From positions 1 through 64,000 of the forward strand of contig CALUXS010000008.1 in the NCBI GenBank assembly GCA_944324805.1: DNA of 64,000 nucleotides. The letters run 5' to 3'. The DNA comes from an uncultured Acholeplasmatales bacterium. GTDB taxonomy: Bacteria > Bacillota_I > Bacilli_A > Acholeplasmatales > Anaeroplasmataceae. Positions 1 to 64,000 of this stretch are shown in pieces (positions within the stretch are counted from its first letter, which is position 1; the number at the start of each line of letters is the position of its first letter). The notes beneath the pieces were generated by a model. That model worked only from the letters and a program-made list of their open reading frames with translations. It did no database searches and was not told the DNA's origin. The position numbers and the translations under genes were made by a program.

Positions 1-339
1 ATTGCGGTTGAACTTGGCTTTGAAGGCAGTGTAGAAGAGTGGCTTGAATCTTTAAAAGGACAAGACGGAAGAGAAATAGAATTTAATGTAACGCAAGATA
101 AAATAGAATGGCGTTATGTTGGAGAAACAGAGTGGAAAGAACTTATAGATTTAGAGAGCATTCAAGGAGAGAATGGAAAGTCAGCGTACGAAATTGCGGT
201 TGAACTTGGCTTTGAAGGCAGTGTAGAAGAGTGGCTTGAATCTTTAAAAGGACAAGACGGAAGAGAAATCGAATTCAATGTAACGCAAGATAAAATAGAA
301 TGGCGTTATGTTGGAGAAACAGAATGGAAATTTTTAATG
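1..339 (+). repeat. 192-bp coding tandem repeat
   Basis: Bases 1-147 recur at 193-339 with only three differences (ata/atc, ttt/ttc, gag/gaa), all synonymous. The period is exactly 192 bases, or 64 codons. More copies probably lie upstream of the window edge. Confidence 0.95.
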
Positions 340-3141
340 GAAATCCCTCACGGAAGTGAAGTGGATGAAAACATTGAATATTTACCAACAATATACTTAC
401 GTGTATGTAGTGGTGAAAAGTTAGAATTACCATCGAAAGTACTTGCATATTTAAGGGATGGAAATTATGAATATTTAGATGTTGAATGGCCTATTAATAC
501 TGTGAACACGACAATTACAGGATTAAAGGAATTTTATGGTAAGGTAAAAAAATATAATCAAACAGTAAAATGTGTTGTTAGAGTTGAAGGTTATGTTGCA
601 TCATCACTATATATTGATGGTTATGTTAATGGTAGATTACAATCTGATCCTGTTTTAGTAACAATATATAATGATAGTTTTATTCAAACAAATGAAGTCA
701 ATGCAGAAGGTTATTATCGATTTGATGATTTAAAACCGGGAGAATATTTTGTTAAAATAGATGCACTTGGATATTATACAAGTGAAATAAAAAAAATTAA
801 GGTTTCGAAGTTAACAACTGATGAAAGTAGTAAGTATAATAATGTCGGACATGTAAACTTTGATGTGGTTGCTTTACGTGAAGATGGTTATTATTATTCT
901 TGGTATCGTGATGAAAATAACACAAGTGAAACATCCGCATATATTAATGCTCCTACTGATGTTAGTTTTGTTGAAGATGGCAAAATAATTAGTGACTTAG
1001 GTTATGCGTCATTACTGCGTGAACGTTATGGTGTTGTATTAGTTAATGATGGTGAATATTGGACAACAGAAACTATTGCAAGATTTTATGAATTATATAG
1101 TAGTTTACCAACAGATGTAACAAAGGATATGTCATCGACTTGGACATTAGTAAATTATAATATCAAAAATGATATTGAATACGAATTGGTTGACGGCGTA
1201 TATAAAGTTAAAGTTTCAAGCAGAGCTATAGAAAATATTACTCCTAGAGCAGCTATTGTTGATGGTAAGGTTGGTAAGTATTTTTCTAATAGATTTTATA
1301 ATGCATTAATTCGTTTTGTTACAGATGGTGGTACAGATGAAGTTAAGTGTGAAAAAATACTGAATGAAAATTTCTTATGTTCATTTAATGTTCCTAACTA
1401 TACTGAATTAACAAAGGGAACAACAAATGAAGATGAGACTCAATTTATGGAGTTTTTACCGGAAGAAAAGTTAATGATATTAACTATGTTTGAAGAAATG
1501 CCTGAAGGTATGCATAAGATGCCAGAACTTAAATATTTAGTTCGCCGTAAAACAGGCCAAACTCATCCAATTTATCCTTCTGCTGCAGCAGTAACATGGG
1601 TATATTCTGAAGTTCCATATATTGAATTTATGGACGTAGCCTTTGCTGCAGTTCAAGGATATTATGATACAAAGCGATTAATTATTCATGAAAAAATGCA
1701 TATTTTTTATGAATATTATTTCAGTGATGAATTAAAGAAAGAATGGCAAGACATAGGTGGTTGGTATTTAAATCCTGACGACTTAGACGGTTGGTCTACA
1801 ACAAAACAAACAGAGTTTGTAAGTGCATATGGTCATGCTCATAACCCAGATGAAGATTTAGCTGAATCAGCTGCAACATATATTATTAATCCAAGTTTAT
1901 TGAAATCTCGTTCAATTAATAAATATAATTTCATTAAAAACTATATTATGAATGGAACTATTTATTTAACACAAATAAGAGAAGATTTAACATTTGAAGT
2001 TTATAATATTAATCCGGATTATATATATCCAGGTCAAATAAAAAGATTAGATGTTAAAGTTAGAGGTGACGTATTTGATGATAAAGTAGTTACTTTTGAG
2101 ATGGAATTATTTGATAATGGTGATTTTTCTGGTGCAAGTAAGGCAAGAATGCGCATTACACCTGCTGATAGAAGTTTATCACAAATGTATGATGTACAAT
2201 TTTCAAAAGCAAATGATAAGGGTACATTATTACGTGGGCAAATAACTATTTCTAAATACTCTTATTCTGGATATTGGTACACTGATCAAATTGTTATTGA
2301 AGATGAGGTTGGAAACGAAAGGTACGAAGGCTCGGCTGATTTTTCTTTAAAAATATATATTGATAATCCTTTAGCAGATTTTGAAAGCCCGGAATTAGTT
2401 AGAAATACACTTAAGTTAAGTTTAGAGGATGCAAAATTATTAGATCATCCGGGGGCTAAATATTTAGTAGTAGAATTTGATTATACCGAAAATCTAACGT
2501 TAAGAGATGCATTAGTAAGAATATATTGTAAGGATTCGACAATATCAACTTCAATCGATACTTATACAAAAGCAGAAGAAATAGATCACGATAAACAAAA
2601 AGTGAAAATGAAGATTTTTATTCCTGAACACTATCCTTCAGGTGTATATGAAGTATCACAAATTAGTTTAACAGATATTGCTAAGAACCATGCATCTTAT
2701 CATGTTAATTATGGAACTTTAGTGGATGAAGACAATCTAATTGAAATTACTAACAGTAATCCAGATAATATTGGGCCAACATTAGACACTAATGATATAA
2801 AAGTATCCGCAGTACCTTCAAATCCTACTGCACCTGATGGTGAGACATTTGTGACATTAAAACTTAAAATCAGCGATAATATTTCAGGAGCTAGAATTGG
2901 ATATGTTAAATTTTTAGATCCTCAAGGAATAATTCACGGATATTGGCTATATTTATCGGACAATAGTGGATATTATTTTGATGGTGATCCAACTGAAGTA
3001 GTTGAGTATACATTTAAGATAACTTTACCGAAAGGTAGTGCTCCAGGTATATGGGGTATATATGAAATATCAGTTACAGATTTTGCATTAAATTCTTCTG
3101 TATATGATTTTACAGAAACAATTCACTTTGAGATTAGTTAA
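1..3141 (+). CDS. Large surface protein with N-terminal tandem repeats and gluzincin-type metallopeptidase signature (5' end outside window)
   Basis: The frame is open from base 1, so the gene begins upstream; the ATG at 337 is internal. Residue numbers count from base 1. Residues 1-113 hold two copies of a 64-residue module containing GKSAYEIAVELGF and EEWLESLKGQDG, a type common in long collagen-like or fibre-like proteins of gut Firmicutes and their phages. Near residues 195-265 lies a carboxypeptidase-regulatory-like beta fold (NAEGYYRFDDLKPGEYFVKI). Residues 563-567 read HEKMH and an acidic DEDLAES follows with Glu at 622, the HExxH...E arrangement of gluzincins such as the M34/anthrax lethal factor-like group. 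The C-terminal third has repeated Ig-like segments ending in 'DxAxN' strands. I infer a secreted or wall-associated zinc protease or adhesin; the substrate is unknown. No C-terminal LPXTG or membrane anchor is visible. Confidence 0.8.
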   Translation: MAVELGFEGSVEEWLESLKGQDGREIEFNVTQDKIEWRYVGETEWKELIDLESIQGENGKSAYEIAVELGFEGSVEEWLESLKGQDGREIEFNVTQDKIEWRYVGETEWKFLMEIPHGSEVDENIEYLPTIYLRVCSGEKLELPSKVLAYLRDGNYEYLDVEWPINTVNTTITGLKEFYGKVKKYNQTVKCVVRVEGYVASSLYIDGYVNGRLQSDPVLVTIYNDSFIQTNEVNAEGYYRFDDLKPGEYFVKIDALGYYTSEIKKIKVSKLTTDESSKYNNVGHVNFDVVALREDGYYYSWYRDENNTSETSAYINAPTDVSFVEDGKIISDLGYASLLRERYGVVLVNDGEYWTTETIARFYELYSSLPTDVTKDMSSTWTLVNYNIKNDIEYELVDGVYKVKVSSRAIENITPRAAIVDGKVGKYFSNRFYNALIRFVTDGGTDEVKCEKILNENFLCSFNVPNYTELTKGTTNEDETQFMEFLPEEKLMILTMFEEMPEGMHKMPELKYLVRRKTGQTHPIYPSAAAVTWVYSEVPYIEFMDVAFAAVQGYYDTKRLIIHEKMHIFYEYYFSDELKKEWQDIGGWYLNPDDLDGWSTTKQTEFVSAYGHAHNPDEDLAESAATYIINPSLLKSRSINKYNFIKNYIMNGTIYLTQIREDLTFEVYNINPDYIYPGQIKRLDVKVRGDVFDDKVVTFEMELFDNGDFSGASKARMRITPADRSLSQMYDVQFSKANDKGTLLRGQITISKYSYSGYWYTDQIVIEDEVGNERYEGSADFSLKIYIDNPLADFESPELVRNTLKLSLEDAKLLDHPGAKYLVVEFDYTENLTLRDALVRIYCKDSTISTSIDTYTKAEEIDHDKQKVKMKIFIPEHYPSGVYEVSQISLTDIAKNHASYHVNYGTLVDEDNLIEITNSNPDNIGPTLDTNDIKVSAVPSNPTAPDGETFVTLKLKISDNISGARIGYVKFLDPQGIIHGYWLYLSDNSGYYFDGDPTEVVEYTFKITLPKGSAPGIWGIYEISVTDFALNSSVYDFTETIHFEIS

Positions 3142-3168
3142 TTTTATTTAAATAAAGTATAAAAAAGA

Positions 3169-3220
3169 TGGTGTGATTTAATCCGGAAAAATCCGAATTA
3201 TTTCACACCACCTTTTATTA
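3169..3220. terminator. Bidirectional hairpin terminator between convergent genes
   Basis: TGGTGTGA at 3169-3176 pairs with TCACACCA at 3203-3210, and an imperfect inner stem (AATCCGG/CCGAATT) extends it. T-rich sequence follows on the plus strand and A-rich sequence precedes it, so it can serve both the surface-protein gene and tpx. Confidence 0.75.
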
Positions 3221-3715
3221 TTATTTTTGTTTTAAAACAGCCAATGCCGCTTCATATTGAGGCTCTTTTGTAATTTCAGTTAGATATTCAGTGTAAATTA
3301 CCTTGTTATTCTCGTCAACAATAATAACACTTCTCGTTAATAATCCTAATTCATTAATATAAGTACCAGTTGCTTCAGCGAAAGAATGATATTTATAGTC
3401 TGATAATGTTTTAACCTTACTAACACCGTTTGCTCCACACCATCTAGCCTGAGCAAATGGTAAATCCATACTTATTGTGTAAATACCAGCAACACCTTCA
3501 ATTTTACTTGCACTTGCATTAAATGTTCTAACCTCTAAATCACAAACAGGAGTGTCTAGTGAAGGAACACTTAAAAAAACTTTTTTACCTTTAAGATTTG
3601 ATAAGTTAATCTCATTTAATCCGTTATCTACAACAACAAAATTATTTAGTGTATCACCAATATTTAATTGTTTTCCTTTTAAAGTCATTTTATTTCCTTG
3701 AAATGTAATATTCAT
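3221..3715 (-). CDS. tpx: Thiol peroxidase (Tpx, atypical 2-Cys peroxiredoxin)
   Basis: The 164-residue product reduces peroxides in the cytoplasm at thioredoxin's expense. It has the Tpx layout: FQGN near the start, the peroxidatic site DTPVCD (Thr55, Cys58) and the resolving Cys93 in ARWCGANG, spaced as in the family. Length matches the usual 165-170. I chose the ATG at 3715 because GGAGG lies about 9 bases upstream; the in-frame ATG at 3730 overlaps that Shine-Dalgarno sequence and would add a non-conserved MEVLI. The gene is monocistronic, convergent with the surface protein and divergent from the PHP gene. In an anaerobe this is likely a main peroxide scavenger. Confidence 0.95.
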   Translation of the reverse strand: MNITFQGNKMTLKGKQLNIGDTLNNFVVVDNGLNEINLSNLKGKKVFLSVPSLDTPVCDLEVRTFNASASKIEGVAGIYTISMDLPFAQARWCGANGVSKVKTLSDYKYHSFAEATGTYINELGLLTRSVIIVDENNKVIYTEYLTEITKEPQYEAALAVLKQK

Positions 3716-3784
3716 TATTAATACCTCCATTTTGCTGTAAATATATCATATTTTCGTTTTAAATAAAAATGATTTGCTTACATA

Positions 3785-3813
3785 TTGATAAAAGAATAAT
3801 TAGAATCTATAAT
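3785..3813 (+). promoter_or_regulatory. Sigma-A-type promoter of the PHP gene
   Basis: TTGATA at 3785-3790 and a perfect TATAAT at 3808-3813 are separated by 17 bases. Transcription would begin near 3820, about 28 bases before the start codon. A second TATAAT at 3820-3825 has no good -35. Confidence 0.75.
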
Positions 3814-3847
3814 GTATCTTATAATAGATGTTTGAGGTACATTACAA

Positions 3848-4660
3848 ATGATTAAACAAAATTTACATACACATTCATTGTTTTGCGATGGTAAAAATAG
3901 TATAGAAGAGATAGTTAATGAGGCTATTAAAAAGAATTTTAGTATTTTAGGTTTTTCTAGCCATGGAGAGATAAATGTTGATGGCGTATCTAAAATTAAA
4001 CATGCGGATTTAGAAAGATACAAAGAAGAAGTGAAGATGGTTAAGGATAAATACAAATCACAAATTAATATCTTTTTAGGAATCGAAGAAGATGTTGCAG
4101 GAGAAAGATATTTAGAAGGATTTGACTATATTATAGGAAGTTGCCATCTTTTAGGAAATATGGCTATTGATAATTCAAAAAAAGGCTTTATTGAGCTTTT
4201 TAATGATAAATACAAAGGAAATATTTATGCCTTGGTAAAGGATTACTTTAAAGAAATATCTAAGCTTTGTACTTATAAAGAAGTTGATATAATTGGACAT
4301 TTAGATTTGTACTCAAAATATAATGAGGAAGAGGAATTTTTTAATTTTTCAGATCAAAAATATTTATCTATGGTTTATAAAATGGTAGATGAAATAATAG
4401 TGTCTAATAAAATAATTGAAATTAATACAGGCGCAATTGCAAGGGGACATCGTAAAAGTGCTTATCCGCATAAGAATATTTTAGAGTATATGGCTAAAAA
4501 GAACGCAAAAATCATTTTGAATAGTGATTGTCATGATAAGGATTTTTTAGATTGTGCTTATCTTAAAACGATAGAGTTACTAGAAAAGATAGGCTTTAAA
4601 GAAATTATGGTTTTAACAGAAAATGGCTTTGTTTCAAAGAGCATTACTGAGTTTAGATAA
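3848..4660 (+). CDS. PHP-family phosphoesterase, HisJ/HisK-like histidinol-phosphatase
   Basis: This 270-residue protein opens with the PHP metal site NLHTHSLFCDG (His7, His9, Asp14), followed by FSSHGE and, near the C-terminus, NSDCHD, the ligand pattern of PHP trinuclear metal phosphoesterases. Family length (about 260-270) and the GSCHLLG segment resemble the HisJ-type histidinol-phosphatase of Bacilli. No other histidine biosynthesis gene is in the window, so the substrate may be a different phosphate ester. The gene has its own promoter and ends about 40 bases before the helicase gene. Confidence 0.8.
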   Translation: MIKQNLHTHSLFCDGKNSIEEIVNEAIKKNFSILGFSSHGEINVDGVSKIKHADLERYKEEVKMVKDKYKSQINIFLGIEEDVAGERYLEGFDYIIGSCHLLGNMAIDNSKKGFIELFNDKYKGNIYALVKDYFKEISKLCTYKEVDIIGHLDLYSKYNEEEEFFNFSDQKYLSMVYKMVDEIIVSNKIIEINTGAIARGHRKSAYPHKNILEYMAKKNAKIILNSDCHDKDFLDCAYLKTIELLEKIGFKEIMVLTENGFVSKSITEFR

Positions 4661-4709
4661 ATATATAAAAAGAGATAGTATTATGTTATAATCTAAGAAG
4701 GTGATTAAT

Positions 4710-7700
4710 ATGGATAAAGAAAAATTATTTTTAAGCGAGCTTACAAGGCTTAGAGATAGGCTTCGTAATGAAAGTAAATCGCAAAGTGAACCTGTAGTTT
4801 GTGAGGATTCTTCTTTAAAAAAGCTAGCTAAAGAGATGCCTACAACTAAAGAGGGTATTCTAAAAATTGAAAAGATAGATTATCGTTATTTGCCATATTT
4901 TCTTAATACAATAAAAAGACTAAAGGAAAGTAGTACTAATTTTGTTGATTTAACTTTAAAGGCTAAAAAGACTTTAATAGAATTAGAAAAGAAATTAGTT
5001 GATATCAATAAACGTAATCGTATGCTTTATTTGCCAAAGCTACCTTTGACGGCATTTGATTTGACAAAGTTAGATGTTGATCCTTTTGATATTTTATTTA
5101 GGAAAAAGGTTGTCAAAATAACTGTTAAAAATGAAGAAGCTTATAAAACCTTAAATGGAATTTGTCGTGATGTATTAAAAAATTATCGTGATAGAGGACT
5201 AATGGATTTATATGTTGGTTACCCTTTTGTTAAGGGAAAGATTAATAATGATGATTTCTATATTCATGCACCTTTAGCACTATTTCCGATAAAAATAGAA
5301 AAAGAAATTGATTATATAACCTTGAGATTAGACTTAAGCAAAGATATTACTTATAATACACATTTATTGCTTGCTAATTACAAATTTAAAGAGATAAATA
5401 AACCATTACCTAATGTTATAATTGATGATTTAGATCAAAATCATTTTATAAATAATTTAATAGATTTTTATGCTAGTGAAGGCATTAGATTTTATGCTAA
5501 ACATGATCGCCTTTCTAGTTTTATTCCTTTGCGTGACAACGAACTAAAATACTTTAGCCCAGGTGATTTTTCTTTAGAGGGATATGCTGTATTAGGTCGT
5601 TTTTCTTCATATTCTACTGTTATTCAAAACGATTTTGAATTAATGCTTGAAGAAGGAATTTCATCACCTATTTTATTAGCACTTTTAGATAATGTAGGTC
5701 TTAAAGAAAAAGATATGCCTAAGGTAACTGAAGAGGAGCTATCATATGTTGGAGATTTAAATAGCTCCCAAGAAGAAGTTATTGAAAAGATTAATAGAAA
5801 AGATGCCTTAGTGGTAGAAGGTCCCCCTGGCACTGGTAAAAGTCAAACTATTACTAGTTTAGTAACAAATTACGTTTTAGACGGAAAAAATGTTTTGATA
5901 GTATCAGAAAAAAAGGCGGCCCTAGATGTTGTTTATTCAAGACTTGGCACTTTAAATAAGTACGCACTGCAAATTGATGATATTAACGATAAAAATAGTT
6001 TCTATGAAAGTTTAAATCACTTATTAGCATATGAGGATAAGGATTATAGCTCCCCTGATTTAGATAATGTTAACAAAGAAATTACTAAATATATGGAACG
6101 CTTCAATAAAATTGAAGAAACTTTCTATAGTGATTCATCTTTAGGGGTTCCGGTGGCTAAGCTTTATCAAACAGCTCACTGCTATGATTTAAATGTTCCA
6201 AATGATAAGCAAGAATATAATTTGCTTTCCGATGCTTTATCTAGCTATTCATTTGCAGGGTTTACATATCAAGAAGTCAAAGGAGCCTATAATAAGCTTT
6301 CTGATGATCAAATATATCAAAAACTATCATGCTATAAAGAATATGAAAATACATGGCTTAGTCATTTGAAGGAAGGACTATCAGCGATTCAAATTGTTGA
6401 TTTACGCGATGAAGCAAAAAAATTAGCGAATAAAATAGATAATTATAATAACTCACGAGGTATTTCTAAACTTGGTAAAAAAGGTTCTATAAAGAAGGAA
6501 TGCAGTCTTTTTGTTAGCAAATACTTTTTACATAATAATAAATCTGAAAAAAATCTTTTGTTAGAAAACAGCTTAAATCCTGATGATTTGTATTTTTACG
6601 ATACATTTATGAGCGCAAAAAAGATATTTGCTAGTCTAACACCTAAGGAGAACTATTATTTAGAAGCTTTAATTTGTGTGGTTAAAAATGTAGAACATGA
6701 TTATCTTAAAGCTAATGGTAAACTTTTAAATTATATATTTTATTTGATGCTTACAGCATTTGAAAATGATCACAGTGATGTTTTAGCTGATATTAGGAAT
6801 TATCAAGAAATTGTTAATACATTAGATTCTTTATTTGCTAATAAAAAGAAAAATGTCAAACTCCAAGTTGAGGCAAAATTAGCTAACCTAGTTAAAACAA
6901 ATATTTTAGATAGTTCTAATTATGAAGAAATAAATCATAATATTAATAGTAGTAAGCGTAAATATAATATCAAGCGTTTTATAAACAAGTATTATGATGA
7001 ACTTCAAAATGGTATAAGAATTTGGTTGATGACACCTGAAGTAGTATCTGAAATTTTTTCTTTATTTGGTAGTTCATTTGATTTAGTAATATTTGATGAG
7101 GCATCACAGCTATATATTGAAAAAAGTATTCCTACTATTTTTAGAGCGAAAAAACTTGTTATTGCTGGTGATAGTAAACAGCTTAGACCTTCAAGTCTTG
7201 GATCAGGTCGTCTAGAATATGATTTAGATGAATATGATGAAGATAATATAGCATTAGAGGAGGAAAGCTTGCTTGATTTAGCACGCTACAAGTTTTTACC
7301 TCCTGTAGTTTTAAATTTCCATTATCGTTCTAAATATGAAGAGTTAATTGCATTCTCAAATTATGCTTTCTATGAAGAAAATTTATATGTTTCTCCTAAT
7401 ACTATTGATATGGTTAATAGACCAATTGAGGTGTATAAGTTAGATAATGGTAGATGGGAAAATCGTCGCAATATACCTGAAGCCTTGAAAGTTATTGAAA
7501 TATTAAAGGATTTCTTTAAAAATAGAAAAAATAACGAAACAATAGGTATTATTACTTTTAATAGTCAACAACGTGATTTAGTAGAAGATTATATAGATTT
7601 AGAAGCTTCAAAGGATAGCGAATTTGCCGTTAAGGTAAAAGAGGAAATGGCTAGAAAAGAAAATGGTGAAGATATTGGTCTTTTCGTTAAAAATATAGAA

Positions 7701-8363
7701 AACGTTCAAGGCGATGAGCGTGATGTTATTGTCTTTTCGGTTGCTTATGCTAAAAATGAACAAGGCAGATTTATTCAAAATTTTGGTTGGCTAAATCAAA
7801 AGGGTGGCGAAAATCGTTTAAATGTTGCGATTACAAGAGCACGTAAGAAGGTAATTGTAGTCACATCTATTTTACCTACAGATTTAAAAATGGATAAAAA
7901 TGTTAATAATGGTCCTAAATATTTGAAAAAGTATTTAGAGTATTGCTTTGAAATTAGTAATAAAGACAATCGTAATGCTAAGCAAACTCTTTATTCATTA
8001 CATGAAAGTGATTACTTTAATAATAAAACATTAGAAATAATTAAAGAAGTATACCAAGAAATTAGAAGAAGAGGTTTTACTGCTTTAGCAAATGTTGGTA
8101 TAGGAAAATATAGTATTGATATTGCTGTAAAACAAGATGATAAATATATTTTAGGTATTGAGTTTGATACTAAACTATTCAAAGAAGGATATAAGAGTAG
8201 GGAAAGGGATTATTTCAGACAAAAATATCTAGAATCTAGAGGTTGGAATATTTATCGTGTATGGTCTATGAATTGGTGGAAGTCTAAAGAAACAGAAATA
8301 AATCGAATTATGGATACAATTTATAGTTTATGTTCAAAAAATGAATATTTAATAGAAGAATAG
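4710..8363 (+). CDS. DUF4011-type superfamily 1 helicase with C-terminal Vsr-like endonuclease domain
   Basis: The 1217-residue cytoplasmic protein starts with a DUF4011-like region (ELEKKLVDINKRNRMLYLP near residues 88-107). Walker A is GPPGTGKS at 371-378, Walker B is DEAS at 796-799, and a downstream SF1 motif is AGDSKQLRPSS. Late motifs QGDERDVIVFS and LNVAITRARKK complete a UvrD/Upf1-like helicase core. The last roughly 80 residues (SIDIAV...LGIEFDT...RDYFRQKYLESRGW...YRVWSMNWW) match the REase-MTES_1575/Vsr-fold nuclease attached to such helicases. I start at ATG 4710 because AAGAAGG sits just before it; an in-frame GTG at 4701 overlaps that site. A TATAAT lies at 4687-4692. The role is probably DNA repair or defence, and the target is unknown. 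Confidence 0.85.
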   Translation: MDKEKLFLSELTRLRDRLRNESKSQSEPVVCEDSSLKKLAKEMPTTKEGILKIEKIDYRYLPYFLNTIKRLKESSTNFVDLTLKAKKTLIELEKKLVDINKRNRMLYLPKLPLTAFDLTKLDVDPFDILFRKKVVKITVKNEEAYKTLNGICRDVLKNYRDRGLMDLYVGYPFVKGKINNDDFYIHAPLALFPIKIEKEIDYITLRLDLSKDITYNTHLLLANYKFKEINKPLPNVIIDDLDQNHFINNLIDFYASEGIRFYAKHDRLSSFIPLRDNELKYFSPGDFSLEGYAVLGRFSSYSTVIQNDFELMLEEGISSPILLALLDNVGLKEKDMPKVTEEELSYVGDLNSSQEEVIEKINRKDALVVEGPPGTGKSQTITSLVTNYVLDGKNVLIVSEKKAALDVVYSRLGTLNKYALQIDDINDKNSFYESLNHLLAYEDKDYSSPDLDNVNKEITKYMERFNKIEETFYSDSSLGVPVAKLYQTAHCYDLNVPNDKQEYNLLSDALSSYSFAGFTYQEVKGAYNKLSDDQIYQKLSCYKEYENTWLSHLKEGLSAIQIVDLRDEAKKLANKIDNYNNSRGISKLGKKGSIKKECSLFVSKYFLHNNKSEKNLLLENSLNPDDLYFYDTFMSAKKIFASLTPKENYYLEALICVVKNVEHDYLKANGKLLNYIFYLMLTAFENDHSDVLADIRNYQEIVNTLDSLFANKKKNVKLQVEAKLANLVKTNILDSSNYEEINHNINSSKRKYNIKRFINKYYDELQNGIRIWLMTPEVVSEIFSLFGSSFDLVIFDEASQLYIEKSIPTIFRAKKLVIAGDSKQLRPSSLGSGRLEYDLDEYDEDNIALEEESLLDLARYKFLPPVVLNFHYRSKYEELIAFSNYAFYEENLYVSPNTIDMVNRPIEVYKLDNGRWENRRNIPEALKVIEILKDFFKNRKNNETIGIITFNSQQRDLVEDYIDLEASKDSEFAVKVKEEMARKENGEDIGLFVKNIENVQGDERDVIVFSVAYAKNEQGRFIQNFGWLNQKGGENRLNVAITRARKKVIVVTSILPTDLKMDKNVNNGPKYLKKYLEYCFEISNKDNRNAKQTLYSLHESDYFNNKTLEIIKEVYQEIRRRGFTALANVGIGKYSIDIAVKQDDKYILGIEFDTKLFKEGYKSRERDYFRQKYLESRGWNIYRVWSMNWWKSKETEINRIMDTIYSLCSKNEYLIEE

Positions 8364-8371
8364 GAGAATAT

Positions 8372-8953
8372 ATGCCCACAAAAACCTTTTTTAACTTGCC
8401 AAAAGAAAAGCAAACTAAAATTATAGCAGCAGCAAGACAGGTTTTTGCAAATAAGGACGTTGAAGACGTAAAAATTTCTGATATCGTGAGTAAAGCTAGT
8501 ATTCCAAGAGGAAGCTTTTATCAGTATTTTTCAGATCTTAATGATTTGTTTTTATATGTTTTTTATGAGCATTGGTCATGTCTTGAGCAGGTTGTCGATA
8601 ATATGCCTAAGGCAGATAATATTTATGATGTTTTTAGGAATTCTTTGTATGCACTATATCCATATTATATGAAAAGAGAAACGAATGAATTAGTTAGAAA
8701 ATCAGTTTTCTATATAAAAAAGGATAATGCATTATGGCTTAAGAGAAATGAAAAACTTAGAGCTAGGCTAAAAAGTTTTAAGGATATAGCTATAAAACAA
8801 GGTATAAGTTTACCTGATAAGGAGCTAGATTTATTCATATCACTTTTAAATAAAATTAAGGATGATTTGATGGATACAGCTTATGAAAATGGCTGGTCTT
8901 TAAATAGAGTTCTAGAAACTTACGATAAATATATTTCGTTTTTTAGGTTTTGA
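8372..8953 (+). CDS. TetR/AcrR-family transcriptional regulator
   Basis: The 193-residue protein has the TetR N-terminal helix-turn-helix at about residues 10-58, including KISDIVSKASIPRGSFYQYFSD, where SFYQYF is the recognition-helix signature. The remaining all-helical ligand domain is not recognisable by class. Its start is 8 bases after the helicase-nuclease gene, with GGAG before the ATG, so the two are probably cotranscribed. A strong terminator follows directly. It could control its own operon or the opp operon downstream; nothing in the sequence decides this. The gene ends in TGA, which supports code 11. Confidence 0.9.
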   Translation: MPTKTFFNLPKEKQTKIIAAARQVFANKDVEDVKISDIVSKASIPRGSFYQYFSDLNDLFLYVFYEHWSCLEQVVDNMPKADNIYDVFRNSLYALYPYYMKRETNELVRKSVFYIKKDNALWLKRNEKLRARLKSFKDIAIKQGISLPDKELDLFISLLNKIKDDLMDTAYENGWSLNRVLETYDKYISFFRF

Positions 8954-8957
8954 ATTA

Positions 8958-9011
8958 ATGACTTAAAATGACAAAATTAGAGAAAAATGTCATTTTAAGT
9001 CATTTTTTTTT
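8958..9011 (+). terminator. Rho-independent terminator after the TetR gene
   Basis: ATGACTTAAAATGACA (8958-8973) pairs perfectly with TGTCATTTTAAGTCAT (8988-9003). Eight Ts follow. Confidence 0.95.
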
Positions 9012-9044
9012 GTTATTTTAGAAGAAAAAACGAATATTCTTATA

Positions 9045-9059
9045 TTGAAAACGTTTGCA
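9045..9059 (+). promoter_or_regulatory. Catabolite-responsive element (CcpA cre-type site)
   Basis: TTGAAAACGTTTGCA matches the CcpA consensus WTGNAANCGNWNNCW at every specified position. It lies just upstream of the oppA promoter -35 at 9075, a position where CcpA can act as activator or mild repressor. CcpA itself is not in this window. Confidence 0.75.
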
Positions 9060-9074
9060 AAATGAATAATAGTA

Positions 9075-9102
9075 TTGAATGATGAATGAAATATCATATA
9101 AT
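9075..9102 (+). promoter_or_regulatory. Promoter of the opp operon
   Basis: TTGAAT (9075-9080) and TATAAT (9097-9102) are 16 bases apart. The predicted start near 9109 leaves a short 5' leader that includes the AAGGAG ribosome site at 9121-9126. Confidence 0.75.
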
Positions 9103-9134
9103 AATGATTAATTAAAAGAAAAGGAGAGATAAAA

Positions 9135-10823
9135 ATAAAAATCAAAAATAAAATTTCAAATCTTGTGGTAAGTGCTGTTTTTTTAGCGGCATTAGCTTCT
9201 TGTGATGGAGGAGAGACATCATCTGGAACAACATTCCGTTATGTTACTGCTAGTGAAATTACATCTCTCGATTATCAATATTATAGTGGGGTTTGGGTAA
9301 CAGATATCACAAGCAACGCCTATGAGGGATTGTTAAGAGATGAAGGCGGTATTATAGTAGAAGGTATGGCAGATACTTATACGATAAGCGATGATGGCTT
9401 AACTTATACCTTCCATATTCGTGATGATGCAGCTTGGACAGATGGAACTAAGATTACTGCTCAAACATTCTATGATTCATGGTTAGAATTATTAAAGAAA
9501 ACTGATTCAGCTCAAAATCAATTTACTAATTACTTTATGGTAGAAAGTGAAACTAAACCAGAAGGAAAGGATTATGTTACTTATACAAGTGATGGTAAGG
9601 AAACATATCGTTATTTAGATGTAGTAGCTGATGGAAATACATTAACAGTTAAGGTTAATGTTGCCGGTGAATATGTAAAGCAAATATTTGCTCAACCTGC
9701 ACTAGCAGCTTTACCTGTAGATGCAGTTAATGAAGCAGGTGGAAGTGATAAATATTTCCAAACTGCAGGAACAGTATTCAATGGACCATTTGAAATAACT
9801 GAATGGAAGAAAAATGATATTGTTAAATTAGAAAAGAATGAAGACTATTGGAATGCAGAAAATGTAAATGTAGATAATTTAGAATTCTATTATATTCCAA
9901 ATGCTCAAACAGCAGTCCAAATGTATTTATCAGGACAAGTAGATATGGTACGCCTAACAGGTGATACAATTGACACATATAGTAGTAGATCAGATGCTTA
10001 TCAAGTTGAATCAGGAAGCAATGGTATGTTGCAATTTGATATGCGTGGTTCTACCGATGAGACTGGTAAATTTTTAAATAATCGTAATTTCCAACTTGCT
10101 TTATCAAATATTATTGATCGTGAAGAATTTGTAATGGCTGCTTATGGTGCATCTTATAAACCAACAGTAGAATATATTCCAACATCAATGCCTGGATATG
10201 TTGATGAAAATGGTGATCATAAGAAATCAGATGCTAATGTTGATGTAAATTCACCATATAGCTTAAAGGCTAATGAAGAAGAAGCAAATCGTTATCTAGA
10301 ATTAGCTTTAGAAGAACTAGGATACACTAAAGAGCAACTTGCTAGTTTAGAATTTAAGATTATTCAAAATGCTTCTAATACTACAACTGGTAAATTAGCT
10401 GCTGAATATATGCAATCTGTATTCAAGAAGCTTGGTGTAAATTGTACTATTGAACCTCTTTCAAATTTCTGGTCAGTAATTCGTGGTGATTCAGGTATGC
10501 GTTATGATTTCTATGTTGCTGCTAACGGTCCTGATTTAAATGATCCAATGACTTATTTAAGTACTATGAATGGAAAAGGAAATTATGCTGATAACTTTAT
10601 GCATTGGCAATCAGAAGATTACGCAGCTCTTCTAGAAGCGGTTGTTAATTGCAAAGATGAGGATAGAAAAGATTGCTTAGTAGCATGTGAATCATATTTA
10701 TTAAATAATGGACCATTCTTACCTTTATTCTTTGCAACTGATACTTATTTAGTTTCTGATGCATGGGAAAATGTAAACTTCTCAGGAAGCAAGGTTTACT
10801 TTACTTTTGTTAAAGCAAAATAG
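9135..10823 (+). CDS. oppA: Oligopeptide ABC transporter substrate-binding lipoprotein, apparent ATA start
   Basis: This is an SBP_bac_5 family binding protein that captures peptides outside the membrane for OppBCDF. The conserved region FHIRDDAAWTDGTKITAQTF is present and length (about 563 residues) is usual. The start is odd. AAGGAG ends at 9126 and, 8 bases later, ATA (9135-9137) opens a textbook lipoprotein signal: (M)KIKNKISN, a hydrophobic stretch, and LASC with the lipidated Cys at residue 23. The first conventional start, GTG at 9165, would remove all positive residues and lie 38 bases from the ribosome site. I therefore place the start at ATA, or at an ATG altered in this assembly. 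A hairpin after the gene likely raises its level over the downstream genes. Confidence 0.9.
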   Translation: MKIKNKISNLVVSAVFLAALASCDGGETSSGTTFRYVTASEITSLDYQYYSGVWVTDITSNAYEGLLRDEGGIIVEGMADTYTISDDGLTYTFHIRDDAAWTDGTKITAQTFYDSWLELLKKTDSAQNQFTNYFMVESETKPEGKDYVTYTSDGKETYRYLDVVADGNTLTVKVNVAGEYVKQIFAQPALAALPVDAVNEAGGSDKYFQTAGTVFNGPFEITEWKKNDIVKLEKNEDYWNAENVNVDNLEFYYIPNAQTAVQMYLSGQVDMVRLTGDTIDTYSSRSDAYQVESGSNGMLQFDMRGSTDETGKFLNNRNFQLALSNIIDREEFVMAAYGASYKPTVEYIPTSMPGYVDENGDHKKSDANVDVNSPYSLKANEEEANRYLELALEELGYTKEQLASLEFKIIQNASNTTTGKLAAEYMQSVFKKLGVNCTIEPLSNFWSVIRGDSGMRYDFYVAANGPDLNDPMTYLSTMNGKGNYADNFMHWQSEDYAALLEAVVNCKDEDRKDCLVACESYLLNNGPFLPLFFATDTYLVSDAWENVNFSGSKVYFTFVKAK

Positions 10824-10828
10824 AGTTG

Positions 10829-10865
10829 ATTAAGCTTAACGTCAAGGCGTTAAGCTTAATTTTTA
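10829..10865 (+). terminator. Hairpin between oppA and the rest of the operon
   Basis: A perfect 13-bp stem (10829-10841 with 10848-10860) is followed by only four Ts and then the next ribosome site. It probably acts as a partial terminator or 3' stabiliser, giving more oppA than transporter mRNA. Confidence 0.75.
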
Positions 10866-10878
10866 AGGAGGGAATAAT

Positions 10879-12123
10879 ATGGAAGTTTTATCTTTAAAGG
10901 AGCAATATGAACAATTTGACTTAACGCTAAAAGATAGATTAGATAATCTTTTACCTAAATTAATGAAGGAAACAAATGTATCAATGTGGGTAGTAATTTG
11001 TGAAGAATATAATGAAGATCCTGTTTTCTTTTCACTAGTACCAGGTAAAGTTGATACTGCTAGTCATCCTACTATTTTAGTGTATGAGTTAATGGAAAAT
11101 GATAAAGTTAAAAGAGTTAGTATCGGTGGTCATCGTGACTTTGGTGATATGTATCCGGTTATTGTTTGGAATCCAGATGGGAAGAGTAAATTCGAACTTT
11201 TAAAGGAATATATTTTAGAAGAAAATCCTACAAATGTAGCTCTAAATTATTCTAAGCAAAATCAATTTGCAGATGGTTTAACAAAGGGATTATATGATAA
11301 ATATGCAGAAGTAATGCCAGATGAAGTTATGAATAAAACAATTTCTGCTGAACCTTTAGTCGTAAGATGGCTTGAAACAAAAACACCAAAAGAATTGTTA
11401 CGTTATCAAGCAGTTTGCAATTTAGCAAAGGAAATAATAGATGAAGCCTTCTCATCTAAGGTTATTACTCCTGGAGTAACCACTACTGATGATGTGGAAT
11501 GGCACATTATGGAGAGAATAAAAAAATTTGGACTAGGTTGTTGGTTTAATCCAACAATCGATGTTCAAAGGGGTAAATTTTTAGAGGGTAGAAATCGTCA
11601 TGAAATAATATTGCCAGGTGATATATTACACTGTGATGTAGGTATTAAATATATGCAGCTTTGTACAGATACTCAAAGAATAGTATATGTGCCTAAAGAA
11701 GGAGAAACGAAGGTTCCTGATGAGTATTTAGAAGCCTTTAAGATTGGTTTAAGATGGCAAAAAATTGTTGCTTTAAATTGTATAAAAGGTAGAACAGGTG
11801 ATGAAATTTTACTAGCCTCATACAAGATGGCAAAAGAAGAAGGAATTGAAGCACAACTTTATAGTCATCCGATTGGATACCATGGTCATGGTTGTGGCCC
11901 TGCCTTTGGTTTGTTTTATAAGAAGGGTGCAATTGGTGGACATGGTTTATATAAGTTAAACTATGATACATGCTACGCATTAGAATTAAATTGTAAGGTA
12001 CCTATTAAGAGTTGGAACAATCAAAAATTTCATGTATTCATGGAAGAAACGGTTTGTTTCCAAAAGGATGGAGAATTATGTTATTTAATGCCAGGATATG
12101 ATGAATTCAAATTAGTAAGGTAG
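10879..12123 (+). CDS. M24-family metallopeptidase (Xaa-Pro peptidase-like)
   Basis: The 414-residue protein has the creatinase/aminopeptidase P plan: an N-terminal domain and a C-terminal pita-bread domain from about residue 170. The metal ligands are visible: both Asp in CDVGIKYMQLCTDTQR, His in GYHGHGCG, Glu in ALELNCK and Glu in MEETVCF. It probably removes residues from imported peptides, perhaps those with proline at position two. It lies between oppA and oppB with a strong AAGGAGGG ribosome site, so it is an operon member. It lacks an obvious signal peptide and should be cytoplasmic. Confidence 0.85.
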   Translation: MEVLSLKEQYEQFDLTLKDRLDNLLPKLMKETNVSMWVVICEEYNEDPVFFSLVPGKVDTASHPTILVYELMENDKVKRVSIGGHRDFGDMYPVIVWNPDGKSKFELLKEYILEENPTNVALNYSKQNQFADGLTKGLYDKYAEVMPDEVMNKTISAEPLVVRWLETKTPKELLRYQAVCNLAKEIIDEAFSSKVITPGVTTTDDVEWHIMERIKKFGLGCWFNPTIDVQRGKFLEGRNRHEIILPGDILHCDVGIKYMQLCTDTQRIVYVPKEGETKVPDEYLEAFKIGLRWQKIVALNCIKGRTGDEILLASYKMAKEEGIEAQLYSHPIGYHGHGCGPAFGLFYKKGAIGGHGLYKLNYDTCYALELNCKVPIKSWNNQKFHVFMEETVCFQKDGELCYLMPGYDEFKLVR

Positions 12124-12131
12124 GTGGCAGT

Positions 12132-13043
12132 ATGGGAAAATACATTTTGAAGAGGGTTTTAATTACTATTGTTACAATTGCAGTTTTAATAGTATTTACA
12201 TTTTTTGCTATGAAACTTATACCAGGTGATCCTTTTAATAGTGCTACTATTACTGAGGATATTTATGAGCAACTAATGCATACATATGGTTTAGATAAGC
12301 CAGTTTTCCTTCAATTTGTTATTTATATCACTAATTTATTAAAGGGTGATTTTGGAGTTTCTATTACATATCGTGGAAGGGCGATATGGGAGTTTATTGT
12401 TGAAGCATTTCCAATATCTATGGATCTTGGTTTAAGAGCTTTAATATTTTCTTTATTAGTCGGAATAGGACTTGGTGTTGTAGCTGCTTTGAATCGTAAT
12501 AAGCCACTTGACTATGTTTCTATTACAATTGCAGTTATTGGAATTTCTGTACCTTCATTTGTCTTTGCTTCTTTGTTGCAATATTTTTTAGCATACAAGC
12601 TAGAACTTTTACCAATCGCACGTTGGACAAATGAAGCTAGTAAGATTTTGCCAACGCTCGCCTTGTCACTTCCTACATTAGCAAGATTTGCACGAATGAT
12701 GCGTACATCAATGCTTGATGTAATTGGTAGTGATTATGTTAAGACTGCAAAGTCAAAAGGTTTAAGTAAGAAAAGCATCGTTTTGAAGCATGAATTAAGA
12801 AATGCGATTTTACCTATTGTTACTATTCTTGGTACAACTACAGCTTCATTATTGACAGGTTCATTTGTAGTAGAGAGTATCTTTTCTATTCCAGGAATTG
12901 GTAAATATTTTGTTGATTCAGTTAATAATTTAGATTACCCATTAATCATGGGACTTACAATTTTTTATGGTAGTTTTTTAGTTATTATGAATTTGTTAGT
13001 CGATATTTTATATGGTTTCATAGATCCAAGAATTAAAGTATAG
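12132..13043 (+). CDS. oppB: Oligopeptide ABC transporter permease OppB
   Basis: This 303-residue integral membrane protein has about six helices. An N-terminal helix is followed by the OppB/DppB region FAMKLIPGDPF and YGLDKPVFLQF. The BPD_transp_1 coupling loop is DYVKTAKSKGLSKKSIVLKH, the EAA motif that contacts the ATPases. It starts 8 bases after the M24 peptidase stop and 11 bases ahead of oppC. Family length is about 305-310. It forms the channel together with OppC. Confidence 0.95.
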   Translation: MGKYILKRVLITIVTIAVLIVFTFFAMKLIPGDPFNSATITEDIYEQLMHTYGLDKPVFLQFVIYITNLLKGDFGVSITYRGRAIWEFIVEAFPISMDLGLRALIFSLLVGIGLGVVAALNRNKPLDYVSITIAVIGISVPSFVFASLLQYFLAYKLELLPIARWTNEASKILPTLALSLPTLARFARMMRTSMLDVIGSDYVKTAKSKGLSKKSIVLKHELRNAILPIVTILGTTTASLLTGSFVVESIFSIPGIGKYFVDSVNNLDYPLIMGLTIFYGSFLVIMNLLVDILYGFIDPRIKV

Positions 13044-13054
13044 GAGGTGTAGTT

Positions 13055-13999
13055 ATGCAAAAGGAATTAAATTTATATGAACAAGTCGGAATAGATATTA
13101 CAGAAAGTGAAAAAATAGCTCGTCCTAGCTTAACATTCTTCCAGGATGTTGTTAGACGCTTCTTCCATAATAAAGTAGCTTTTATAATGTTTGTTCTTCT
13201 AATAGTATTGTTTTTATTTTCAATTTTTGCTCCTATATTTTCATCATGGGATTATGGACAGGAAAATGCTGCACTAATACTAGAGGCTAAGAAAACAGGT
13301 AATATGGCATTATTAGCACCTTCTAAAACTCATTGGTTTGGCGTTGATAATTTAGGTCGTGACCTATGGGTAAGAACTTGGATGGGTGTTAGATATTCAT
13401 TGTTAGTTGGTGTAGTTACAGCTTTAATATCAGGAAGTATTGGTATTATTATAGGTTGTATCGCAGGATATTTTGGTGGAAAAGTAGATATGGTTATAAT
13501 GCGAATTATAGATGTCTTGAATGCTGTTCCATATCTGATTTTTGTTATTATCATTATGATTGTGTTAGGTAAGGGAGTCATCTCCATTATAGTTGCTCTT
13601 GCAGTCACTAGCTGGCTTGGAATGGCAAGGCTAGTAAGAGGACAAATTCTTCAATTGAAGAATGAAGATTATGTGTTAGCTGCAAAGGCCTTAGGAACGC
13701 CTCCTATTAAAATAATATTAAAGCATTTGATCCCCAATACAATGGCCATTATTATAGTTCATCTTTCAATGGCTATTCCAAGTGCAATTTTCTCAGAGGC
13801 CTTTTTAAGCTTTTTGGGCATTGGTATCCAAGCTCCACAAACTTCATTAGGTCAGTTGATTTCTAATGGTGTCAGCAATATGATGACATACCCTTACCAA
13901 TTGATTATTCCAGCTATTATTATTTCTGTAATAATTTTAGCTTTACAGTTAATTGGTGATGGCCTAAGAGATGCATTAGATCCAAAATTAAGAAAGTAG
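13055..13999 (+). CDS. oppC: Oligopeptide ABC transporter permease OppC
   Basis: The 314-residue permease has the OppC N-terminal cytoplasmic tail and first helix (residues 30-60), then HWFGVDNLGRDLWVR, a hallmark of OppC/DppC. The EAA-type coupling loop is DYVLAAKALGTPPIKIILKH. An AGGAGG ribosome site precedes the ATG. It pairs with OppB, and the tight 8-13 base gaps on both sides show one transcript. Confidence 0.95.
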   Translation: MQKELNLYEQVGIDITESEKIARPSLTFFQDVVRRFFHNKVAFIMFVLLIVLFLFSIFAPIFSSWDYGQENAALILEAKKTGNMALLAPSKTHWFGVDNLGRDLWVRTWMGVRYSLLVGVVTALISGSIGIIIGCIAGYFGGKVDMVIMRIIDVLNAVPYLIFVIIIMIVLGKGVISIIVALAVTSWLGMARLVRGQILQLKNEDYVLAAKALGTPPIKIILKHLIPNTMAIIIVHLSMAIPSAIFSEAFLSFLGIGIQAPQTSLGQLISNGVSNMMTYPYQLIIPAIIISVIILALQLIGDGLRDALDPKLRK

Positions 14000-14007
14000 G
14001 TGTTTTT

Positions 14008-15006
14008 ATGCAACCTTTACTAGAAGTAAAAGATTATTCAATTAGTTTTTCAACATATAATGGCGAAGTTAAAGCTGTTCGTGATGCTTCATTTAGCGTT
14101 GGAAGACAAGAAATATTAGCGATAGTTGGTGAATCTGGTAGTGGAAAAAGTGTTATTACACAAACAATGCTAAAATTAACACCTGGTATTGTTAAAAGTG
14201 GTAGTGTTATTTTTGATGGTAAGGATATTACAAATGCATCTGAAGCAGAATTAAGAAAAATAAGAGGTAAAGATGTAGGAATTATTTTCCAAGATGCTAT
14301 GACAGCTTTAAATCCAACTATGAAAATAGGTAAACAAATTGCTGAATGCATTATGCTACATCAAAAATGTAAGCCTGAAGAGGCTAAGCAAAAAACATTA
14401 GATTTATTAAAATTGGTTGGTATTAACAATGTTGAAAAACGTTACAATCAGTACGTTTTTAATCTATCTGGTGGTATGAGACAAAGAGTAATGATTGCAA
14501 TGGCATTATCATGTGAACCAAAACTTTTGATTGCAGATGAGCCTACTACCGCTTTGGATGTAACAATTCAAGCCCAAATTTTAGATTTGCTTTCAGAATT
14601 AGTAAAAAAAGTAAAATGTTCAATTATACTTATTACTCATGATTTAGGAGTAGTAGCTTCTAAAGCAGATAGAATTGTTGTTATGTATGCAGGTAGACCT
14701 GTAGAGGTAGGGTCAGCCCATGATATTTTTTATAATCCTAAGCATCCTTATACGAAAGGATTATTACGCTCAATACCTCGTTTAGATAGTAATAGTAAGG
14801 AAGAGTTATATTCAATAGTTGGTACACCACCTGATGCTATTAATCCACCACTTGGTTGTACTTTTTCTCCAAGATGTAAGTTTTGTATGAGAATTTGCAA
14901 AGAACAAGTTCCAAGCTATAAAACTCTTAACGAAGGACATATATCCTCATGCTTTTTATTAGATGAGGGAGCTAAAGAGGTAAGAAAAAAATTTGAGGAG
15001 GAATAA
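14008..15006 (+). CDS. oppD: Oligopeptide ABC transporter ATPase OppD
   Basis: This 332-residue ATPase has Walker A GESGSGKS at residues 41-48, the signature LSGGMRQR at about 153 and Walker B ADEPTTALD with Asp177. The C-terminal oligo_HPY extension carries the Cys-rich segment GCTFSPRCKFCMRIC typical of Opp/Dpp ATPases. Length is normal. It powers import together with OppF. Confidence 0.95.
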   Translation: MQPLLEVKDYSISFSTYNGEVKAVRDASFSVGRQEILAIVGESGSGKSVITQTMLKLTPGIVKSGSVIFDGKDITNASEAELRKIRGKDVGIIFQDAMTALNPTMKIGKQIAECIMLHQKCKPEEAKQKTLDLLKLVGINNVEKRYNQYVFNLSGGMRQRVMIAMALSCEPKLLIADEPTTALDVTIQAQILDLLSELVKKVKCSIILITHDLGVVASKADRIVVMYAGRPVEVGSAHDIFYNPKHPYTKGLLRSIPRLDSNSKEELYSIVGTPPDAINPPLGCTFSPRCKFCMRICKEQVPSYKTLNEGHISSCFLLDEGAKEVRKKFEEE

Positions 15007-15008
15007 TT

Positions 15009-16802
15009 ATGAATGATAAAAAAGTTATTCTAAAAGCCCAAAATTTATCAGAATATTTTTATTTAAATAAAAAAGACACTCTAAAGGCTGTTGATCAAGT
15101 AAGCTTTGAGGTATATGAAGGAGAAACACTAGGAATAGTTGGTGAATCTGGTTGTGGAAAAACAACATTAGGAAGAGCATTACTTCAACTTTATCATCCT
15201 ACTAGTGGTAATGCAATTTACTATGGTAAGAAAGTTACTGAAATGTGTCCACACTACTACTATGATACTATTTCTAATCTTCCTAAGGCTAAGGCTAAAC
15301 TTACAAATTTAGAAAAAAGATTAGCAAAGCTAGTTGAAGATTTCGAAAATGAAAAGAAAAATCCTAGTAGTATAAATTTTAGAAGAAAAGCTGCCGAAAA
15401 GGCTGATTTGTGTTTAATAAAGGCAAAGAAAATTCAGGACGATACATGGAATAAGTATCAAGTGTGGATTGAATGTGATTCTATACATACCGTAAAAAAA
15501 ATACCAAGAGCGTCAATAGATATTGAACGTCAAGAGGCTCAAATTGAAGTAATTGAACAAGAACTAAAGAATTTTGAACCTGATGAATTAGGACATTTAC
15601 CTGAAAAGTATTATAAGATGTCTAATAATTTAGAAAAGTTAAAGGAAGATACAGAAAAGAAAATACGCATTGTAAGAGATAATGTCGTAGATAATAATAT
15701 TAATTTAACCTTTAAGCTTTTATATGCGGTTTGTAAGGAAAAGGTGAATGCACTAAAACTAGAAAAAGAAGCTAAAAATATTGATGATTATATCAATTTT
15801 ACAAAATATAAGAAAAAGATTAGAGCAGTTAAAAGAAAAATAGAAGATTTAAAAAATGAGATTGCAGAATCAGTTGGTTCTCTTTTCTTAGCACCTGATT
15901 TAGCATTAGTGTCTAGCCTTTTAGTAAAGTTATTAAAGAATCCTAATGATTTAGAAACAAAAAAAGAATTAGATTCTATAAAAGAAGCTATTCCTAATAA
16001 TAAGCAAAAAGAACGCTACGACTCATTATATGAAGAAGGAATCAATTTATGTCGTTTGACAAATAAAGAATTGAATTATTTACGTAAAGATTTACAATTT
16101 ATTTTTCAAGACCCATATTCATCCTTAGATCCTAGAATGACAGTAAGAGAGATTATTAGGGAGGGAATGAAAAATCATAAGCTTTATAATAATTCAAAAG
16201 AAGAACAAACAAAAGCAGTAATGAAACTTCTTGAGGTTGTTGGTTTAAATAAAGATCATGCTGATCGTTTCCCACATGAATTTTCAGGTGGTCAACGTCA
16301 AAGAGTTGGAATTGCCCGTGCTTTAGCTTTAAATCCTAAAATTATAGTTTGCGATGAGCCTACAAGTGCTCTTGATGTTTCTATTCAAGCTCAGGTAGTA
16401 AACTTGTTGAAGAAGCTACAAGAAAAAAATGCTTTAACATATATTTTTATAGCTCACAATATTTCATTAGTTAAATATATTTCTGATAGAATAATCGTTA
16501 TGTACTTAGGTAAAATAGTTGAAATTGCACCATCAGATGAGATATTCTCTAATTTTGTGCATCCTTATACTGAAGCCTTGATGTCAGCAATACCTATACC
16601 TGATCCGATTGTAGAAAACACACGTGAAAAAATAAAATTAGAAGGCGAAATCCCAAGTCCTATTAATACAAGTGAAATTGGTTGTATGTTTAGAAAACGT
16701 TGTCCTTATTGTACTGAGGAATGTGAAACAAAACGAATGGTTTTAAAAGAAATAAAAGAAGGTCACTTTGCAGTATGTGATAGGGCATATCATGGAAAGT
16801 AA
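15009..16802 (+). CDS. oppF: Oligopeptide ABC transporter ATPase OppF with large internal insertion
   Basis: The second Opp ATPase is 597 residues against about 310-330 in most bacteria. Walker A is GESGCGKTT at 45-53, but the Q-loop (FQDPYSS, Gln367) comes about 320 residues later, where about 40 is usual. The signature FSGGQRQR begins at 425 and Walker B is CDEPTSALD. The insertion, about residues 80-355, is Lys/Glu/Leu-rich, predicted helical and probably coiled-coil, with no frameshift. All catalytic motifs are intact. Enlarged OppF proteins are known in Mollicutes. The C-terminal Cys cluster (GCMFRKRCPYCTEEC) is kept. Confidence 0.95.
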   Translation: MNDKKVILKAQNLSEYFYLNKKDTLKAVDQVSFEVYEGETLGIVGESGCGKTTLGRALLQLYHPTSGNAIYYGKKVTEMCPHYYYDTISNLPKAKAKLTNLEKRLAKLVEDFENEKKNPSSINFRRKAAEKADLCLIKAKKIQDDTWNKYQVWIECDSIHTVKKIPRASIDIERQEAQIEVIEQELKNFEPDELGHLPEKYYKMSNNLEKLKEDTEKKIRIVRDNVVDNNINLTFKLLYAVCKEKVNALKLEKEAKNIDDYINFTKYKKKIRAVKRKIEDLKNEIAESVGSLFLAPDLALVSSLLVKLLKNPNDLETKKELDSIKEAIPNNKQKERYDSLYEEGINLCRLTNKELNYLRKDLQFIFQDPYSSLDPRMTVREIIREGMKNHKLYNNSKEEQTKAVMKLLEVVGLNKDHADRFPHEFSGGQRQRVGIARALALNPKIIVCDEPTSALDVSIQAQVVNLLKKLQEKNALTYIFIAHNISLVKYISDRIIVMYLGKIVEIAPSDEIFSNFVHPYTEALMSAIPIPDPIVENTREKIKLEGEIPSPINTSEIGCMFRKRCPYCTEECETKRMVLKEIKEGHFAVCDRAYHGK

Positions 16803-17697
16803 ACGTAATTTAGCGCTAGGAATAATATTTATTATTCTTTCCTCACTTGGATTTGCTTGTAATCAAGCTATATCTAATGCAATAGGGCAAAGAGTAGGAG
16901 TGTTTCAGAAGATGACTATCCATAATCTTGTTGGTATGGTAGTCTTCTTCTTTATCCTATTAAAGACTAAAGAGGGTTTTATAGGAAAATCAAAGGGTTT
17001 GATATTTCTAAGAGCTCTTTTTGGATGCTTATCAACTATATTTGTTGTAATTGCGACTACATATTCTAAGCGTTCAGCTTTCGACATAGGAGTATTAACC
17101 TCAACATCAGCAATTTTTACTATGCTATTTGCAGGTTTATTTTTACATGAAAAAATAAGGATTCCCCAGTATATTGCTATTTTAGTATGCTTTGTTGGTG
17201 TGGTCATTATTGTCAATCCTAATGCCGATTTCTTATTAGATCCGTTTGCCATTTTTGCTCTTTTAGGAGCGTTAGCTGCAGGATTAGCCTATACAATTGT
17301 AAGAAAATTAAATGGAAAAGCTACTCCTAATACATTAGTATTTTTTTATAGTACATTTTGTGTTGTTGTTTCACTTCCAATATTCTTAATAAAAGAGATA
17401 TATCTTGAGCATGGCTCATTTTGCTCAATTAATGATTTTTTTCTTTTGTTAGGAATGGGTGTATGTGCAACTTTAGGACAATTATTTTTAGGATTTGCCT
17501 ATAAATTTGCAGAAGCATCAAAGGTTTCTCCATTTTCTTATTCACAAAATATTTTCTCATTATTAATTTCACTTGTGATATTAAATCAAACAATTAGCTG
17601 GAATTCCTATGTAGGGGCAGCATTAATAATAATAGCCAACTTATTTAATGTTTTCTATAACAATTGGTTAATAAAAAAATATTTAGAATTGACATAG
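16792..17697 (+). CDS. EamA-family (DMT superfamily) transporter
   Basis: The 301-residue product has about ten membrane helices in two EamA halves, the drug/metabolite transporter plan. I use ATG 16792, which overlaps the last codons of oppF; an in-frame TTG at 16768 would add eight unconvincing residues. A weak AGGG lies upstream, so translational coupling to oppF is likely. Its place inside a peptide-use operon suggests export of amino acids or dipeptides, but the substrate cannot be read from sequence. Confidence 0.85.
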   Translation: MESKRNLALGIIFIILSSLGFACNQAISNAIGQRVGVFQKMTIHNLVGMVVFFFILLKTKEGFIGKSKGLIFLRALFGCLSTIFVVIATTYSKRSAFDIGVLTSTSAIFTMLFAGLFLHEKIRIPQYIAILVCFVGVVIIVNPNADFLLDPFAIFALLGALAAGLAYTIVRKLNGKATPNTLVFFYSTFCVVVSLPIFLIKEIYLEHGSFCSINDFFLLLGMGVCATLGQLFLGFAYKFAEASKVSPFSYSQNIFSLLISLVILNQTISWNSYVGAALIIIANLFNVFYNNWLIKKYLELT

Positions 17698-17709
17698 GAG
17701 GAGTTATAG

Positions 17710-18888
17710 ATGAATATTCAACGAGAGAAAATTTCTCAGGCAAAAAAAATTTTAGAAGAAGAAAAATGTGATTTATGGCTTACTATTGGTAGAGAAACTT
17801 CTATGAATAGTGATCCAATAATACCATTAGTATCAGGTAATGAATTTGGCGGTATGTCTGCTCTTTTAATTACCAAAGAAGAGGCAGTTATTTTAGCATC
17901 AACATTAGATGCATTAGGCTTTAAACAAAAAGAATGCTTTGATAAGGTAATTGATTATCAAAATAATTTTGAAACAGCATTTTTAGAAAACTTAAAAAAG
18001 ATAAATCCTAAGAGCATTGCTATAAATTATTCAACTAGTAATGTTGCTGCTGATGGCTTAAGTCATGGTATGTATTTATACTTAGTAGATTTTTTTAATA
18101 AAAACAATTTGAATTATAATCTTATAAGTTCAGAAAAAATAATTGCTAAGTTAAGAGGTAGAAAAAGCCCAGGCGAAATTGCCTTATTAGAAGAAGCTTC
18201 TAGAAAAACTATGATAATTTTAAGAGAAGTTAAAGATTTTATCAAAGAAGGAGTTTCCCAAAAGGATATTTGGAAATTTTGTCAAGATAGAATAGAATTT
18301 TATAATGTTGGTCAAGGCTGGGAAAAAAGTCAAAATCCCGGTGTCTTTATAGGCCCCAATCCAGTTATAGGTCATGCAGGACCAGGGGATAGAAAAGTAA
18401 AGAAGGGCGAATTAATCAATCTAGACTTTGGAATTAGAGTAAATGGTTATTGTTCAGATATTCAAAGAACCTACTATTTACTTGAAGATGGCGAAACTGA
18501 TATACCTGAGATTTATAAAAAACACTTTAAAAATTTACAAAATGCTATTGATGAGGCTATGAAGCTAATGAAACCAGGTGTATGCGGTAGAATACCACAT
18601 GAAAAAGTTTATAATGGCTTATTAGAAATGGGTTACAAAAAAGAAGAAATTATGCGTTTTGGCTTTGGACATCAAATTGGGCAATACGCACATGATGGTG
18701 GTGTCTCAATGGGAAGAAGAACGAAAGATAATGAACTTTTAGATGATAATATGACTATTACCGTTGACTCAAATTTATGGTTAGATAGAGGAAGAATTGG
18801 CCAAGAGGATGTAGCAATCGTTACTCCAAATGGAGCAAAATTTTTATCAGAGCGACAAACCGAAATATGGCTTTGTAAGAATAAATAG
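17710..18888 (+). CDS. Second M24-family metallopeptidase (Xaa-Pro dipeptidase-like), one ligand altered
   Basis: The 392-residue protein shares the M24 plan with the gene at 10879 but is clearly divergent. Ligands seen are Asp and Asp in NLDFGIRVNGYCSDIQR, His in GFGHQIGQ and Glu in GQEDVAIV. The position usually filled by Glu in a 'tiEpg' motif reads TVDSNLW, so Asp appears to replace Glu. It may still bind metal, with changed activity. GGAGG precedes the ATG, and the gene lies 12 bases after the EamA gene in the same operon. Confidence 0.85.
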   Translation: MNIQREKISQAKKILEEEKCDLWLTIGRETSMNSDPIIPLVSGNEFGGMSALLITKEEAVILASTLDALGFKQKECFDKVIDYQNNFETAFLENLKKINPKSIAINYSTSNVAADGLSHGMYLYLVDFFNKNNLNYNLISSEKIIAKLRGRKSPGEIALLEEASRKTMIILREVKDFIKEGVSQKDIWKFCQDRIEFYNVGQGWEKSQNPGVFIGPNPVIGHAGPGDRKVKKGELINLDFGIRVNGYCSDIQRTYYLLEDGETDIPEIYKKHFKNLQNAIDEAMKLMKPGVCGRIPHEKVYNGLLEMGYKKEEIMRFGFGHQIGQYAHDGGVSMGRRTKDNELLDDNMTITVDSNLWLDRGRIGQEDVAIVTPNGAKFLSERQTEIWLCKNK

Positions 18889-18898
18889 GAGGTAAATT

Positions 18899-19969
18899 AT
18901 GACTTTAGAATTATTGAAAGAATTATCAGAAATAGATGGAACTCCTGGCTTTGAAAAAGAAGTTAGAGATGTAATGAAAAGAGAATTTAATAAGGTAGCA
19001 GATGAAATTACATTTGATAAATTAGGTTCTGTAATAGGCATATTAAATGGAGATGTATCAGGCCCAAGAATTATGATAACAGGACATATGGATGAAACTG
19101 GATTTATGGTAAATGATATAACTAATGATGGTTTCATTAAATTTCAAGTTAATGGTGGTTTTTGGAGTCAAGTTTTATTATCTCAAAAAGTTACAATAAC
19201 TACACGAGAAGGTAAAAAGTATACAGGTGTAATTGGTTCAAAACCTCCTCATATTTTATCACCAGAAGATAAGAGTAAGCCATTTGACATTAAGGATATG
19301 TTTATAGATATTGGTGTTTATTCAAAAGAAGAAGCAGTTTCTTTAGGAATAAGAACAGGCGATATGATTACTCCAAAAACAGATTTTGAAGTTTTAGGTA
19401 ATAAAGATTTTGTTTTAGGAAAAGCATGGGATTGTAGAATTGGTTGTGCCGCTTTAATTGAAATAATGAATCGTTTAAAGGGAACAAAAATTCCTAATAC
19501 ATTATACGCAGTAGGAACTGTTATGGAAGAAGTTGGATGTAGAGGTGCACAAGTATCAGCCTATAAAATCAAACCTGATATTGGTATTGCTATTGATGTT
19601 GGTATCGGAAATGATATTCCTTCAGGAGACGGATTACATTGTAAATTAGGCGAAGGTCCACAAATATTAATATATGATTCAGGTACAGTTGGTCATCGTT
19701 ATTTAAGAGAACTTTTAGAGAGTATCTGTGATGAAAAAAAGATAAAATACCAGTCAGCTATTTTAAAAGGAGGAGCCACTGATGCTAAATCAATTAGTTT
19801 GGCAAATGATGGTACACCTTCTTTATCTATTTGCTTGCCAGCACGTTATATTCATTCTCATACATCAATTATTAACTTAAAGGATTTTGAAGCGACTGTT
19901 GAGATGCTAGTTGAGCTAATTAAGCGCTTAGATAGTAAAACAGTTCAAAAATTAACCTATGAATACTAA
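18899..19969 (+). CDS. M42-family aminopeptidase (glutamyl aminopeptidase/PepA-FrvX type)
   Basis: This 356-residue dinuclear zinc aminopeptidase has the M42 residues in order: GHMDETGFM (His, Asp), KAWDCRIGC (bridging Asp), the catalytic EE in VMEEVGCRGA, AIDVGI (Asp) and the C-terminal IHSHTS (His). Length is typical (about 350). Family members form dodecameric TET particles that trim peptides in the cytoplasm. Its last 11 bases overlap the next aminopeptidase gene, implying coupled translation. Confidence 0.92.
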   Translation: MTLELLKELSEIDGTPGFEKEVRDVMKREFNKVADEITFDKLGSVIGILNGDVSGPRIMITGHMDETGFMVNDITNDGFIKFQVNGGFWSQVLLSQKVTITTREGKKYTGVIGSKPPHILSPEDKSKPFDIKDMFIDIGVYSKEEAVSLGIRTGDMITPKTDFEVLGNKDFVLGKAWDCRIGCAALIEIMNRLKGTKIPNTLYAVGTVMEEVGCRGAQVSAYKIKPDIGIAIDVGIGNDIPSGDGLHCKLGEGPQILIYDSGTVGHRYLRELLESICDEKKIKYQSAILKGGATDAKSISLANDGTPSLSICLPARYIHSHTSIINLKDFEATVEMLVELIKRLDSKTVQKLTYEY

Positions 19970-21188
19970 TTTAGAAAAGTATATGGAATTAATTCTAATA
20001 AGGGGGATTAATTTCAAAGAAAATGATTATGTGATTGTTCGAGCTGACAAATGTATGGCTGAATTTACTAATGAATTTATTTCTTACTGTTATAAGAAAA
20101 AGGCCAAAAAAGTATTTTTATTTGAAACAGATTTGCTAGCTGATGCTAAGTGGTTAATTGATGCAAATATTTCGGATATTAATGAAAGAAAGTTGTCATA
20201 TAATTTAGAAATATATGAAATAATGAAGGAATATAAAGCTTCTTGCATTACATTTGTAGGTACGAGTCCTTATATTTTTGATAATGTCACAAGTACTAAG
20301 AAAAATCTTTATTTAGAACGTTCTAGTCTAAATAAAAATTTAATTAGAGAGGCACGTTTTAGCTTTGGCTGTAAAACAACAATAGTTGGAGTTGCGAATG
20401 AATCATGGGCTAGTGTTATTTATCCTGATGATAATCCAATAGAAGCTAAAAACAAATTATGGGAAGCTATCTTTAGAGTTACTTATACTACAGCTGATGA
20501 TCCTATTTTAGCATGGGAAAAGCATATGTTAGACCTCCAAAAAAGAAGGCAAAAACTAAATGCACTAAATTTAGTTAAGCTTTACTATAAGGATGACAAG
20601 ACAGATTGTAGTTTTGTGCTACATGCTGGCTGTGGATTTGGTGGTGGACTAGCTGATGGATGTGATGTAAAAGAAACAAATAATCCTAATATTCCTACAG
20701 AAGAAATATACCACACTCCTTATAAATACGGAGTTAATGGCACTATTTATGCATCATTACCATTAAATCATAATGGCAACTTGATTAAGGATTTTTACTT
20801 TACATTTGAAAATGGTAAAATTGTTTCCTTTGATGCTAAGGAGGGTAAAGAAGTTTTAGAAGGACTTCTAAATTCGAGTCCAAATGCTAGATACTTAGGG
20901 GAAATAGCATTAGTACCATTAGATAGTCCTATTTATAAGGAAGGAATTATTTTTTACAATACTCTTTTTGATGAAAATGCCTGTTCTCATTTAGCATTCG
21001 GAATGGCTTTTAAGGAAAATATTAAGCATTCTTCAGGAATGACTAGTGAAGAATTAGATCAATTTGGCATAAATCAAGCAAGTATACACATTGACTTTAT
21101 GGTTGGTAGTGATAAACTATCAATAATAGGTGAGGATAAGGAACACAATAAATATCCGATTTTAATTAACGGAAAGTGGGCCTTTTAG
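19959..21188 (+). CDS. M29-family aminopeptidase (AmpS/PepS type)
   Basis: The 409-residue protein matches the thermophilic-type M29 metalloaminopeptidases. The mid-region NPNIPTEEIYHTPYKYGVNG corresponds to the 'P.gEvfTaP' metal site, and SHLAFG and NQASIHIDFMVG supply the late His and Asp ligands. Family length is about 410. Together with M24 and M42 enzymes it gives broad cytoplasmic peptide breakdown. It overlaps the M42 gene by 11 bases. Confidence 0.9.
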   Translation: MNTNLEKYMELILIRGINFKENDYVIVRADKCMAEFTNEFISYCYKKKAKKVFLFETDLLADAKWLIDANISDINERKLSYNLEIYEIMKEYKASCITFVGTSPYIFDNVTSTKKNLYLERSSLNKNLIREARFSFGCKTTIVGVANESWASVIYPDDNPIEAKNKLWEAIFRVTYTTADDPILAWEKHMLDLQKRRQKLNALNLVKLYYKDDKTDCSFVLHAGCGFGGGLADGCDVKETNNPNIPTEEIYHTPYKYGVNGTIYASLPLNHNGNLIKDFYFTFENGKIVSFDAKEGKEVLEGLLNSSPNARYLGEIALVPLDSPIYKEGIIFYNTLFDENACSHLAFGMAFKENIKHSSGMTSEELDQFGINQASIHIDFMVGSDKLSIIGEDKEHNKYPILINGKWAF

Positions 21189-21209
21189 CGAAGTGTTAGG
21201 TGGGATAGA

Positions 21210-22046
21210 GTGAGTAATTTTATAGCTAATTTAAAAATAATACTAGAAAAAGAAAATATATCATTAGATAAATTAGGGAATCTTTTAGCAATAAAAAAAC
21301 AAGATTTATATTCATATTTAGATGGTAAGCAAGAGTTTAGCTTGAAAGAAAAAAATAAAATAGCTTTGTTCTTAGGAATTGATTTAAAAAAATTAGAAGA
21401 AGAAAAGCTAGATATTGTAGAGAAATTGGTTGAAAAAAGATTCTATAAATTTATAAATATAAGCTATTTGACCTTATTTTATCTCATTGCTATGGTTTTG
21501 ACTTGGACATTTAGTAAGATATTTAATTATATTCTTTTAATTGCAAGCATTATATCAATAGTTGCAATATGCTTAGAGATATTTAGAGTAAAACCTATTA
21601 TTTTAAAACTAAAAGAAAATGAAAAGATTTACCTAGAGCGTAATAGTGGTAATAATATTATCGTTATTTGTAGTATTTTTTGGCTTCTATGCTTGATGCT
21701 ATTTAGCTTATTTTATTTACCTAATATCTATGCAATTTTAGCTTTTCTTTGTTTTTTAATAAGTTTAGGCTCAGTTTGCTATTATTTATTATTATCACTT
21801 TATGAAAGAATAGAGAAAGTAAGTTTATGGTCAAATTTAATTTTATTATTGCCATTCTTATTCATAAATGTAGGAATAGGTATATTAATATCAACATTTG
21901 AATTAGAACTTTGGCTTTTAATTTTAGTTATGATTGTGAATTTATTTTTAATACTTTCTGAAACGTATATGATTTTTAATCTATCAAAATACAAAGTAAT
22001 TGTGATAAATGAAAAAAATTTAGAAAAAAGATATGTAAACATATAA
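21210..22046 (+). CDS. HTH-domain membrane protein of unknown function
   Basis: This 278-residue protein starts at GTG, preceded by AGGTGGGA. Residues 1-60 resemble an XRE-type helix-turn-helix (SLDKLGNLLAIKKQDLYSYLDG). From about residue 80, six or so hydrophobic helices follow. No ligand domain is recognisable. It is the last gene of the opp/peptidase operon, only 21 bases after the M29 gene, and a terminator follows. A membrane-tethered regulator sensing envelope or peptide state is a guess from layout only. Confidence 0.7.
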   Translation: MSNFIANLKIILEKENISLDKLGNLLAIKKQDLYSYLDGKQEFSLKEKNKIALFLGIDLKKLEEEKLDIVEKLVEKRFYKFINISYLTLFYLIAMVLTWTFSKIFNYILLIASIISIVAICLEIFRVKPIILKLKENEKIYLERNSGNNIIVICSIFWLLCLMLFSLFYLPNIYAILAFLCFLISLGSVCYYLLLSLYERIEKVSLWSNLILLLPFLFINVGIGILISTFELELWLLILVMIVNLFLILSETYMIFNLSKYKVIVINEKNLEKRYVNI

Positions 22047-22053
22047 AATTAAT

Positions 22054-22108
22054 AAAAACACCATGAATCTAGTCTATGTAAAATTATAAAGACTCATGGT
22101 GTTTTTAT
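22054..22108 (+). terminator. Terminator of the opp/peptidase operon
   Basis: AAAAACACCATGA (22054-22066) pairs with TCATGGTGTTTTT (22094-22106) across a 27-base loop, ending in a T run. Confidence 0.9.
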
Positions 22109-22275
22109 TATCTGATAAAAAAGTATCTAATTAAGTGATATTAATTATAAGAAATAACCCAAATTAGTTTTTTTAAATTTTATTGCATTTTTTTATTTTT
22201 ACTAGTCGATTTTTACACTTTGTTTTTATTAAATTATGATATAATTAAATAAAGGTAACGATTGGTGGTGTTTAT

Positions 22276-25089
22276 ATGAAAAAAGTATTTTTTACTTTTA
22301 TTTCAGCTGTAGTTATAGTATTTTTATTAGGGTTTTATCAGACTAATAATGCTATGGCAACAGAAATTGTAGAAGGATATAGCGTTGGGAAAGTAAAATT
22401 TATAAATAATAATCAAGAGGAAAAGAAAATTGGTATTAATGGTGAAATAGTAACTATTTCATCAGAAGTAGAAAGTTTAGCATATTTTAAAAATAATGGT
22501 ACTGAATACCAGTTCTTTTATTATGGAAATGAAGCTCCTTTTACTAATGACTTTAATAATGGAAAAATATATAGCATTACTACAAATAAACTTAGCCTAG
22601 AAATAGATATAACTGAATTAGAAAATGATAATAATTTACCATTATTTTATTTTGCTTCTTCATCAAATGATTTGGTATTAGATGAAGAAGGTAAGGTTTT
22701 TTTCGTAGCAAGACAAATAGCAGAAAATACATCATTAGATTATTACACGCCTAATTTTAAGCAAATATATTTAGGTAAAGATGGATACACAATAAATAGT
22801 GATGAAGCGATTAATAAAACTATTGATTTTAGTGTGGTATCATTTTATGCTGGTGGAAAAGAGGTACCATTAGAAACTAAGGGCTTAAGTTTTTCTAAAT
22901 ATATTTTAGAAATTGAAGAATATATTAGAACACATCAAGATGTTTTAGAATATAAATTGGTAAATGAACAAAATTTGTGGTTAAGCAGCAGTATAACATT
23001 TAACTATGATTTAACTTGGGATTTAAATGGTAAACAAATATATTTTGATTATGGAATTAAGGAATGTATTTATGTTAATGATGCAAAACTTATAATTGAG
23101 GATTCTTTAAATGGTGGAATTATAGCTGCAACAGATACACTAGATTATTATGTTGGTCACTTAATTGAATTATCTGGAAACTCTACTTTAAATTTGAAAG
23201 GTGGCACATTATACGCTAAAAGATATGCGGTTTATACAACCTTAGATAGCCATGTTTCTATTAATGGCTGTACGATTTATGCATATACAATTATTGGGGC
23301 TGATAGTGGAGAAAATACAAGTGAAAGATATTTATATTTTATCAGTGGCAATTTAAAATCATATGGTTCGTTCGTTTTTATAATGTCTAATAATGTGCAG
23401 AAGTTATACATAGTTTTTGGGGCATGTACATACGAGAGTTATACACAAGATTTTGCTTACCTAGATACAAAAAATGAGGTTAAAAATGTTTTGGTTTCAT
23501 TCACAGGAACACCAAATTATATTTATATTACTCCAAGCAAGCCTTATTCAATTAGGCATAGCTACTTTAATATTGATGATGAAAATTATCAAGGTGATAT
23601 CATTGCAATTGATGGATTTGGCTTTAATCCTGTCGTAGGAGATACTTACATATATAGAGGTCTTACCTCACAAAATGATTTTTATAAGCACTATGTTTAT
23701 ATCAACTCACAAGATCCAACTATGAAAGATAAATATATGCTTGGTTTAAATACTACTGAAAAAGCGTTAGTTTTATGTGAAGTAGCAGCCATTAATTACA
23801 ATTATGATAAAAATATTAGCATAGAAGAACTTCTAGAAACGATTCCTAGCAAACTTCCTATAGGAGCCAACTACTATCTAGATAACAAGGAACAATATTT
23901 TATTAGTGATGGTAATTTGTACAAATTTTTAGGTTTTTATGCTGATAGTAATTATGAGAATCAAATAGATGAAATTATTGCGCAAGCTGATATGACAAAT
24001 GAAATATTTTTAAAACTAGAAAAAGTAGAAATTAAGCTTTCAGGAAGTGAAAGTGTAGCATATGGCAAGGCAAGTTATCAGGTAGATTTTAATATTGGAG
24101 ATAATTATAGCTATTCTTGGTATCTTAACGGAGAATATGTTTCTAGTGGAAGCAATATGATAACTATAAATACTACGAATGCAGGAACAAGTATGCAGGT
24201 TTTTGTAGTAATTAATGGATATCTTAATAATGAAGAGTTTAGTATCAAAAGTGAAGTATTTTCTACAACGGTAACAAAAGCTAGCATTGATATTAGTGAT
24301 ATGCATTGGACTAGTCAAACTGAGTTTATTTACTCAGGTGATAGCTATGAAATAACACTAGTTAATGTTCCTAGTGAATTAATGGTAACATATATAGATA
24401 ATAAAGGTATTGATGCGGGAACTTATATGGCAGTTGCAAAGTTTAGCTATGATGAAGCTAATTATAATTTGATAGAGGATTTAACTCAGGAATTTACAAT
24501 TTATCCAAAAGAATTAATAATAACGATAAAAGATCAAGAACTTTCATATAATCAGGAATTAATTAAGTATGAGCTAAGCTATGATGGTTTTGTAAAAGAA
24601 GAAAATGAAGATATTTTAAACGGACAATTCACCTATGATACAACATATTATTTAGGTGCTAATGCAGGTATGTATTATCTATATGGTAAAGGTTTGGAGG
24701 CTAAAAATTATACAATTAAGTATAACCCAGGAATGTTGACGGTTAACAAAATAAAAGCTCAACCTATAGAGGTTAAAGAAATAGAAATAATGTATAATGA
24801 TGAATTGATTCTTAGTGATATAGCTTTGCCTGGTGGCGTTCATTTTGTAAATCCAAATGATAAGGTTTTAGAGGGTAAAAATACATATCAAGCCTATTAC
24901 AATCCTAATCCTACAAACTATGAGGATGTAGAAATTCAAATAGTCGTTGTAGCAAATGCTCCTGTATCGCCGGTAATATTTATTTTTATGATTGTGGCAT
25001 TTGTTTTAATATTGATAATCTTATATCTAATTTTTAGTGGTGGAAGAAGAAAAAATAATTATTATCCAATTCGTTTTTACCGCAAATAA
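22276..25089 (+). CDS. Secreted, membrane-anchored surface protein with MBG-like domains
   Basis: The 937-residue protein has an N-terminal signal (MKKVFFTFISAVVIVFLLGF, then ANAMA-like cleavage near residue 29). It has a C-terminal membrane helix (about 905-925) and a short basic tail (GGRRKNN). Residues about 240-420 look like a right-handed beta-helix (repeated short strands such as LNLKGGTLYAKRYAVY). From about 600 on, Ig/MBG-type repeats occur (ITIKDQELSYNQELIKYEL; MLTVNK). No enzyme motif is seen. A TATAAT at 22240-22245 may be its promoter. An adhesin or carbohydrate-facing stalk protein is inferred. Confidence 0.8.
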   Translation: MKKVFFTFISAVVIVFLLGFYQTNNAMATEIVEGYSVGKVKFINNNQEEKKIGINGEIVTISSEVESLAYFKNNGTEYQFFYYGNEAPFTNDFNNGKIYSITTNKLSLEIDITELENDNNLPLFYFASSSNDLVLDEEGKVFFVARQIAENTSLDYYTPNFKQIYLGKDGYTINSDEAINKTIDFSVVSFYAGGKEVPLETKGLSFSKYILEIEEYIRTHQDVLEYKLVNEQNLWLSSSITFNYDLTWDLNGKQIYFDYGIKECIYVNDAKLIIEDSLNGGIIAATDTLDYYVGHLIELSGNSTLNLKGGTLYAKRYAVYTTLDSHVSINGCTIYAYTIIGADSGENTSERYLYFISGNLKSYGSFVFIMSNNVQKLYIVFGACTYESYTQDFAYLDTKNEVKNVLVSFTGTPNYIYITPSKPYSIRHSYFNIDDENYQGDIIAIDGFGFNPVVGDTYIYRGLTSQNDFYKHYVYINSQDPTMKDKYMLGLNTTEKALVLCEVAAINYNYDKNISIEELLETIPSKLPIGANYYLDNKEQYFISDGNLYKFLGFYADSNYENQIDEIIAQADMTNEIFLKLEKVEIKLSGSESVAYGKASYQVDFNIGDNYSYSWYLNGEYVSSGSNMITINTTNAGTSMQVFVVINGYLNNEEFSIKSEVFSTTVTKASIDISDMHWTSQTEFIYSGDSYEITLVNVPSELMVTYIDNKGIDAGTYMAVAKFSYDEANYNLIEDLTQEFTIYPKELIITIKDQELSYNQELIKYELSYDGFVKEENEDILNGQFTYDTTYYLGANAGMYYLYGKGLEAKNYTIKYNPGMLTVNKIKAQPIEVKEIEIMYNDELILSDIALPGGVHFVNPNDKVLEGKNTYQAYYNPNPTNYEDVEIQIVVVANAPVSPVIFIFMIVAFVLILIILYLIFSGGRRKNNYYPIRFYRK

Positions 25090-25107
25090 GGTGGTGATTT
25101 GTAATTA

Positions 25108-25953
25108 ATGAAGAAAAAAATAGTATTCATAATAGTATCGTTAATTTTGATAATTTTTTCCTTTTATGCAACAATTATTTTTTGCTTACGAGATTCAAAA
25201 GGAATAGTTGTATATGCTTATTACTTTTTTAGCTCATTTTATTTATTTTACTTTGTGTTATTAATTGTCATAAAAAGAAATGAAATTAAAAAGTTTAAAT
25301 TGTATTTAAAAGAACATAAGTATTTTAATAAGCTTTTTGACTATTCCTTAAGAACTACTATAATTGGCTTTTCTTCCTTAATATTAAATGTTTCTTATGC
25401 GATATTTGCTTTAGTTGTTTCTTTACTATATAAGCAAATTTGGTATGGTGCCCAATTTATTTATTATTTTACTCTTATAGTATTAAGATTTTTAATAGTT
25501 GGGGTGAGAAATAAAAGATTAAAACGCAACTTTATAATCGTGGGAATAATGCTAGTAATTATGCCTTTAGCTATTAGTCCTATTATTCTTCAGGTTATTT
25601 ATAAAGGAAGTAACTTTTCTTATCCTGGGTATTTAATATATGCAGTTGCCTTTTATACATTTTATAGAGTAATAATGGGCATATATAATATTCACAAGGC
25701 CAAAAGAACAAAAAATCCAAAAGTTATGGCGCTAAGAAATATCAGTATGGCTTCAGCATTAATTTCCCTTTTTGCTTTACAAACGGCTATGTTACATGAT
25801 TTTGGTAATAATGTTAATGTATTAGTATGGAATTCAATAACGAGTAGCCTAGTCTGTCTTATTACAGTGATTATAGGAATTAATATGTTATTTAAGGCTA
25901 GAAATAAAAAGTATTGGCTTAAGACTGAAAATAGTAATTTATATGAAGAATGA
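25108..25953 (+). CDS. Polytopic membrane protein of unknown function
   Basis: The 281-residue protein has about eight predicted membrane helices separated by short basic loops. I recognise no family. It starts 18 bases after the MBG protein with GGTGG upstream, so the pair is probably cotranscribed and may act together at the envelope. It ends in TGA, which overlaps the terminator stem. Confidence 0.7.
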   Translation: MKKKIVFIIVSLILIIFSFYATIIFCLRDSKGIVVYAYYFFSSFYLFYFVLLIVIKRNEIKKFKLYLKEHKYFNKLFDYSLRTTIIGFSSLILNVSYAIFALVVSLLYKQIWYGAQFIYYFTLIVLRFLIVGVRNKRLKRNFIIVGIMLVIMPLAISPIILQVIYKGSNFSYPGYLIYAVAFYTFYRVIMGIYNIHKAKRTKNPKVMALRNISMASALISLFALQTAMLHDFGNNVNVLVWNSITSSLVCLITVIIGINMLFKARNKKYWLKTENSNLYEE

Positions 25954-25988
25954 AATTTATTTATACAAAATGAATTTCATTTTTTTAT
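25949..25988 (+). terminator. Terminator after the membrane-protein gene
   Basis: AATGAAATT (25949-25957) pairs with AATTTCATT (25973-25981), followed by a run of Ts. It separates this pair from the ribosomal cluster. Confidence 0.8.
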
Positions 25989-26014
25989 TTTATAGAAAAA
26001 AGTTAAAAAAATAC

Positions 26015-26043
26015 TTGAAAAATGTATTTAAATAATGTATAAT
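26015..26043 (+). promoter_or_regulatory. Promoter of the S10-spc-alpha ribosomal cluster
   Basis: TTGAAA (26015-26020) and TATAAT (26038-26043) are spaced 17 bases. This is the only good promoter upstream of rpsJ. Transcription should start near 26050. Confidence 0.85.
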
Positions 26044-26049
26044 AAAAAA

Positions 26050-26181
26050 GCTTTCGGGCAAAAATAGATGGCTGTGAAGTGGAAGGTTGTTGATACGCTG
26101 AGGGGCGTTGTCATACAGCGTATTGAGTTTTTCCATGGAGCAAGTCTATACAATGATTATAGGCGAAAGGAGTATTCAAAA
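26050..26181 (+). promoter_or_regulatory. Structured 5' leader of the S10 operon
   Basis: The leader of about 130 nt is more GC-rich than other gaps. ATACGCTG (26093-26100) pairs perfectly with CAGCGTAT (26116-26123) around a 15-base loop, and TGGAA (26080-26084) can pair with TTCCA (26131-26135) as an outer stem. Ribosomal leaders often bind an encoded protein to limit synthesis. Which protein would bind here is unknown. An in-frame ATG at 26068 could extend rpsJ but gives no S10-like residues and lacks a ribosome site. Confidence 0.55.
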
Positions 26182-26490
26182 ATGGCAAAAGAAAAAATTA
26201 AAATTCGTTTAAAGTCTTATGATCACAGATTATTAGATCAATCAGCAAAGAAAATTGTTGATAGCGTAAAGAAAACAGGTTCAGAGGTAAATGGTCCAAT
26301 TCCACTTCCAACTGAAAAAGAAATCTTTACAATTTTACGTTCTCCACACGTAAACAAAGATTCACGTGAACAATTCGAACGTAGAACTCATAAGAGATTA
26401 ATCGAAATTGTGAATCCAACTTCACAAACAATTGACGCTTTAATGCATATCGATTTACCTTCTGGTATTGATATCGTTTTAAAGAAATAA
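26182..26490 (+). CDS. rpsJ: 30S ribosomal protein S10
   Basis: The 102-residue protein is S10 of the 30S head, also the NusE antitermination factor. [20 protein letters not shown] and the loop THKRLIEI are diagnostic. I start at ATG 26182, which has AAAGGAG 10 bases upstream; upstream in-frame codons are leader. It is the first gene of the cluster. Confidence 0.98.
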
Positions 26491-26521
26491 TTAACTAAAT
26501 TAAAGAAAGAGGTAAATTTCA

Positions 26522-27163
26522 ATGGCTAAGGGAATCTTAGGTAGAAAATTGGGCATGACTCAAATTTTCGATGCAGCTGGAAATTTAATTCCAGTAACAA
26601 TCATTGACGCTACTCCAAACGTTGTATTACAACAAAAAACTGTTGAAAACGATGGTTATGTAGCTGTTCAAGTTGGTTACGAAGATAAACGCGAATCTTT
26701 AAGTAACAAACCTGAAAAAGGTCACGTTGCAAAAGCAAACACTGCTCCTAAGCGCTTCATAAGAGAAATTCGTTTCTCAAATGGACGCGAGAACGAGTTA
26801 ACTGCTTATAACGTAGGTCAAGAAATCAAATGTGATATATTCGCAGCTGGTGAGGTTGTAGATGTAACAGGTACTACAAAAGGTAAAGGTTTTGCAGGTA
26901 CTATTAAACGTTATAATCATCACCGTTTACCAATGAGTCACGGTACATCTGCTTGTCACCGTATCGTTGGTTCTATGGGTCCTATTAAAGGTAATATGAA
27001 GGGTAAGAAAATGCCTGGACATATGGGACATGTTAAAGTAACATTACAAAATTTAGTTATTGCCGCTGTTGATGCAGAACGTAATCTAATTTTAGTTCGT
27101 GGTAACGTACCAGGACCTAAAAAAGGTTTAGTTGTTATCAAATCAGCTGTAAAAGCTAATTAA
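26522..27163 (+). CDS. rplC: 50S ribosomal protein L3
   Basis: The 213-residue L3 organises the 3' end of 23S rRNA near the peptidyl transferase centre. It begins [15 protein letters not shown] and has the conserved central loop [17 protein letters not shown]. Length is normal. It sits 31 bases after rpsJ with GAGG before the ATG. Confidence 0.98.
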
Positions 27164-27183
27164 TTAGGAAAGGAGATTTAAAT

Positions 27184-27813
27184 ATGCCAGTTATCGCATT
27201 ATTAAATCAAGCCGGAGAAAAAGTTTCTGACTTAAATTTAAATGAAGAAATCTTCGGTATTGAACCTAATAAACAAGTTGTTTATGATGTAGTAAATTGT
27301 CAACGTGCTGCTATGCGTCAAGGAACTCATGACGTTAAGAACCGTTCTGAGGTTCGTGGTGGTGGCCGCAAGCCTTGGAGACAAAAAGGTACAGGACGTG
27401 CTCGTCAAGGATCTATTCGTGCTCCTCAATGGCGTGGTGGTGGTGTTGTATTCGGACCTACTCCAAGAAGCTATGCTTTCAAGTTAAACAAGAAAGTAAA
27501 ACAATTAGGTTTAAAATCAACATTATCTTTCAAAGTTCAAAATGAAAAATTAATTGCTGTTGATACATTAGTATTTGACTCAGTTAAAACAAAGAATTTC
27601 TTACAATTCTTAACAAATGTAAAAGCAGAAGGTAAGACAATCGTTGTATGTTCAAAAGAAGAATTAACAGAAAATGCTATTAATTCAGCTCGTAACATTG
27701 CTAACGTATTCTTAACATCTTGTGACAATGCATCAGTTTATGAAATTTTATGTTTCGATAAGCTAGTTGTTACAAAAGCTGCTGTATCTTATTATGAGGA
27801 GGTTTTGAAGTAA
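27184..27813 (+). CDS. rplD: 50S ribosomal protein L4
   Basis: The 209-residue L4 lines the exit tunnel. Its extended loop with [19 protein letters not shown] is clear. AAAGGAG precedes the ATG. In some bacteria L4 represses the S10 operon through its leader, but that is not shown here. Confidence 0.98.
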
Positions 27814-27814
27814 T

Positions 27815-28099
27815 ATGAACGCAAGAGATATTATTCAAGCACCTATTATCACTGAAAAAAGCATGAAGTTAAAAAATGACTTCAATAAATATACTTTCAA
27901 AGTTGCTAAAACAGCTAACAAAGTAGAAATCAAAAAAGCAGTTGAAGAAATTTTCAAAGTTAAAGTTTTAAGCGTTGCGACAATCAATGTATTACCTAAA
28001 CGTAAACGTGTTGGTCAACATGTAGGTTATACAGCAGCTTATAAGAAAGCAATTTGCAAATTAGCTGACGGTCAAAAGATTGACGCATTCGAAATTTAA
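27815..28099 (+). CDS. rplW: 50S ribosomal protein L23
   Basis: The 94-residue L23 stands at the tunnel exit and helps dock SRP and trigger factor. The N-terminus ([12 protein letters not shown]) and the Lys/Arg-rich LPKRKRVG segment are typical. It starts one base after the rplD stop codon, with GAGGAGG inside rplD, so translation is coupled. Confidence 0.98.
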
Positions 28100-28116
28100 T
28101 ATAGGAGGATTTAAAA

Positions 28117-28950
28117 ATGGCAATTAGATATTATAAGCCAACTACAAATGGTAGACGTAATATGAGCGTTTCTACATTTGAAGAAATTACTTGTACAACT
28201 CCTGAAAAATCATTATTAGCTCCGCTAAAGAAGAATGCTGGTCGTAACAATTCAGGAAAGATTACAGTTCGTCATCAAGGTGGTGGCGTTAAGAGAAAAT
28301 ATCGTATTATCGATTTCAAACGTAACAAGTTTGATGTTCCAGCAAAAGTTGCTACAATCGAATACGATCCAAACCGTAGCGCAAACATCGCATTATTAGT
28401 TTATGCTGATGGTGAAAAACGTTACATTATCGCTCCAAAGGGATTAGAGGTTGGAAGCACAGTTGTTTCTGGTCAAAATGCTGATATCAAAGTTGGTAAC
28501 GCATTACCTCTTGGAAATATTCCTGTTGGTTCTTTAGTTCATAATATTGAGTTACATCCTGGTAAGGGTGGCCAAATGATTCGTTCTGCTGGTGCATCTG
28601 CTCAAATTTTAGGTCGTGAAGAAAACTATGTATTACTTCGTTTAGTTTCTGGCGAAGTTAGAAAAGTTTTATCTGCATGTATGGCAACAATTGGTGTTGT
28701 TGGTAATGAAACTCATGAATTAGTAACAGTTGGTAAAGCTGGTCGTGCTCGTCATATGGGTAAACGTCCTGAAGTACGTGGTTCTGTTATGAACCCTAAT
28801 GATCACCCTCATGGTGGTGGTGAAGGTAAATGTCCAATTGGTCGTCCTACACCTGTTACTCCTTGGGGTAAACCTGCATTAGGTTTAAAGACTCGTAAGC
28901 ACAAGAAAGCTTCTACTAAGTTAATCGTTCGTAGAAGAAATGACAAATAA
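28117..28950 (+). CDS. rplB: 50S ribosomal protein L2
   Basis: The 277-residue L2 supports subunit joining and peptidyl transfer. The conserved C-terminal [19 protein letters not shown] contains the universally conserved His. Length and order are as usual, with TAGGAGG upstream. Confidence 0.98.
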
Positions 28951-28968
28951 AGGTAGGAGGAAAGATTA

Positions 28969-29247
28969 ATGGCTCGTTCAATTAAAAAAGGTCCATTCTG
29001 TGATGATCACTTAATGAAGAAAGTTGAAGCACAAAATGCGGCTGGAGATAAAAAAGTAATTCAAACTTGGTCACGTAGATCAACAATTTTCCCTGCATTT
29101 GTTGGTCATACTATCGCTGTTTATAATGGTCGTGAACATGTTCCTGTTTATGTTACTGAAGATATGGTTGGTCATAAGTTAGGTGAATTTGCACCTACTA
29201 GAACATACCATGGTCACGGTGATGACAAGAAAGCAGCTAACAAATAA
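28969..29247 (+). CDS. rpsS: 30S ribosomal protein S19
   Basis: The 92-residue S19 of the 30S head starts [17 protein letters not shown] and ends with the [11 protein letters not shown] region. TAGGAGG lies 9 bases upstream. Confidence 0.98.
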
Positions 29248-29264
29248 TTTTAGGAGGATTTAAT

Positions 29265-29606
29265 ATGGAAGCAAAAGCAATCGCAAAAAACGTTAGAATT
29301 ACTCCTCGTAAGGCTCGTCTTGTCGTTGATTTAATCCGTAACAAGAGTGTTATGGAAGCTAACGCTATCTTAAAATTAACTAATAAACAAGCTTGCGAAG
29401 CTGTAATTAAAGTTTTAAATTCTGCTGTAGCAAACGCAGAACAAAATCATAGCATGAACAAAGAAAACTTATATGTTAAGACTTGTTATGTTAATGATGG
29501 TTTACGTTTAAAGAGAATGTTACCTCGTGCTAAAGGCCGTGGTGATGTTATTATTAAAAGATCTTGCAACATTACAATCGTTGTTGCTGAGAGAGAAAGC
29601 AAGTAA
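29265..29606 (+). CDS. rplV: 50S ribosomal protein L22
   Basis: The 113-residue L22 has the N-terminal [17 protein letters not shown] and the C-terminal beta-hairpin [15 protein letters not shown], which lies in the exit tunnel and is the usual site of macrolide-resistance mutations. No unusual change is evident there. Confidence 0.98.
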
Positions 29607-29620
29607 GGAGGATATAACAC

Positions 29621-30382
29621 ATGGGTCAAAAAGTAAGTCCAGTCGGATTACGTGTTGGTATCAACCGTGATTGGGATGCAGCATGGTATGCTGATAAAAC
29701 TAAAGTAGCTGACTTATTATTAGAAGATATTCGCATTCGTGAATATTTAGAAGAAACATATAAGAAAGCTCAAATCTCACGCGTTATTATCGAACGTTTA
29801 AAAGGTGTAGGTAAGGATCATAAAGATCGTGTAAAAATTACATTATATACAGCTAGACCTGGTTCAGTAATTGGTCGTGATGCTGAAACTAAAAATGCTG
29901 TTATTAAAGAATTAGCATATAGAACTAAGAAAGACATCGTTTTAAATGTTGTTGAAATAAAGAAACCTGAATTAGACGCTACAATCGTTGCAAAGCAAAT
30001 TGCTGAGCAATTAGAAGCTCGTGCATCTTTCCGTCGTGTACAAAAGATGGCAATCCAACGTGCTTTAAAAGCTGGCGCTAAGGGTGTTAAAACTTCTATT
30101 TCTGGTCGTTTAGCAGGTGCTGAAATGGCTCGTAGCGAAGGTTATATTGAAGGTCAAGTACCTCTACATACACTTCGTGCTGATATTGATTATGCAGTAG
30201 CTGAAGCTTTAACAACTTATGGTAAATTAGGTGTTAAAGTTTGGATTTATAAGGGCGAAATTTTAGAGATTAAGCCACGTCAAGTTGAAGATCGTCGTGC
30301 TCCTCGTAAGCCTCGTCCTGAAAAGAAAGTCGTAAAAGCTGAAAAAGCTGAAAAGACTGAAAGCTCTAAGGGAGGTAAGTAA
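29621..30382 (+). CDS. rpsC: 30S ribosomal protein S3
   Basis: The 253-residue S3 lines the mRNA entry site. It starts [18 protein letters not shown], has a KH domain ([14 protein letters not shown]) and the [13 protein letters not shown] segment. It is about 30 residues longer than common forms because of a Lys/Glu-rich tail ([14 protein letters not shown]). Confidence 0.98.
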
Positions 30383-30384
30383 TT

Positions 30385-30801
30385 ATGTTAATGCCTAAAA
30401 GAGTTAAATTCCGTCGTCCACACCGCGTATATTTTAGCGGTAAGGCTAAGGGCGGTACTGAATTAGCATTCGGTCACTTCGGTTTACAAGCAACTGAAGG
30501 TTGCTGGTTAACAAATAACCAAATTGAAGCTGGTCGTATCGCAATTACACGTTATATGAACCGTCAAGGTAAAGTATGGATTAAGGTTTTCCCTCATTTA
30601 TCAAAAACTCATAAACCTCTAGAAGTTCGTATGGGTTCTGGTAAAGGTGCTCCTGAATCTTGGGTAGCAGTAGTTAAGGAAGGCTTGATTTTATTCGAAG
30701 TAGATGGCGTAAGTGAAGAAATTGCACGTGAGGCTCTTCGTTTAGCATCTCATAAGTTACCTTGCAAGACTAAATTTGTTAAAAGAGAAGGTGACGAGTA
30801 A
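30385..30801 (+). CDS. rplP: 50S ribosomal protein L16
   Basis: The 138-residue L16 binds near the A-site tRNA elbow. [14 protein letters not shown] is the family N-terminus, supporting this start two bases after rps[16 protein letters not shown] is conserved. Its last base is shared with the rpmC start. Confidence 0.98.
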
Positions 30802-31007
30802 TGATGAAAGCTAAAGAAATTCGTAATTTATCTGTTGAGCAAATCAATGCAAAAATCGCAGATTTAAAAGAAGAATTATTCAACTTAAGATTCCAAGCAG
30901 CTTTAGGCTCAGCTGAGAATCCTTCAAAAATGAATGAAATTAAAAGAACAATTGCTCGTATGAAGACTGTTTTAACAGAAAAAGCTAATGCGGGCAAGGC
31001 AGAATAA
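30801..31007 (+). CDS. rpmC: 50S ribosomal protein L29
   Basis: The 68-residue two-helix L29 sits beside L23 at the tunnel exit. It has the pattern [27 protein letters not shown]. The start overlaps the L16 stop (TAATG); a second ATG follows at 30804 and either may be used. Confidence 0.97.
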
Positions 31008-31017
31008 GGAGGACAAC

Positions 31018-31278
31018 ATGGAACGTAATAGTCGTAAAGTTTTTACAGGAACTGTAGTTTCAGATAAGATGGATAAGACAATCGTTGTAGCTGTTGATAC
31101 ATTCAGTACACACAGAATCTACAAGAAACGTATTAAGAAAACATCAAAATTTCATGTTCATGATGAAAACAATAGTGCTAAAATTGGTGATGTTGTTCGC
31201 TTCATGGAAACAAGACCACTATCAGCTACTAAGCGTTACTGTTTAGTTGAAGTGGTTAAGACTAAAGAAACAGTTTAG
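31018..31278 (+). CDS. rpsQ: 30S ribosomal protein S17
   Basis: The 86-residue S17 is an OB-fold primary binder of 16S r[22 protein letters not shown] is the hallmark. I start at ATG 31018, preceded by AAGGAGG; an upstream in-frame start at 30988 lies inside rpmC and adds unconserved residues. Confidence 0.97.
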
Positions 31279-31299
31279 TTTCTGAAAGGAGAAGCACTA

Positions 31300-31668
31300 A
31301 TGGTTCAACAAGAAACAAGACTTGCTGTTGCTGATAATAGTGGCGCACGTGAGTTATTAATTATTAAAATTTTAGGTGGAGCATTACACCGTTATGCAAA
31401 CGTTGGTGACATTGTAGTATGCAGTGTCAAAGAAGCAACACCAAACGGTGCTGTTAAAAAAGGTGACGTTGTTAAAGCTGTTATCGTTCGTTCTAAGAAA
31501 GGTTTAAGACGTAACGATGGTTCATACATTAAGTTTGATGAAAATGCAGCTGTTATCGTTCGTGAGGATGGTACTCCTCGTGGAACTCGTATTTTTGGCC
31601 CTGTTGCTAGAGAATTACGTGATAAGAACTATATGAAGATCATCTCTTTAGCACCAGAAGTACTATAA
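31300..31668 (+). CDS. rplN: 50S ribosomal protein L14
   Basis: The 122-residue L14 helps form intersubunit bridges. It begins [20 protein letters not shown] and ends IISLAPEVL, with normal length. AAAGGAG precedes the ATG, and rplX follows after 15 bases. Confidence 0.98.
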
Positions 31669-31683
31669 GGAGGTCAATCGAAT

Positions 31684-32034
31684 ATGCAAATCAAAGTTAA
31701 TGACACTGTTGTAGTAATCAGCGGTAAAGATAAATATACTACTGATAAAAAGGGTAATAAAATTCCTAAGACTGGTCGAGTTATTGCAGTTTATCCTAAA
31801 ACTAATAGAGTTAAGGTTGAAGGCGTAAACATTGTTAAGAAACATCAAAAGCCAACTCAACAAAATCAAAGTGGATCAATCATTGAAGTAGAGGCTCCAA
31901 TCGATGCATCTAATGTAATGTTATTAGATCCAAAGGTTAACAAGCCTACTCGTGTATCAGTTGTTGAGAAAGAAGTTAAAGGCAAAGTTCAAAAAATCAG
32001 AGTTTCTAAAAAATCTGGTTATGAATTCAATTAA
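31684..32034 (+). CDS. rplX: 50S ribosomal protein L24
   Basis: The 116-residue L24 starts 50S assembly. The KOW motif is [13 protein letters not shown], and [20 protein letters not shown] is typical. It is about ten residues longer than most forms, through an insertion near TTDKKGNKI and its tail. Confidence 0.97.
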
Positions 32035-32059
32035 TTCTTTAGAGAGGAGGTAAATTGAT

Positions 32060-32599
32060 ATGAATCGTTTACAAGAAAAATATCAAACTTCTGTGAGAAC
32101 AGAATTAGCAAATAAATTCCAATATAAATCATCAATGGAAATTCCTAGATTAGAAAAAATCGTTATTAACATGGGTGTAGGTGACGCAGTTGCTAACGCT
32201 AAAGTTTTAGACGATGCTGTTGAGGAATTAACACTAATCGCAGGTCAAAAACCAGTTGTTACTAAGGCTAAGAAATCAGTAGCAAACTTCAAGTTACGTG
32301 AAGGTATGCCAATTGGTTGTAAAGTTACATTAAGAGGCCAAAGAATGTATGAATTCTTAGACAAGTTAGTATCAATTGCTTTACCACGTGTACGTGATTT
32401 CCATGGTATTAATGGTAATGCTTTCGATGGTCGCGGTAATTATACTTTAGGTGTAAAAGAGCAATTAATTTTCCCTGAAATTAATTTTGACAAGGTTAAA
32501 AAAGTTCGTGGTATGGATATTGTTATCGTTACTACAGCTAAGAGCGATGAAGAAGGACGTACTCTATTACAATTAATGGGTATGCCTTTCAGAAAGTAG
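32060..32599 (+). CDS. rplE: 50S ribosomal protein L5
   Basis: The 179-residue L5 contacts 5S rRNA and P-site t[19 protein letters not shown] and the [21 protein letters not shown] region are conserved. Length is normal, with GAGAGGAGG upstream. Confidence 0.98.
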
Positions 32600-32613
32600 A
32601 GAGGAAATAATAT

Positions 32614-32799
32614 ATGGCAAAAACATCATTGATTGTAAAAAATCATAGAAAACCTAAATATAGCGCTCGTGAATATACACGTTGTGAGCGTTGTGGTCGT
32701 CCTCATGCAGTTATCGGTAAGTTCAAACTTTGTCGTGTTTGCTTCCGTGAATTAGCATATAAAGGACAAATTCCTGGCGTTAAGAAAGCCAGCTGGTAA
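32614..32799 (+). CDS. rpsN: 30S ribosomal protein S14, zinc-binding type Z
   Basis: The 61-residue S14 carries the zinc ribbon C-x2-C-x12-C-x2-C (CERCG...CRVC), the usual type in Bacillota. No zinc-free paralogue occurs in the window. Confidence 0.98.
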
Positions 32800-32822
32800 T
32801 ATTCCAAAAGGAGGAAATCATA

Positions 32823-33212
32823 ATGACAGATCCAATTGCAGATATGTTAACTCGCATTCGCAATGCGAAGGCTATGCATCATCAAACAGTTGAAATGCCA
32901 ACTTCTAAATTAAAATTAGCTATGCTAGAAGTAATGAAGAATGAAGGCTATATCGTTGATTATAAAGCAACTGAAGATGTAAAGAGCGTTACAACTGTAA
33001 CTTTAAAATATACTGAAAATAACGAAAGTGTTATTAAAGGTTTAAAATGCGTTTCTAAACCAGGCTTAAAGGTATATGCTTCTTGTGAAGAATTACCAAA
33101 GGTTCTTAATGGTTTAGGTATTGCTATCGTTTCAACTTCTCAAGGAGTTATGACTGATAGACAAGCTCGTAAGTTAAAAATCGGTGGCGAAGTATTAGCT
33201 TACGTTTGGTAA
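32823..33212 (+). CDS. rpsH: 30S ribosomal protein S8
   Basis: The 129-residue S8 binds the central domain of 16S rRNA. It starts [14 protein letters not shown] and ends with the [21 protein letters not shown] region. AGGAGG is upstream. It is slightly shorter than the usual 131-132. Confidence 0.98.
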
Positions 33213-33235
33213 TATAAATTAGGAGGAAATTTAAA

Positions 33236-33775
33236 ATGTCACGTATTGGAAATAAGCCAATTTTACTTCCTGCAGACGTTAATGTAACTGTTACTAACAA
33301 TACAGTTAATGTTAAAGGTCCTAAGGGAGAGTTGAGTTTTGATTTCGACAGCAGCTTAACTGTAGTTGTTGAAGATAATCATTTATTAGTAAAACGTCCT
33401 AACGATACAAAGTGGAGCAAGACTATTCATGGTACTACTCGTGCTTTAGTTCACAATATGGTTGAAGGTGTATCTAAAGGATTTACTAAAACATTAGAAA
33501 TTAACGGTGTTGGTTACCGTGCTCAATTATCAGGTAACAAATTAACAGTTTATGCTGGTTATTCTCACACTGTTGAATTAGAAGTTCCAAGTGGACTTAA
33601 GGTAGAATTACCAAAGAATACAATTATTAATATTTCTGGTATTGATAAGCAATTAGTTGGTCAATTCGCAGCAGAAATTCGTGAAATCCGTAAACCTGAA
33701 CCTTACAAAGGAAAAGGTATTAAATATTCTGATGAACATGTTCGTCGTAAGGAAGGAAAAACTGCTAAGAAGTAG
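33236..33775 (+). CDS. rplF: 50S ribosomal protein L6
   Basis: The 179-residue L6 lies at the factor-binding base. It begins [11 protein letters not shown] and ends with the conserved [28 protein letters not shown] lies upstream of the ATG. Confidence 0.98.
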
Positions 33776-33794
33776 TTAAAGGAGGGTACTAGAT

Positions 33795-34154
33795 ATGATT
33801 AATAAAATTTCTAAGAATGCAAGTCGTCAAAAAAGACATTTAGTTATTCGTAAAAAAGTAATTGGTACAGCTTCAAAACCACGTCTAAATGTTTTCCGTT
33901 CTAACAAACAAATCTATGCACAATTAATTAATGATGAAAATGGTACTACTTTATGCCAAGCTTCATCTTTAGAAATTAAAGAATTAGCTAACGGTGGCAA
34001 CATTGAAGCTGCTACTAAAGTTGGTGAATTAGTTGCTAAACGTGCTTTAGATTTAAAGATTTCAAAAGTTGTATTCGACCGTGGTGGTTATTTATATCAT
34101 GGCCGTGTAAAAGCATTAGCTGACGCTGCTAGAGCAGCTGGCTTAGAATTCTAA
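33795..34154 (+). CDS. rplR: 50S ribosomal protein L18
   Basis: The 119-residue L18 binds 5S rRNA. The basic N-terminus, [16 protein letters not shown] and the C-terminal [20 protein letters not shown] are typical. AAAGGAGG precedes the start. Confidence 0.98.
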
Positions 34155-34169
34155 AGGAGGAAAAACTTT

Positions 34170-34679
34170 ATGCGTCAAGATCGTGAAGTAAAAGACGTAC
34201 AACCTGAGTTCGAAGAACGTGTTGTTGCGATTAATCGTGTAACTAAGGTTGTTAAAGGTGGTAGAACATTACGTTTCGCTGCATTAGTAGTAATCGGTGA
34301 CCGCAAAGGTAACGTTGGTTTCGGTACTGGTAAGGCATCTGAAGTACCTGATGCAATTAAGAAAGCCATCGAAAGCGCAAAGAAGAACATGATTCATGTA
34401 TCAATTGTTAACACAACTATTCCTCATAGTGTTACTGGTGTATACGGTGCTGGTCGTGTTGTTTTAAGACCTGCTGCAGCTGGTACTGGTGTTATCGCTG
34501 GTGGTCCAGTTCGTGCGGTTGTTGAATTAGCTGGTATCTCAGATATTCTTTCTAAGTCTTTAGGTTCTGCAACTCCAATTAATGTTGTTAGAGCTACTGT
34601 AGAAGGCTTAAAAAATTTACATACTGTTGAGACTGTTGCTGCTCGCCGTGGCAAGACAGTTGAAGAAATTTTGGGGTAA
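34170..34679 (+). CDS. rpsE: 30S ribosomal protein S5
   Basis: The 169-residue S5 shapes the decoding site and mRNA entry. The loop [19 protein letters not shown] and the [16 protein letters not shown] segment are conserved. Spectinomycin-site residues show no obvious change by eye. Confidence 0.98.
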
Positions 34680-34684
34680 TTAAT

Positions 34685-34858
34685 ATGTATCAAATTACAT
34701 TAGTAAAAAGTTTAATTGGTCGTAAGCCAAACCAAGTTAAGACGGCAAAAGCACTTGGTTTAACTAAAATTGGCCAAACAGTAGTTAAAGAGGAAAATGA
34801 AGCTATAAAAGGCATGATTGTTACCATTGCTCATATGGTACAAGTTGAAGTTAAATAA
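34685..34858 (+). CDS. rpmD: 50S ribosomal protein L30
   Basis: The 57-residue L30 is encoded in the short gap between rpsE and rplO. Its translation starts [20 protein letters not shown] and contains [11 protein letters not shown], as in bacterial L30. GGGG lies in the end of rpsE, only 5 bases separating the two genes, so coupling is likely. Confidence 0.95.
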
Positions 34859-34875
34859 TTAAGGAGGTGCCTGGT

Positions 34876-35313
34876 ATGTTAAATGAATTAAGTCCTGTTA
34901 AAGGTGCTAGACATGCAAGAAAACGTCTTGGACGTGGAACTGGTAGTGGACTAGGTAAAACTTCTGGTAAAGGTAATAAGGGTCAAAATGCTCGTTCTGG
35001 TGGCGGCGTTCGTCCTGGTTTCGAAGGTGGACAATTACCTTTATTCCAACGTTTACCAAAGCGTGGTTTCCACAATGTTAGTCGTAAAGAATATGCAGTA
35101 GTTAATGTTGAAGATTTAAATGTATTTGAAAATGGTACAGTTGTTGATGTTGAAGCTTTAATCGCTGCAGGTTTAGTTAAAAAGGTTAATGACGGTGTTA
35201 AGGTTCTAGGAGATGGCGCCTTAGAAAAGAAATTAACTGTAAAGGCTCATAAGTTCTCAGCTAAGGCTGAAGAAGCAATTACAAAAGCTGGTGGAACTGT
35301 TGAGGTGATGTAA
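34876..35313 (+). CDS. rplO: 50S ribosomal protein L15
   Basis: The 145-residue L15 has the Gly/Arg-rich N-terminus ([20 protein letters not shown]) and the [18 protein letters not shown] segment. I use ATG 34876; the in-frame GTG at 34867 overlaps the AAGGAGG ribosome site. Confidence 0.97.
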
Positions 35314-35314
35314 C

Positions 35315-36622
35315 TTGTTTGAAAAACTAAAAAAGATCTTAAGTAATCGTGAGATTGTTATTAAGTTAATCTTCACATTCTTGATTCTTTTAGTCTTCAA
35401 GGCTGGAACATATATTCCAATCCCTATGGTAGACACTTTGGCTATTCGTGCTGAAATTGCAAATAATAGTTTTTTAACAGTGTTAAACGCATTTAGTGGT
35501 GGTGGTTTATCTAATTTCTCAATTTTGGCGTTAGGTATTTCACCATACATCACTTCATCTATTATTATTCAAATGCTTCAACTTGTTATTCCAAAGCTTA
35601 AGGAATGGTCTGAACAAGGTGAGGTTGGAAAACAAAAAACAAATAGAGTTACTAGATATGTTTCAGTTGCTATTGCTCTAGTACAAGGTTTAGCCTTATT
35701 ATTTGGTTTAGGCGCTAGACCTGAAAATATCTTAGTTGATGATGTACTAAAGTATAACAATATGTACTGGTTATTCTATATCTATATGGCTGTAGTTATT
35801 ACTGCTGGTTCTTGTTTTACAATGTGGCTAGCTGATTTAATTACACGTCATGGTATTGGAAATGGTTCTTCAATGATTATCTCTGCAGGTATCATTTCTA
35901 CAGTACCAGCAATGTTCACAACATTATGGTCTAAGTACTTCTCAGAAGGATTTAATAGTGTTGCAAATTGGACATGCTTTATTGTAATTATCTTGTTATA
36001 TATTTTAATGATTTTTGGTGTCGTATTCTTTGAAGGTGCTCAAAGAAAGATTCCAGTTCAATATGCTAATAGAGGACAAAATGGTAGTAGTGATATTCCA
36101 ATTAAATTGAATAGCGCAAACGTAATTCCAGTTATTTTTGCTTCAACATTATTATCAATTCCTCTAACTATTGTTGGTATGCTAGGGCAAGATACAAGTG
36201 CTGTTGGTACTTGGATTGAACAAATTTTTTCATATCAACAACCAGTAGGTATTGCTTTATATATTTTACTAATATATTTCTTCTCATTCTTCTATTCATT
36301 TATGGTAGTAGATCCAGAAAAAATTAGTGAAAATTTAGATAAGCAAGGTGCATATATTCCTGGTTATCGTCGTGGAGAGGAAACTAAAAATCAATTAGCT
36401 AGAATGTTATTTAGAACAACTTTGATAGGTGCTACTTATTTAACAATTTTAGCTTTAGTACCAATTATTGTTTCTAAGTCTTTTGGATTTACTTCTCAAG
36501 AGGCTTCAGTAATTACAATTGGTGGTACTTCATTAATCATCGTTGTTGGTGTAGCAATTGAAACTGCAAAACAACTAGAAACAGCTTCAGAAACTAAAGA
36601 ATATAAAGGTTTCTTGGAGTAG
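35315..36622 (+). CDS. secY: Protein translocase subunit SecY
   Basis: The 435-residue channel subunit has ten membrane helices. It starts at TTG (LFEKLKKILSN), one base after the rplO stop, with GAGGTGA inside rplO. The plug/TM2 segment (FSILALGISPYITSSIIIQML) and the C-terminal QGAYIPGYRRGEET loop that contacts SecA are conserved. It serves Sec export of the lipoproteins and surface proteins seen elsewhere here. Confidence 0.97.
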   Translation: MFEKLKKILSNREIVIKLIFTFLILLVFKAGTYIPIPMVDTLAIRAEIANNSFLTVLNAFSGGGLSNFSILALGISPYITSSIIIQMLQLVIPKLKEWSEQGEVGKQKTNRVTRYVSVAIALVQGLALLFGLGARPENILVDDVLKYNNMYWLFYIYMAVVITAGSCFTMWLADLITRHGIGNGSSMIISAGIISTVPAMFTTLWSKYFSEGFNSVANWTCFIVIILLYILMIFGVVFFEGAQRKIPVQYANRGQNGSSDIPIKLNSANVIPVIFASTLLSIPLTIVGMLGQDTSAVGTWIEQIFSYQQPVGIALYILLIYFFSFFYSFMVVDPEKISENLDKQGAYIPGYRRGEETKNQLARMLFRTTLIGATYLTILALVPIIVSKSFGFTSQEASVITIGGTSLIIVVGVAIETAKQLETASETKEYKGFLE

Positions 36623-36632
36623 GGAGGAAATT

Positions 36633-37277
36633 ATGAGACTTCTAATAATGGGACGTCCTGGTGCAGGAAAGGGTACTCAAGCTGTTAATATCCGTGAGTA
36701 CTATAATATCCCTCATATTTCAACTGGTGATATGTTTAGAGCTGCCATTAAAAACCAAACAAAACTTGGTGTTTTGGCAAAAAGCTATATGGATCAAGGT
36801 TTACTTGTACCTGATGAAGTTACAATTGGTATAGTTAATGAAAGACTACAAGAAGAAGATTGCAAAAATGGTTTCTTACTTGATGGTTTCCCTCGTAATC
36901 TTGATCAAGCTAAAGCATTAGATAAGTTCTTAAAAGAGCATAATATTGCTTTAGATGCAGTATTAGATATTAATGTTGCACCTGAAATTCTTATTGATAG
37001 AATGGTTGGTCGTCGTGTATGTAAAACTTGCGGCGCAACTTTCCATGTTAAGTTCAATAAACCAAAAGTTGAAGGTGTATGTGATAATTGTGGTTCACCA
37101 CTTATTCAAAGAAACGATGATACATATGAGACAGCTCATAATCGTTTAAAGGTATATGATGACAACACAGCTCCACTTTTAGCATATTATAGCGAACAAA
37201 ATTTACTTAAGACAGTAAATGGTGATCAAGATTTTGCTAAAGTTTTTGCTGATATTAAAGAGGTTTTAAGTAAGTAA
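36633..37277 (+). CDS. adk: Adenylate kinase
   Basis: The 214-residue enzyme interconverts 2 ADP with ATP and AMP. The P-loop is GRPGAGKGTQ. The long LID domain has four cysteines (CKTC...CDNC), the zinc-binding form of Gram-positive bacteria. It follows secY by 10 bases. The map gene usual in this position is absent downstream. Confidence 0.97.
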   Translation: MRLLIMGRPGAGKGTQAVNIREYYNIPHISTGDMFRAAIKNQTKLGVLAKSYMDQGLLVPDEVTIGIVNERLQEEDCKNGFLLDGFPRNLDQAKALDKFLKEHNIALDAVLDINVAPEILIDRMVGRRVCKTCGATFHVKFNKPKVEGVCDNCGSPLIQRNDDTYETAHNRLKVYDDNTAPLLAYYSEQNLLKTVNGDQDFAKVFADIKEVLSK

Positions 37278-37290
37278 GTTTTTCTGTCTA

Positions 37291-37446
37291 TTTAACTATT
37301 AATTTCGTCGCACAAATAAATTAATAGTTAAATTTGATGGTTTACCGTCTTTTGTTTCAATAACAAAAGGCGGAGAACTATTACTTATATTAAAATAATA
37401 TAATTGCTCATTATTTGGTGGTAGATAATGAGGTTAGATTTACCAC
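37291..37446 (+). promoter_or_regulatory. Three-hairpin region between adk and infA
   Basis: The 190-base gap has three stems: a perfect 15-bp stem (37291-37305 with 37318-37332), a 12-bp stem with wobbles (37345-37356 with 37362-37373) and an 8-bp stem (37407-37414 with 37425-37432). GTGGTA (37418-37423) can instead pair with TACCAC (37441-37446), which excludes the third stem. A TATAAT is at 37399-37404 without a good -35. No terminator-like T run follows. It may be a regulatory leader, a processing site, or the scar of a lost map gene. Confidence 0.5.
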
Positions 37447-37467
37447 AAGAAACTATAGGAGGATCAA

Positions 37468-37689
37468 ATGGCAAAAAAAGAAGATGTCATTGAGCTTGAG
37501 GGCACAGTATTAGATGTTTTACCTAACACTCAGTTTATCGTTAAATTAGAAAACGATCATCAAGTTTTAGCCCACGTTTCTGGTAAAATCCGCATGAATA
37601 ACATACGCATTTTACCAGGTGATAAGGTAACAGTAGAGTTATCAACATATGATTTAACACGTGGAAGAATCACTTATAGACATAAGTAA
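37468..37689 (+). CDS. infA: Translation initiation factor IF-1
   Basis: The 73-residue OB-fold factor occupies the A site during initiation. [18 protein letters not shown] and [20 protein letters not shown] are typical. TAGGAGG lies before the ATG. Confidence 0.97.
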
Positions 37690-37708
37690 AAATAACGGAG
37701 GTAGAAAG

Positions 37709-37822
37709 ATGAAAGTTAGACCATCAGTTAAACCTATGTGCGACAAATGCAAAGTAATCAAACGTAAAGGACGCGTAATGGTTATTTGTGAAAATCCAAA
37801 ACATAAACAAAGACAAGGATAA
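37709..37822 (+). CDS. rpmJ: 50S ribosomal protein L36
   Basis: The 37-residue product reads [20 protein letters not shown] and ends HKQRQG. It keeps the zinc ligands C-x2-C...C-x4-H. GGAGG stands 9 bases before the ATG. It lies in the usual place between infA and rpsM. Confidence 0.96.
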
Positions 37823-37843
37823 AAATTATAGGAGGCACAGTTT

Positions 37844-38209
37844 ATGGCACGTATTGCAGGTGTAGATATTCCAAATGAAAAGCGTGTTGTTATTTCTTTA
37901 CAATACATCTATGGTATTGGACCAACAATCGCTAAAAATATTTTAAAAGACGCTAATGTTAGCGAAGATACAAGAGTTAAAGCTTTAACTGAAGATGAAT
38001 TAACTCGTATTCGTGCTGAAATCAGCAAATACAAAGTTGAAGGTGATCTTCGTCGTGAAGTTAACTTAAATATCAAACGTTTAATGGAAATCGGTTGTTA
38101 TCGTGGTATTAGACATCGTAAAGGTTTACCAGTTCGTGGCCAAAATACACGTAACAATGCTCGTACTCGTAAGGGTCCAGCTCGTACTATCGCTAATAAG
38201 AAGAAATAA
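37844..38209 (+). CDS. rpsM: 30S ribosomal protein S13
   Basis: The 121-residue S13 of the 30S head begins [18 protein letters not shown] and ends with the basic [15 protein letters not shown] tail that contacts P-site tRNA. TAGGAGG is upstream. Confidence 0.98.
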
Positions 38210-38221
38210 GGAGGATAACGT

Positions 38222-38605
38222 ATGGCACGTAAAGTTACTAAACGTCGTGTTAAAAGAAACTGCCCAGTTGGTGTAGCTCATATTCACACAACGTTCAATA
38301 ATACAATTGTTACAATTACTGACCCAGCAGGAAATGTTATTTCTTGGAGCAGCGCTGGTGCGTTAGGGTTCAAAGGTAGTCGTAAATCAACAGCTTTCGC
38401 AGCTCAATCAGCTAGTGAGGCTGCTGCAAAATCAGCTTTAGATCAAGGTGTAGTTAAGGTTGAAGTTGCTGTTAAGGGACCTGGTCAAGGCCGTGATGCA
38501 GCTATCCGTTCTTTGGAGGTTGCAGGTTTAGAGATTACAGCAATTAGAGATTGTACTCCAGTTCCACATAATGGCTGTCGTCCACCTAAACGTCCTCGTG
38601 GATAA
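38222..38605 (+). CDS. rpsK: 30S ribosomal protein S11
   Basis: The 127-residue S11 lies on the platform. [16 protein letters not shown] and the C-terminal [17 protein letters not shown] are diagnostic. AAGGAGG precedes the start. Confidence 0.98.
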
Positions 38606-38654
38606 TTAATAATTTAATAACTATAAAAATTATCTAATTAGAGGGAGGTTCAAT

Positions 38655-39608
38655 ATGAAGGAACTAAAATTTGAAAAACCAAAAACTAAGGTATTGGAAA
38701 TAGCTCAACAAGGAGACTATGGAAAATTCGAAATTTCACCACTTGAAAGAGGCTTTGGTATTACTTTAGGTAATGCTTTAAGAAGAACTTTATTATCTTC
38801 TTTACCAGGAACTGCTTTCGTAAGTGCAAAGATTGATGGTGTTCAACATGAATTCCAAAATCTTGATGGTGTTGTAGAAGACATCATTACAGTCATCCTA
38901 AATTTAAAGCGTGTTATTTTAAAAACTGAAAGCCAAGACCCTAATTTCGAAACAACTTTAGAAATTAGTAAAGGTGAAGGTGAAGTAACAGCTGGAGATA
39001 TTATCCATGATTTAGATGTTACTATCGTTAATCCAGATCAACATATTGCAACAGTTGCTGCTGGTGGATATTTAAGCATGTTCTTAAAGGTACGTCGTGG
39101 CGTAGGTTATGTAAGTGCTGAAAAGAATAAAGCTTATGTAAATGAAGAAGGCGTAATTGCAATTGACTCTATTTATACACCAATTAAAAATGTTGCATTT
39201 GATGTTGAAAAAACTCGTGTTGATAACGATGCAAGCTTTGATAAGCTTACAATCGAAGTAACTACAAATGGTTCAATTGCCGCTCAAGAAGCTTTAGCAA
39301 TCGCATCTAAGATGATGATTGAACATCTACAAGTTGTTGTAGAATTAAGCGAACAAGCAAGTGAAACTGATTATATGGTTGAAACTGAAGCAGATACTAA
39401 GAATTCTAAATTAGAAAAGACAATTGAAGATTTAGATTTATCTGTTCGTTCATATAACTGTTTAAGACGCGCTCTATTAAATACAGTTGCTGATTTAACA
39501 TCAAAATCTGAGGAAGATATGATGAAAGTTCGTAACTTAGGACGCAAATCATTAAAAGAAATTAAAGAGAAATTAGAGTCTTTAGGCTTGAGTTTCCGTA
39601 AAGACTAA
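38655..39608 (+). CDS. rpoA: DNA-directed RNA polymerase alpha subunit
   Basis: The 317-residue alpha subunit has the N-terminal assembly domain ([20 protein letters not shown]) to about residue 230, a linker, and the C-terminal domain ([20 protein letters not shown]) that contacts UP elements and activators. GAGGGAGG precedes the ATG. Confidence 0.98.
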
Positions 39609-39625
39609 TAAGGAGGATATTAACT

Positions 39626-39985
39626 ATGTCTTATTCTAGACTACGTCGTAGTTCTGATCAAAGAAAAGCTTTACTTCGTGATTTAGTTACTGACTTAATT
39701 TTAAATGGTCGTATCGAAACTACTGAAACTAAAGCTAAAGAATTAAAGAGATTAGCTGACAAGATGGTAACATTAGGAAAAGCTAACACTTTACATTCTC
39801 GTCGTCAAGCTGCTACTTTAATCCGTTTTGAAAAGGATGAAGAAGGTAAGTTTGCTATTCAAAAATTATTTAGCGAAATCGCTCCAAAATTTGCTAGCCG
39901 TAATGGTGGTTATACTAGAGTAATCAAGACTGGTTTCCGTCGTGGTGACTCTGCTCCTATGGCTATTATTGAATGGGTTGAATAA
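39626..39985 (+). CDS. rplQ: 50S ribosomal protein L17
   Basis: The 119-residue L17 lies near the tunnel exit. [21 protein letters not shown] and the [20 protein letters not shown] region are typical. It is the last gene of the cluster; the ecf cobalt-type ATPase genes that often follow are absent. Confidence 0.98.
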
Positions 39986-39991
39986 TAAATT

Positions 39992-40022
39992 AGAGCTCTA
40001 CAAAGTAGAGCTCTTTTTTTAT
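39992..40022 (+). terminator. Terminator of the ribosomal cluster
   Basis: AGAGCTCTAC (39992-40001) pairs with GTAGAGCTCT (40005-40014) around AAA, followed by seven or more Ts. Confidence 0.96.
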
Positions 40023-40027
40023 ATAAA

Positions 40028-40061
40028 CAAAATAGACCAGTAGAAATACCAGTCTATTTTG
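40028..40061 (-). terminator. Terminator of the GH84 gene
   Basis: CAAAATAGAC (40028-40037) pairs with GTCTATTTTG (40052-40061). Read on the minus strand it follows the GH84 stop and leads into a T-rich stretch. Confidence 0.75.
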
Positions 40062-40067
40062 TTAAGA

Positions 40068-42128
40068 TTATTTATTTAAAATAGGAGAAAGCTTAGCTTG
40101 TAAGTTTTTATAAAATGGTCTTATTGTAACTTCACCTGTAGAGCAATTTACATTACGTTCAGAACCTATTATAAAAATTTTCTTAGTGTATTTACTTTGA
40201 CTATCAGCTTCTATTTGATTAGCTTCAACTAAAAGTTGCTTAGCTTTTTCAAATTCACCATTAGCAGTAGCATTTACACTATCTAAATATTTTATTCCAG
40301 CTTTGCATAAATCTTTTAGTGAATCCATCCATGGTTTAATGTCAGTTATTAATTCTTTATTATTACCTTTTTCTTGGTAAGTATCAATAGCTGTAATAAT
40401 TCTTTCAAATTCATTGTTTAGAGGAGTAGTATAAATACTTATATCGGTATTTACCATTTCTTCATTAATATGCTCTAGTAGCTCATTGATAAGTGGTACT
40501 AATAAAGGTGATTCTTCCTTGTTTAATTGAGGAATCCAACCATTAGATAAATGCTCAGTACTTTGTAAATTAGATGCAAAAATATACAATTGCTCAGCTA
40601 AATTTTTATCATTTTCAATTGAATCAAAGCTCTTACGATAAGAACTATCATGATTAAATCCTTTAATATTCCAACTATAATCTAAGGCTTGATAAATAGC
40701 GATTTTTGAAGCTTCAGGGTATGGACTAGGATTAACTAATAATCCAGCAATTTGCTCAACATCAGTATTTAAAACAGTCATTTTTGGCATAAATATATTT
40801 TCACAAACCCCAAATGAATCATTTACAGGAGAATTTAACCAGAAAACAGGAAGGCGATCAGTTCTATTTTTGAAGTCATCAATAGTAGATTTACTTAATG
40901 TTCCGTAAACTTGTTCGCCAGTCCAATGTTGTCCAAATTCTTGTGGCAATGCTTTTCCAACCTCAGCTAAGTATGCAAGTTGTGCTTCATCATTAGTTCC
41001 GCAATAAGTAGTAGGAATAAACTGCCACTCTACCTTTTCTTCTAATGAATTAGTCCATGTCAATAAGTCTTTAGCAATTTTTACATGGTTTAAAGCTAAG
41101 GTGGTGAACCACTCTAACTTTTTATTAGCAGCATCATCACCTTCAAAATTAGGTACTGCAATATCATCAGCAGATAACGCAAAACTTCTTACACCGATAG
41201 AGTATAATTGCTCAAATTTTGCTTTAACAACGTTTAATTCATCATTGTAATTATCAAAATTAAAAGGTGTTCCATGCATAAATGGATGAATTGCCCAAGT
41301 AAATTCAACCTTATTATTTTTTGCGGCATCAGCTAATCTTTTCATTTCAGAAAGTTTTTCTTGAGGATATAATTCACGCCATTTTGCAGAATGGTATTCA
41401 TCGTCTTTTGGAGCAAATACAAAATTATTCATTTTATATTTTGAGCCCCATTCTACCATGTCAATTCTTTCTTCAGTAGTCCACGGGAAACCATAAAAAC
41501 CTTCAATAACTCCTCGTCTTGCTGTAGTAGCATAATCCTCAATTTTTACATTAACTAAGCTTTCATTATTATTGCTAGCAAAGTCTAAAATTTGATCAAG
41601 CGTATTTACCCCATAAAATACACTATCACTATCTTTACCTAAAATTGAAATTACCCCATTATTAACATACATTTGATATGCATCAATTTTACTAAATAAA
41701 TCATCAGTAGGTTTATCTTTTTCGTCCATATATTTATCAACATAGCTATTTGACCCATCAATGCCAACAAAAATATTAACGTGTTCATTCTTTCCTTTAT
41801 CTGAATAGGTATAGGTCATATTATTACTAGAAAGAATGTTTTCTAGCCTTGCCTTAGTAATGCCATCAACGCCATTTTCTAAAACGACATTAACGGAATC
41901 TTTTTTTAATTTAAAACCATTATCTAGATAATTAGCATTCTGAATAGTTGGCGTTACATCATATTTTTTATTTATTTCTATGATGTCACTATAAACAAAA
42001 TCGTTATTCATAGGTGGATTAGAACCATTGCCTCCTGAATCATTTTTTGTTTTGTTACAAGCTGTAACTGTTCCTGCTGTCACTAGCGCAAGTCCTGCTA
42101 CGCTTATTTTCTTTAGAATATTATTCAT
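40068..42128 (-). CDS. GH84 family beta-N-acetylglucosaminidase lipoprotein
   Basis: The 686-residue exported enzyme removes terminal beta-GlcNAc from mucin or glycosaminoglycan chains, as in clostridial NagJ. A signal ends at the lipobox VTAC. A GH20b/NAG-like N-terminal domain spans about 40-170. The GH84 catalytic barrel starts at RRGVIEGFYGFPWTTEER, with FAPKDD and the catalytic Asp pair Asp321-Asp322 in LSADDI. A helical C-terminal region follows. I start at ATG 42128, with GGAGG 9 bases upstream; an ATG at 42167 lies inside the predicted -10/-35 region. It has its own regulated promoter and terminator. Confidence 0.93.
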   Translation of the reverse strand: MNNILKKISVAGLALVTAGTVTACNKTKNDSGGNGSNPPMNNDFVYSDIIEINKKYDVTPTIQNANYLDNGFKLKKDSVNVVLENGVDGITKARLENILSSNNMTYTYSDKGKNEHVNIFVGIDGSNSYVDKYMDEKDKPTDDLFSKIDAYQMYVNNGVISILGKDSDSVFYGVNTLDQILDFASNNNESLVNVKIEDYATTARRGVIEGFYGFPWTTEERIDMVEWGSKYKMNNFVFAPKDDEYHSAKWRELYPQEKLSEMKRLADAAKNNKVEFTWAIHPFMHGTPFNFDNYNDELNVVKAKFEQLYSIGVRSFALSADDIAVPNFEGDDAANKKLEWFTTLALNHVKIAKDLLTWTNSLEEKVEWQFIPTTYCGTNDEAQLAYLAEVGKALPQEFGQHWTGEQVYGTLSKSTIDDFKNRTDRLPVFWLNSPVNDSFGVCENIFMPKMTVLNTDVEQIAGLLVNPSPYPEASKIAIYQALDYSWNIKGFNHDSSYRKSFDSIENDKNLAEQLYIFASNLQSTEHLSNGWIPQLNKEESPLLVPLINELLEHINEEMVNTDISIYTTPLNNEFERIITAIDTYQEKGNNKELITDIKPWMDSLKDLCKAGIKYLDSVNATANGEFEKAKQLLVEANQIEADSQSKYTKKIFIIGSERNVNCSTGEVTIRPFYKNLQAKLSPILNK

Positions 42129-42157
42129 TTTAATCCTCCGTTTTTTAATGTGAATTG

Positions 42158-42186
42158 ATTTTACCATTAAATAAAAGCGATTTCAA
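42158..42186 (-). promoter_or_regulatory. GH84 promoter with overlapping catabolite-type operator
   Basis: On the minus strand TTGAAA (plus 42181-42186) and TAAAAT (plus 42158-42163) are 17 bases apart. The plus-strand 15-mer ATAAAAGCGATTTCA at 42171-42185 matches the CcpA consensus except one position and covers the -35 and spacer, a repressing position. A related inverted site, AAATCGCTTTAT, lies about 104 bases away at 42278-42289. Confidence 0.7.
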
Positions 42187-42320
42187 CTAATTTTTTATTG
42201 TTTATTTAAAAAAATAAATCATATCTTATATAATTATATAAATAAATATTTATATTTAAGTATTTAATTTAATAAAAAATCGCTTTATTATATAATTATT
42301 AATAGAAAGCAGGGGTAGTT

Positions 42321-42824
42321 ATGAAGATTCAAATAATTGGATATTCAGGAGCCGGTAAATCTTCTTTGGCTAGAAAAATAGCAAATTTTTATAAAATCTC
42401 AAGTCTTCATTTAGATTCTGTTAAGTTTTATGGAAACTGGCAAGAAAGGACAAAGTTAGAACAAGAAAAAATTATAAAAAGATTTTTAGAAGAAAATGAA
42501 AATTGGGTTATTGATGGTAATTATACTAGCATAATACCTGAAAGATTTATAGAGGCTGATTTAGTAATATTTTTAGATTTTAATAGGTTTATATGTTACA
42601 ATAGAGCTAGAAAAAGATATAAATATTATTATCAGAAGGTTAGACCTGATTGTCCTTGTATAGAAAAATTTGATTGGGAATTTAAAAAATGGCTTTTATT
42701 TAGTGGAAGAACTAGAAAGCGTAAAAGAAAGTTTCTAAGCATTATAAAAGAAGCAGAAAAAGGAATTATTATAAAAAATCAAAAAGAATTAGACAATTTT
42801 ATAAAAAAATACTTGACCTTATAG
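42321..42824 (+). CDS. P-loop kinase, FlaR/topology-modulation-like
   Basis: The 167-residue protein resembles adenylate kinase-like 'DNA topology modulation protein FlaR' sequences. Walker A is GYSGAGKSS at residues 7-15, LHLDSVKF follows, and GNYTS and LDFNRFICYNRARKR are typical. Its true substrate is unknown; the FlaR name is historical. TATAAT at 42291-42296 with a weak TTTAAT 17 bases upstream may be the promoter. It precedes the MerR gene by 40 bases. Confidence 0.75.
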   Translation: MKIQIIGYSGAGKSSLARKIANFYKISSLHLDSVKFYGNWQERTKLEQEKIIKRFLEENENWVIDGNYTSIIPERFIEADLVIFLDFNRFICYNRARKRYKYYYQKVRPDCPCIEKFDWEFKKWLLFSGRTRKRKRKFLSIIKEAEKGIIIKNQKELDNFIKKYLTL

Positions 42825-42864
42825 TTACTATATCCTTTAAGATAAGGCTAGAAAGGGTGATTTT

Positions 42865-43710
42865 ATGAATATAAATGAAGTAGAAAAGTTGACGGGAATT
42901 AGCAAACAAAACATTAGATTTTATGAAAGTAAGGGATTATTAAAACCTAGTCGTAATAAAATTAATAGCTACAGGGAGTATAGTGAAGAAGATATAAAAG
43001 TACTAAATATTATTAAATTGTTTAGGCTATTAGACTTTTCTATAGAACAAATAGAGCTCATGCAAAAGACAGGAGAAATTTGTAATGTTGAAGAACATAT
43101 TAATTTATTAAAAGAGCAAATTAAAAATTATGAAGGGTCAATTTCAATATGTGAAAAGCTCAAAACAGAATCTAATTTGCAAAATCTAAATCCTAAAATC
43201 TATTTAGACCTAGTAGATAATAAGAAAAGAGAAGGATATCATTTTAATAGTTTTATTGAAGATTATAAGTTTTATTTAAAACGTAAGTATATAAAAGAAT
43301 TTAGCTTTATTCCTGATAATATGTGTATGACAAAAGAAGAATTTACAGAAGCACTATTAGCATATGCAAATGAGAAGAAAAAGGATATTACAATTATAAA
43401 AGAATCAATGTATCCAGAATTTGTTTTAGATGGTTATATGTATGAAGCAGATAGAGTAGTAGGAAGGTATGGTGCTGTAGTACGTTGTAAATTGAAAAAC
43501 AATGGTGATTTGCCTGAATTTGTTGTCAATAAGAAGCGTAAAATACAAGTATTATTAATTTATTATTTGCCTTTATTTGTAATACTAGCACTGTTTAGTT
43601 GGATGGTATTTGCAAGAGATGGTGCTTGGTGGCTAAAACTTATTTTAGGTTTAGGTGAGGTATCATTAGTATTAGCATATGGAATTTATTGGAAGAATGT
43701 GGATAATTAG
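42865..43710 (+). CDS. MerR-family regulator with C-terminal membrane helices
   Basis: The 281-residue protein has a MerR winged helix (INEVEKLTGISKQNIRFYESKGLL, residues 2-25) and a dimerisation helix to about 120. The C-terminal part (about 150-215) is not recognised, and two hydrophobic helices lie at about 227-247 and 253-272. It may be membrane-anchored. AAAGGGTG precedes the ATG. Which promoter it controls is not evident. Confidence 0.8.
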   Translation: MNINEVEKLTGISKQNIRFYESKGLLKPSRNKINSYREYSEEDIKVLNIIKLFRLLDFSIEQIELMQKTGEICNVEEHINLLKEQIKNYEGSISICEKLKTESNLQNLNPKIYLDLVDNKKREGYHFNSFIEDYKFYLKRKYIKEFSFIPDNMCMTKEEFTEALLAYANEKKKDITIIKESMYPEFVLDGYMYEADRVVGRYGAVVRCKLKNNGDLPEFVVNKKRKIQVLLIYYLPLFVILALFSWMVFARDGAWWLKLILGLGEVSLVLAYGIYWKNVDN

Positions 43711-43713
43711 AGG

Positions 43714-43743
43714 TTGTATGGTATCCTAAAAATGAGATATAAT
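43714..43743 (+). promoter_or_regulatory. Promoter of tRNA-Ser(CGA)
   Basis: TTGTAT (43714-43719) and TATAAT (43738-43743) are 18 bases apart and end six bases before the tRNA. Confidence 0.65.
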
Positions 43744-43749
43744 TATAGC

Positions 43750-43836
43750 GGAGCAATACCCAAGAGGCTGAAGGGACAAGTTTCGAAAACTTGCAGATCG
43801 TAAGATGCGAGGGTTCAAATCCCTCTTGCTCCGCCA
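43750..43836 (+). tRNA. tRNA-Ser (anticodon CGA)
   Basis: GGAGCAA (43750-43756) pairs with TTGCTCC before the G discriminator and encoded CCA. The anticodon stem CAAGT/ACTTG encloses TTCGAAA, giving CGA, which reads UCG. The long variable arm is typical of class II serine tRNA. The T arm is GAGGG TTCAAAT CCCTC. Confidence 0.96.
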
Positions 43837-43856
43837 TAATTTTATAAGGAGAAAAA

Positions 43857-44135
43857 ATGAAAAATTATATCTTTGATGCTGTTATTCATTCATCAAGTAA
43901 GGGAGGAGCATATATTGTTTTTCCATATGATATAAAAAAAGAGTTCAATAAGGGAAGAGTTAAAGTTCATGCTACATTTGATGGAATCTTATATGATGGA
44001 AGTATTGTCAATATGGGGTTAAAAGATGAGAATGGTAATGTATGCTATATTATTGGAGTTTTGAAGAAAATTAGAGAAAAACTCAGTAAAGGTCCTGGTG
44101 ACATTATCAAGGTAACTATAGTAGAAAGAGAATAA
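43857..44135 (+). CDS. DUF1905 domain protein
   Basis: The 92-residue protein matches DUF1905: IFDAVIHSSSKGGAYIVFPYDI at the start, VKVHATFDGILYDGSIVNMG and a C-terminal GDIIKVTI. Such small beta-barrel proteins are widespread and uncharacterised. It starts 20 bases after the first tRNA-Ser, with AAGGAG upstream, so it may share the tRNA transcript. Confidence 0.85.
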   Translation: MKNYIFDAVIHSSSKGGAYIVFPYDIKKEFNKGRVKVHATFDGILYDGSIVNMGLKDENGNVCYIIGVLKKIREKLSKGPGDIIKVTIVERE

Positions 44136-44139
44136 AAAT

Positions 44140-44451
44140 ATGGTAGGAAAATATAAAGTAATTACATTATGTGGTAGTACAAAATTTAAAGATGAGTTTT
44201 TGAATCAACAAAAAAAATTAACACTAGAAGGAAACATAGTAATATCAGTAGGATTATTCGGTCATTCTGGTGACAGTGAGGCATTAGATGAAAAAACTAA
44301 ATTAATGCTTGATGATATGCATAAAAGAAAAATTGATATGGCAGATGAGATATTTGTAATTAATAAAAATGGTTACATTGGTTCTAGTACAAAATCAGAA
44401 ATAGAATATGCTATAAAAACTAACAAAAAAATAAATTACCTAGAAAATTAG
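44140..44451 (+). CDS. Nucleoside 2-deoxyribosyltransferase-like/DUF4406-type small protein
   Basis: The 103-residue product starts KVITLCGSTKFKDEFLNQQ and ends with IGSSTKSEIEYA. This resembles the Rossmann-like fold of nucleoside deoxyribosyltransferases, with a GS/ST nucleotide loop and a conserved ADEIFVIN strand. Enzyme activity is not proven. It follows DUF1905 by 4 bases and precedes the second tRNA-Ser by 18. Confidence 0.75.
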   Translation: MVGKYKVITLCGSTKFKDEFLNQQKKLTLEGNIVISVGLFGHSGDSEALDEKTKLMLDDMHKRKIDMADEIFVINKNGYIGSSTKSEIEYAIKTNKKINYLEN

Positions 44452-44469
44452 AGTAATTTATTTTTATAG

Positions 44470-44558
44470 GGAGCAATACCCAAGAGGCTGAAGGGGCGGG
44501 CTTGGAAAGCTCGTAGACTGTAATAGGTGCAAGGGTTCGAATCCCTTTTGCTCCGCCA
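44470..44558 (+). tRNA. tRNA-Ser (anticodon GGA)
   Basis: The acceptor GGAGCAA/TTGCTCC and the D arm are identical to the first tRNA-Ser. The anticodon stem CGGGC/GCTCG (one G-U) encloses TTGGAAA, giving GGA, which reads UCC and UCU. The variable arm is long and CCA is encoded. Confidence 0.96.
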
Positions 44559-44630
44559 TTTATATATAATACATAAATTTTGATGCTCGATATGAGTATC
44601 TTTTTTGTAGTAATTAGAAAGGATGTTAAT

Positions 44631-45245
44631 ATGAAAATCGCTAAAGAAAACTGGAGTTGGGTTAGGGAGCCTAGAGTATATAAAATAGAAGAAAATACAA
44701 TTGAAATTATCACTGAACCAAAAACAGATTTGTGGCAACGTACATATTATCATTTTAGAAATGATAACGCACCATTATTACAAATCAAAACCAAAGAAGA
44801 ATATTTTTCGTTTGTAGTTAAAACAACATTTGATAGTAAGGTACGTTTTGATCAATGCGGTATTGTAATTTATTTAGATAGTGAAAATTGGTTAAAAGCT
44901 TCTATAGAATATGAAAATAAAGATATTCAACATTTAGGAAGTGTTGTTACTAATCACGGTTATTCAGATTGGGCTACTACAGTAATTTCTTCATCAGTAA
45001 AAACCATTTGGTATCGTCTTAGTAGACGTAAGGATGATTATTGTATAGAAGGTTCATATGATGGTATAAATTTTTTCCAAATGCGAGTATGTCATTTATT
45101 TAAAGGGAACGAAGAAATTAGTTTTGGTGTTTATGCTTGTAGTCCGGAAAATTCTAGTTTTAAGGCACAATTTACTGATTTTGAGATTACAGAGTGTAAA
45201 TGGAATGCTCATGATGGCCAGTCTCCAGATAAAGAATTATTTTAA
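44631..45245 (+). CDS. DUF1349 (concanavalin A-like) family protein
   Basis: The 204-residue cytoplasmic protein matches DUF1349: RTYYHFRNDNAP near the start, FDQCGIVIYLDSENWLKASIEYE, SDWATT, and the late region EISFGVYACSPENSSFKAQFTDF. The fold is a beta-sandwich related to carbohydrate-binding lectins, and function is not established. I start at ATG 44631, after AAAGGATG; the in-frame TTG at 44580 adds unconserved residues. Confidence 0.85.
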   Translation: MKIAKENWSWVREPRVYKIEENTIEIITEPKTDLWQRTYYHFRNDNAPLLQIKTKEEYFSFVVKTTFDSKVRFDQCGIVIYLDSENWLKASIEYENKDIQHLGSVVTNHGYSDWATTVISSSVKTIWYRLSRRKDDYCIEGSYDGINFFQMRVCHLFKGNEEISFGVYACSPENSSFKAQFTDFEITECKWNAHDGQSPDKELF

Positions 45246-45278
45246 TATAAAAGAATAAATAGGTATCTAAGTAAAATG

Positions 45279-45358
45279 AAAAAACTGATGATAAACTAAA
45301 GAGATGTCTTAATGCTATAATCATTATGGGCGTATTATTAGAGTATCGTCAGTTTTTT
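45279..45358 (+). terminator. Probable terminator with a long loop
   Basis: AAAAAACTGATGAT (45279-45292) pairs with ATCGTCAGTTTTTT (45345-45358), with one G-U, across a 52-base loop. A T run ends it. The loop may hold further structure, so it could be a small RNA end. Confidence 0.5.
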
Positions 45359-45431
45359 TATATATTTATAAATTTAGAAGTATAAATTATTATTGTCTGA
45401 CATGACTAATAATTATGCAACTTTAAGTAGC

Positions 45432-45460
45432 GTGACATTTAGTATTTCTACCATTATAAT
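45432..45460 (+). promoter_or_regulatory. Promoter of the XRE/acidic-repeat pair
   Basis: GTGACA (45432-45437) and TATAAT (45455-45460) are 17 bases apart; AAGGAGGAG and the GTG start follow. TGACAT occurs at 45399 and 45433 and could be a regulator site. Confidence 0.75.
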
Positions 45461-45483
45461 AAAGGCTGTAAGGAGGAGATAAA

Positions 45484-45930
45484 GTGATTGATTTTGTAAA
45501 GGTCGGAGAAAAAATTTCTAAATACCGTAAGCAAAACAATTTAACACAAGATGATATTGCCATAAAATTATTTGTCTCCCGTCAGTTAGTTTCTAAATGG
45601 GAAAATGGAACTGGAATTCCTTCTATTGATTCCTTAATAGAACTAGCAAAACTCTTTCATATAACTTTTGAAGAGTTACTTTGTTTAAATGAGGAAACAA
45701 ATTTAGACGAAAACAACATATTTAATGGTCGCGAACGTTTGTATGTTGTGCAAAGTATTATTGATGGTAGCATAAAGGTTAATATCCCTGAAGTGTTTTA
45801 CCAATTTTCCTCATTAGAAAGAATGATGGTTTTAAAGGCAATTAGAGAACATAGATTAGATACTAATCTAGATGAGCTCTATCCTAAGTTAACTCCAGGT
45901 GAGCAAGTATATTTAAGAAAGGATGATTAA
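45484..45930 (+). CDS. XRE-family helix-turn-helix regulator
   Basis: The 148-residue protein starts at GTG after AAGGAGGAG. Residues 8-62 are a lambda repressor-type HTH (ISKYRKQNNLTQDDIAIKLF, then SRQLVSKWENG). The C-terminal half is short and helical with no known sensor domain. It ends 2 bases before the acidic-repeat gene, so the two are one unit. Confidence 0.88.
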   Translation: MIDFVKVGEKISKYRKQNNLTQDDIAIKLFVSRQLVSKWENGTGIPSIDSLIELAKLFHITFEELLCLNEETNLDENNIFNGRERLYVVQSIIDGSIKVNIPEVFYQFSSLERMMVLKAIREHRLDTNLDELYPKLTPGEQVYLRKDD

Positions 45931-45932
45931 TT

Positions 45933-46598
45933 ATGATTTTAAAAAAGGTAAAATTAGAAAACGGAAAAGAAAGTTATGAGGAAATTACTTTTGAAGATGC
46001 TTTAAATTATGAAAATAAAGATGAATTAGTATTCACAGATGAAGATGAGAAGGATGAATTTATAGACAAGCTAGATGAATTAGAAGAAGCTGAAGAAGAT
46101 GAAGAGGAAGATGATGACGATGAAGACGATGATGATTTTGATGATGATGATAAAAACACTAGGAATTATGGTTTTAGTTTTATAAACAATAAAGTAGGAG
46201 ATAGAATTTCACGAGTATTCATTAATAAAAAAGGAAATAAAATTATTAGTATGCTTCCTTTTATGGATAAAGAAGATATTGAAGAGTTAGTAAATGAGAT
46301 TTTAAATGATAATGAGCTCTATAAAGATATTAATCTAGTTACAATATTTCCATTTTTAAGTAAAAAAGAATGTAATGCACTATTTATGAAATTTATTTCT
46401 GATCCAAATAATGAACATAAAAAATACATTCACACCCTAGCACCTTTTGTTTCTAAAGAATGTTTATCAAAGGTTGTTGATAATTATATTGATGGAACAT
46501 ATAAAGATGAAGATGTAAAAATGGATTTATTATATCCATTTATGGATAGTAGTGATATTAAACGACTATTTAAATTTTATATGAATAAAAAAAATTAA
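45933..46598 (+). CDS. Acidic protein with four 31-residue PF repeats
   Basis: The 221-residue cytoplasmic protein is of a type I do not recognise. Residues 38-73 are almost all Asp/Glu. The C-terminal half has a Pro-Phe pair at residues 109, 140, 171 and 202, exactly 31 apart, each within a pattern hPFhs-K/D-xx-hxxLh that predicts two helices per repeat (LPFMDKEDIEELV, FPFLSKKECNALF, APFVSKECLSKVV, YPFMDSSDIKRLF). This suggests a HEAT-like helical solenoid for protein or nucleic-acid contact, with an acidic tail that could mimic DNA. Its link to the XRE gene suggests an antagonist or partner of that regulator. The terminator overlaps its stop. Confidence 0.75.
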   Translation: MILKKVKLENGKESYEEITFEDALNYENKDELVFTDEDEKDEFIDKLDELEEAEEDEEEDDDDEDDDDFDDDDKNTRNYGFSFINNKVGDRISRVFINKKGNKIISMLPFMDKEDIEELVNEILNDNELYKDINLVTIFPFLSKKECNALFMKFISDPNNEHKKYIHTLAPFVSKECLSKVVDNYIDGTYKDEDVKMDLLYPFMDSSDIKRLFKFYMNKKN

Positions 46599-46620
46599 GG
46601 AGCAGATAGCTCCTTTTTTT
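46597..46620 (+). terminator. Terminator overlapping the stop codon
   Basis: AAGGAGC (46597-46603) pairs with GCTCCTT (46609-46615) around AGATA, then five more Ts. The stem includes the last two bases of the TAA. Confidence 0.9.
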
Positions 46621-46677
46621 AATTAATATTATCTAAAATATCAAAACGAAAAATATGGTAAATTTTCTTTTGTACAC

Positions 46678-46706
46678 TTATTAAAATATATCAACTATGT
46701 TATAAT
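46678..46706 (+). promoter_or_regulatory. Likely promoter of the glycerol operon
   Basis: A perfect TATAAT (46701-46706) has a weak TTATTA 17 bases upstream (46678-46683). No clear cre site is seen next to it. Confidence 0.5.
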
Positions 46707-46726
46707 GAAATAAAGTAGGTGGATTT

Positions 46727-48223
46727 ATGGAAAAATATATATTAGCTTTAGATCAAGGAACAACAAGTTCTAGAGCGATTTTATTTGACAAAAATGGAAA
46801 TAATGTATGCATGGCTCAAAAAGAATTTACACAGTATTTTCCTAAAAGTGGCTGGGTTTTGCACGATCCATTAGACATTTGGTCATCAATAGTAGATTGT
46901 ATTTCTTCAGTTATAATTAAAATGGGAATTACGATTAAACAAATAGAAGCTATTGGTATTACTAATCAAAGAGAAACAACAGTATTATTTGATAAAGAAA
47001 CAGGAATGCCACTTTATAAGGCTATAGTTTGGCAGTCAAGACAAAGTAAGGATATTTGTGATAAATTAATTTTAGAAGGATATCTAGATTTAATTCACGA
47101 AAAAACAGGTCTAATTATTAATCCTTATTTTAGTGCAACTAAGATTAAATGGATTATGGACAATGTACCTAAGGTTAAGGAATTAATGAAAGAAAATAGA
47201 GTACTCTTTGGAACTATTGATACATGGCTCATATACAAACTTACAAATGGTAAGGTGCATGCTACAGATTATACGAATGCTTCTAGAACAATGTTATTTA
47301 ACATTAATACATTGAAATGGGATGAAGACATTTTAAAAATTTTAGACATTCCAAAAAATATTTTGCCAGAAGTAAAAGAATCAAGTGCATTTTATGGTTA
47401 CGCTGAACAATTATCACCATTTGGAGCTTTACATAAGATTCCTATTACTGGTGTTGCAGGCGATCAACAAGCTTCTCTTTTTGGTCATTGCTGTTTTTCA
47501 AAAGGCGAAGCAAAAAATACTTATGGTACAGGTTGCTTTATGCTTATGAATACAGGTAATAAGCCTGTTTATTCTAGAAATGGTTTATTAACGACAATTG
47601 CTTGGGGTATCAATGGTAAAATTAGCTATGCTTTAGAGGGCTCTGTTTTTGTTGGTGGTAGTGTTATTCAGTGGATTAGGGATGGCATGCGTTTAATTAA
47701 ATCAGCACCAGATAGTGAAGAATATGCAGTAAGAGTTAAAGATACGAATGGAGTTTATATCGTACCTGCCTTTACTGGTTTAGGAACACCTTATTGGGAT
47801 GATGAAGCTAGAGGTGCAGTTTTTGGTCTAACTAGAGGAACAACAAAAGAACATTTCATTAGAGCAACATTAGAATCAATTGCCTATCAAAATAAGGATG
47901 TTATGAATGTAATGCTTGAAGAGGCAAGTATTCCATTGAAATGCCTATATGCAGATGGTGGTGCAACAGCAAATAATTTTTTAATGCAATTTCAGGCTGA
48001 TATATTAAATGTAAGTGTAAAAATGCCTAGTGTTAGTGAAACCACAGCTTTAGGTGCTGCTTATTTAGCAGGTTTAAAAACAGGATTTTATGAATCATTA
48101 GATCAAATTAAATCAAAGCAAAACATAATTAAAACTTATGAGCCTAAAATGGAAAAAGATAAAATTACAGAGCTTTATAATGGTTGGTTGAAGGCAATTA
48201 AAGCAACTAGAGTATTCGAGTAG
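46727..48223 (+). CDS. glpK: Glycerol kinase
   Basis: The 498-residue FGGY-family kinase makes glycerol 3-phosphate. It begins with [18 protein letters not shown] and contains [22 protein letters not shown] and the FGGY signature near [18 protein letters not shown]. Length is normal. AGGTGG precedes the ATG. The downstream flavoproteins oxidise its product. No glycerol facilitator gene is adjacent. Confidence 0.97.
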
Positions 48224-48232
48224 GTGGAAAAT

Positions 48233-49675
48233 ATGTGGGATGTAATAATTATTGGAGCTGGAGTTATAGGAGCTTCTATTGCTAGAGAGATAAGTAGATA
48301 TGAACTAAAAACTTTAGTTATAGAAAAAGAAGAGGATGTTTGTGAAGTAACATCAATGGCTAATAGTGGAATTGTTCATAGTGGCTATGACCCTAAGCCT
48401 GGTAGCTTAAAGGCTAAACTTAATGTGATTGGTAATGGGCTTTTTGATAGGCTTAGTATGGAATTAGGCTTTGATTTTAAAAGAATAGGCAGTATAACTA
48501 TAGGAAAAACGGAAGAAGATTTAGCCACATTAAAGAGATTACAAAAAAATGGTATAGAAAATGGAGTTAAAACGATTATATTAGATAAAGAAGAATTATT
48601 TTTACTTGAGCCTAATTTAGCTCTTGATGCTAAATATGGTCTTTTAGCTGAAAGTGCTGGAATTGTTAATCCCTTTGAATATACCGTAGCGTTAATGGAA
48701 AATGCTATTTTTAATGGAGTAAAGCTAAACCTTGAAGAAGAAGTATTAAAAATTTCTAAATTAGAAAACACATACAAAATTATAACTAATAAAAATGAAT
48801 ATATAACAAAAATTGTAATAAATGCTGCTGGCCTAAATTCAGGTGATGTTGCAGGTATGGTAGGAAGTAGTATTGATATTAGACCAAGAAAAGGTGAATA
48901 TTTTGTTTTGAATCATTTAAATAAGCCCCTTATTAGTCATGTTATTTTTCCTTTACCATCAGAAAAGGGAAAGGGTATTTTATTAACACCAACAACAAGT
49001 AATAATTATTTGATAGGCCCTTCAAGCGAATATGTTTCTAGCTTAGATGATTTTAGTACGGATACACTTACCTTAGAAAAAGTTAGAAGTGATGCTAATA
49101 ATTTAGTTAAAGATATTCCATTTAATGAAGTTATTAGAACTTTTGCTGGCTTAAGAGCAGTAAATAGTAAAAGAGATTTTATAATTGAAGAGGATAAAAT
49201 AAATCCTAATTTTTATCAAGTTGCTGGAATTGAATCACCAGGTCTTGCATCTTCATATGCGATTGCACTTTATTTAATTGACATTATTAAAAAGAAAAAT
49301 AATTTAATTACAAAAAAAGACTTTGTTCCATATCGTAAACCATATATAAAATTAAAAGGTTTACCACTAGAAGAGAAACAAAAAATATATGAAAAAAATC
49401 CAAAATATGGAAGGATAATATGTCGTTGTGAACAAATATCAGAAGCGGAAATTTTAGATGTTATACATAGAGAAATTCCTGTAAAGACTATACGTGGAGT
49501 AAAGAAAAGAATTAGACCAGGTTTTGGTAAATGTCAGGGTGGATTTTGTGAAAGCTTAGTTTTTGAATTATTAAAGAATGAGTTTGATTTAGATCCTTTA
49601 AAAATAAAATACGGACGAAAAAACTCGGAGGTTATTAAAAAAATAACTAAGGAGGGTCAAAATGAAAAATTATGA
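48233..49675 (+). CDS. FAD-dependent glycerol-3-phosphate dehydrogenase-type oxidoreductase with [2Fe-2S] domain (GlpA-like)
   Basis: The 480-residue flavoprotein has an N-terminal FAD fold (VIIIGAGVIGASIAREIS), the DAO core (GIVHSGYDPKPG) and a C-terminal BFD-like Fe-S domain with four Cys (CRCEQISEAE...KCQGGFC), as in anaerobic GlpA-type proteins of Bacillota. It likely oxidises glycerol 3-phosphate to dihydroxyacetone phosphate. I use ATG 48233, because the GTG at 48224 forms part of the AGGTGG ribosome site. It overlaps the next gene by 14 bases. Confidence 0.85.
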   Translation: MWDVIIIGAGVIGASIAREISRYELKTLVIEKEEDVCEVTSMANSGIVHSGYDPKPGSLKAKLNVIGNGLFDRLSMELGFDFKRIGSITIGKTEEDLATLKRLQKNGIENGVKTIILDKEELFLLEPNLALDAKYGLLAESAGIVNPFEYTVALMENAIFNGVKLNLEEEVLKISKLENTYKIITNKNEYITKIVINAAGLNSGDVAGMVGSSIDIRPRKGEYFVLNHLNKPLISHVIFPLPSEKGKGILLTPTTSNNYLIGPSSEYVSSLDDFSTDTLTLEKVRSDANNLVKDIPFNEVIRTFAGLRAVNSKRDFIIEEDKINPNFYQVAGIESPGLASSYAIALYLIDIIKKKNNLITKKDFVPYRKPYIKLKGLPLEEKQKIYEKNPKYGRIICRCEQISEAEILDVIHREIPVKTIRGVKKRIRPGFGKCQGGFCESLVFELLKNEFDLDPLKIKYGRKNSEVIKKITKEGQNEKL

Positions 49676-50912
49676 CTTGATAATAATAGGTGGTGGTAGT
49701 GCAGGAATGGCAGCTGCCATTTCAGCTTATGATGCTGGCATTAAAAATATTTTAATTCTAGAAAAAGATAAATTTTTAGGTGGTATTTTACTTCAATGTA
49801 TTCATACCGGATTTGGTTTATCAGAATTTAAAGAAGAATTGACAGGCCCTGAATATGCTTACCGTTTTATTAAGGAAATAGAAAAAAGGAATATTAGTTA
49901 TTTACTAGAAACAACAGTATTAGAAATAACTGAAGAAAAAGATGTTTATTATGCTAATTCTAATGAAGGATATCAGTTAGTTAGAGCTAAAAGTATTATT
50001 TTAGCTACTGGCTGCCTAGAAAGAACAAGAGGAGCTATTGTCCTTCCAGGCGATAGACCAGCAGGTATTATGACTGCAGGATTAGCACAAAAATATCTAA
50101 ACATTGATGGCTATCTAGTAGGTAAAAAAGTATTTATTTTAGGCAGTGGAGATATAGGCTTAATTATGGCAAGAAGAATGACTCTAGAAGGGGCTGAGGT
50201 TTTAGGAGTTGCTGAGTTAATGCCTTATTCAAATGGTTTAAATCGTAATATTAGTCAGTGTTTAAATGACTTTAATATTCCACTTTATTTATCACATACT
50301 ATAACAAATATAAAGGGGAAATCTAGACTAGAAGAAGTCGAAATAAGTGAGGTTGATTCTAATCTTAAGCCTATTGAAGGAACAGAAAAATCATTTAAAG
50401 TTGATACACTTTTGTTATCAGTTGGTTTACTACCAAGCATTGAACTTTTAAAAGGGTTAAATGTAAAAGCAAATAATAAGACAAAAAGTATTTTCATTAA
50501 CGAATCACTAGAAACAACAATTCCTGGTATTTTTTGTTGCGGAAATGCACTTCATGTTCATGATTTAGTTGATTTTGTAACAAAGGAAGCAAGAGAAGCA
50601 GGTCTTTCAAGCGCAAAATATATAATGGGAAAATTAACTACTAGTTATAATAATACTTTAAATATTGAGTCTGGCTTAGGAATAAATTATGTTCTTCCAA
50701 ATATTGTTAGATTAGATAATATTTCTAAGGATTTAAAATTGAGTTTTAGAGTAAAAAAACCATTCAATAATGTAAATATAGCTATTTTTATTAATAAAAA
50801 GCTTGTAAAAGAAGTTAAAAAAGCATATTTATTACCAGCTGAAATGGAATCAATAATAATTAGTAAAGATTGTCTAGAAAAGGGAAATCTTGAAATCTTA
50901 GTGAGGGAGTAG
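49662..50912 (+). CDS. NAD(P)/FAD-dependent oxidoreductase of the glycerol operon
   Basis: The 416-residue flavoprotein has two dinucleotide folds (DLIIIGGGSAGMAAAISA at the start and KKVFILGSGDIGLIMAR at about residues 164-180). ILATGCLERTRG lies between, as in the alpha subunits of sarcosine oxidase/HcnB-like proteins. In many anaerobes this gene follows GlpA-like and precedes DUF1667, and the three are thought to form an electron-transfer complex. AAGGAGG lies within the upstream gene. Confidence 0.85.
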   Translation: MKNYDLIIIGGGSAGMAAAISAYDAGIKNILILEKDKFLGGILLQCIHTGFGLSEFKEELTGPEYAYRFIKEIEKRNISYLLETTVLEITEEKDVYYANSNEGYQLVRAKSIILATGCLERTRGAIVLPGDRPAGIMTAGLAQKYLNIDGYLVGKKVFILGSGDIGLIMARRMTLEGAEVLGVAELMPYSNGLNRNISQCLNDFNIPLYLSHTITNIKGKSRLEEVEISEVDSNLKPIEGTEKSFKVDTLLLSVGLLPSIELLKGLNVKANNKTKSIFINESLETTIPGIFCCGNALHVHDLVDFVTKEAREAGLSSAKYIMGKLTTSYNNTLNIESGLGINYVLPNIVRLDNISKDLKLSFRVKKPFNNVNIAIFINKKLVKEVKKAYLLPAEMESIIISKDCLEKGNLEILVRE

Positions 50913-50913
50913 T

Positions 50914-51258
50914 ATGAAGGAATTTGTATGTATTATATGCCCACGCGGTTGTAATTTAAAAATTGATGAAAATTTAAATGTTAGTGGGAATAGCTGTAAA
51001 AGAGGCTTAGAATATGCAATTAGCGAAGTTACCAATCCCGTTAGGAGTATAACAACAACTGTAAAAATTAACTCTAATAGTATTAAAAGGCTACCTGTTA
51101 AAAGTTCTAATCCTCTCCCTAAGGAAAAAATATTTGCAATAATGAAATATTTAGACAATGTAGAGGTTAAAGCACCTATTTTGATGCATGAAATTGTTGT
51201 TAGAAATATTTTTGATACAGGAGTAGATATAATTTCTACAAGAGAGGTAAAAGATTAA
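50914..51258 (+). CDS. DUF1667 iron-sulphur-like protein
   Basis: The 114-residue protein has the DUF1667 Cys pattern CIICPRGCNL...GNSCKRG, suggesting Fe-S or metal binding, and NPVRSITTTVKI. It is the last gene of the glycerol operon, one base after the oxidoreductase, and likely a small electron-transfer subunit. The role is from gene context. Confidence 0.88.
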   Translation: MKEFVCIICPRGCNLKIDENLNVSGNSCKRGLEYAISEVTNPVRSITTTVKINSNSIKRLPVKSSNPLPKEKIFAIMKYLDNVEVKAPILMHEIVVRNIFDTGVDIISTREVKD

Positions 51259-51268
51259 ATGACTATAT

Positions 51269-51302
51269 AAAAATAAAAGAGGATTTTCCTCTTTTATTTT
51301 TG
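51269..51302 (+). terminator. Terminator of the glycerol operon
   Basis: A 15-bp stem (51269-51283 with 51287-51301) closes a three-base loop, with a T-rich 3' arm. Confidence 0.92.
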
Positions 51303-51404
51303 CTTTTTAGGGTATAGTAGATAGAAAATAAAGAGAAGATATGATAAAATTTTACTATATAATTTTTATTAATATGTCTATTATAAATGTAACAAGGTGA
51401 AAGT

Positions 51405-52781
51405 ATGAAAAAGCCAATGATCGGTAAAGGAAATAAAGGATTAATATTTGCTATATTATGGTTATTAGTTGAAAATCCAACAGATTTAACTTATTTCAGG
51501 GTTAGAGATATTTTAAAACTTCTAAAAGAGGAATTTAGAAAAGATGTCGATTATAAAACTGCATATGGTTACTTACAGGCTTTAACAGAAATGGAACTTG
51601 ACTTTAAAATAGATCATATTGCCAATAAAGGTTATTACGTAAAAGAAAGAATAATAAAAGAAGAAGAAAGAAATTTATTAATTAACGCATTAAAGAGTGA
51701 ACATGCCTTAGATAACAAAACTACAATCATCCTAAATGATTTTATTAATATAGATTCAGAAGAAAAAGTTCGTAAAAATAATCTTAAGCTTTTAAAGAAT
51801 AATGATACTACTAATGATGATTACAATATAATAGATACAATCGAAATTCTAAAAAAAGCTATTAAAAATAAGAATAAAATTAGCTTTAACTATTTAACAT
51901 TTTCTTATAAAGCTGGCATTTTTATGCGTAAAGTACACTACGAAACAAAACCCTTAGAAATAAGATATTTAGATGGGGTATATTACTTAATAACTGAAAA
52001 ACCAATTTGGCCTAAAATATATTGTGGTATTAAAATAAGGTATATGCGAGATATTAAAATACTAGATTCAGTAGAAAGTGAAGTAAAAGCTACACCTGAT
52101 TATAAAATAGATCTTATAGTACTATATGACTGGGCTATTGAGTTTATAGATGATAATTTTGAAAATTATAGAATAACGAAAAAGGATAACAATTTAATTG
52201 CCCATATAGAAGCTCCTTATGAGAAAATAGCTAACTTTTGTAAACGATTTAATCCATTTTATGTTGTTAAAGATAATAAAATCTTAGAGAGAATGATTTA
52301 TGATGCCTATGAGTTGTTAGATATTGTTAGACAAAATGATGATATTTTATTAACAATTAAAAAAGCTATAGTAAACTTCTATTATTATTTAGATATTGAA
52401 AAAGAAAAAGATTATATAACCTATATGAAAAAATTTAATAAATACATTAATAATTTATTTTTAGATTTAAAATATGAGGAGATAATACCTAACGTTTTAA
52501 GTTTAAATGATATTAAGGTTTCGTATGAAATAGTAACATTTGATTCTAAATTATTAAATAAAACAGGTGATATAGAAGAACTAATTGCAGCTAAAAATAG
52601 ATTATTAAATAAAGATGTTACAAATAGATATATAATATTTTTATACGATACTTTAACAGAAAAAGAAAAAAGAAGAATTTTAGAAATTGTTTCTTATCGG
52701 ACTATGAATGATTTACACGATAGATTTTCATTATTTACTAAAGCGTATTATCATAATTTTGATGTGTTTAAAATATTTTAA
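51405..52781 (+). CDS. WYL-domain transcriptional regulator
   Basis: The 458-residue protein has an N-terminal winged-helix region (about 1-75) and a WYL-like domain at about 150-235. The segment KISFNYLTF, later KPLEIRYLDGVYYLIT, has YYL in the usual WYL place. The C-terminal 200 residues are unassigned. WYL regulators often sense nucleotides or control defence and resistance genes. It lies 21 bases upstream of the acetyltransferase gene, so they may be cotranscribed. Confidence 0.75.
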   Translation: MKKPMIGKGNKGLIFAILWLLVENPTDLTYFRVRDILKLLKEEFRKDVDYKTAYGYLQALTEMELDFKIDHIANKGYYVKERIIKEEERNLLINALKSEHALDNKTTIILNDFINIDSEEKVRKNNLKLLKNNDTTNDDYNIIDTIEILKKAIKNKNKISFNYLTFSYKAGIFMRKVHYETKPLEIRYLDGVYYLITEKPIWPKIYCGIKIRYMRDIKILDSVESEVKATPDYKIDLIVLYDWAIEFIDDNFENYRITKKDNNLIAHIEAPYEKIANFCKRFNPFYVVKDNKILERMIYDAYELLDIVRQNDDILLTIKKAIVNFYYYLDIEKEKDYITYMKKFNKYINNLFLDLKYEEIIPNVLSLNDIKVSYEIVTFDSKLLNKTGDIEELIAAKNRLLNKDVTNRYIIFLYDTLTEKEKRRILEIVSYRTMNDLHDRFSLFTKAYYHNFDVFKIF

Positions 52782-52802
52782 TAATTTAGGAGAAAAGAGT
52801 AA

Positions 52803-53435
52803 ATGAATGACAGAGGATATAAGCTAGTTGATATAGATAGTTTTAAAAGAAAGGAACATTTTTGGCATTATATTAAAGAAGTTCCTTGTAACTATTGCCT
52901 TACTACAAATATTGAAATAACAAATTTAATAAAAAAGAAATATAAACTATATCCATCTTTAATTTATTCTATAACTAAAGCAGTCAATAACTTTGATGAA
53001 TTTAAGATGCGACTTATTGATGATAAATTAGCTGTTTTTGATATTTTATATCCATGCTATACTATATTTCATAAAGATGATGAAACATTTTCTAATGTTT
53101 GGTCTATATACGAAGGTGATTTTGAAAAGTTTAAAAGACAATATCAAGAAGATCTTGAAAAGTATGGTACTATTAAAAAGTTTATTTCAAAACCTAATGA
53201 ACCAAATAATACATTTCCAATATCTATGATTCCTTGGACAAGTTTCACAGGGTTTAATTTGAATTTACCTAAAAATTTGACTTACTTAGCACCTATTTTT
53301 ACTATGGGAAAATACTACAAAGATGGAGATTCTTATTTTATTCCTTTAGCAATACAAGTTCATCATGCCGTATGTGATGGTTTTCATGTAGCTAGGTTTT
53401 TAGATTATTTAAAAGAGGTAATAAAGAATTTATAA
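52803..53435 (+). CDS. Type A chloramphenicol O-acetyltransferase
   Basis: The 210-residue protein has all the hallmarks of the CAT trimer family: SFKRKEHF with Arg16, PWTSFTGF with Ser147, and the catalytic HHAVCDGFHVARF with His188 and Asp192. Residue 18 is Glu rather than a non-CAT substitution. It would acetylate chloramphenicol with acetyl-CoA; natural CAT-like proteins may have other substrates. AT content is like its neighbours, and no mobile element borders it. Confidence 0.9.
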   Translation: MNDRGYKLVDIDSFKRKEHFWHYIKEVPCNYCLTTNIEITNLIKKKYKLYPSLIYSITKAVNNFDEFKMRLIDDKLAVFDILYPCYTIFHKDDETFSNVWSIYEGDFEKFKRQYQEDLEKYGTIKKFISKPNEPNNTFPISMIPWTSFTGFNLNLPKNLTYLAPIFTMGKYYKDGDSYFIPLAIQVHHAVCDGFHVARFLDYLKEVIKNL

Positions 53436-53437
53436 TG

Positions 53438-53466
53438 TTGTTTTATTTAATAAAATAATATATAAT
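53438..53466 (+). promoter_or_regulatory. Promoter of the RluA-family gene
   Basis: TTGTTT (53438-53443) and TATAAT (53461-53466) are 17 bases apart, starting just after the acetyltransferase stop. Confidence 0.7.
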
Positions 53467-53488
53467 GTTTTAGCAAAAAGGTGATAGA

Positions 53489-54430
53489 ATGGAAAGAGGA
53501 CATAAAACAGAAAAAATTGTTTATACAGCAACTTACATAGTAAAAAGAAGTGATTTATTATTAGATTTTTTATTAACTAAATGTAATACTTCACGGAATA
53601 ATGTCAAAAATCTTTTATCTAATAAGCAAGTCTTAGTGAATGGTAGTGTTGTAAGCCAGTTTAACTTTCCTCTTGCAAAGGATGATGAAGTAAAAATTAG
53701 TAAATCTCCTATTAGAAACGTAGATGAAACAAAACAAAAAAATAAGACAACTAAAAGGAGCCCTAGAATAGAATTACTATATGAGGATGAAGATTTTATT
53801 GCAATTGATAAGCCTGCAGGATTGTTAGCTGTAGAAAGTGATAATGAAAGAGAAGAAACAGCCTACAATTACGTCTTAGCATATTTACAAGCAACATCAA
53901 AGCAATCTCGACCATTCATTATTCATAGAATTGATAAAGAAACATCAGGAGTATTAGTATTTGCTAAAAATATTAAGGTTCATTCGGCTTTAAGATTAAA
54001 TTGGAATGAACTAGTTAGAGTAAGAGAATATATGGCTGTAGCTGAAGGACGATTTAATTTAAAATCTGGTAAGCTAGTTAATTATTTAGCCTTAAATCAA
54101 AATAATCTAGTTTATGTAACTAATGATAATACTAAACAAAAGGCTATTACAAATTATGAGGTAGTAAAAGAAAATAATGAATTATCTTTGTTAAAGGTAT
54201 TAATTGAAACCGGTAGAAAAAACCAAATTAGGGTACAATTAAATCATATAGGTCATCCAATAATCGGTGATGATAAGTATGGCTATAATATAAATCCATT
54301 AAAACGTTTAGGACTTCATGCTTCATACTTAGAATTTGTGCATCCTTTTACAAACAAGGTTATTCAAATACGTGCTAAAACTCCTAGCACTTTTATGGCA
54401 TTATTTAATGATAATAAAAAGAAGAGATAA
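53489..54430 (+). CDS. RluA-family RNA pseudouridine synthase
   Basis: The 313-residue enzyme has an N-terminal S4 RNA-binding domain (about 20-70) and the RluA catalytic motif HRIDKETSGVLVFAKN with Asp149. RKNQIRVQLNHIGHPIIGDDKYG is typical of the C-terminal core. It modifies rRNA or tRNA; the exact position cannot be read from sequence. AAAAGGTGAT precedes the ATG. Confidence 0.92.
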   Translation: MERGHKTEKIVYTATYIVKRSDLLLDFLLTKCNTSRNNVKNLLSNKQVLVNGSVVSQFNFPLAKDDEVKISKSPIRNVDETKQKNKTTKRSPRIELLYEDEDFIAIDKPAGLLAVESDNEREETAYNYVLAYLQATSKQSRPFIIHRIDKETSGVLVFAKNIKVHSALRLNWNELVRVREYMAVAEGRFNLKSGKLVNYLALNQNNLVYVTNDNTKQKAITNYEVVKENNELSLLKVLIETGRKNQIRVQLNHIGHPIIGDDKYGYNINPLKRLGLHASYLEFVHPFTNKVIQIRAKTPSTFMALFNDNKKKR

Positions 54431-54434
54431 CTAG

Positions 54435-54467
54435 AACTAGAAAATTTAATAATTTTCTAGTTTTTTT
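54435..54467 (+). terminator. Terminator after the RluA-family gene
   Basis: AACTAGAAAATT (54435-54446) pairs with AATTTTCTAGTT (54451-54462), followed by Ts. Confidence 0.95.
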
Positions 54468-54579
54468 ATGCATATTATTTTTCATTTTTTGCTAAATGTT
54501 TTATTATTATTAATAAAGAAAAAATTCGTTTTTAACTAAAAATGAGTTATAATATAAAGTAATGATTAGGAGGCATAAA

Positions 54580-55536
54580 ATGAAAAAAATAAATGTTATT
54601 TTAGGTATATGTTTATCCTTATTTGCCATAGCAGGTTGTAAAAAGGATAAAGAAATAGAAACAATAAAGATAGCTATGCCAAGTGGAGCACCTATCTTAA
54701 GTCAACTACAAATTATGGATAAGGCTTTAGATGAGGAATTTCAAATTGCAAATTATAAGGTGAAATTTGATATAGTTAATGGTGCTGATGGTGTAAAGGC
54801 AGCAATAACATCTAAAAGTCATGATGTAGTAGTAGCGCCAATTAATTTAGGAGCTACATTATTCAAAAATGGTTCTGGATATAAATATTTAGCTAACGTT
54901 ACAAATGGAAATTTATTCTTTGCTTCAACAACAAAATTAGAAAGTATTAATGACTTAAACGGAAAAAACTTAGTGTTATTTGGGGAAAATACAATTAATG
55001 ATGCTGTAGTTAATAGTATATTAACAAAAAATAATATTGAGCCTAATGAGAATATTACATATTTAGCTGATACTTCAAAAACTCAAGCCGAACTAGTAGC
55101 TGATAAAAAAGAAAATACAGTATATTTAGTTGCTGAGCCTGTCTTAAGTGCAGCGCGTATTAAGTTAAAAGCCCAAGGAAAAGAAGTTTATGTATTAGAT
55201 GTACAAAAGGAATTTTCAGTAGTGAATGATGGTAATACATTCTTGCAGGCTGGAATTTTTGCAAGAGAGAATTTAGATACTAATTTTATAGATGCATATT
55301 TAGAAGAAGTAAAGTCAAGTATTAGTTTTGTAAATGAAAATAATGAGGAAGCTGCAAAGCTTGCAGCTAAATTAGAAACAGGATTACCTGCAGAAAATGT
55401 GCTTGCTAGTGCAATTCCTGGTTGCAATTTATGTTTTACTTCTAGTCAGGATGCAAAAGATAGCTTTATATACCTAGTTAATCTTGCACCTAAATATTTT
55501 GGTGGTGAAAAGCCAAGTGAAGACTTCTATTATTAA
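54580..55536 (+). CDS. ABC transporter substrate-binding lipoprotein (NMT1/SsuA-ThiY-like)
   Basis: The 318-residue binding protein has a lipoprotein signal ending IAGC (Cys near 19). It then has KIAMPSGAPILS, DVVVAPINLGATLF and INDLNGKNLVLFG, the pattern of the NMT1/SsuA class that carries thiamine precursors, sulphonates or similar small ligands. I start at ATG 54580; the ATG at 54562 precedes the AGGAGG site. TATAAT lies at 54548-54553. The permease follows with overlap. The ligand is not known. Confidence 0.85.
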   Translation: MKKINVILGICLSLFAIAGCKKDKEIETIKIAMPSGAPILSQLQIMDKALDEEFQIANYKVKFDIVNGADGVKAAITSKSHDVVVAPINLGATLFKNGSGYKYLANVTNGNLFFASTTKLESINDLNGKNLVLFGENTINDAVVNSILTKNNIEPNENITYLADTSKTQAELVADKKENTVYLVAEPVLSAARIKLKAQGKEVYVLDVQKEFSVVNDGNTFLQAGIFARENLDTNFIDAYLEEVKSSISFVNENNEEAAKLAAKLETGLPAENVLASAIPGCNLCFTSSQDAKDSFIYLVNLAPKYFGGEKPSEDFYY

Positions 55537-56308
55537 TAAGAAAATAATTATAACATTAAGTTCTATTATTAGTTTTATTGCAATCTTATACATAATTTTT
55601 TTAATCGTAGGAAATGATATAATTTTTCCTACCCCTCATAACAGTTTTTTAGCTTTTATTAAACTATTAGGTAATTCAAGTACCTATAAGATAATACTAT
55701 CAACTTTTATTAGATTAGTTATTACCTTAGTGATAAGCTTTATAATAGGTGGCATGCTTGGTCTTTTAGCGGGCAGATATAAGGGATTAGCAATTTTCTT
55801 AAAGCCATGGATGACTGTGATTAGAAGTATACCACTTGCGTCGATTATAGTTATAATTATGATAATTTTAGGATTTGCTAAATCACCTTATATAATTGCT
55901 TCTTTAATGTTAATACCAATTATTTATGAAGCTTTTAAAAATGGAATCATTAATTTAGATCAAGATTTAATGCAAGTTTGGAAATTAGATGGAAATTTTA
56001 ATTTTAAAGTCTTTAGACTAATAATTTTCCCGATGGCTAAACCATTTATTAAAACTGCCTTTATACAAAGCGTAGGACTAGGAGTAAAGGTTCTAATTAT
56101 GGCTGAGTTCATATGCTTTACACCTAATTCAATTGGTAAAGAGCTAGGAAGTGCAGCTAATAATTTAGAATATGCTAACGTTTTTGCTTGGAGTTTAATA
56201 GCAATTTTCTTTGTTCTAATAGTTGAAGCTTTGCCACATTTTGTATGTAGTATAGTTGATTATCTAGAAAAAAGAAGGAGAATAGAAAGTGGATTATACA
56301 AAAATTAA
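55517..56308 (+). CDS. ABC transporter permease (SsuC/ThiX-like)
   Basis: The membrane protein of about 263 residues has six helices, a periplasm-facing PTPHNS segment and a BPD_transp_1 coupling loop (AFKNGIINLDQDLMQVWKLDG). The start is ambiguous: GTG 55517 has GGTGGTG about 10 bases upstream and I use it; TTG 55484 is a longer alternative inside the binding-protein gene. No ATP-binding gene follows, so an ATPase must come from elsewhere. Confidence 0.85.
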   Translation: MKTSIINKKIIITLSSIISFIAILYIIFLIVGNDIIFPTPHNSFLAFIKLLGNSSTYKIILSTFIRLVITLVISFIIGGMLGLLAGRYKGLAIFLKPWMTVIRSIPLASIIVIIMIILGFAKSPYIIASLMLIPIIYEAFKNGIINLDQDLMQVWKLDGNFNFKVFRLIIFPMAKPFIKTAFIQSVGLGVKVLIMAEFICFTPNSIGKELGSAANNLEYANVFAWSLIAIFFVLIVEALPHFVCSIVDYLEKRRRIESGLYKN

Positions 56309-57035
56309 TTCAAAAATTATTGATATCTGGTGTAAGGAAGGATGGATTTGGGGTAAACCTATTACACATGAAGAATTCTTAGATGCTAAAAAAGGCAAGT
56401 TTTCCTTATATTTAACACCAACCAAAAAGATTCCTAGTAGTTGGTTAGCTAACATTAAGGGCAAAAAAGTATTAGGATTAGCAAGTGGTGGTGGACAACA
56501 ACTCCCAATTTTAACTGCTTTAGGAGCAGATTGCGTACTACTAGATTATTCTAATGAGCAATGTAATTCAGAGCTATTAGTTGCTAAAAGAGAAGGTTAT
56601 AAAATTGAGGTTATAGAAGCGGATATGACTAAACCCCTACCTTTTTTAGATGAATGCTTTGATTTAATAATACATCCCGTTTCTAATTGTTATGTTGAAA
56701 AGATTGAACCAATCTTCAAAGAATGTTACAGAGTTCTAAAAAAAGATGGCTTAATGCTTGGTGGTTATGATATAGGAATAAACTATATTGTAGATGAAAA
56801 AGAGGAAATGATAGTAAACTCACTTCCGTATAATCCCCTTAAAAATAAAAAGCAATTAGATGAATGTATGAAAAATAATGATGGGATTCAATTTTCTCAT
56901 ACTTTTGCAGAACAAATCAAGGCTCAGCTAATGGCAGGATTTGAGCTTATTGATATTTATGAAGATACAAATGGAGAAGGAAGATTGCATAATCTTAATA
57001 TACCTTCATTTGTTGCTACTATGTTAAAAAAATAA
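56289..57035 (+). CDS. SAM-dependent class I methyltransferase
   Basis: The 248-residue protein has the SAM motif KVLGLASGGGQQLPILTALG near residues 59-78, an acidic LLDYS that binds the ribose, and an UbiE/BioC-like ADMTKPLPFLDECFDLII region. It starts at GTG with AAGGAG upstream and overlaps the permease by 20 bases, so the two are linked. Its substrate might be what the transporter imports. Confidence 0.85.
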   Translation: MDYTKINSKIIDIWCKEGWIWGKPITHEEFLDAKKGKFSLYLTPTKKIPSSWLANIKGKKVLGLASGGGQQLPILTALGADCVLLDYSNEQCNSELLVAKREGYKIEVIEADMTKPLPFLDECFDLIIHPVSNCYVEKIEPIFKECYRVLKKDGLMLGGYDIGINYIVDEKEEMIVNSLPYNPLKNKKQLDECMKNNDGIQFSHTFAEQIKAQLMAGFELIDIYEDTNGEGRLHNLNIPSFVATMLKK

Positions 57036-57050
57036 AAAGGAGAAATAAAA

Positions 57051-57890
57051 ATGAAGGTAAAAGATAGTTATTTTACCCTTTATAATGGGGTTAAAATTCC
57101 TGCAATAGGATTTGGCACTTGGCAGGTTAAGGATGGTAAAGAGGCATACGATTCAGTAATTTATGCATTAAAGGCAGGATATCGTCATATTGATACAGCT
57201 TATGCCTACGGGAATGAAGAAAGTGTTGCTAGAGCAATCAAAGATTTTGGTTTAAAAAGAGAAGATATTTTTATTACAACTAAGCTACCATCTCATATAA
57301 AAACTTATTCTGAAACGCTAGAATATTTTAATATGTCCTTAAAAAATTTAGACACTGATTATATTGATTTATATTTAATTCATGCTCCATGGCCTTGGAG
57401 TAATGTCGGTGAAGATTGTACTAAGGGAAATATTGAAGCTTGGAAAGCTATGGTTGATTTATATAATGAAAAGAAAATAAGAGCTATTGGTGTATCTAAT
57501 TTTCATGAAACTGATATTATACCTTTAATAGAGGCAACAAATGTTAAGCCTATGGTAAATCAAATTAGATTTTTTATCGGAAACACTCAAGAAGCAATTA
57601 CTAGTTATTGTCAAAATAATGACATTTTAATTGAGGCTTATTCTCCATTAGCTACAGGAGAGATATTAGACAATCCGATTTTAAAGAAAATGGCAGATAA
57701 ATATAATACGACACTTGCTAAGCTATGTATTAGATATTGTGTCGAAAGAAATACTTTACCTCTTCCTAAATCAGTTCATGAGGAAAGAATAATTGCTAAT
57801 CTTGATGTTGATTTTAAGCTTGAAAAGGAAGATTTAGAATATTTAAATAGTTTAAAAGGTATTGGTTCTACTAGACCACTTAGAAGCTAA
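57051..57890 (+). CDS. Aldo/keto reductase
   Basis: The 279-residue NADPH oxidoreductase has the complete tetrad at the usual numbers: Asp48 and Tyr53 in DTAYAYG, Lys78 in TTKLP and His111 in LIHAPWP. The C-terminal phosphate-binding segment LPLPKSVHEERI is also present. It reduces carbonyl compounds. It is the last gene of the binding-protein/permease/methyltransferase group. Confidence 0.92.
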   Translation: MKVKDSYFTLYNGVKIPAIGFGTWQVKDGKEAYDSVIYALKAGYRHIDTAYAYGNEESVARAIKDFGLKREDIFITTKLPSHIKTYSETLEYFNMSLKNLDTDYIDLYLIHAPWPWSNVGEDCTKGNIEAWKAMVDLYNEKKIRAIGVSNFHETDIIPLIEATNVKPMVNQIRFFIGNTQEAITSYCQNNDILIEAYSPLATGEILDNPILKKMADKYNTTLAKLCIRYCVERNTLPLPKSVHEERIIANLDVDFKLEKEDLEYLNSLKGIGSTRPLRS

Positions 57891-57929
57891 AAAAAACAAA
57901 GTACTTTTACGTACTTTGTTTTTTTATTA
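57891..57929. terminator. Bidirectional terminator between convergent genes
   Basis: AAAAAACAAAGTAC (57891-57904) pairs with GTACTTTGTTTTTT (57911-57924) around a six-base loop. T runs follow on both strands. Confidence 0.95.
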
Positions 57930-59111
57930 TTTTACTAGTGAAGCTTCAGCAAATGCAAGTAAGAAAGGACCTATAGCTTTTCCATCGTCATTTACTACTT
58001 TACAACGAACGTACATTTCATAAGTTCCAACATATGCATCAGTTTTTGATGCAGATAAACCAGCACCAATACAAATTCCACCTAGTGTTAAATTACCATT
58101 TTCATCACGTTTGAAATATGTATTACAAGTACCCTCTAGAATGCTTAATCCGATTTCTTGATATTTTTTATCTAATGCACCAAGTCTAACTGCTTTTAAG
58201 ATAGTATAGGCAATCATTAATGTACCTGATGTTTCAACATAGTTTTCTTCCTTTTCAGGCATATTAGGAACTTGCCAGAACATTTTTGTTTTAGGATCTA
58301 AGTATATAAGAAGTCCGTCAATTGTCTTTTGAATTAAAGGTTTAATCTTATTACGATATTTTTCTTCCTCCATAATTTCATATACATCAACTAGAGCCAT
58401 TTCATACCATCCACATGCACGTAACCACACGATTGGTGAATGACCATTTTCCTTATTAGCCCAAATCATTCTTTCTTCAGGATCTTCAAATTGTCCATCA
58501 TAGCCATGAACCATTAGTTTTTTATCATCTTCCCAAGTTAAGTCGAAGCAATTTTGTAATTGATATAAAATATCATAATAGCTCATTTTGTCTTCATAAC
58601 GCTTTGTATATTCGGCAAAGTATGGTTGAATCATGTATAATCCATCTAGCCAGATTTGATTATAATATTTAATTTTATGCCAGAAATTACCTCTAATGCG
58701 TGGAATTTTTCTAACTTGCTCATTCATAAAATATTCGATAGCTTTACGATATTTTTCTTTTTTTGTTTTATCATAAAGTGGAAATAACACTTTAGCCATA
58801 TTACATGGATCAGAGTCACGTCCTGTTTCAGTATATTCATTATAGTTGTTATAGTAATAAACTTTAACTCTACCATCTTCAGGAACAATTTGATCGATAA
58901 AGTTTTCTACATAATTAAAAATTCTTTCATCTTTAGTTACTTGATAGTAACCCATTAAGCCAACCATCATACAACCATCAATATAAGTCCAACCAGGTTT
59001 TTTAAGTCCGATTAAAACCTCTTTATTCCATAATGGTTTTTCAACTGTTGAATTATCTAGAAGATAATCAATGTATTCCTTGAAATTTTTTTGCAACTCG
59101 TTACTAAGCAT
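57927..59111 (-). CDS. GH105 unsaturated rhamnogalacturonyl/uronyl hydrolase
   Basis: The 394-residue enzyme is an (alpha/alpha)6 barrel of the YteR/GH105 family that hydrates and opens the unsaturated uronate end of pectin or related oligosaccharides. The catalytic Asp156 lies in QIWLDGLYM, and GHSPIVWLRACGWYEMAL is also typical. No signal peptide is seen, so it is cytoplasmic and acts on imported oligosaccharides. GAGG lies before the ATG. Its promoter is the first copy of the duplicated element upstream. It fits the uronate pathway with GH88 and KduD. Confidence 0.9.
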   Translation of the reverse strand: MLSNELQKNFKEYIDYLLDNSTVEKPLWNKEVLIGLKKPGWTYIDGCMMVGLMGYYQVTKDERIFNYVENFIDQIVPEDGRVKVYYYNNYNEYTETGRDSDPCNMAKVLFPLYDKTKKEKYRKAIEYFMNEQVRKIPRIRGNFWHKIKYYNQIWLDGLYMIQPYFAEYTKRYEDKMSYYDILYQLQNCFDLTWEDDKKLMVHGYDGQFEDPEERMIWANKENGHSPIVWLRACGWYEMALVDVYEIMEEEKYRNKIKPLIQKTIDGLLIYLDPKTKMFWQVPNMPEKEENYVETSGTLMIAYTILKAVRLGALDKKYQEIGLSILEGTCNTYFKRDENGNLTLGGICIGAGLSASKTDAYVGTYEMYVRCKVVNDDGKAIGPFLLAFAEASLVK

Positions 59112-59143
59112 TCTAATATCCTCTTTTCTATAAATTTAACTAT

Positions 59144-59172
59144 ATGATAGCGCTTTACTTTAATAAAGTCAA
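59144..59172 (-). promoter_or_regulatory. GH105 promoter and operator, copy 1
   Basis: On the minus strand TTGACT (plus 59167-59172) and TATCAT (plus 59144-59149) are 17 bases apart. The operator TAAAGCGCTATCA overlaps the spacer and -10, a repression layout for a LacI/CcpA-type regulator. Confidence 0.75.
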
Positions 59173-59223
59173 CAATAAATTCGTAATAATGTATAAAGTT
59201 TATAATTGTGAACAAAAATACAT

Positions 59224-59457
59224 AATAAAAAGAGCTTATAAAAAGCTCTTTTTATGTTTACTGACAAATTGGGGGAATGTCAGTAAAAAGGGAAAAGAAA
59301 AAGTATGATTCACTATTATTATGGTAAATCAGAAAAAAGACCAAACATGCGAACCCTATACAAATCGCATATCAGTGAATCAAAATCCTCTAGAATTTGG
59401 GGGATTACTAGAGAATTTGCAAGATAAGTAATGGTTCCTTCGCCAAAATTATCATGC
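59224..59457 (-). ncRNA. Candidate small regulatory RNA with two C-rich hairpin loops
   Basis: No ORF fits this non-coding region, which starts at a promoter and ends at a terminator, about 234 nt on the minus strand. In transcript order there is a CTCTAG/CTAGAG stem (plus 59388-59413) with loop TAATCCCCCAAATT. Next comes an outer GATTCACT-type stem (59307-59314 with 59374-59381) holding ATGCGA/TCGCAT (59347-59370). Then a perfect 10-bp stem (59257-59266 with 59278-59287) has loop TTCCCCCAATT, followed by the terminator. The two loops share UCCCCCAA, which can pair with purine-rich ribosome sites, as in C-rich-loop sRNAs of Firmicutes. It could instead be an attenuated leader of GH105. I match it to no known family. 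Confidence 0.65.
59227..59253 (-). terminator. Terminator of the candidate small RNA
   Basis: AAAAAGAGCTT (59227-59237) pairs with AAGCTCTTTTT (59243-59253) around a five-base loop. Read on the minus strand it ends CTCTTTTTATT. Confidence 0.9.
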
Positions 59458-59463
59458 GAGTAT

Positions 59464-59492
59464 ATGATAACGCTTTTAAAAAATAATGTCAA
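59464..59492 (-). promoter_or_regulatory. Promoter and operator of the candidate small RNA, copy 2
   Basis: TTGACA (minus; plus 59487-59492) and TATCAT (plus 59464-59469) are 17 bases apart, close to consensus. The operator TAAAAGCGTTATCA lies over the spacer and -10, as in copy 1. Confidence 0.75.
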
Positions 59493-59588
59493 TACTAAAT
59501 TCGTAATAATGTATAAAGTTTATAATTATGAACACAAAATAATACAAATACATATATATGAACAAAATGTTCAATTATGAATTAAATG

Positions 59589-59617
59589 TTGAAAGAAAAC
59601 GCTTTTTATGATAATCT
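59589..59617 (+). promoter_or_regulatory. GH88 promoter and operator
   Basis: TTGAAA (59589-59594) and TAATCT (59612-59617) are 17 bases apart. GAAAACGCTTTTTAT (59595-59609) fills the spacer and is the reverse complement of the shared operator. Confidence 0.65.
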
Positions 59618-59643
59618 TTAATATAGAAAGAAGGTTAAAGCAA

Positions 59644-60840
59644 ATGGTACTAGAAAAAGAAAGATTTATGCAAAAGTCTAAAATAACTAAAGAAGAGGCT
59701 AAAGATTTATTATTAGAGGTACGAAATAAAATAGATAAGCTAATTGAAAAATTTGGCAATAATTTTATACATACATGCAGTCAAAGTGGAAAATATATTT
59801 TGGCAGATGATTTTGAATGGACAAAAGGATTTTATACAGGTATTTTATGGTATTTATATAAATTTACTGGTGATAAAAAATATTTTGAAATTGCAGATTG
59901 GCAAACGAATGAATTACTTAAGAAGGCAAGACTTGGCCATAATGGAATTCAAAATCATGATGCAGGATTTTTGTATTCATTATCTAGTGTTGCAGGATAT
60001 AAGGTTACAGGAGACTCTAAATATTTAGAGGGTGCTAGATTAGCCGCCAAAACTCTTAGCGAAAGGTTCATACCAAATTGTGGTGTTATTCAAGCTTGGG
60101 GAAAAATGAATGAGAAAAATATTAATAGTGGAAGAATAATTATTGATACTTGGATGAATTTACCACTTTTATCATATGTTGGGAATTTAGAGAATAATTC
60201 AAATTATCAGGAAATTGTTAGAAGTCATTTAGAAAAATCACTTAAAACATTAGTTAGAAAAGATTATACAACGTATCATACTTATTATTTTGATACAAAT
60301 AGTGGTGTTTCATTATATGGTAAAACACACCAAGGTAAAAATGATGAATCAATGTGGGCAAGAGGTCAATCATGGGGAATTTATGGTTTACCTTTGAATT
60401 ACAAATATGATCAAACAAAGGATAGTTATTTAAAAGTGGCAAAAAATTTATTGGATGTCTTTTTAAATAAGCTACCTAGTGATTTAGTATGTCCTTGGGA
60501 TTTTGATTTTTCTGATTATAAGGATGTAACAAAAGATGCAGGAACGATGCCAATAGTTGCACTTGGTATTTTAGAGTTATTAAAATACGATAATGTATTT
60601 ACTACTGAAGAAAGAAAAGATTATGAATTAATTGCTCATAACCTAATAAGAGCTTTAATAGATAATGATTATATATCATTTAATAATGCTTTTTGGGAGG
60701 ATGGCTTAGTAAGACATTCTGTTTACTCACACAATATAAATTGCCGTGGAGTTAATGAGTTTTGCTTATGGGGAGATTATTTCTATGTGGAATTTTTAAT
60801 GAAAATATATGAGGAGGATGAAGCAATAAGCTTCTGGTAA
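59644..60840 (+). CDS. GH88 unsaturated glucuronyl hydrolase
   Basis: The 398-residue cytoplasmic enzyme cleaves unsaturated glucuronate from lyase products of hyaluronan, chondroitin or related chains. Asp106 in NHDAGF and Asp168 in DTWMNLP match the two catalytic aspartates of UGL. DDFEWTKGFYTGILWYLY, ARGQSWGIYGL and DAGTMPIVALGIL are also typical. I use ATG 59644, nine bases after AGAAGG; an ATG at 59608 lies in the promoter. It starts the operon with the MATE transporter and KduD. Confidence 0.93.
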   Translation: MVLEKERFMQKSKITKEEAKDLLLEVRNKIDKLIEKFGNNFIHTCSQSGKYILADDFEWTKGFYTGILWYLYKFTGDKKYFEIADWQTNELLKKARLGHNGIQNHDAGFLYSLSSVAGYKVTGDSKYLEGARLAAKTLSERFIPNCGVIQAWGKMNEKNINSGRIIIDTWMNLPLLSYVGNLENNSNYQEIVRSHLEKSLKTLVRKDYTTYHTYYFDTNSGVSLYGKTHQGKNDESMWARGQSWGIYGLPLNYKYDQTKDSYLKVAKNLLDVFLNKLPSDLVCPWDFDFSDYKDVTKDAGTMPIVALGILELLKYDNVFTTEERKDYELIAHNLIRALIDNDYISFNNAFWEDGLVRHSVYSHNINCRGVNEFCLWGDYFYVEFLMKIYEEDEAISFW

Positions 60841-60845
60841 TATAT

Positions 60846-62246
60846 ATGGGAGAGACGAAATTAGAAAAAAAGAGAAGATTAATATTGAGTGGTAATCTAT
60901 GGCAAATACTTTTATTAATTAGTTTGCCTGTTGCTGTTAGTAGTATGGTTATTGAGATATTTAATCTATTTGATATATATTTTTCTTCAAGTATAGGTCA
61001 AACTGAAATGGCAGCAACTGTCTTTGTTGGACCTATTAATAATGTTGTAAATGCTGCTTCCGTAGGTCTAGGTGTTGCGGCTACTGCACTTATTGCTAAA
61101 GAAATAGGTAAGCATGATTTTAAAAATGCAAGACTTCATTATGCAGAATTATTTTTAATAACTCTAGTAGCAGGAGTACTTTTATTTTTAATATGTTTTT
61201 TCTTTTCAATTCCAATTTTAAAAGCTTCAGGAGCTAAGGATGATTTATTAACAGTAAGTAATTGGTACTTTAGAATAATAATCATATCTTTGCCATTTCG
61301 TTGCTTTAATGATATTTATATAGGTATGCAAAGAGCTGTTGGAAACAATAGGCATATAATGATTGTTAATATAACAAGTATAGTCTTAAAGTTTATTAGT
61401 TCGTATTTATTAATAATTGTATTCAAAAAAGGAATTATTGGTTTAGGTATTTCAACAATTATTGCTACTTTGTATATAACCTTATTTGCTATTTATAACA
61501 CATTCATAAAAAATAGTGAGTTACGCTTGACATTTGGTGATTTCAAAATAAATTGGCGAGTGATTGGAGCAATAATTTTATGTGCTTTACCTATAATTAT
61601 TGAAAAATCGACACAATCATTTGGTAATTTAGTAATAAACAAGTATGCAACAGACTTAGGTGAAGAAGTATTAAATGCGTATGGTGTTACTAATAGAATT
61701 AATTCAATAATATTTAGTTTTAGTAGTGGTTTTGGAGTCGCTTTAATAACAGTTGTCGGACAAAATCTAGTTTGTGAAAATTATAGTAGGATAAAGGAAG
61801 CAAAAATTAAAGGAGTAATTTTATCTTTAGGAGTAGTAGTTCCTCTTCTTTGTATAGTTTTAGGCTTTTCACCTCTTATTGCAGGTGCATTTTCAAGTGG
61901 TAGCGAGAGTTTAAAAAATAAGATTATAACTGCTATGAGCATCTATACAATCTCAGCTATTCCATGGACAATCATGCACATTTACTTTGGTATATTCCAA
62001 GGATATAAAAAGACTATCTATGCATTAATTGTTTCGATGGTAAGATTATGGATTTTTAGAGTATTTTTAGTAGGATTACTATTAAAATTTACTAATATGG
62101 GAGAATATGCAATTTGGTATGGTATGTTAATTAGTAATATTCTTGCTATGATTTGTTCATACATTATCTATTTTGTTGCCCCTGATTTTAAAACACTTAG
62201 AAAAGCAAAAGCAAATTTTAGAATAAAAAAAGTGGAGGAAAATTAA
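60846..62246 (+). CDS. MATE-family transporter
   Basis: The 466-residue membrane protein has twelve predicted helices in two MatE halves (SGNLWQILLLISLPVAVSSM near the start). It lies 5 bases after GH88 and 1 base before KduD, so it belongs to this operon. A MATE protein in a uronate operon is unusual; it might handle sugar products or toxic intermediates. The substrate is unknown. The ribosome site is weak, so translation is likely coupled. Confidence 0.88.
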   Translation: MGETKLEKKRRLILSGNLWQILLLISLPVAVSSMVIEIFNLFDIYFSSSIGQTEMAATVFVGPINNVVNAASVGLGVAATALIAKEIGKHDFKNARLHYAELFLITLVAGVLLFLICFFFSIPILKASGAKDDLLTVSNWYFRIIIISLPFRCFNDIYIGMQRAVGNNRHIMIVNITSIVLKFISSYLLIIVFKKGIIGLGISTIIATLYITLFAIYNTFIKNSELRLTFGDFKINWRVIGAIILCALPIIIEKSTQSFGNLVINKYATDLGEEVLNAYGVTNRINSIIFSFSSGFGVALITVVGQNLVCENYSRIKEAKIKGVILSLGVVVPLLCIVLGFSPLIAGAFSSGSESLKNKIITAMSIYTISAIPWTIMHIYFGIFQGYKKTIYALIVSMVRLWIFRVFLVGLLLKFTNMGEYAIWYGMLISNILAMICSYIIYFVAPDFKTLRKAKANFRIKKVEEN

Positions 62247-62247
62247 T

Positions 62248-63003
62248 ATGAATTTATTCGATTTAAAGAACAAGAAAATTTTAGTTACTGGTGGCACTAG
62301 AGGGTTAGGAAATAAAATAGCGGAAGGATTTTTAGAAGCCGGAGCACATGTAGTTATTGTTGGCAGTTCTATTAAAGCAATAGATACAGCCCTAAATTTT
62401 AAGAATAAAGGATTTAAATGTGATGCTGTATACGGAAATTTAGGTAAAAAAGAAGAATTAGAAAGAGTTTTTCAAGAAGCCATAGAAAAACTTGGAGGAA
62501 TAGATGTACTAGTAAATGCTCATGGCATAACAAAAAGATATGATCCAATTGAATTTCCAGTAGAAGCTTTTGAAGAAATTATCAACATTAATTTAACTTC
62601 AGTATTTATGTTATCACAATTAGCAGCACGTATTATGAAAGAAAATGGCTATGGCAAAATAATTAATATTGCTTCTATGAATAGCTTTTTTGGTGGTCAA
62701 ACAGTTTGTGCATATTCATCCTCAAAGGGTGGTGTAATGCAACTAACAAAGTCATTTAGCAATGATTTATTTAAGTATGGTATAAATGTAAATGCAATTG
62801 CACCAGGATATATGGCAACAGATATGACTAAAGCCATTCAAGATAATGAAACTAGAAATAAAGAGATATTAGAGAGAATACCTGCAGGACGTTGGGGTAC
62901 TGGCGATGACTTAAAGGGATGTGCTATATTCTTAGCCTCTCACGCTAGTGATTATTTAGGTGGTGCTATAATCCCTGTAGATGGAGGATTTCTAGCTAAA
63001 TAA
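62248..63003 (+). CDS. SDR family 2-dehydro-3-deoxy-D-gluconate 5-dehydrogenase (KduD-like)
   Basis: The 251-residue short-chain dehydrogenase has the NAD(P) site TGGTRGLG at 14-21, NAHG at 90-93 and the catalytic Tyr156-x3-Lys160 in AYSSSKG, with Ser143. The closest plan is KduD/gluconate 5-dehydrogenase (ITKRYDPIEFP; IPAGRWGTGDDLKG). It would process the keto-deoxyuronate released by GH88 and GH105 toward 2-keto-3-deoxygluconate. GGAGG lies upstream. Confidence 0.9.
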   Translation: MNLFDLKNKKILVTGGTRGLGNKIAEGFLEAGAHVVIVGSSIKAIDTALNFKNKGFKCDAVYGNLGKKEELERVFQEAIEKLGGIDVLVNAHGITKRYDPIEFPVEAFEEIININLTSVFMLSQLAARIMKENGYGKIINIASMNSFFGGQTVCAYSSSKGGVMQLTKSFSNDLFKYGINVNAIAPGYMATDMTKAIQDNETRNKEILERIPAGRWGTGDDLKGCAIFLASHASDYLGGAIIPVDGGFLAK

Positions 63004-63013
63004 TTAATGATTT

Positions 63014-63053
63014 TCCACTTTGGCATTATATAGATGCTAAAGTGGATTTTTTT
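63014..63053 (+). terminator. Terminator of the GH88-MATE-KduD operon
   Basis: TCCACTTTGGCAT (63014-63026) pairs with ATGCTAAAGTGGA (63034-63046) with one G-U, followed by seven Ts. Confidence 0.95.
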
Positions 63054-63113
63054 ATAATCCTAAATATTCTCTAAGGTTGAATTTTGTTATTTTAAGATTT
63101 ATACTATAAGCGT

Positions 63114-63128
63114 ATAAAAGCGTTTCTA
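63114..63128 (+). promoter_or_regulatory. Operator-like site upstream of the lipoprotein gene
   Basis: ATAAAAGCGTTTCTA shares ATAAAAGCG-W-TT with the GH84 operator and the others. A clear -35/-10 pair was not resolved in this gap. Confidence 0.5.
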
Positions 63129-63253
63129 TTAAATCGTATAAAGATTTATATCACACTAAATAATTCATAATTTATTTATAGTAAGGAAGTGATTTAATTA
63201 GGTAATATGTAAATGAATTGTTGTAGAATAATAAGAAAATTGGAGGTGAAAAA

Positions 63254-64000
63254 ATGAAAAAGCTGGTTTTTATGATGTCTTTATTGATTTTTTTTGTTAG
63301 TTCATGTAAATCAGATAGTTTAACAATAAATGCATTTGACAAAGAATACACATATAATGCTAGTCAAATAGATGGTTATACTTTAAAGTATGGCGATGAA
63401 CTAACTTATCGTGTTTCGTTAGATGATGACTTTACGCTAGCATACTATGAAGTACTAGGTAGTCCATATTTATTAGGAACCTATAATGACGGTAGTTCAG
63501 TTGAACTAAAAATTAATTCTAATGATGCAGATTTTATTTTAAAAGAATGCAGGAAAAATGAAATTAATTATGGCGATAAAAATTGGAATGAGTTATATGG
63601 TATTATTTTTAATTATTTAGATACTGTTAGGAAAGAAAAAGAAATAGGTAATATGAATGTTAATCTTTCTGAAGAAGTACTAAAGGAAATGACAAGTGAT
63701 GATAGTAGTTTAAATAATTATAGAATAAGTAAGTATAGTAATAATGTATATGTTACTGATGATATAATTACTAAAATTGTCCCTAAGGAGTGCTTCTTCA
63801 CAGAGGGAGAATTCGCATTTAGTGGTGCTGAATACTTTTTCTATATCAATACAACTAAATTAGCTTTAGATGAATTATCATTTTACATATCTAATGTATA
63901 TGTTGCTGATATTGATTTGACGCAAACAAATACAACATCAGATTACAATGGTATTTTCCCTAAAAATACGAGTTATCTATCAATAAAATTTGCTATTAAC
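63254..64000 (+). CDS. Lipoprotein of unknown function (3' end outside window)
   Basis: The frame is open from ATG 63254 to the window end (249 codons), with GGAGG 8 bases upstream. The signal MKKLVFMMSLLIFFVSSC has a lipobox VSSC with Cys18. The remainder is acidic, with no recognised domain (INAFDKEYTYNASQIDGY; YFFYINTTKLALDELSF). The upstream operator-like site and position suggest a glycan-uptake or surface role. Confidence 0.75.
   Translation, partial: MKKLVFMMSLLIFFVSSCKSDSLTINAFDKEYTYNASQIDGYTLKYGDELTYRVSLDDDFTLAYYEVLGSPYLLGTYNDGSSVELKINSNDADFILKECRKNEINYGDKNWNELYGIIFNYLDTVRKEKEIGNMNVNLSEEVLKEMTSDDSSLNNYRISKYSNNVYVTDDIITKIVPKECFFTEGEFAFSGAEYFFYINTTKLALDELSFYISNVYVADIDLTQTNTTSDYNGIFPKNTSYLSIKFAIN

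Follow-up and report, generated by a model that had tools for sequence, protein, structure and literature searches.

A candidate orphan small RNA with twin C-rich loops and a duplicated GH105 promoter in an uncultured relative of Acholeplasma

This locus, which belongs to an uncultured lineage related to Acholeplasma and the mollicutes, raises the question of what lies between two divergent GH105-type (Glyco_hydro_88) genes that stand about 500 bases apart. The gap is bounded by a minus-strand gene for a GH105-type unsaturated uronyl hydrolase (Pfam Glyco_hydro_88; 57927..59111, E 3.4e-62) and by a second, divergent Glyco_hydro_88-family hydrolase gene on the plus strand (59608..60840, E 3.1e-15), of which the ATG at 59644 is a possible start. 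GH105 orthologues are present across the family, the nearest named relatives by this protein being MAGs labelled Acholeplasmatales or Mollicutes. An initial annotation had placed a complete transcription unit on the minus strand of the gap, and its sequence signals were borne out: a promoter, about 235 nt and the sole local terminator together define a candidate small RNA (sRNA) of about 232-238 nt at 59220..59457 of the window, that is, of the whole 64,000-nucleotide stretch analysed.

The promoter, TTGACA-N17-TATCAT on the minus strand at 59464..59492, was found where it had been annotated, with 11/12 matches, and was the best of seven promoter-like sites found. Since 9.3 such sites are expected by chance, the weight of this promoter lies in its near-perfect match and in the fact that it duplicates the GH105 promoter. 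The latter (TTGACT-N17-TATCAT, minus strand, 59144..59172) lies 3' of the sRNA terminator. The duplication itself, also claimed earlier, was confirmed: the two promoter regions can be aligned over ~75 nt in all, and each promoter is preceded on its 5' side by a 28-bp regulatory element, TATAAACTTTATACATTATTACGAATTT, whose upstream (59497..59524) and downstream (59177..59204) minus-strand copies are identical over 28 bases and are the only copies in the 1.83-Mb genome at up to three mismatches. Across each -10 lies a AAAGCGYTATCATA box (AAAAGCGTTATCATAT in the sRNA promoter and AAAGCGCTATCATA in the GH105 promoter), a putative operator resembling a cre or LacI-type site. The top CcpA-like protein of the genome, encoded at G000:C2:130582, scored 277 bits, under the CcpA family cut-off of 442.

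At the other end of the unit, the intrinsic terminator had been described as 11 bp at 59227-59253; its presence was upheld by the terminator scan, although it actually comprises 13 bp on the minus strand at 59225..59255 and is near-symmetrical, folding on the plus strand too. It was the single terminator detected in the 1.2 kb scanned (58.8-60.0 kb), where 0.2 would be expected, and it lies upstream of the GH105 start at a distance of 114 nt. These sequence signals give good support to a discrete, terminator-bounded candidate sRNA gene driven by a duplicated GH105 promoter.

The predicted fold of the 238-nt RNA reaches -66.6 kcal/mol compared with -38.2 +/- 4.2 kcal/mol in dinucleotide shuffles (z -6.85), and with the first hairpin left out (59226-59419) the z-score is -8.07. 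When the window's intergenic DNA was scanned for folding in 140 segments, one from the candidate sRNA ranked first. The z-score alone is no proof of an sRNA, since the terminator hairpin contributes to it and nearly equal values occur at two other places in the window. Four hairpins had been annotated; the fold stands, with the number corrected to five structural elements including the terminator. From the 5' side of the minus strand, the predicted structure comprises a hairpin with loop A (UAAUCCCCCAAAUU; 59383..59418, with UCCCCCAA at 59397-59404), a branched long hairpin between both C-rich loops, seen in the fold only (59305..59382), an 18-nt C/U-rich linker (UACUUUUUCUUUUCCCUU; 59288..59305) with an unpaired probability of at least 0.97, which is a possible additional pairing region, and a hairpin with loop B (UUCCCCCAAUU; 59258..59287, with UCCCCCAA at 59269-59276).

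The stems carrying the two loops are unlike: that of loop B has the 10 bp originally given, while that of loop A has 11 bp plus three inner bp in place of 6 bp. The loops are near-identical, so the earlier reading of nearly the same loop on unrelated stems was correct, UCCCCCAA being exposed on two different stems. In both loops the C5AA core is predicted to be unpaired with a probability of 0.98-1.0. Loop A as a whole has the same unpaired probability (0.98-1.0) except at its first U (0.47), with an opening energy of 0.5 kcal/mol; that of loop B is 0.02 kcal/mol. The predicted fold thus shows the class feature of C-rich-loop sRNAs, namely at least two stable stems, each with an open C4-C6 loop at its tip. 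The 1.83-Mb genome contains 20 copies of UCCCCCAA in all, those outside the two loops lying mostly within coding frames.

The candidate had not been recognised as a known sRNA when annotated, and the Rfam covariance search then suggested agrees: no Rfam 15 family, bacterial sRNAs and riboswitches included, reached the gathering cut-off, the best sub-threshold matches being chance ones, chiefly to the terminator hairpin. No homologue was found by DNA search of 60 relatives, which returned just short matches to the terminator and to A+T-rich pieces, or with a single-sequence covariance model in 55 family genomes, where a 30-nt terminator match and weak ones were obtained. The twin-loop pattern likewise identified no homologue among 160 genomes of the order; it was present in three of them, the other two having unrelated sequence between the motifs. 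Phage and plasmid collections and an exact scan of viral contigs gave no match, and a DNA search showed no second copy elsewhere in the genome. Given that no homologue emerged from the relatives, Rfam and the phage, plasmid and viral sequences searched, the candidate sRNA is regarded as an orphan. In three sister species of the same genus (G003, G006 and G007), the GH105 orthologue is again divergent from a second gene, the gap being short and having, of the two promoters, just the proximal one, preceded by related elements, and no such RNA. If the sRNA is real, its absence from the same locus of close relatives would allow its origin to be bracketed.

Orphan loci are often transient, and the stretch could be structured DNA left between divergent genes by promoter duplication or insertion, whether transcribed or silent, with no selected role. 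Its absence from all the relatives searched and the lack of a duplicate elsewhere in the genome are in keeping with this explanation, which is nevertheless considered unlikely: a strong promoter, a terminator, a z-score near -8 and twin open C5 loops, nearly alike on unlike stems, amount to an excess of order for a neutral spacer, and the two copies of the 28-bp element show no difference though the promoter spacer has diverged.

Distinctly unlikely is a second alternative, in which the RNA is a prematurely terminated 5' leader of GH105, transcribed from the upstream promoter, attenuated at the terminator and subject to regulated read-through. The shared strand, the position of the terminator 5' of the GH105 start and the tandem arrangement of two promoters of one origin would all suit such a leader. 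On the other hand, a complete GH105 promoter-like site lies downstream of the terminator; as GH105 would thus have its own promoter past the terminator, read-through would be unnecessary and the leader explanation is weakened. Inspection of the fold showed no clear antiterminator pairing, the sister species have the proximal promoter only, and no riboswitch or leader family of Rfam was matched.

That the binding partner of the twin loops is a protein and not an mRNA, the RNA serving as a sponge or scaffold, is very unlikely. Protein-titrating RNAs do have this layout, with nearly the same loop presented twice from different stems, and if the plus strand were transcribed the loops would read GGGGGA in a CsrA-like manner; that strand also folds well and the terminator is near-symmetrical. 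Against this reading, both the strong promoter and the called terminator belong to the minus strand.

The annotation of the unit as having no ORF was judged fair: its longest open frame, of ~45 codons, lacks a normal start codon close to where it opens, and otherwise there is a leaderless 15-codon ATG frame (MIILAKEPLLILQIL, 15 residues). A short mRNA for this peptide, or for the longer frame from a non-standard start, is highly improbable, for while 2 nt separate the ATG from the predicted start of the transcript and the ~45-codon frame is closed by four stops, no normal start codon has a preceding ribosome site, 15 open codons are frequent by chance in A+T-rich DNA, and the long frame tracks the stems and includes CCC, CGC, AGG and CTG codons, judged (not computed) to be rare here.

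There remains the explanation considered best, to which about an even chance is given: a species-specific sRNA of ~235 nt, co-induced with GH105, that would repress mRNAs with GGGGG Shine-Dalgarno (SD) sites in trans through its C5 loops. The RNA would be transcribed independently from its own promoter and, under sugar control, would be co-induced with the GH105 pectin-oligosaccharide hydrolase, as one regulated promoter, present in two copies, would serve both (the 28-bp element together with the cre/LacI-type box across the -10). Its two exposed C5 loops, aided by the C/U-rich linker, may pair with GGGGG-type SD sites and so keep ribosomes from loading onto some of the mRNAs, in particular those of other pectin- and glycan-degradation genes. 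Repression is the direction of effect that such pairing suggests, and enzyme synthesis would then be trimmed or re-ordered after induction of the locus. An SD-masking role is plausible from the predicted loops, and the present analysis newly suggests that the coupling is specifically to pectin genes.

C-rich loops are used in this way by several sRNAs elsewhere. The 6C sRNA of M. tuberculosis reportedly acts through C-rich loops against G-tracts. In Mycobacterium abscessus, B11 has two C-rich loops, either of which is sufficient, and represses a leader containing six G (PMC10470900). The candidate sRNA has two loops as B11 does and resembles both B11 and 6C in the setting of C-rich loops against G-tracts, although it belongs to another phylum, has other stems and has no Rfam match. 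The Xanthomonas sRNA sX13, which is Hfq-independent, carries several apical C-rich loops on stable stems and represses mRNAs that bear G-rich motifs close to the start codon, in some cases at the ribosome site (PMC3771888). C-rich loops on stable stems are likewise predicted here; sX13 differs in its phylum, in having virulence and motility genes among its targets and in having no promoter tie to a sugar locus, and no Rfam family is common to the two. In Staphylococcus aureus, C-rich motifs complementary to the SD sequence are found in RNAIII and the Rsa sRNAs, among which RsaI (144 nt, conserved across its family) is repressed by CcpA and controls sugar metabolism (PMC8334554, PMC2837412). 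The cre-like box over the -10 of the candidate suggests, by analogy, similar control; unlike RsaI, the candidate is an orphan that matches no family. GibS of Bacteroides thetaiotaomicron is a sugar-responsive gut sRNA that acts on carbohydrate genes near their start codons, pairs via an unstructured 5' end and is conserved in its genus (PMC7366714). A gut-bacterial, sugar-linked action on carbohydrate genes near start codons is also what is proposed here, with C-rich loops instead of an unstructured 5' end and, in contrast to GibS, with no conservation in the genus. Membership of any family is not claimed, and by analogy the resemblance is a functional one alone: the candidate is probably an orphan trans-acting sRNA, in no known family, that would act like sX13, B11, 6C and RNAIII.

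The proposed targets were sought genome-wide as GGGGG followed 3-12 nt on by ATG, a pattern found 57 times compared with 31 for the reversed pattern. Translation of the 57 sites left 27 plausible gene starts, and 25 after two within longer frames were dropped. The two rejected were L107 and L109, the latter an esterase gene with 10 bp of complementarity to loop B; in both, the GGGGG lies within a longer open frame. Perfect 8-nt TTGGGGGA matches elsewhere were excluded as targets because they are mostly inside genes.

Six of the 25 starts belong to glycan-degradation genes, encoding a GH28 polygalacturonase-like protein, a PelX-like pectate lyase (frameshifted in the assembly), a second GH105 (GH105 no. 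2), a rhamnogalacturonan-acetylesterase-like GDSL protein, a GH36 alpha-galactosidase and a GH65-like protein; the other starts include ABC permeases and an IclR regulator of the sRNA's own contig. Of 32 GGGGG starts from two RNA-less sister species, a partial sample under a similar filter in which three were judged from sequence and not scanned, none was that of a glycan hydrolase, lyase or esterase, two CBM20-domain genes and two glycosyltransferases not being counted as glycan-degrading. The difference (6/25 vs 0/32) has a Fisher p of 0.005, or 0.013 once the GH65-like gene is excluded, both being post hoc values that take no account of whole-genome base rates of glycan genes. A background sample of AGGAGG-type SD sites from contig 1 was kept out of the statistics, coming from a single housekeeping-rich region. 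Nine contiguous bp with loop B (UGGGGGAAU) are possible at four starts, those of the GH28, pectate lyase and GH65-like genes and of one unknown small protein. The leaders of the GH28, GH65-like and GH105 no. 2 genes are at G000:C5:136825, C11:49077 and C10:18992, respectively.

The sister orthologues of the GH28, GH65-like and GH105 no. 2 genes have other ribosome sites, mostly of GGAGG or GAGG type, which is partly expected since the genes were selected here for having GGGGG. Genome-wide enrichment of GGGGG sites over the sisters was rejected: their density, 31 per Mb, falls within the 23-46 per Mb of seven sister genomes, which argues against a global co-evolution of such sites with the RNA. 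Taken as a whole, the target evidence from sequence is suggestive, post hoc and modest. The loops had been proposed to pair with purine-rich ribosome sites; of this, the open loops and the GGGGG SD sites, pectin genes included, held good, and the pairing is plausible on a post hoc basis. The coupling to translation of other genes proposed with it is now narrowed to other glycan-degradation genes, where it may apply.

Three further observations concern individual genes. The GGGGG ribosome site of the IclR regulator (G000:C8:85537-85551, L101) is common to its counterpart L255 in G003 and needs no sRNA as its explanation, being present also in that RNA-less sister. The PelX-like gene (L138, G000:C5:105500-108100; 3-1328, minus strand) is split into frames of 104 and 325 aa and is either a pseudogene or an assembly error. 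In a citrate-transporter-family gene, a GGGGG ribosome site is conserved in two genus members (L256 in G003:C24 and L108 in G000:C1).

A doubtful extension of the preferred species-specific sRNA reading is that the sRNA is newborn and species-restricted, having acquired the promoter of the pectin locus through tandem duplication, and that it pairs with mRNAs of pectinase genes in which the SD sites have drifted to GGGGGAAU. If so, one glycan signal would set both GH105 transcription and the translation of unlinked pectinase genes in a mollicute relative. If the candidate is real, pectin use in this uncultured gut lineage, a relative of Acholeplasma, would have an sRNA built into its control; a limited literature search retrieved no pectin-use sRNA there. 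The candidate would then also be a clean case of an sRNA gene arising together with promoter duplication.

Elsewhere in the window, the plus strand at 37278-37450 is strongly folded (z -7.1), with two long hairpins between adk and a gene starting at 37468 that looks like infA; this stretch, with zero Rfam matches, may be the leader of an infA/ribosomal-protein operon. Another strongly folded plus-strand stretch (45246-45480, z -6.9), also with zero Rfam matches, precedes a small helix-turn-helix gene at 45484; one hairpin of the stretch, with a T-run at the end, may terminate transcription of the gene on its upstream side. Outside the window, a gene with a ThsA-like macro domain of Thoeris type (L126, G000:C3:107014) is a possible anti-phage defence gene. 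An S10-Clostridia ribosomal protein leader (RF03136) was recognised on the plus strand of the window at 26066-26166, with a score slightly over the gathering threshold.
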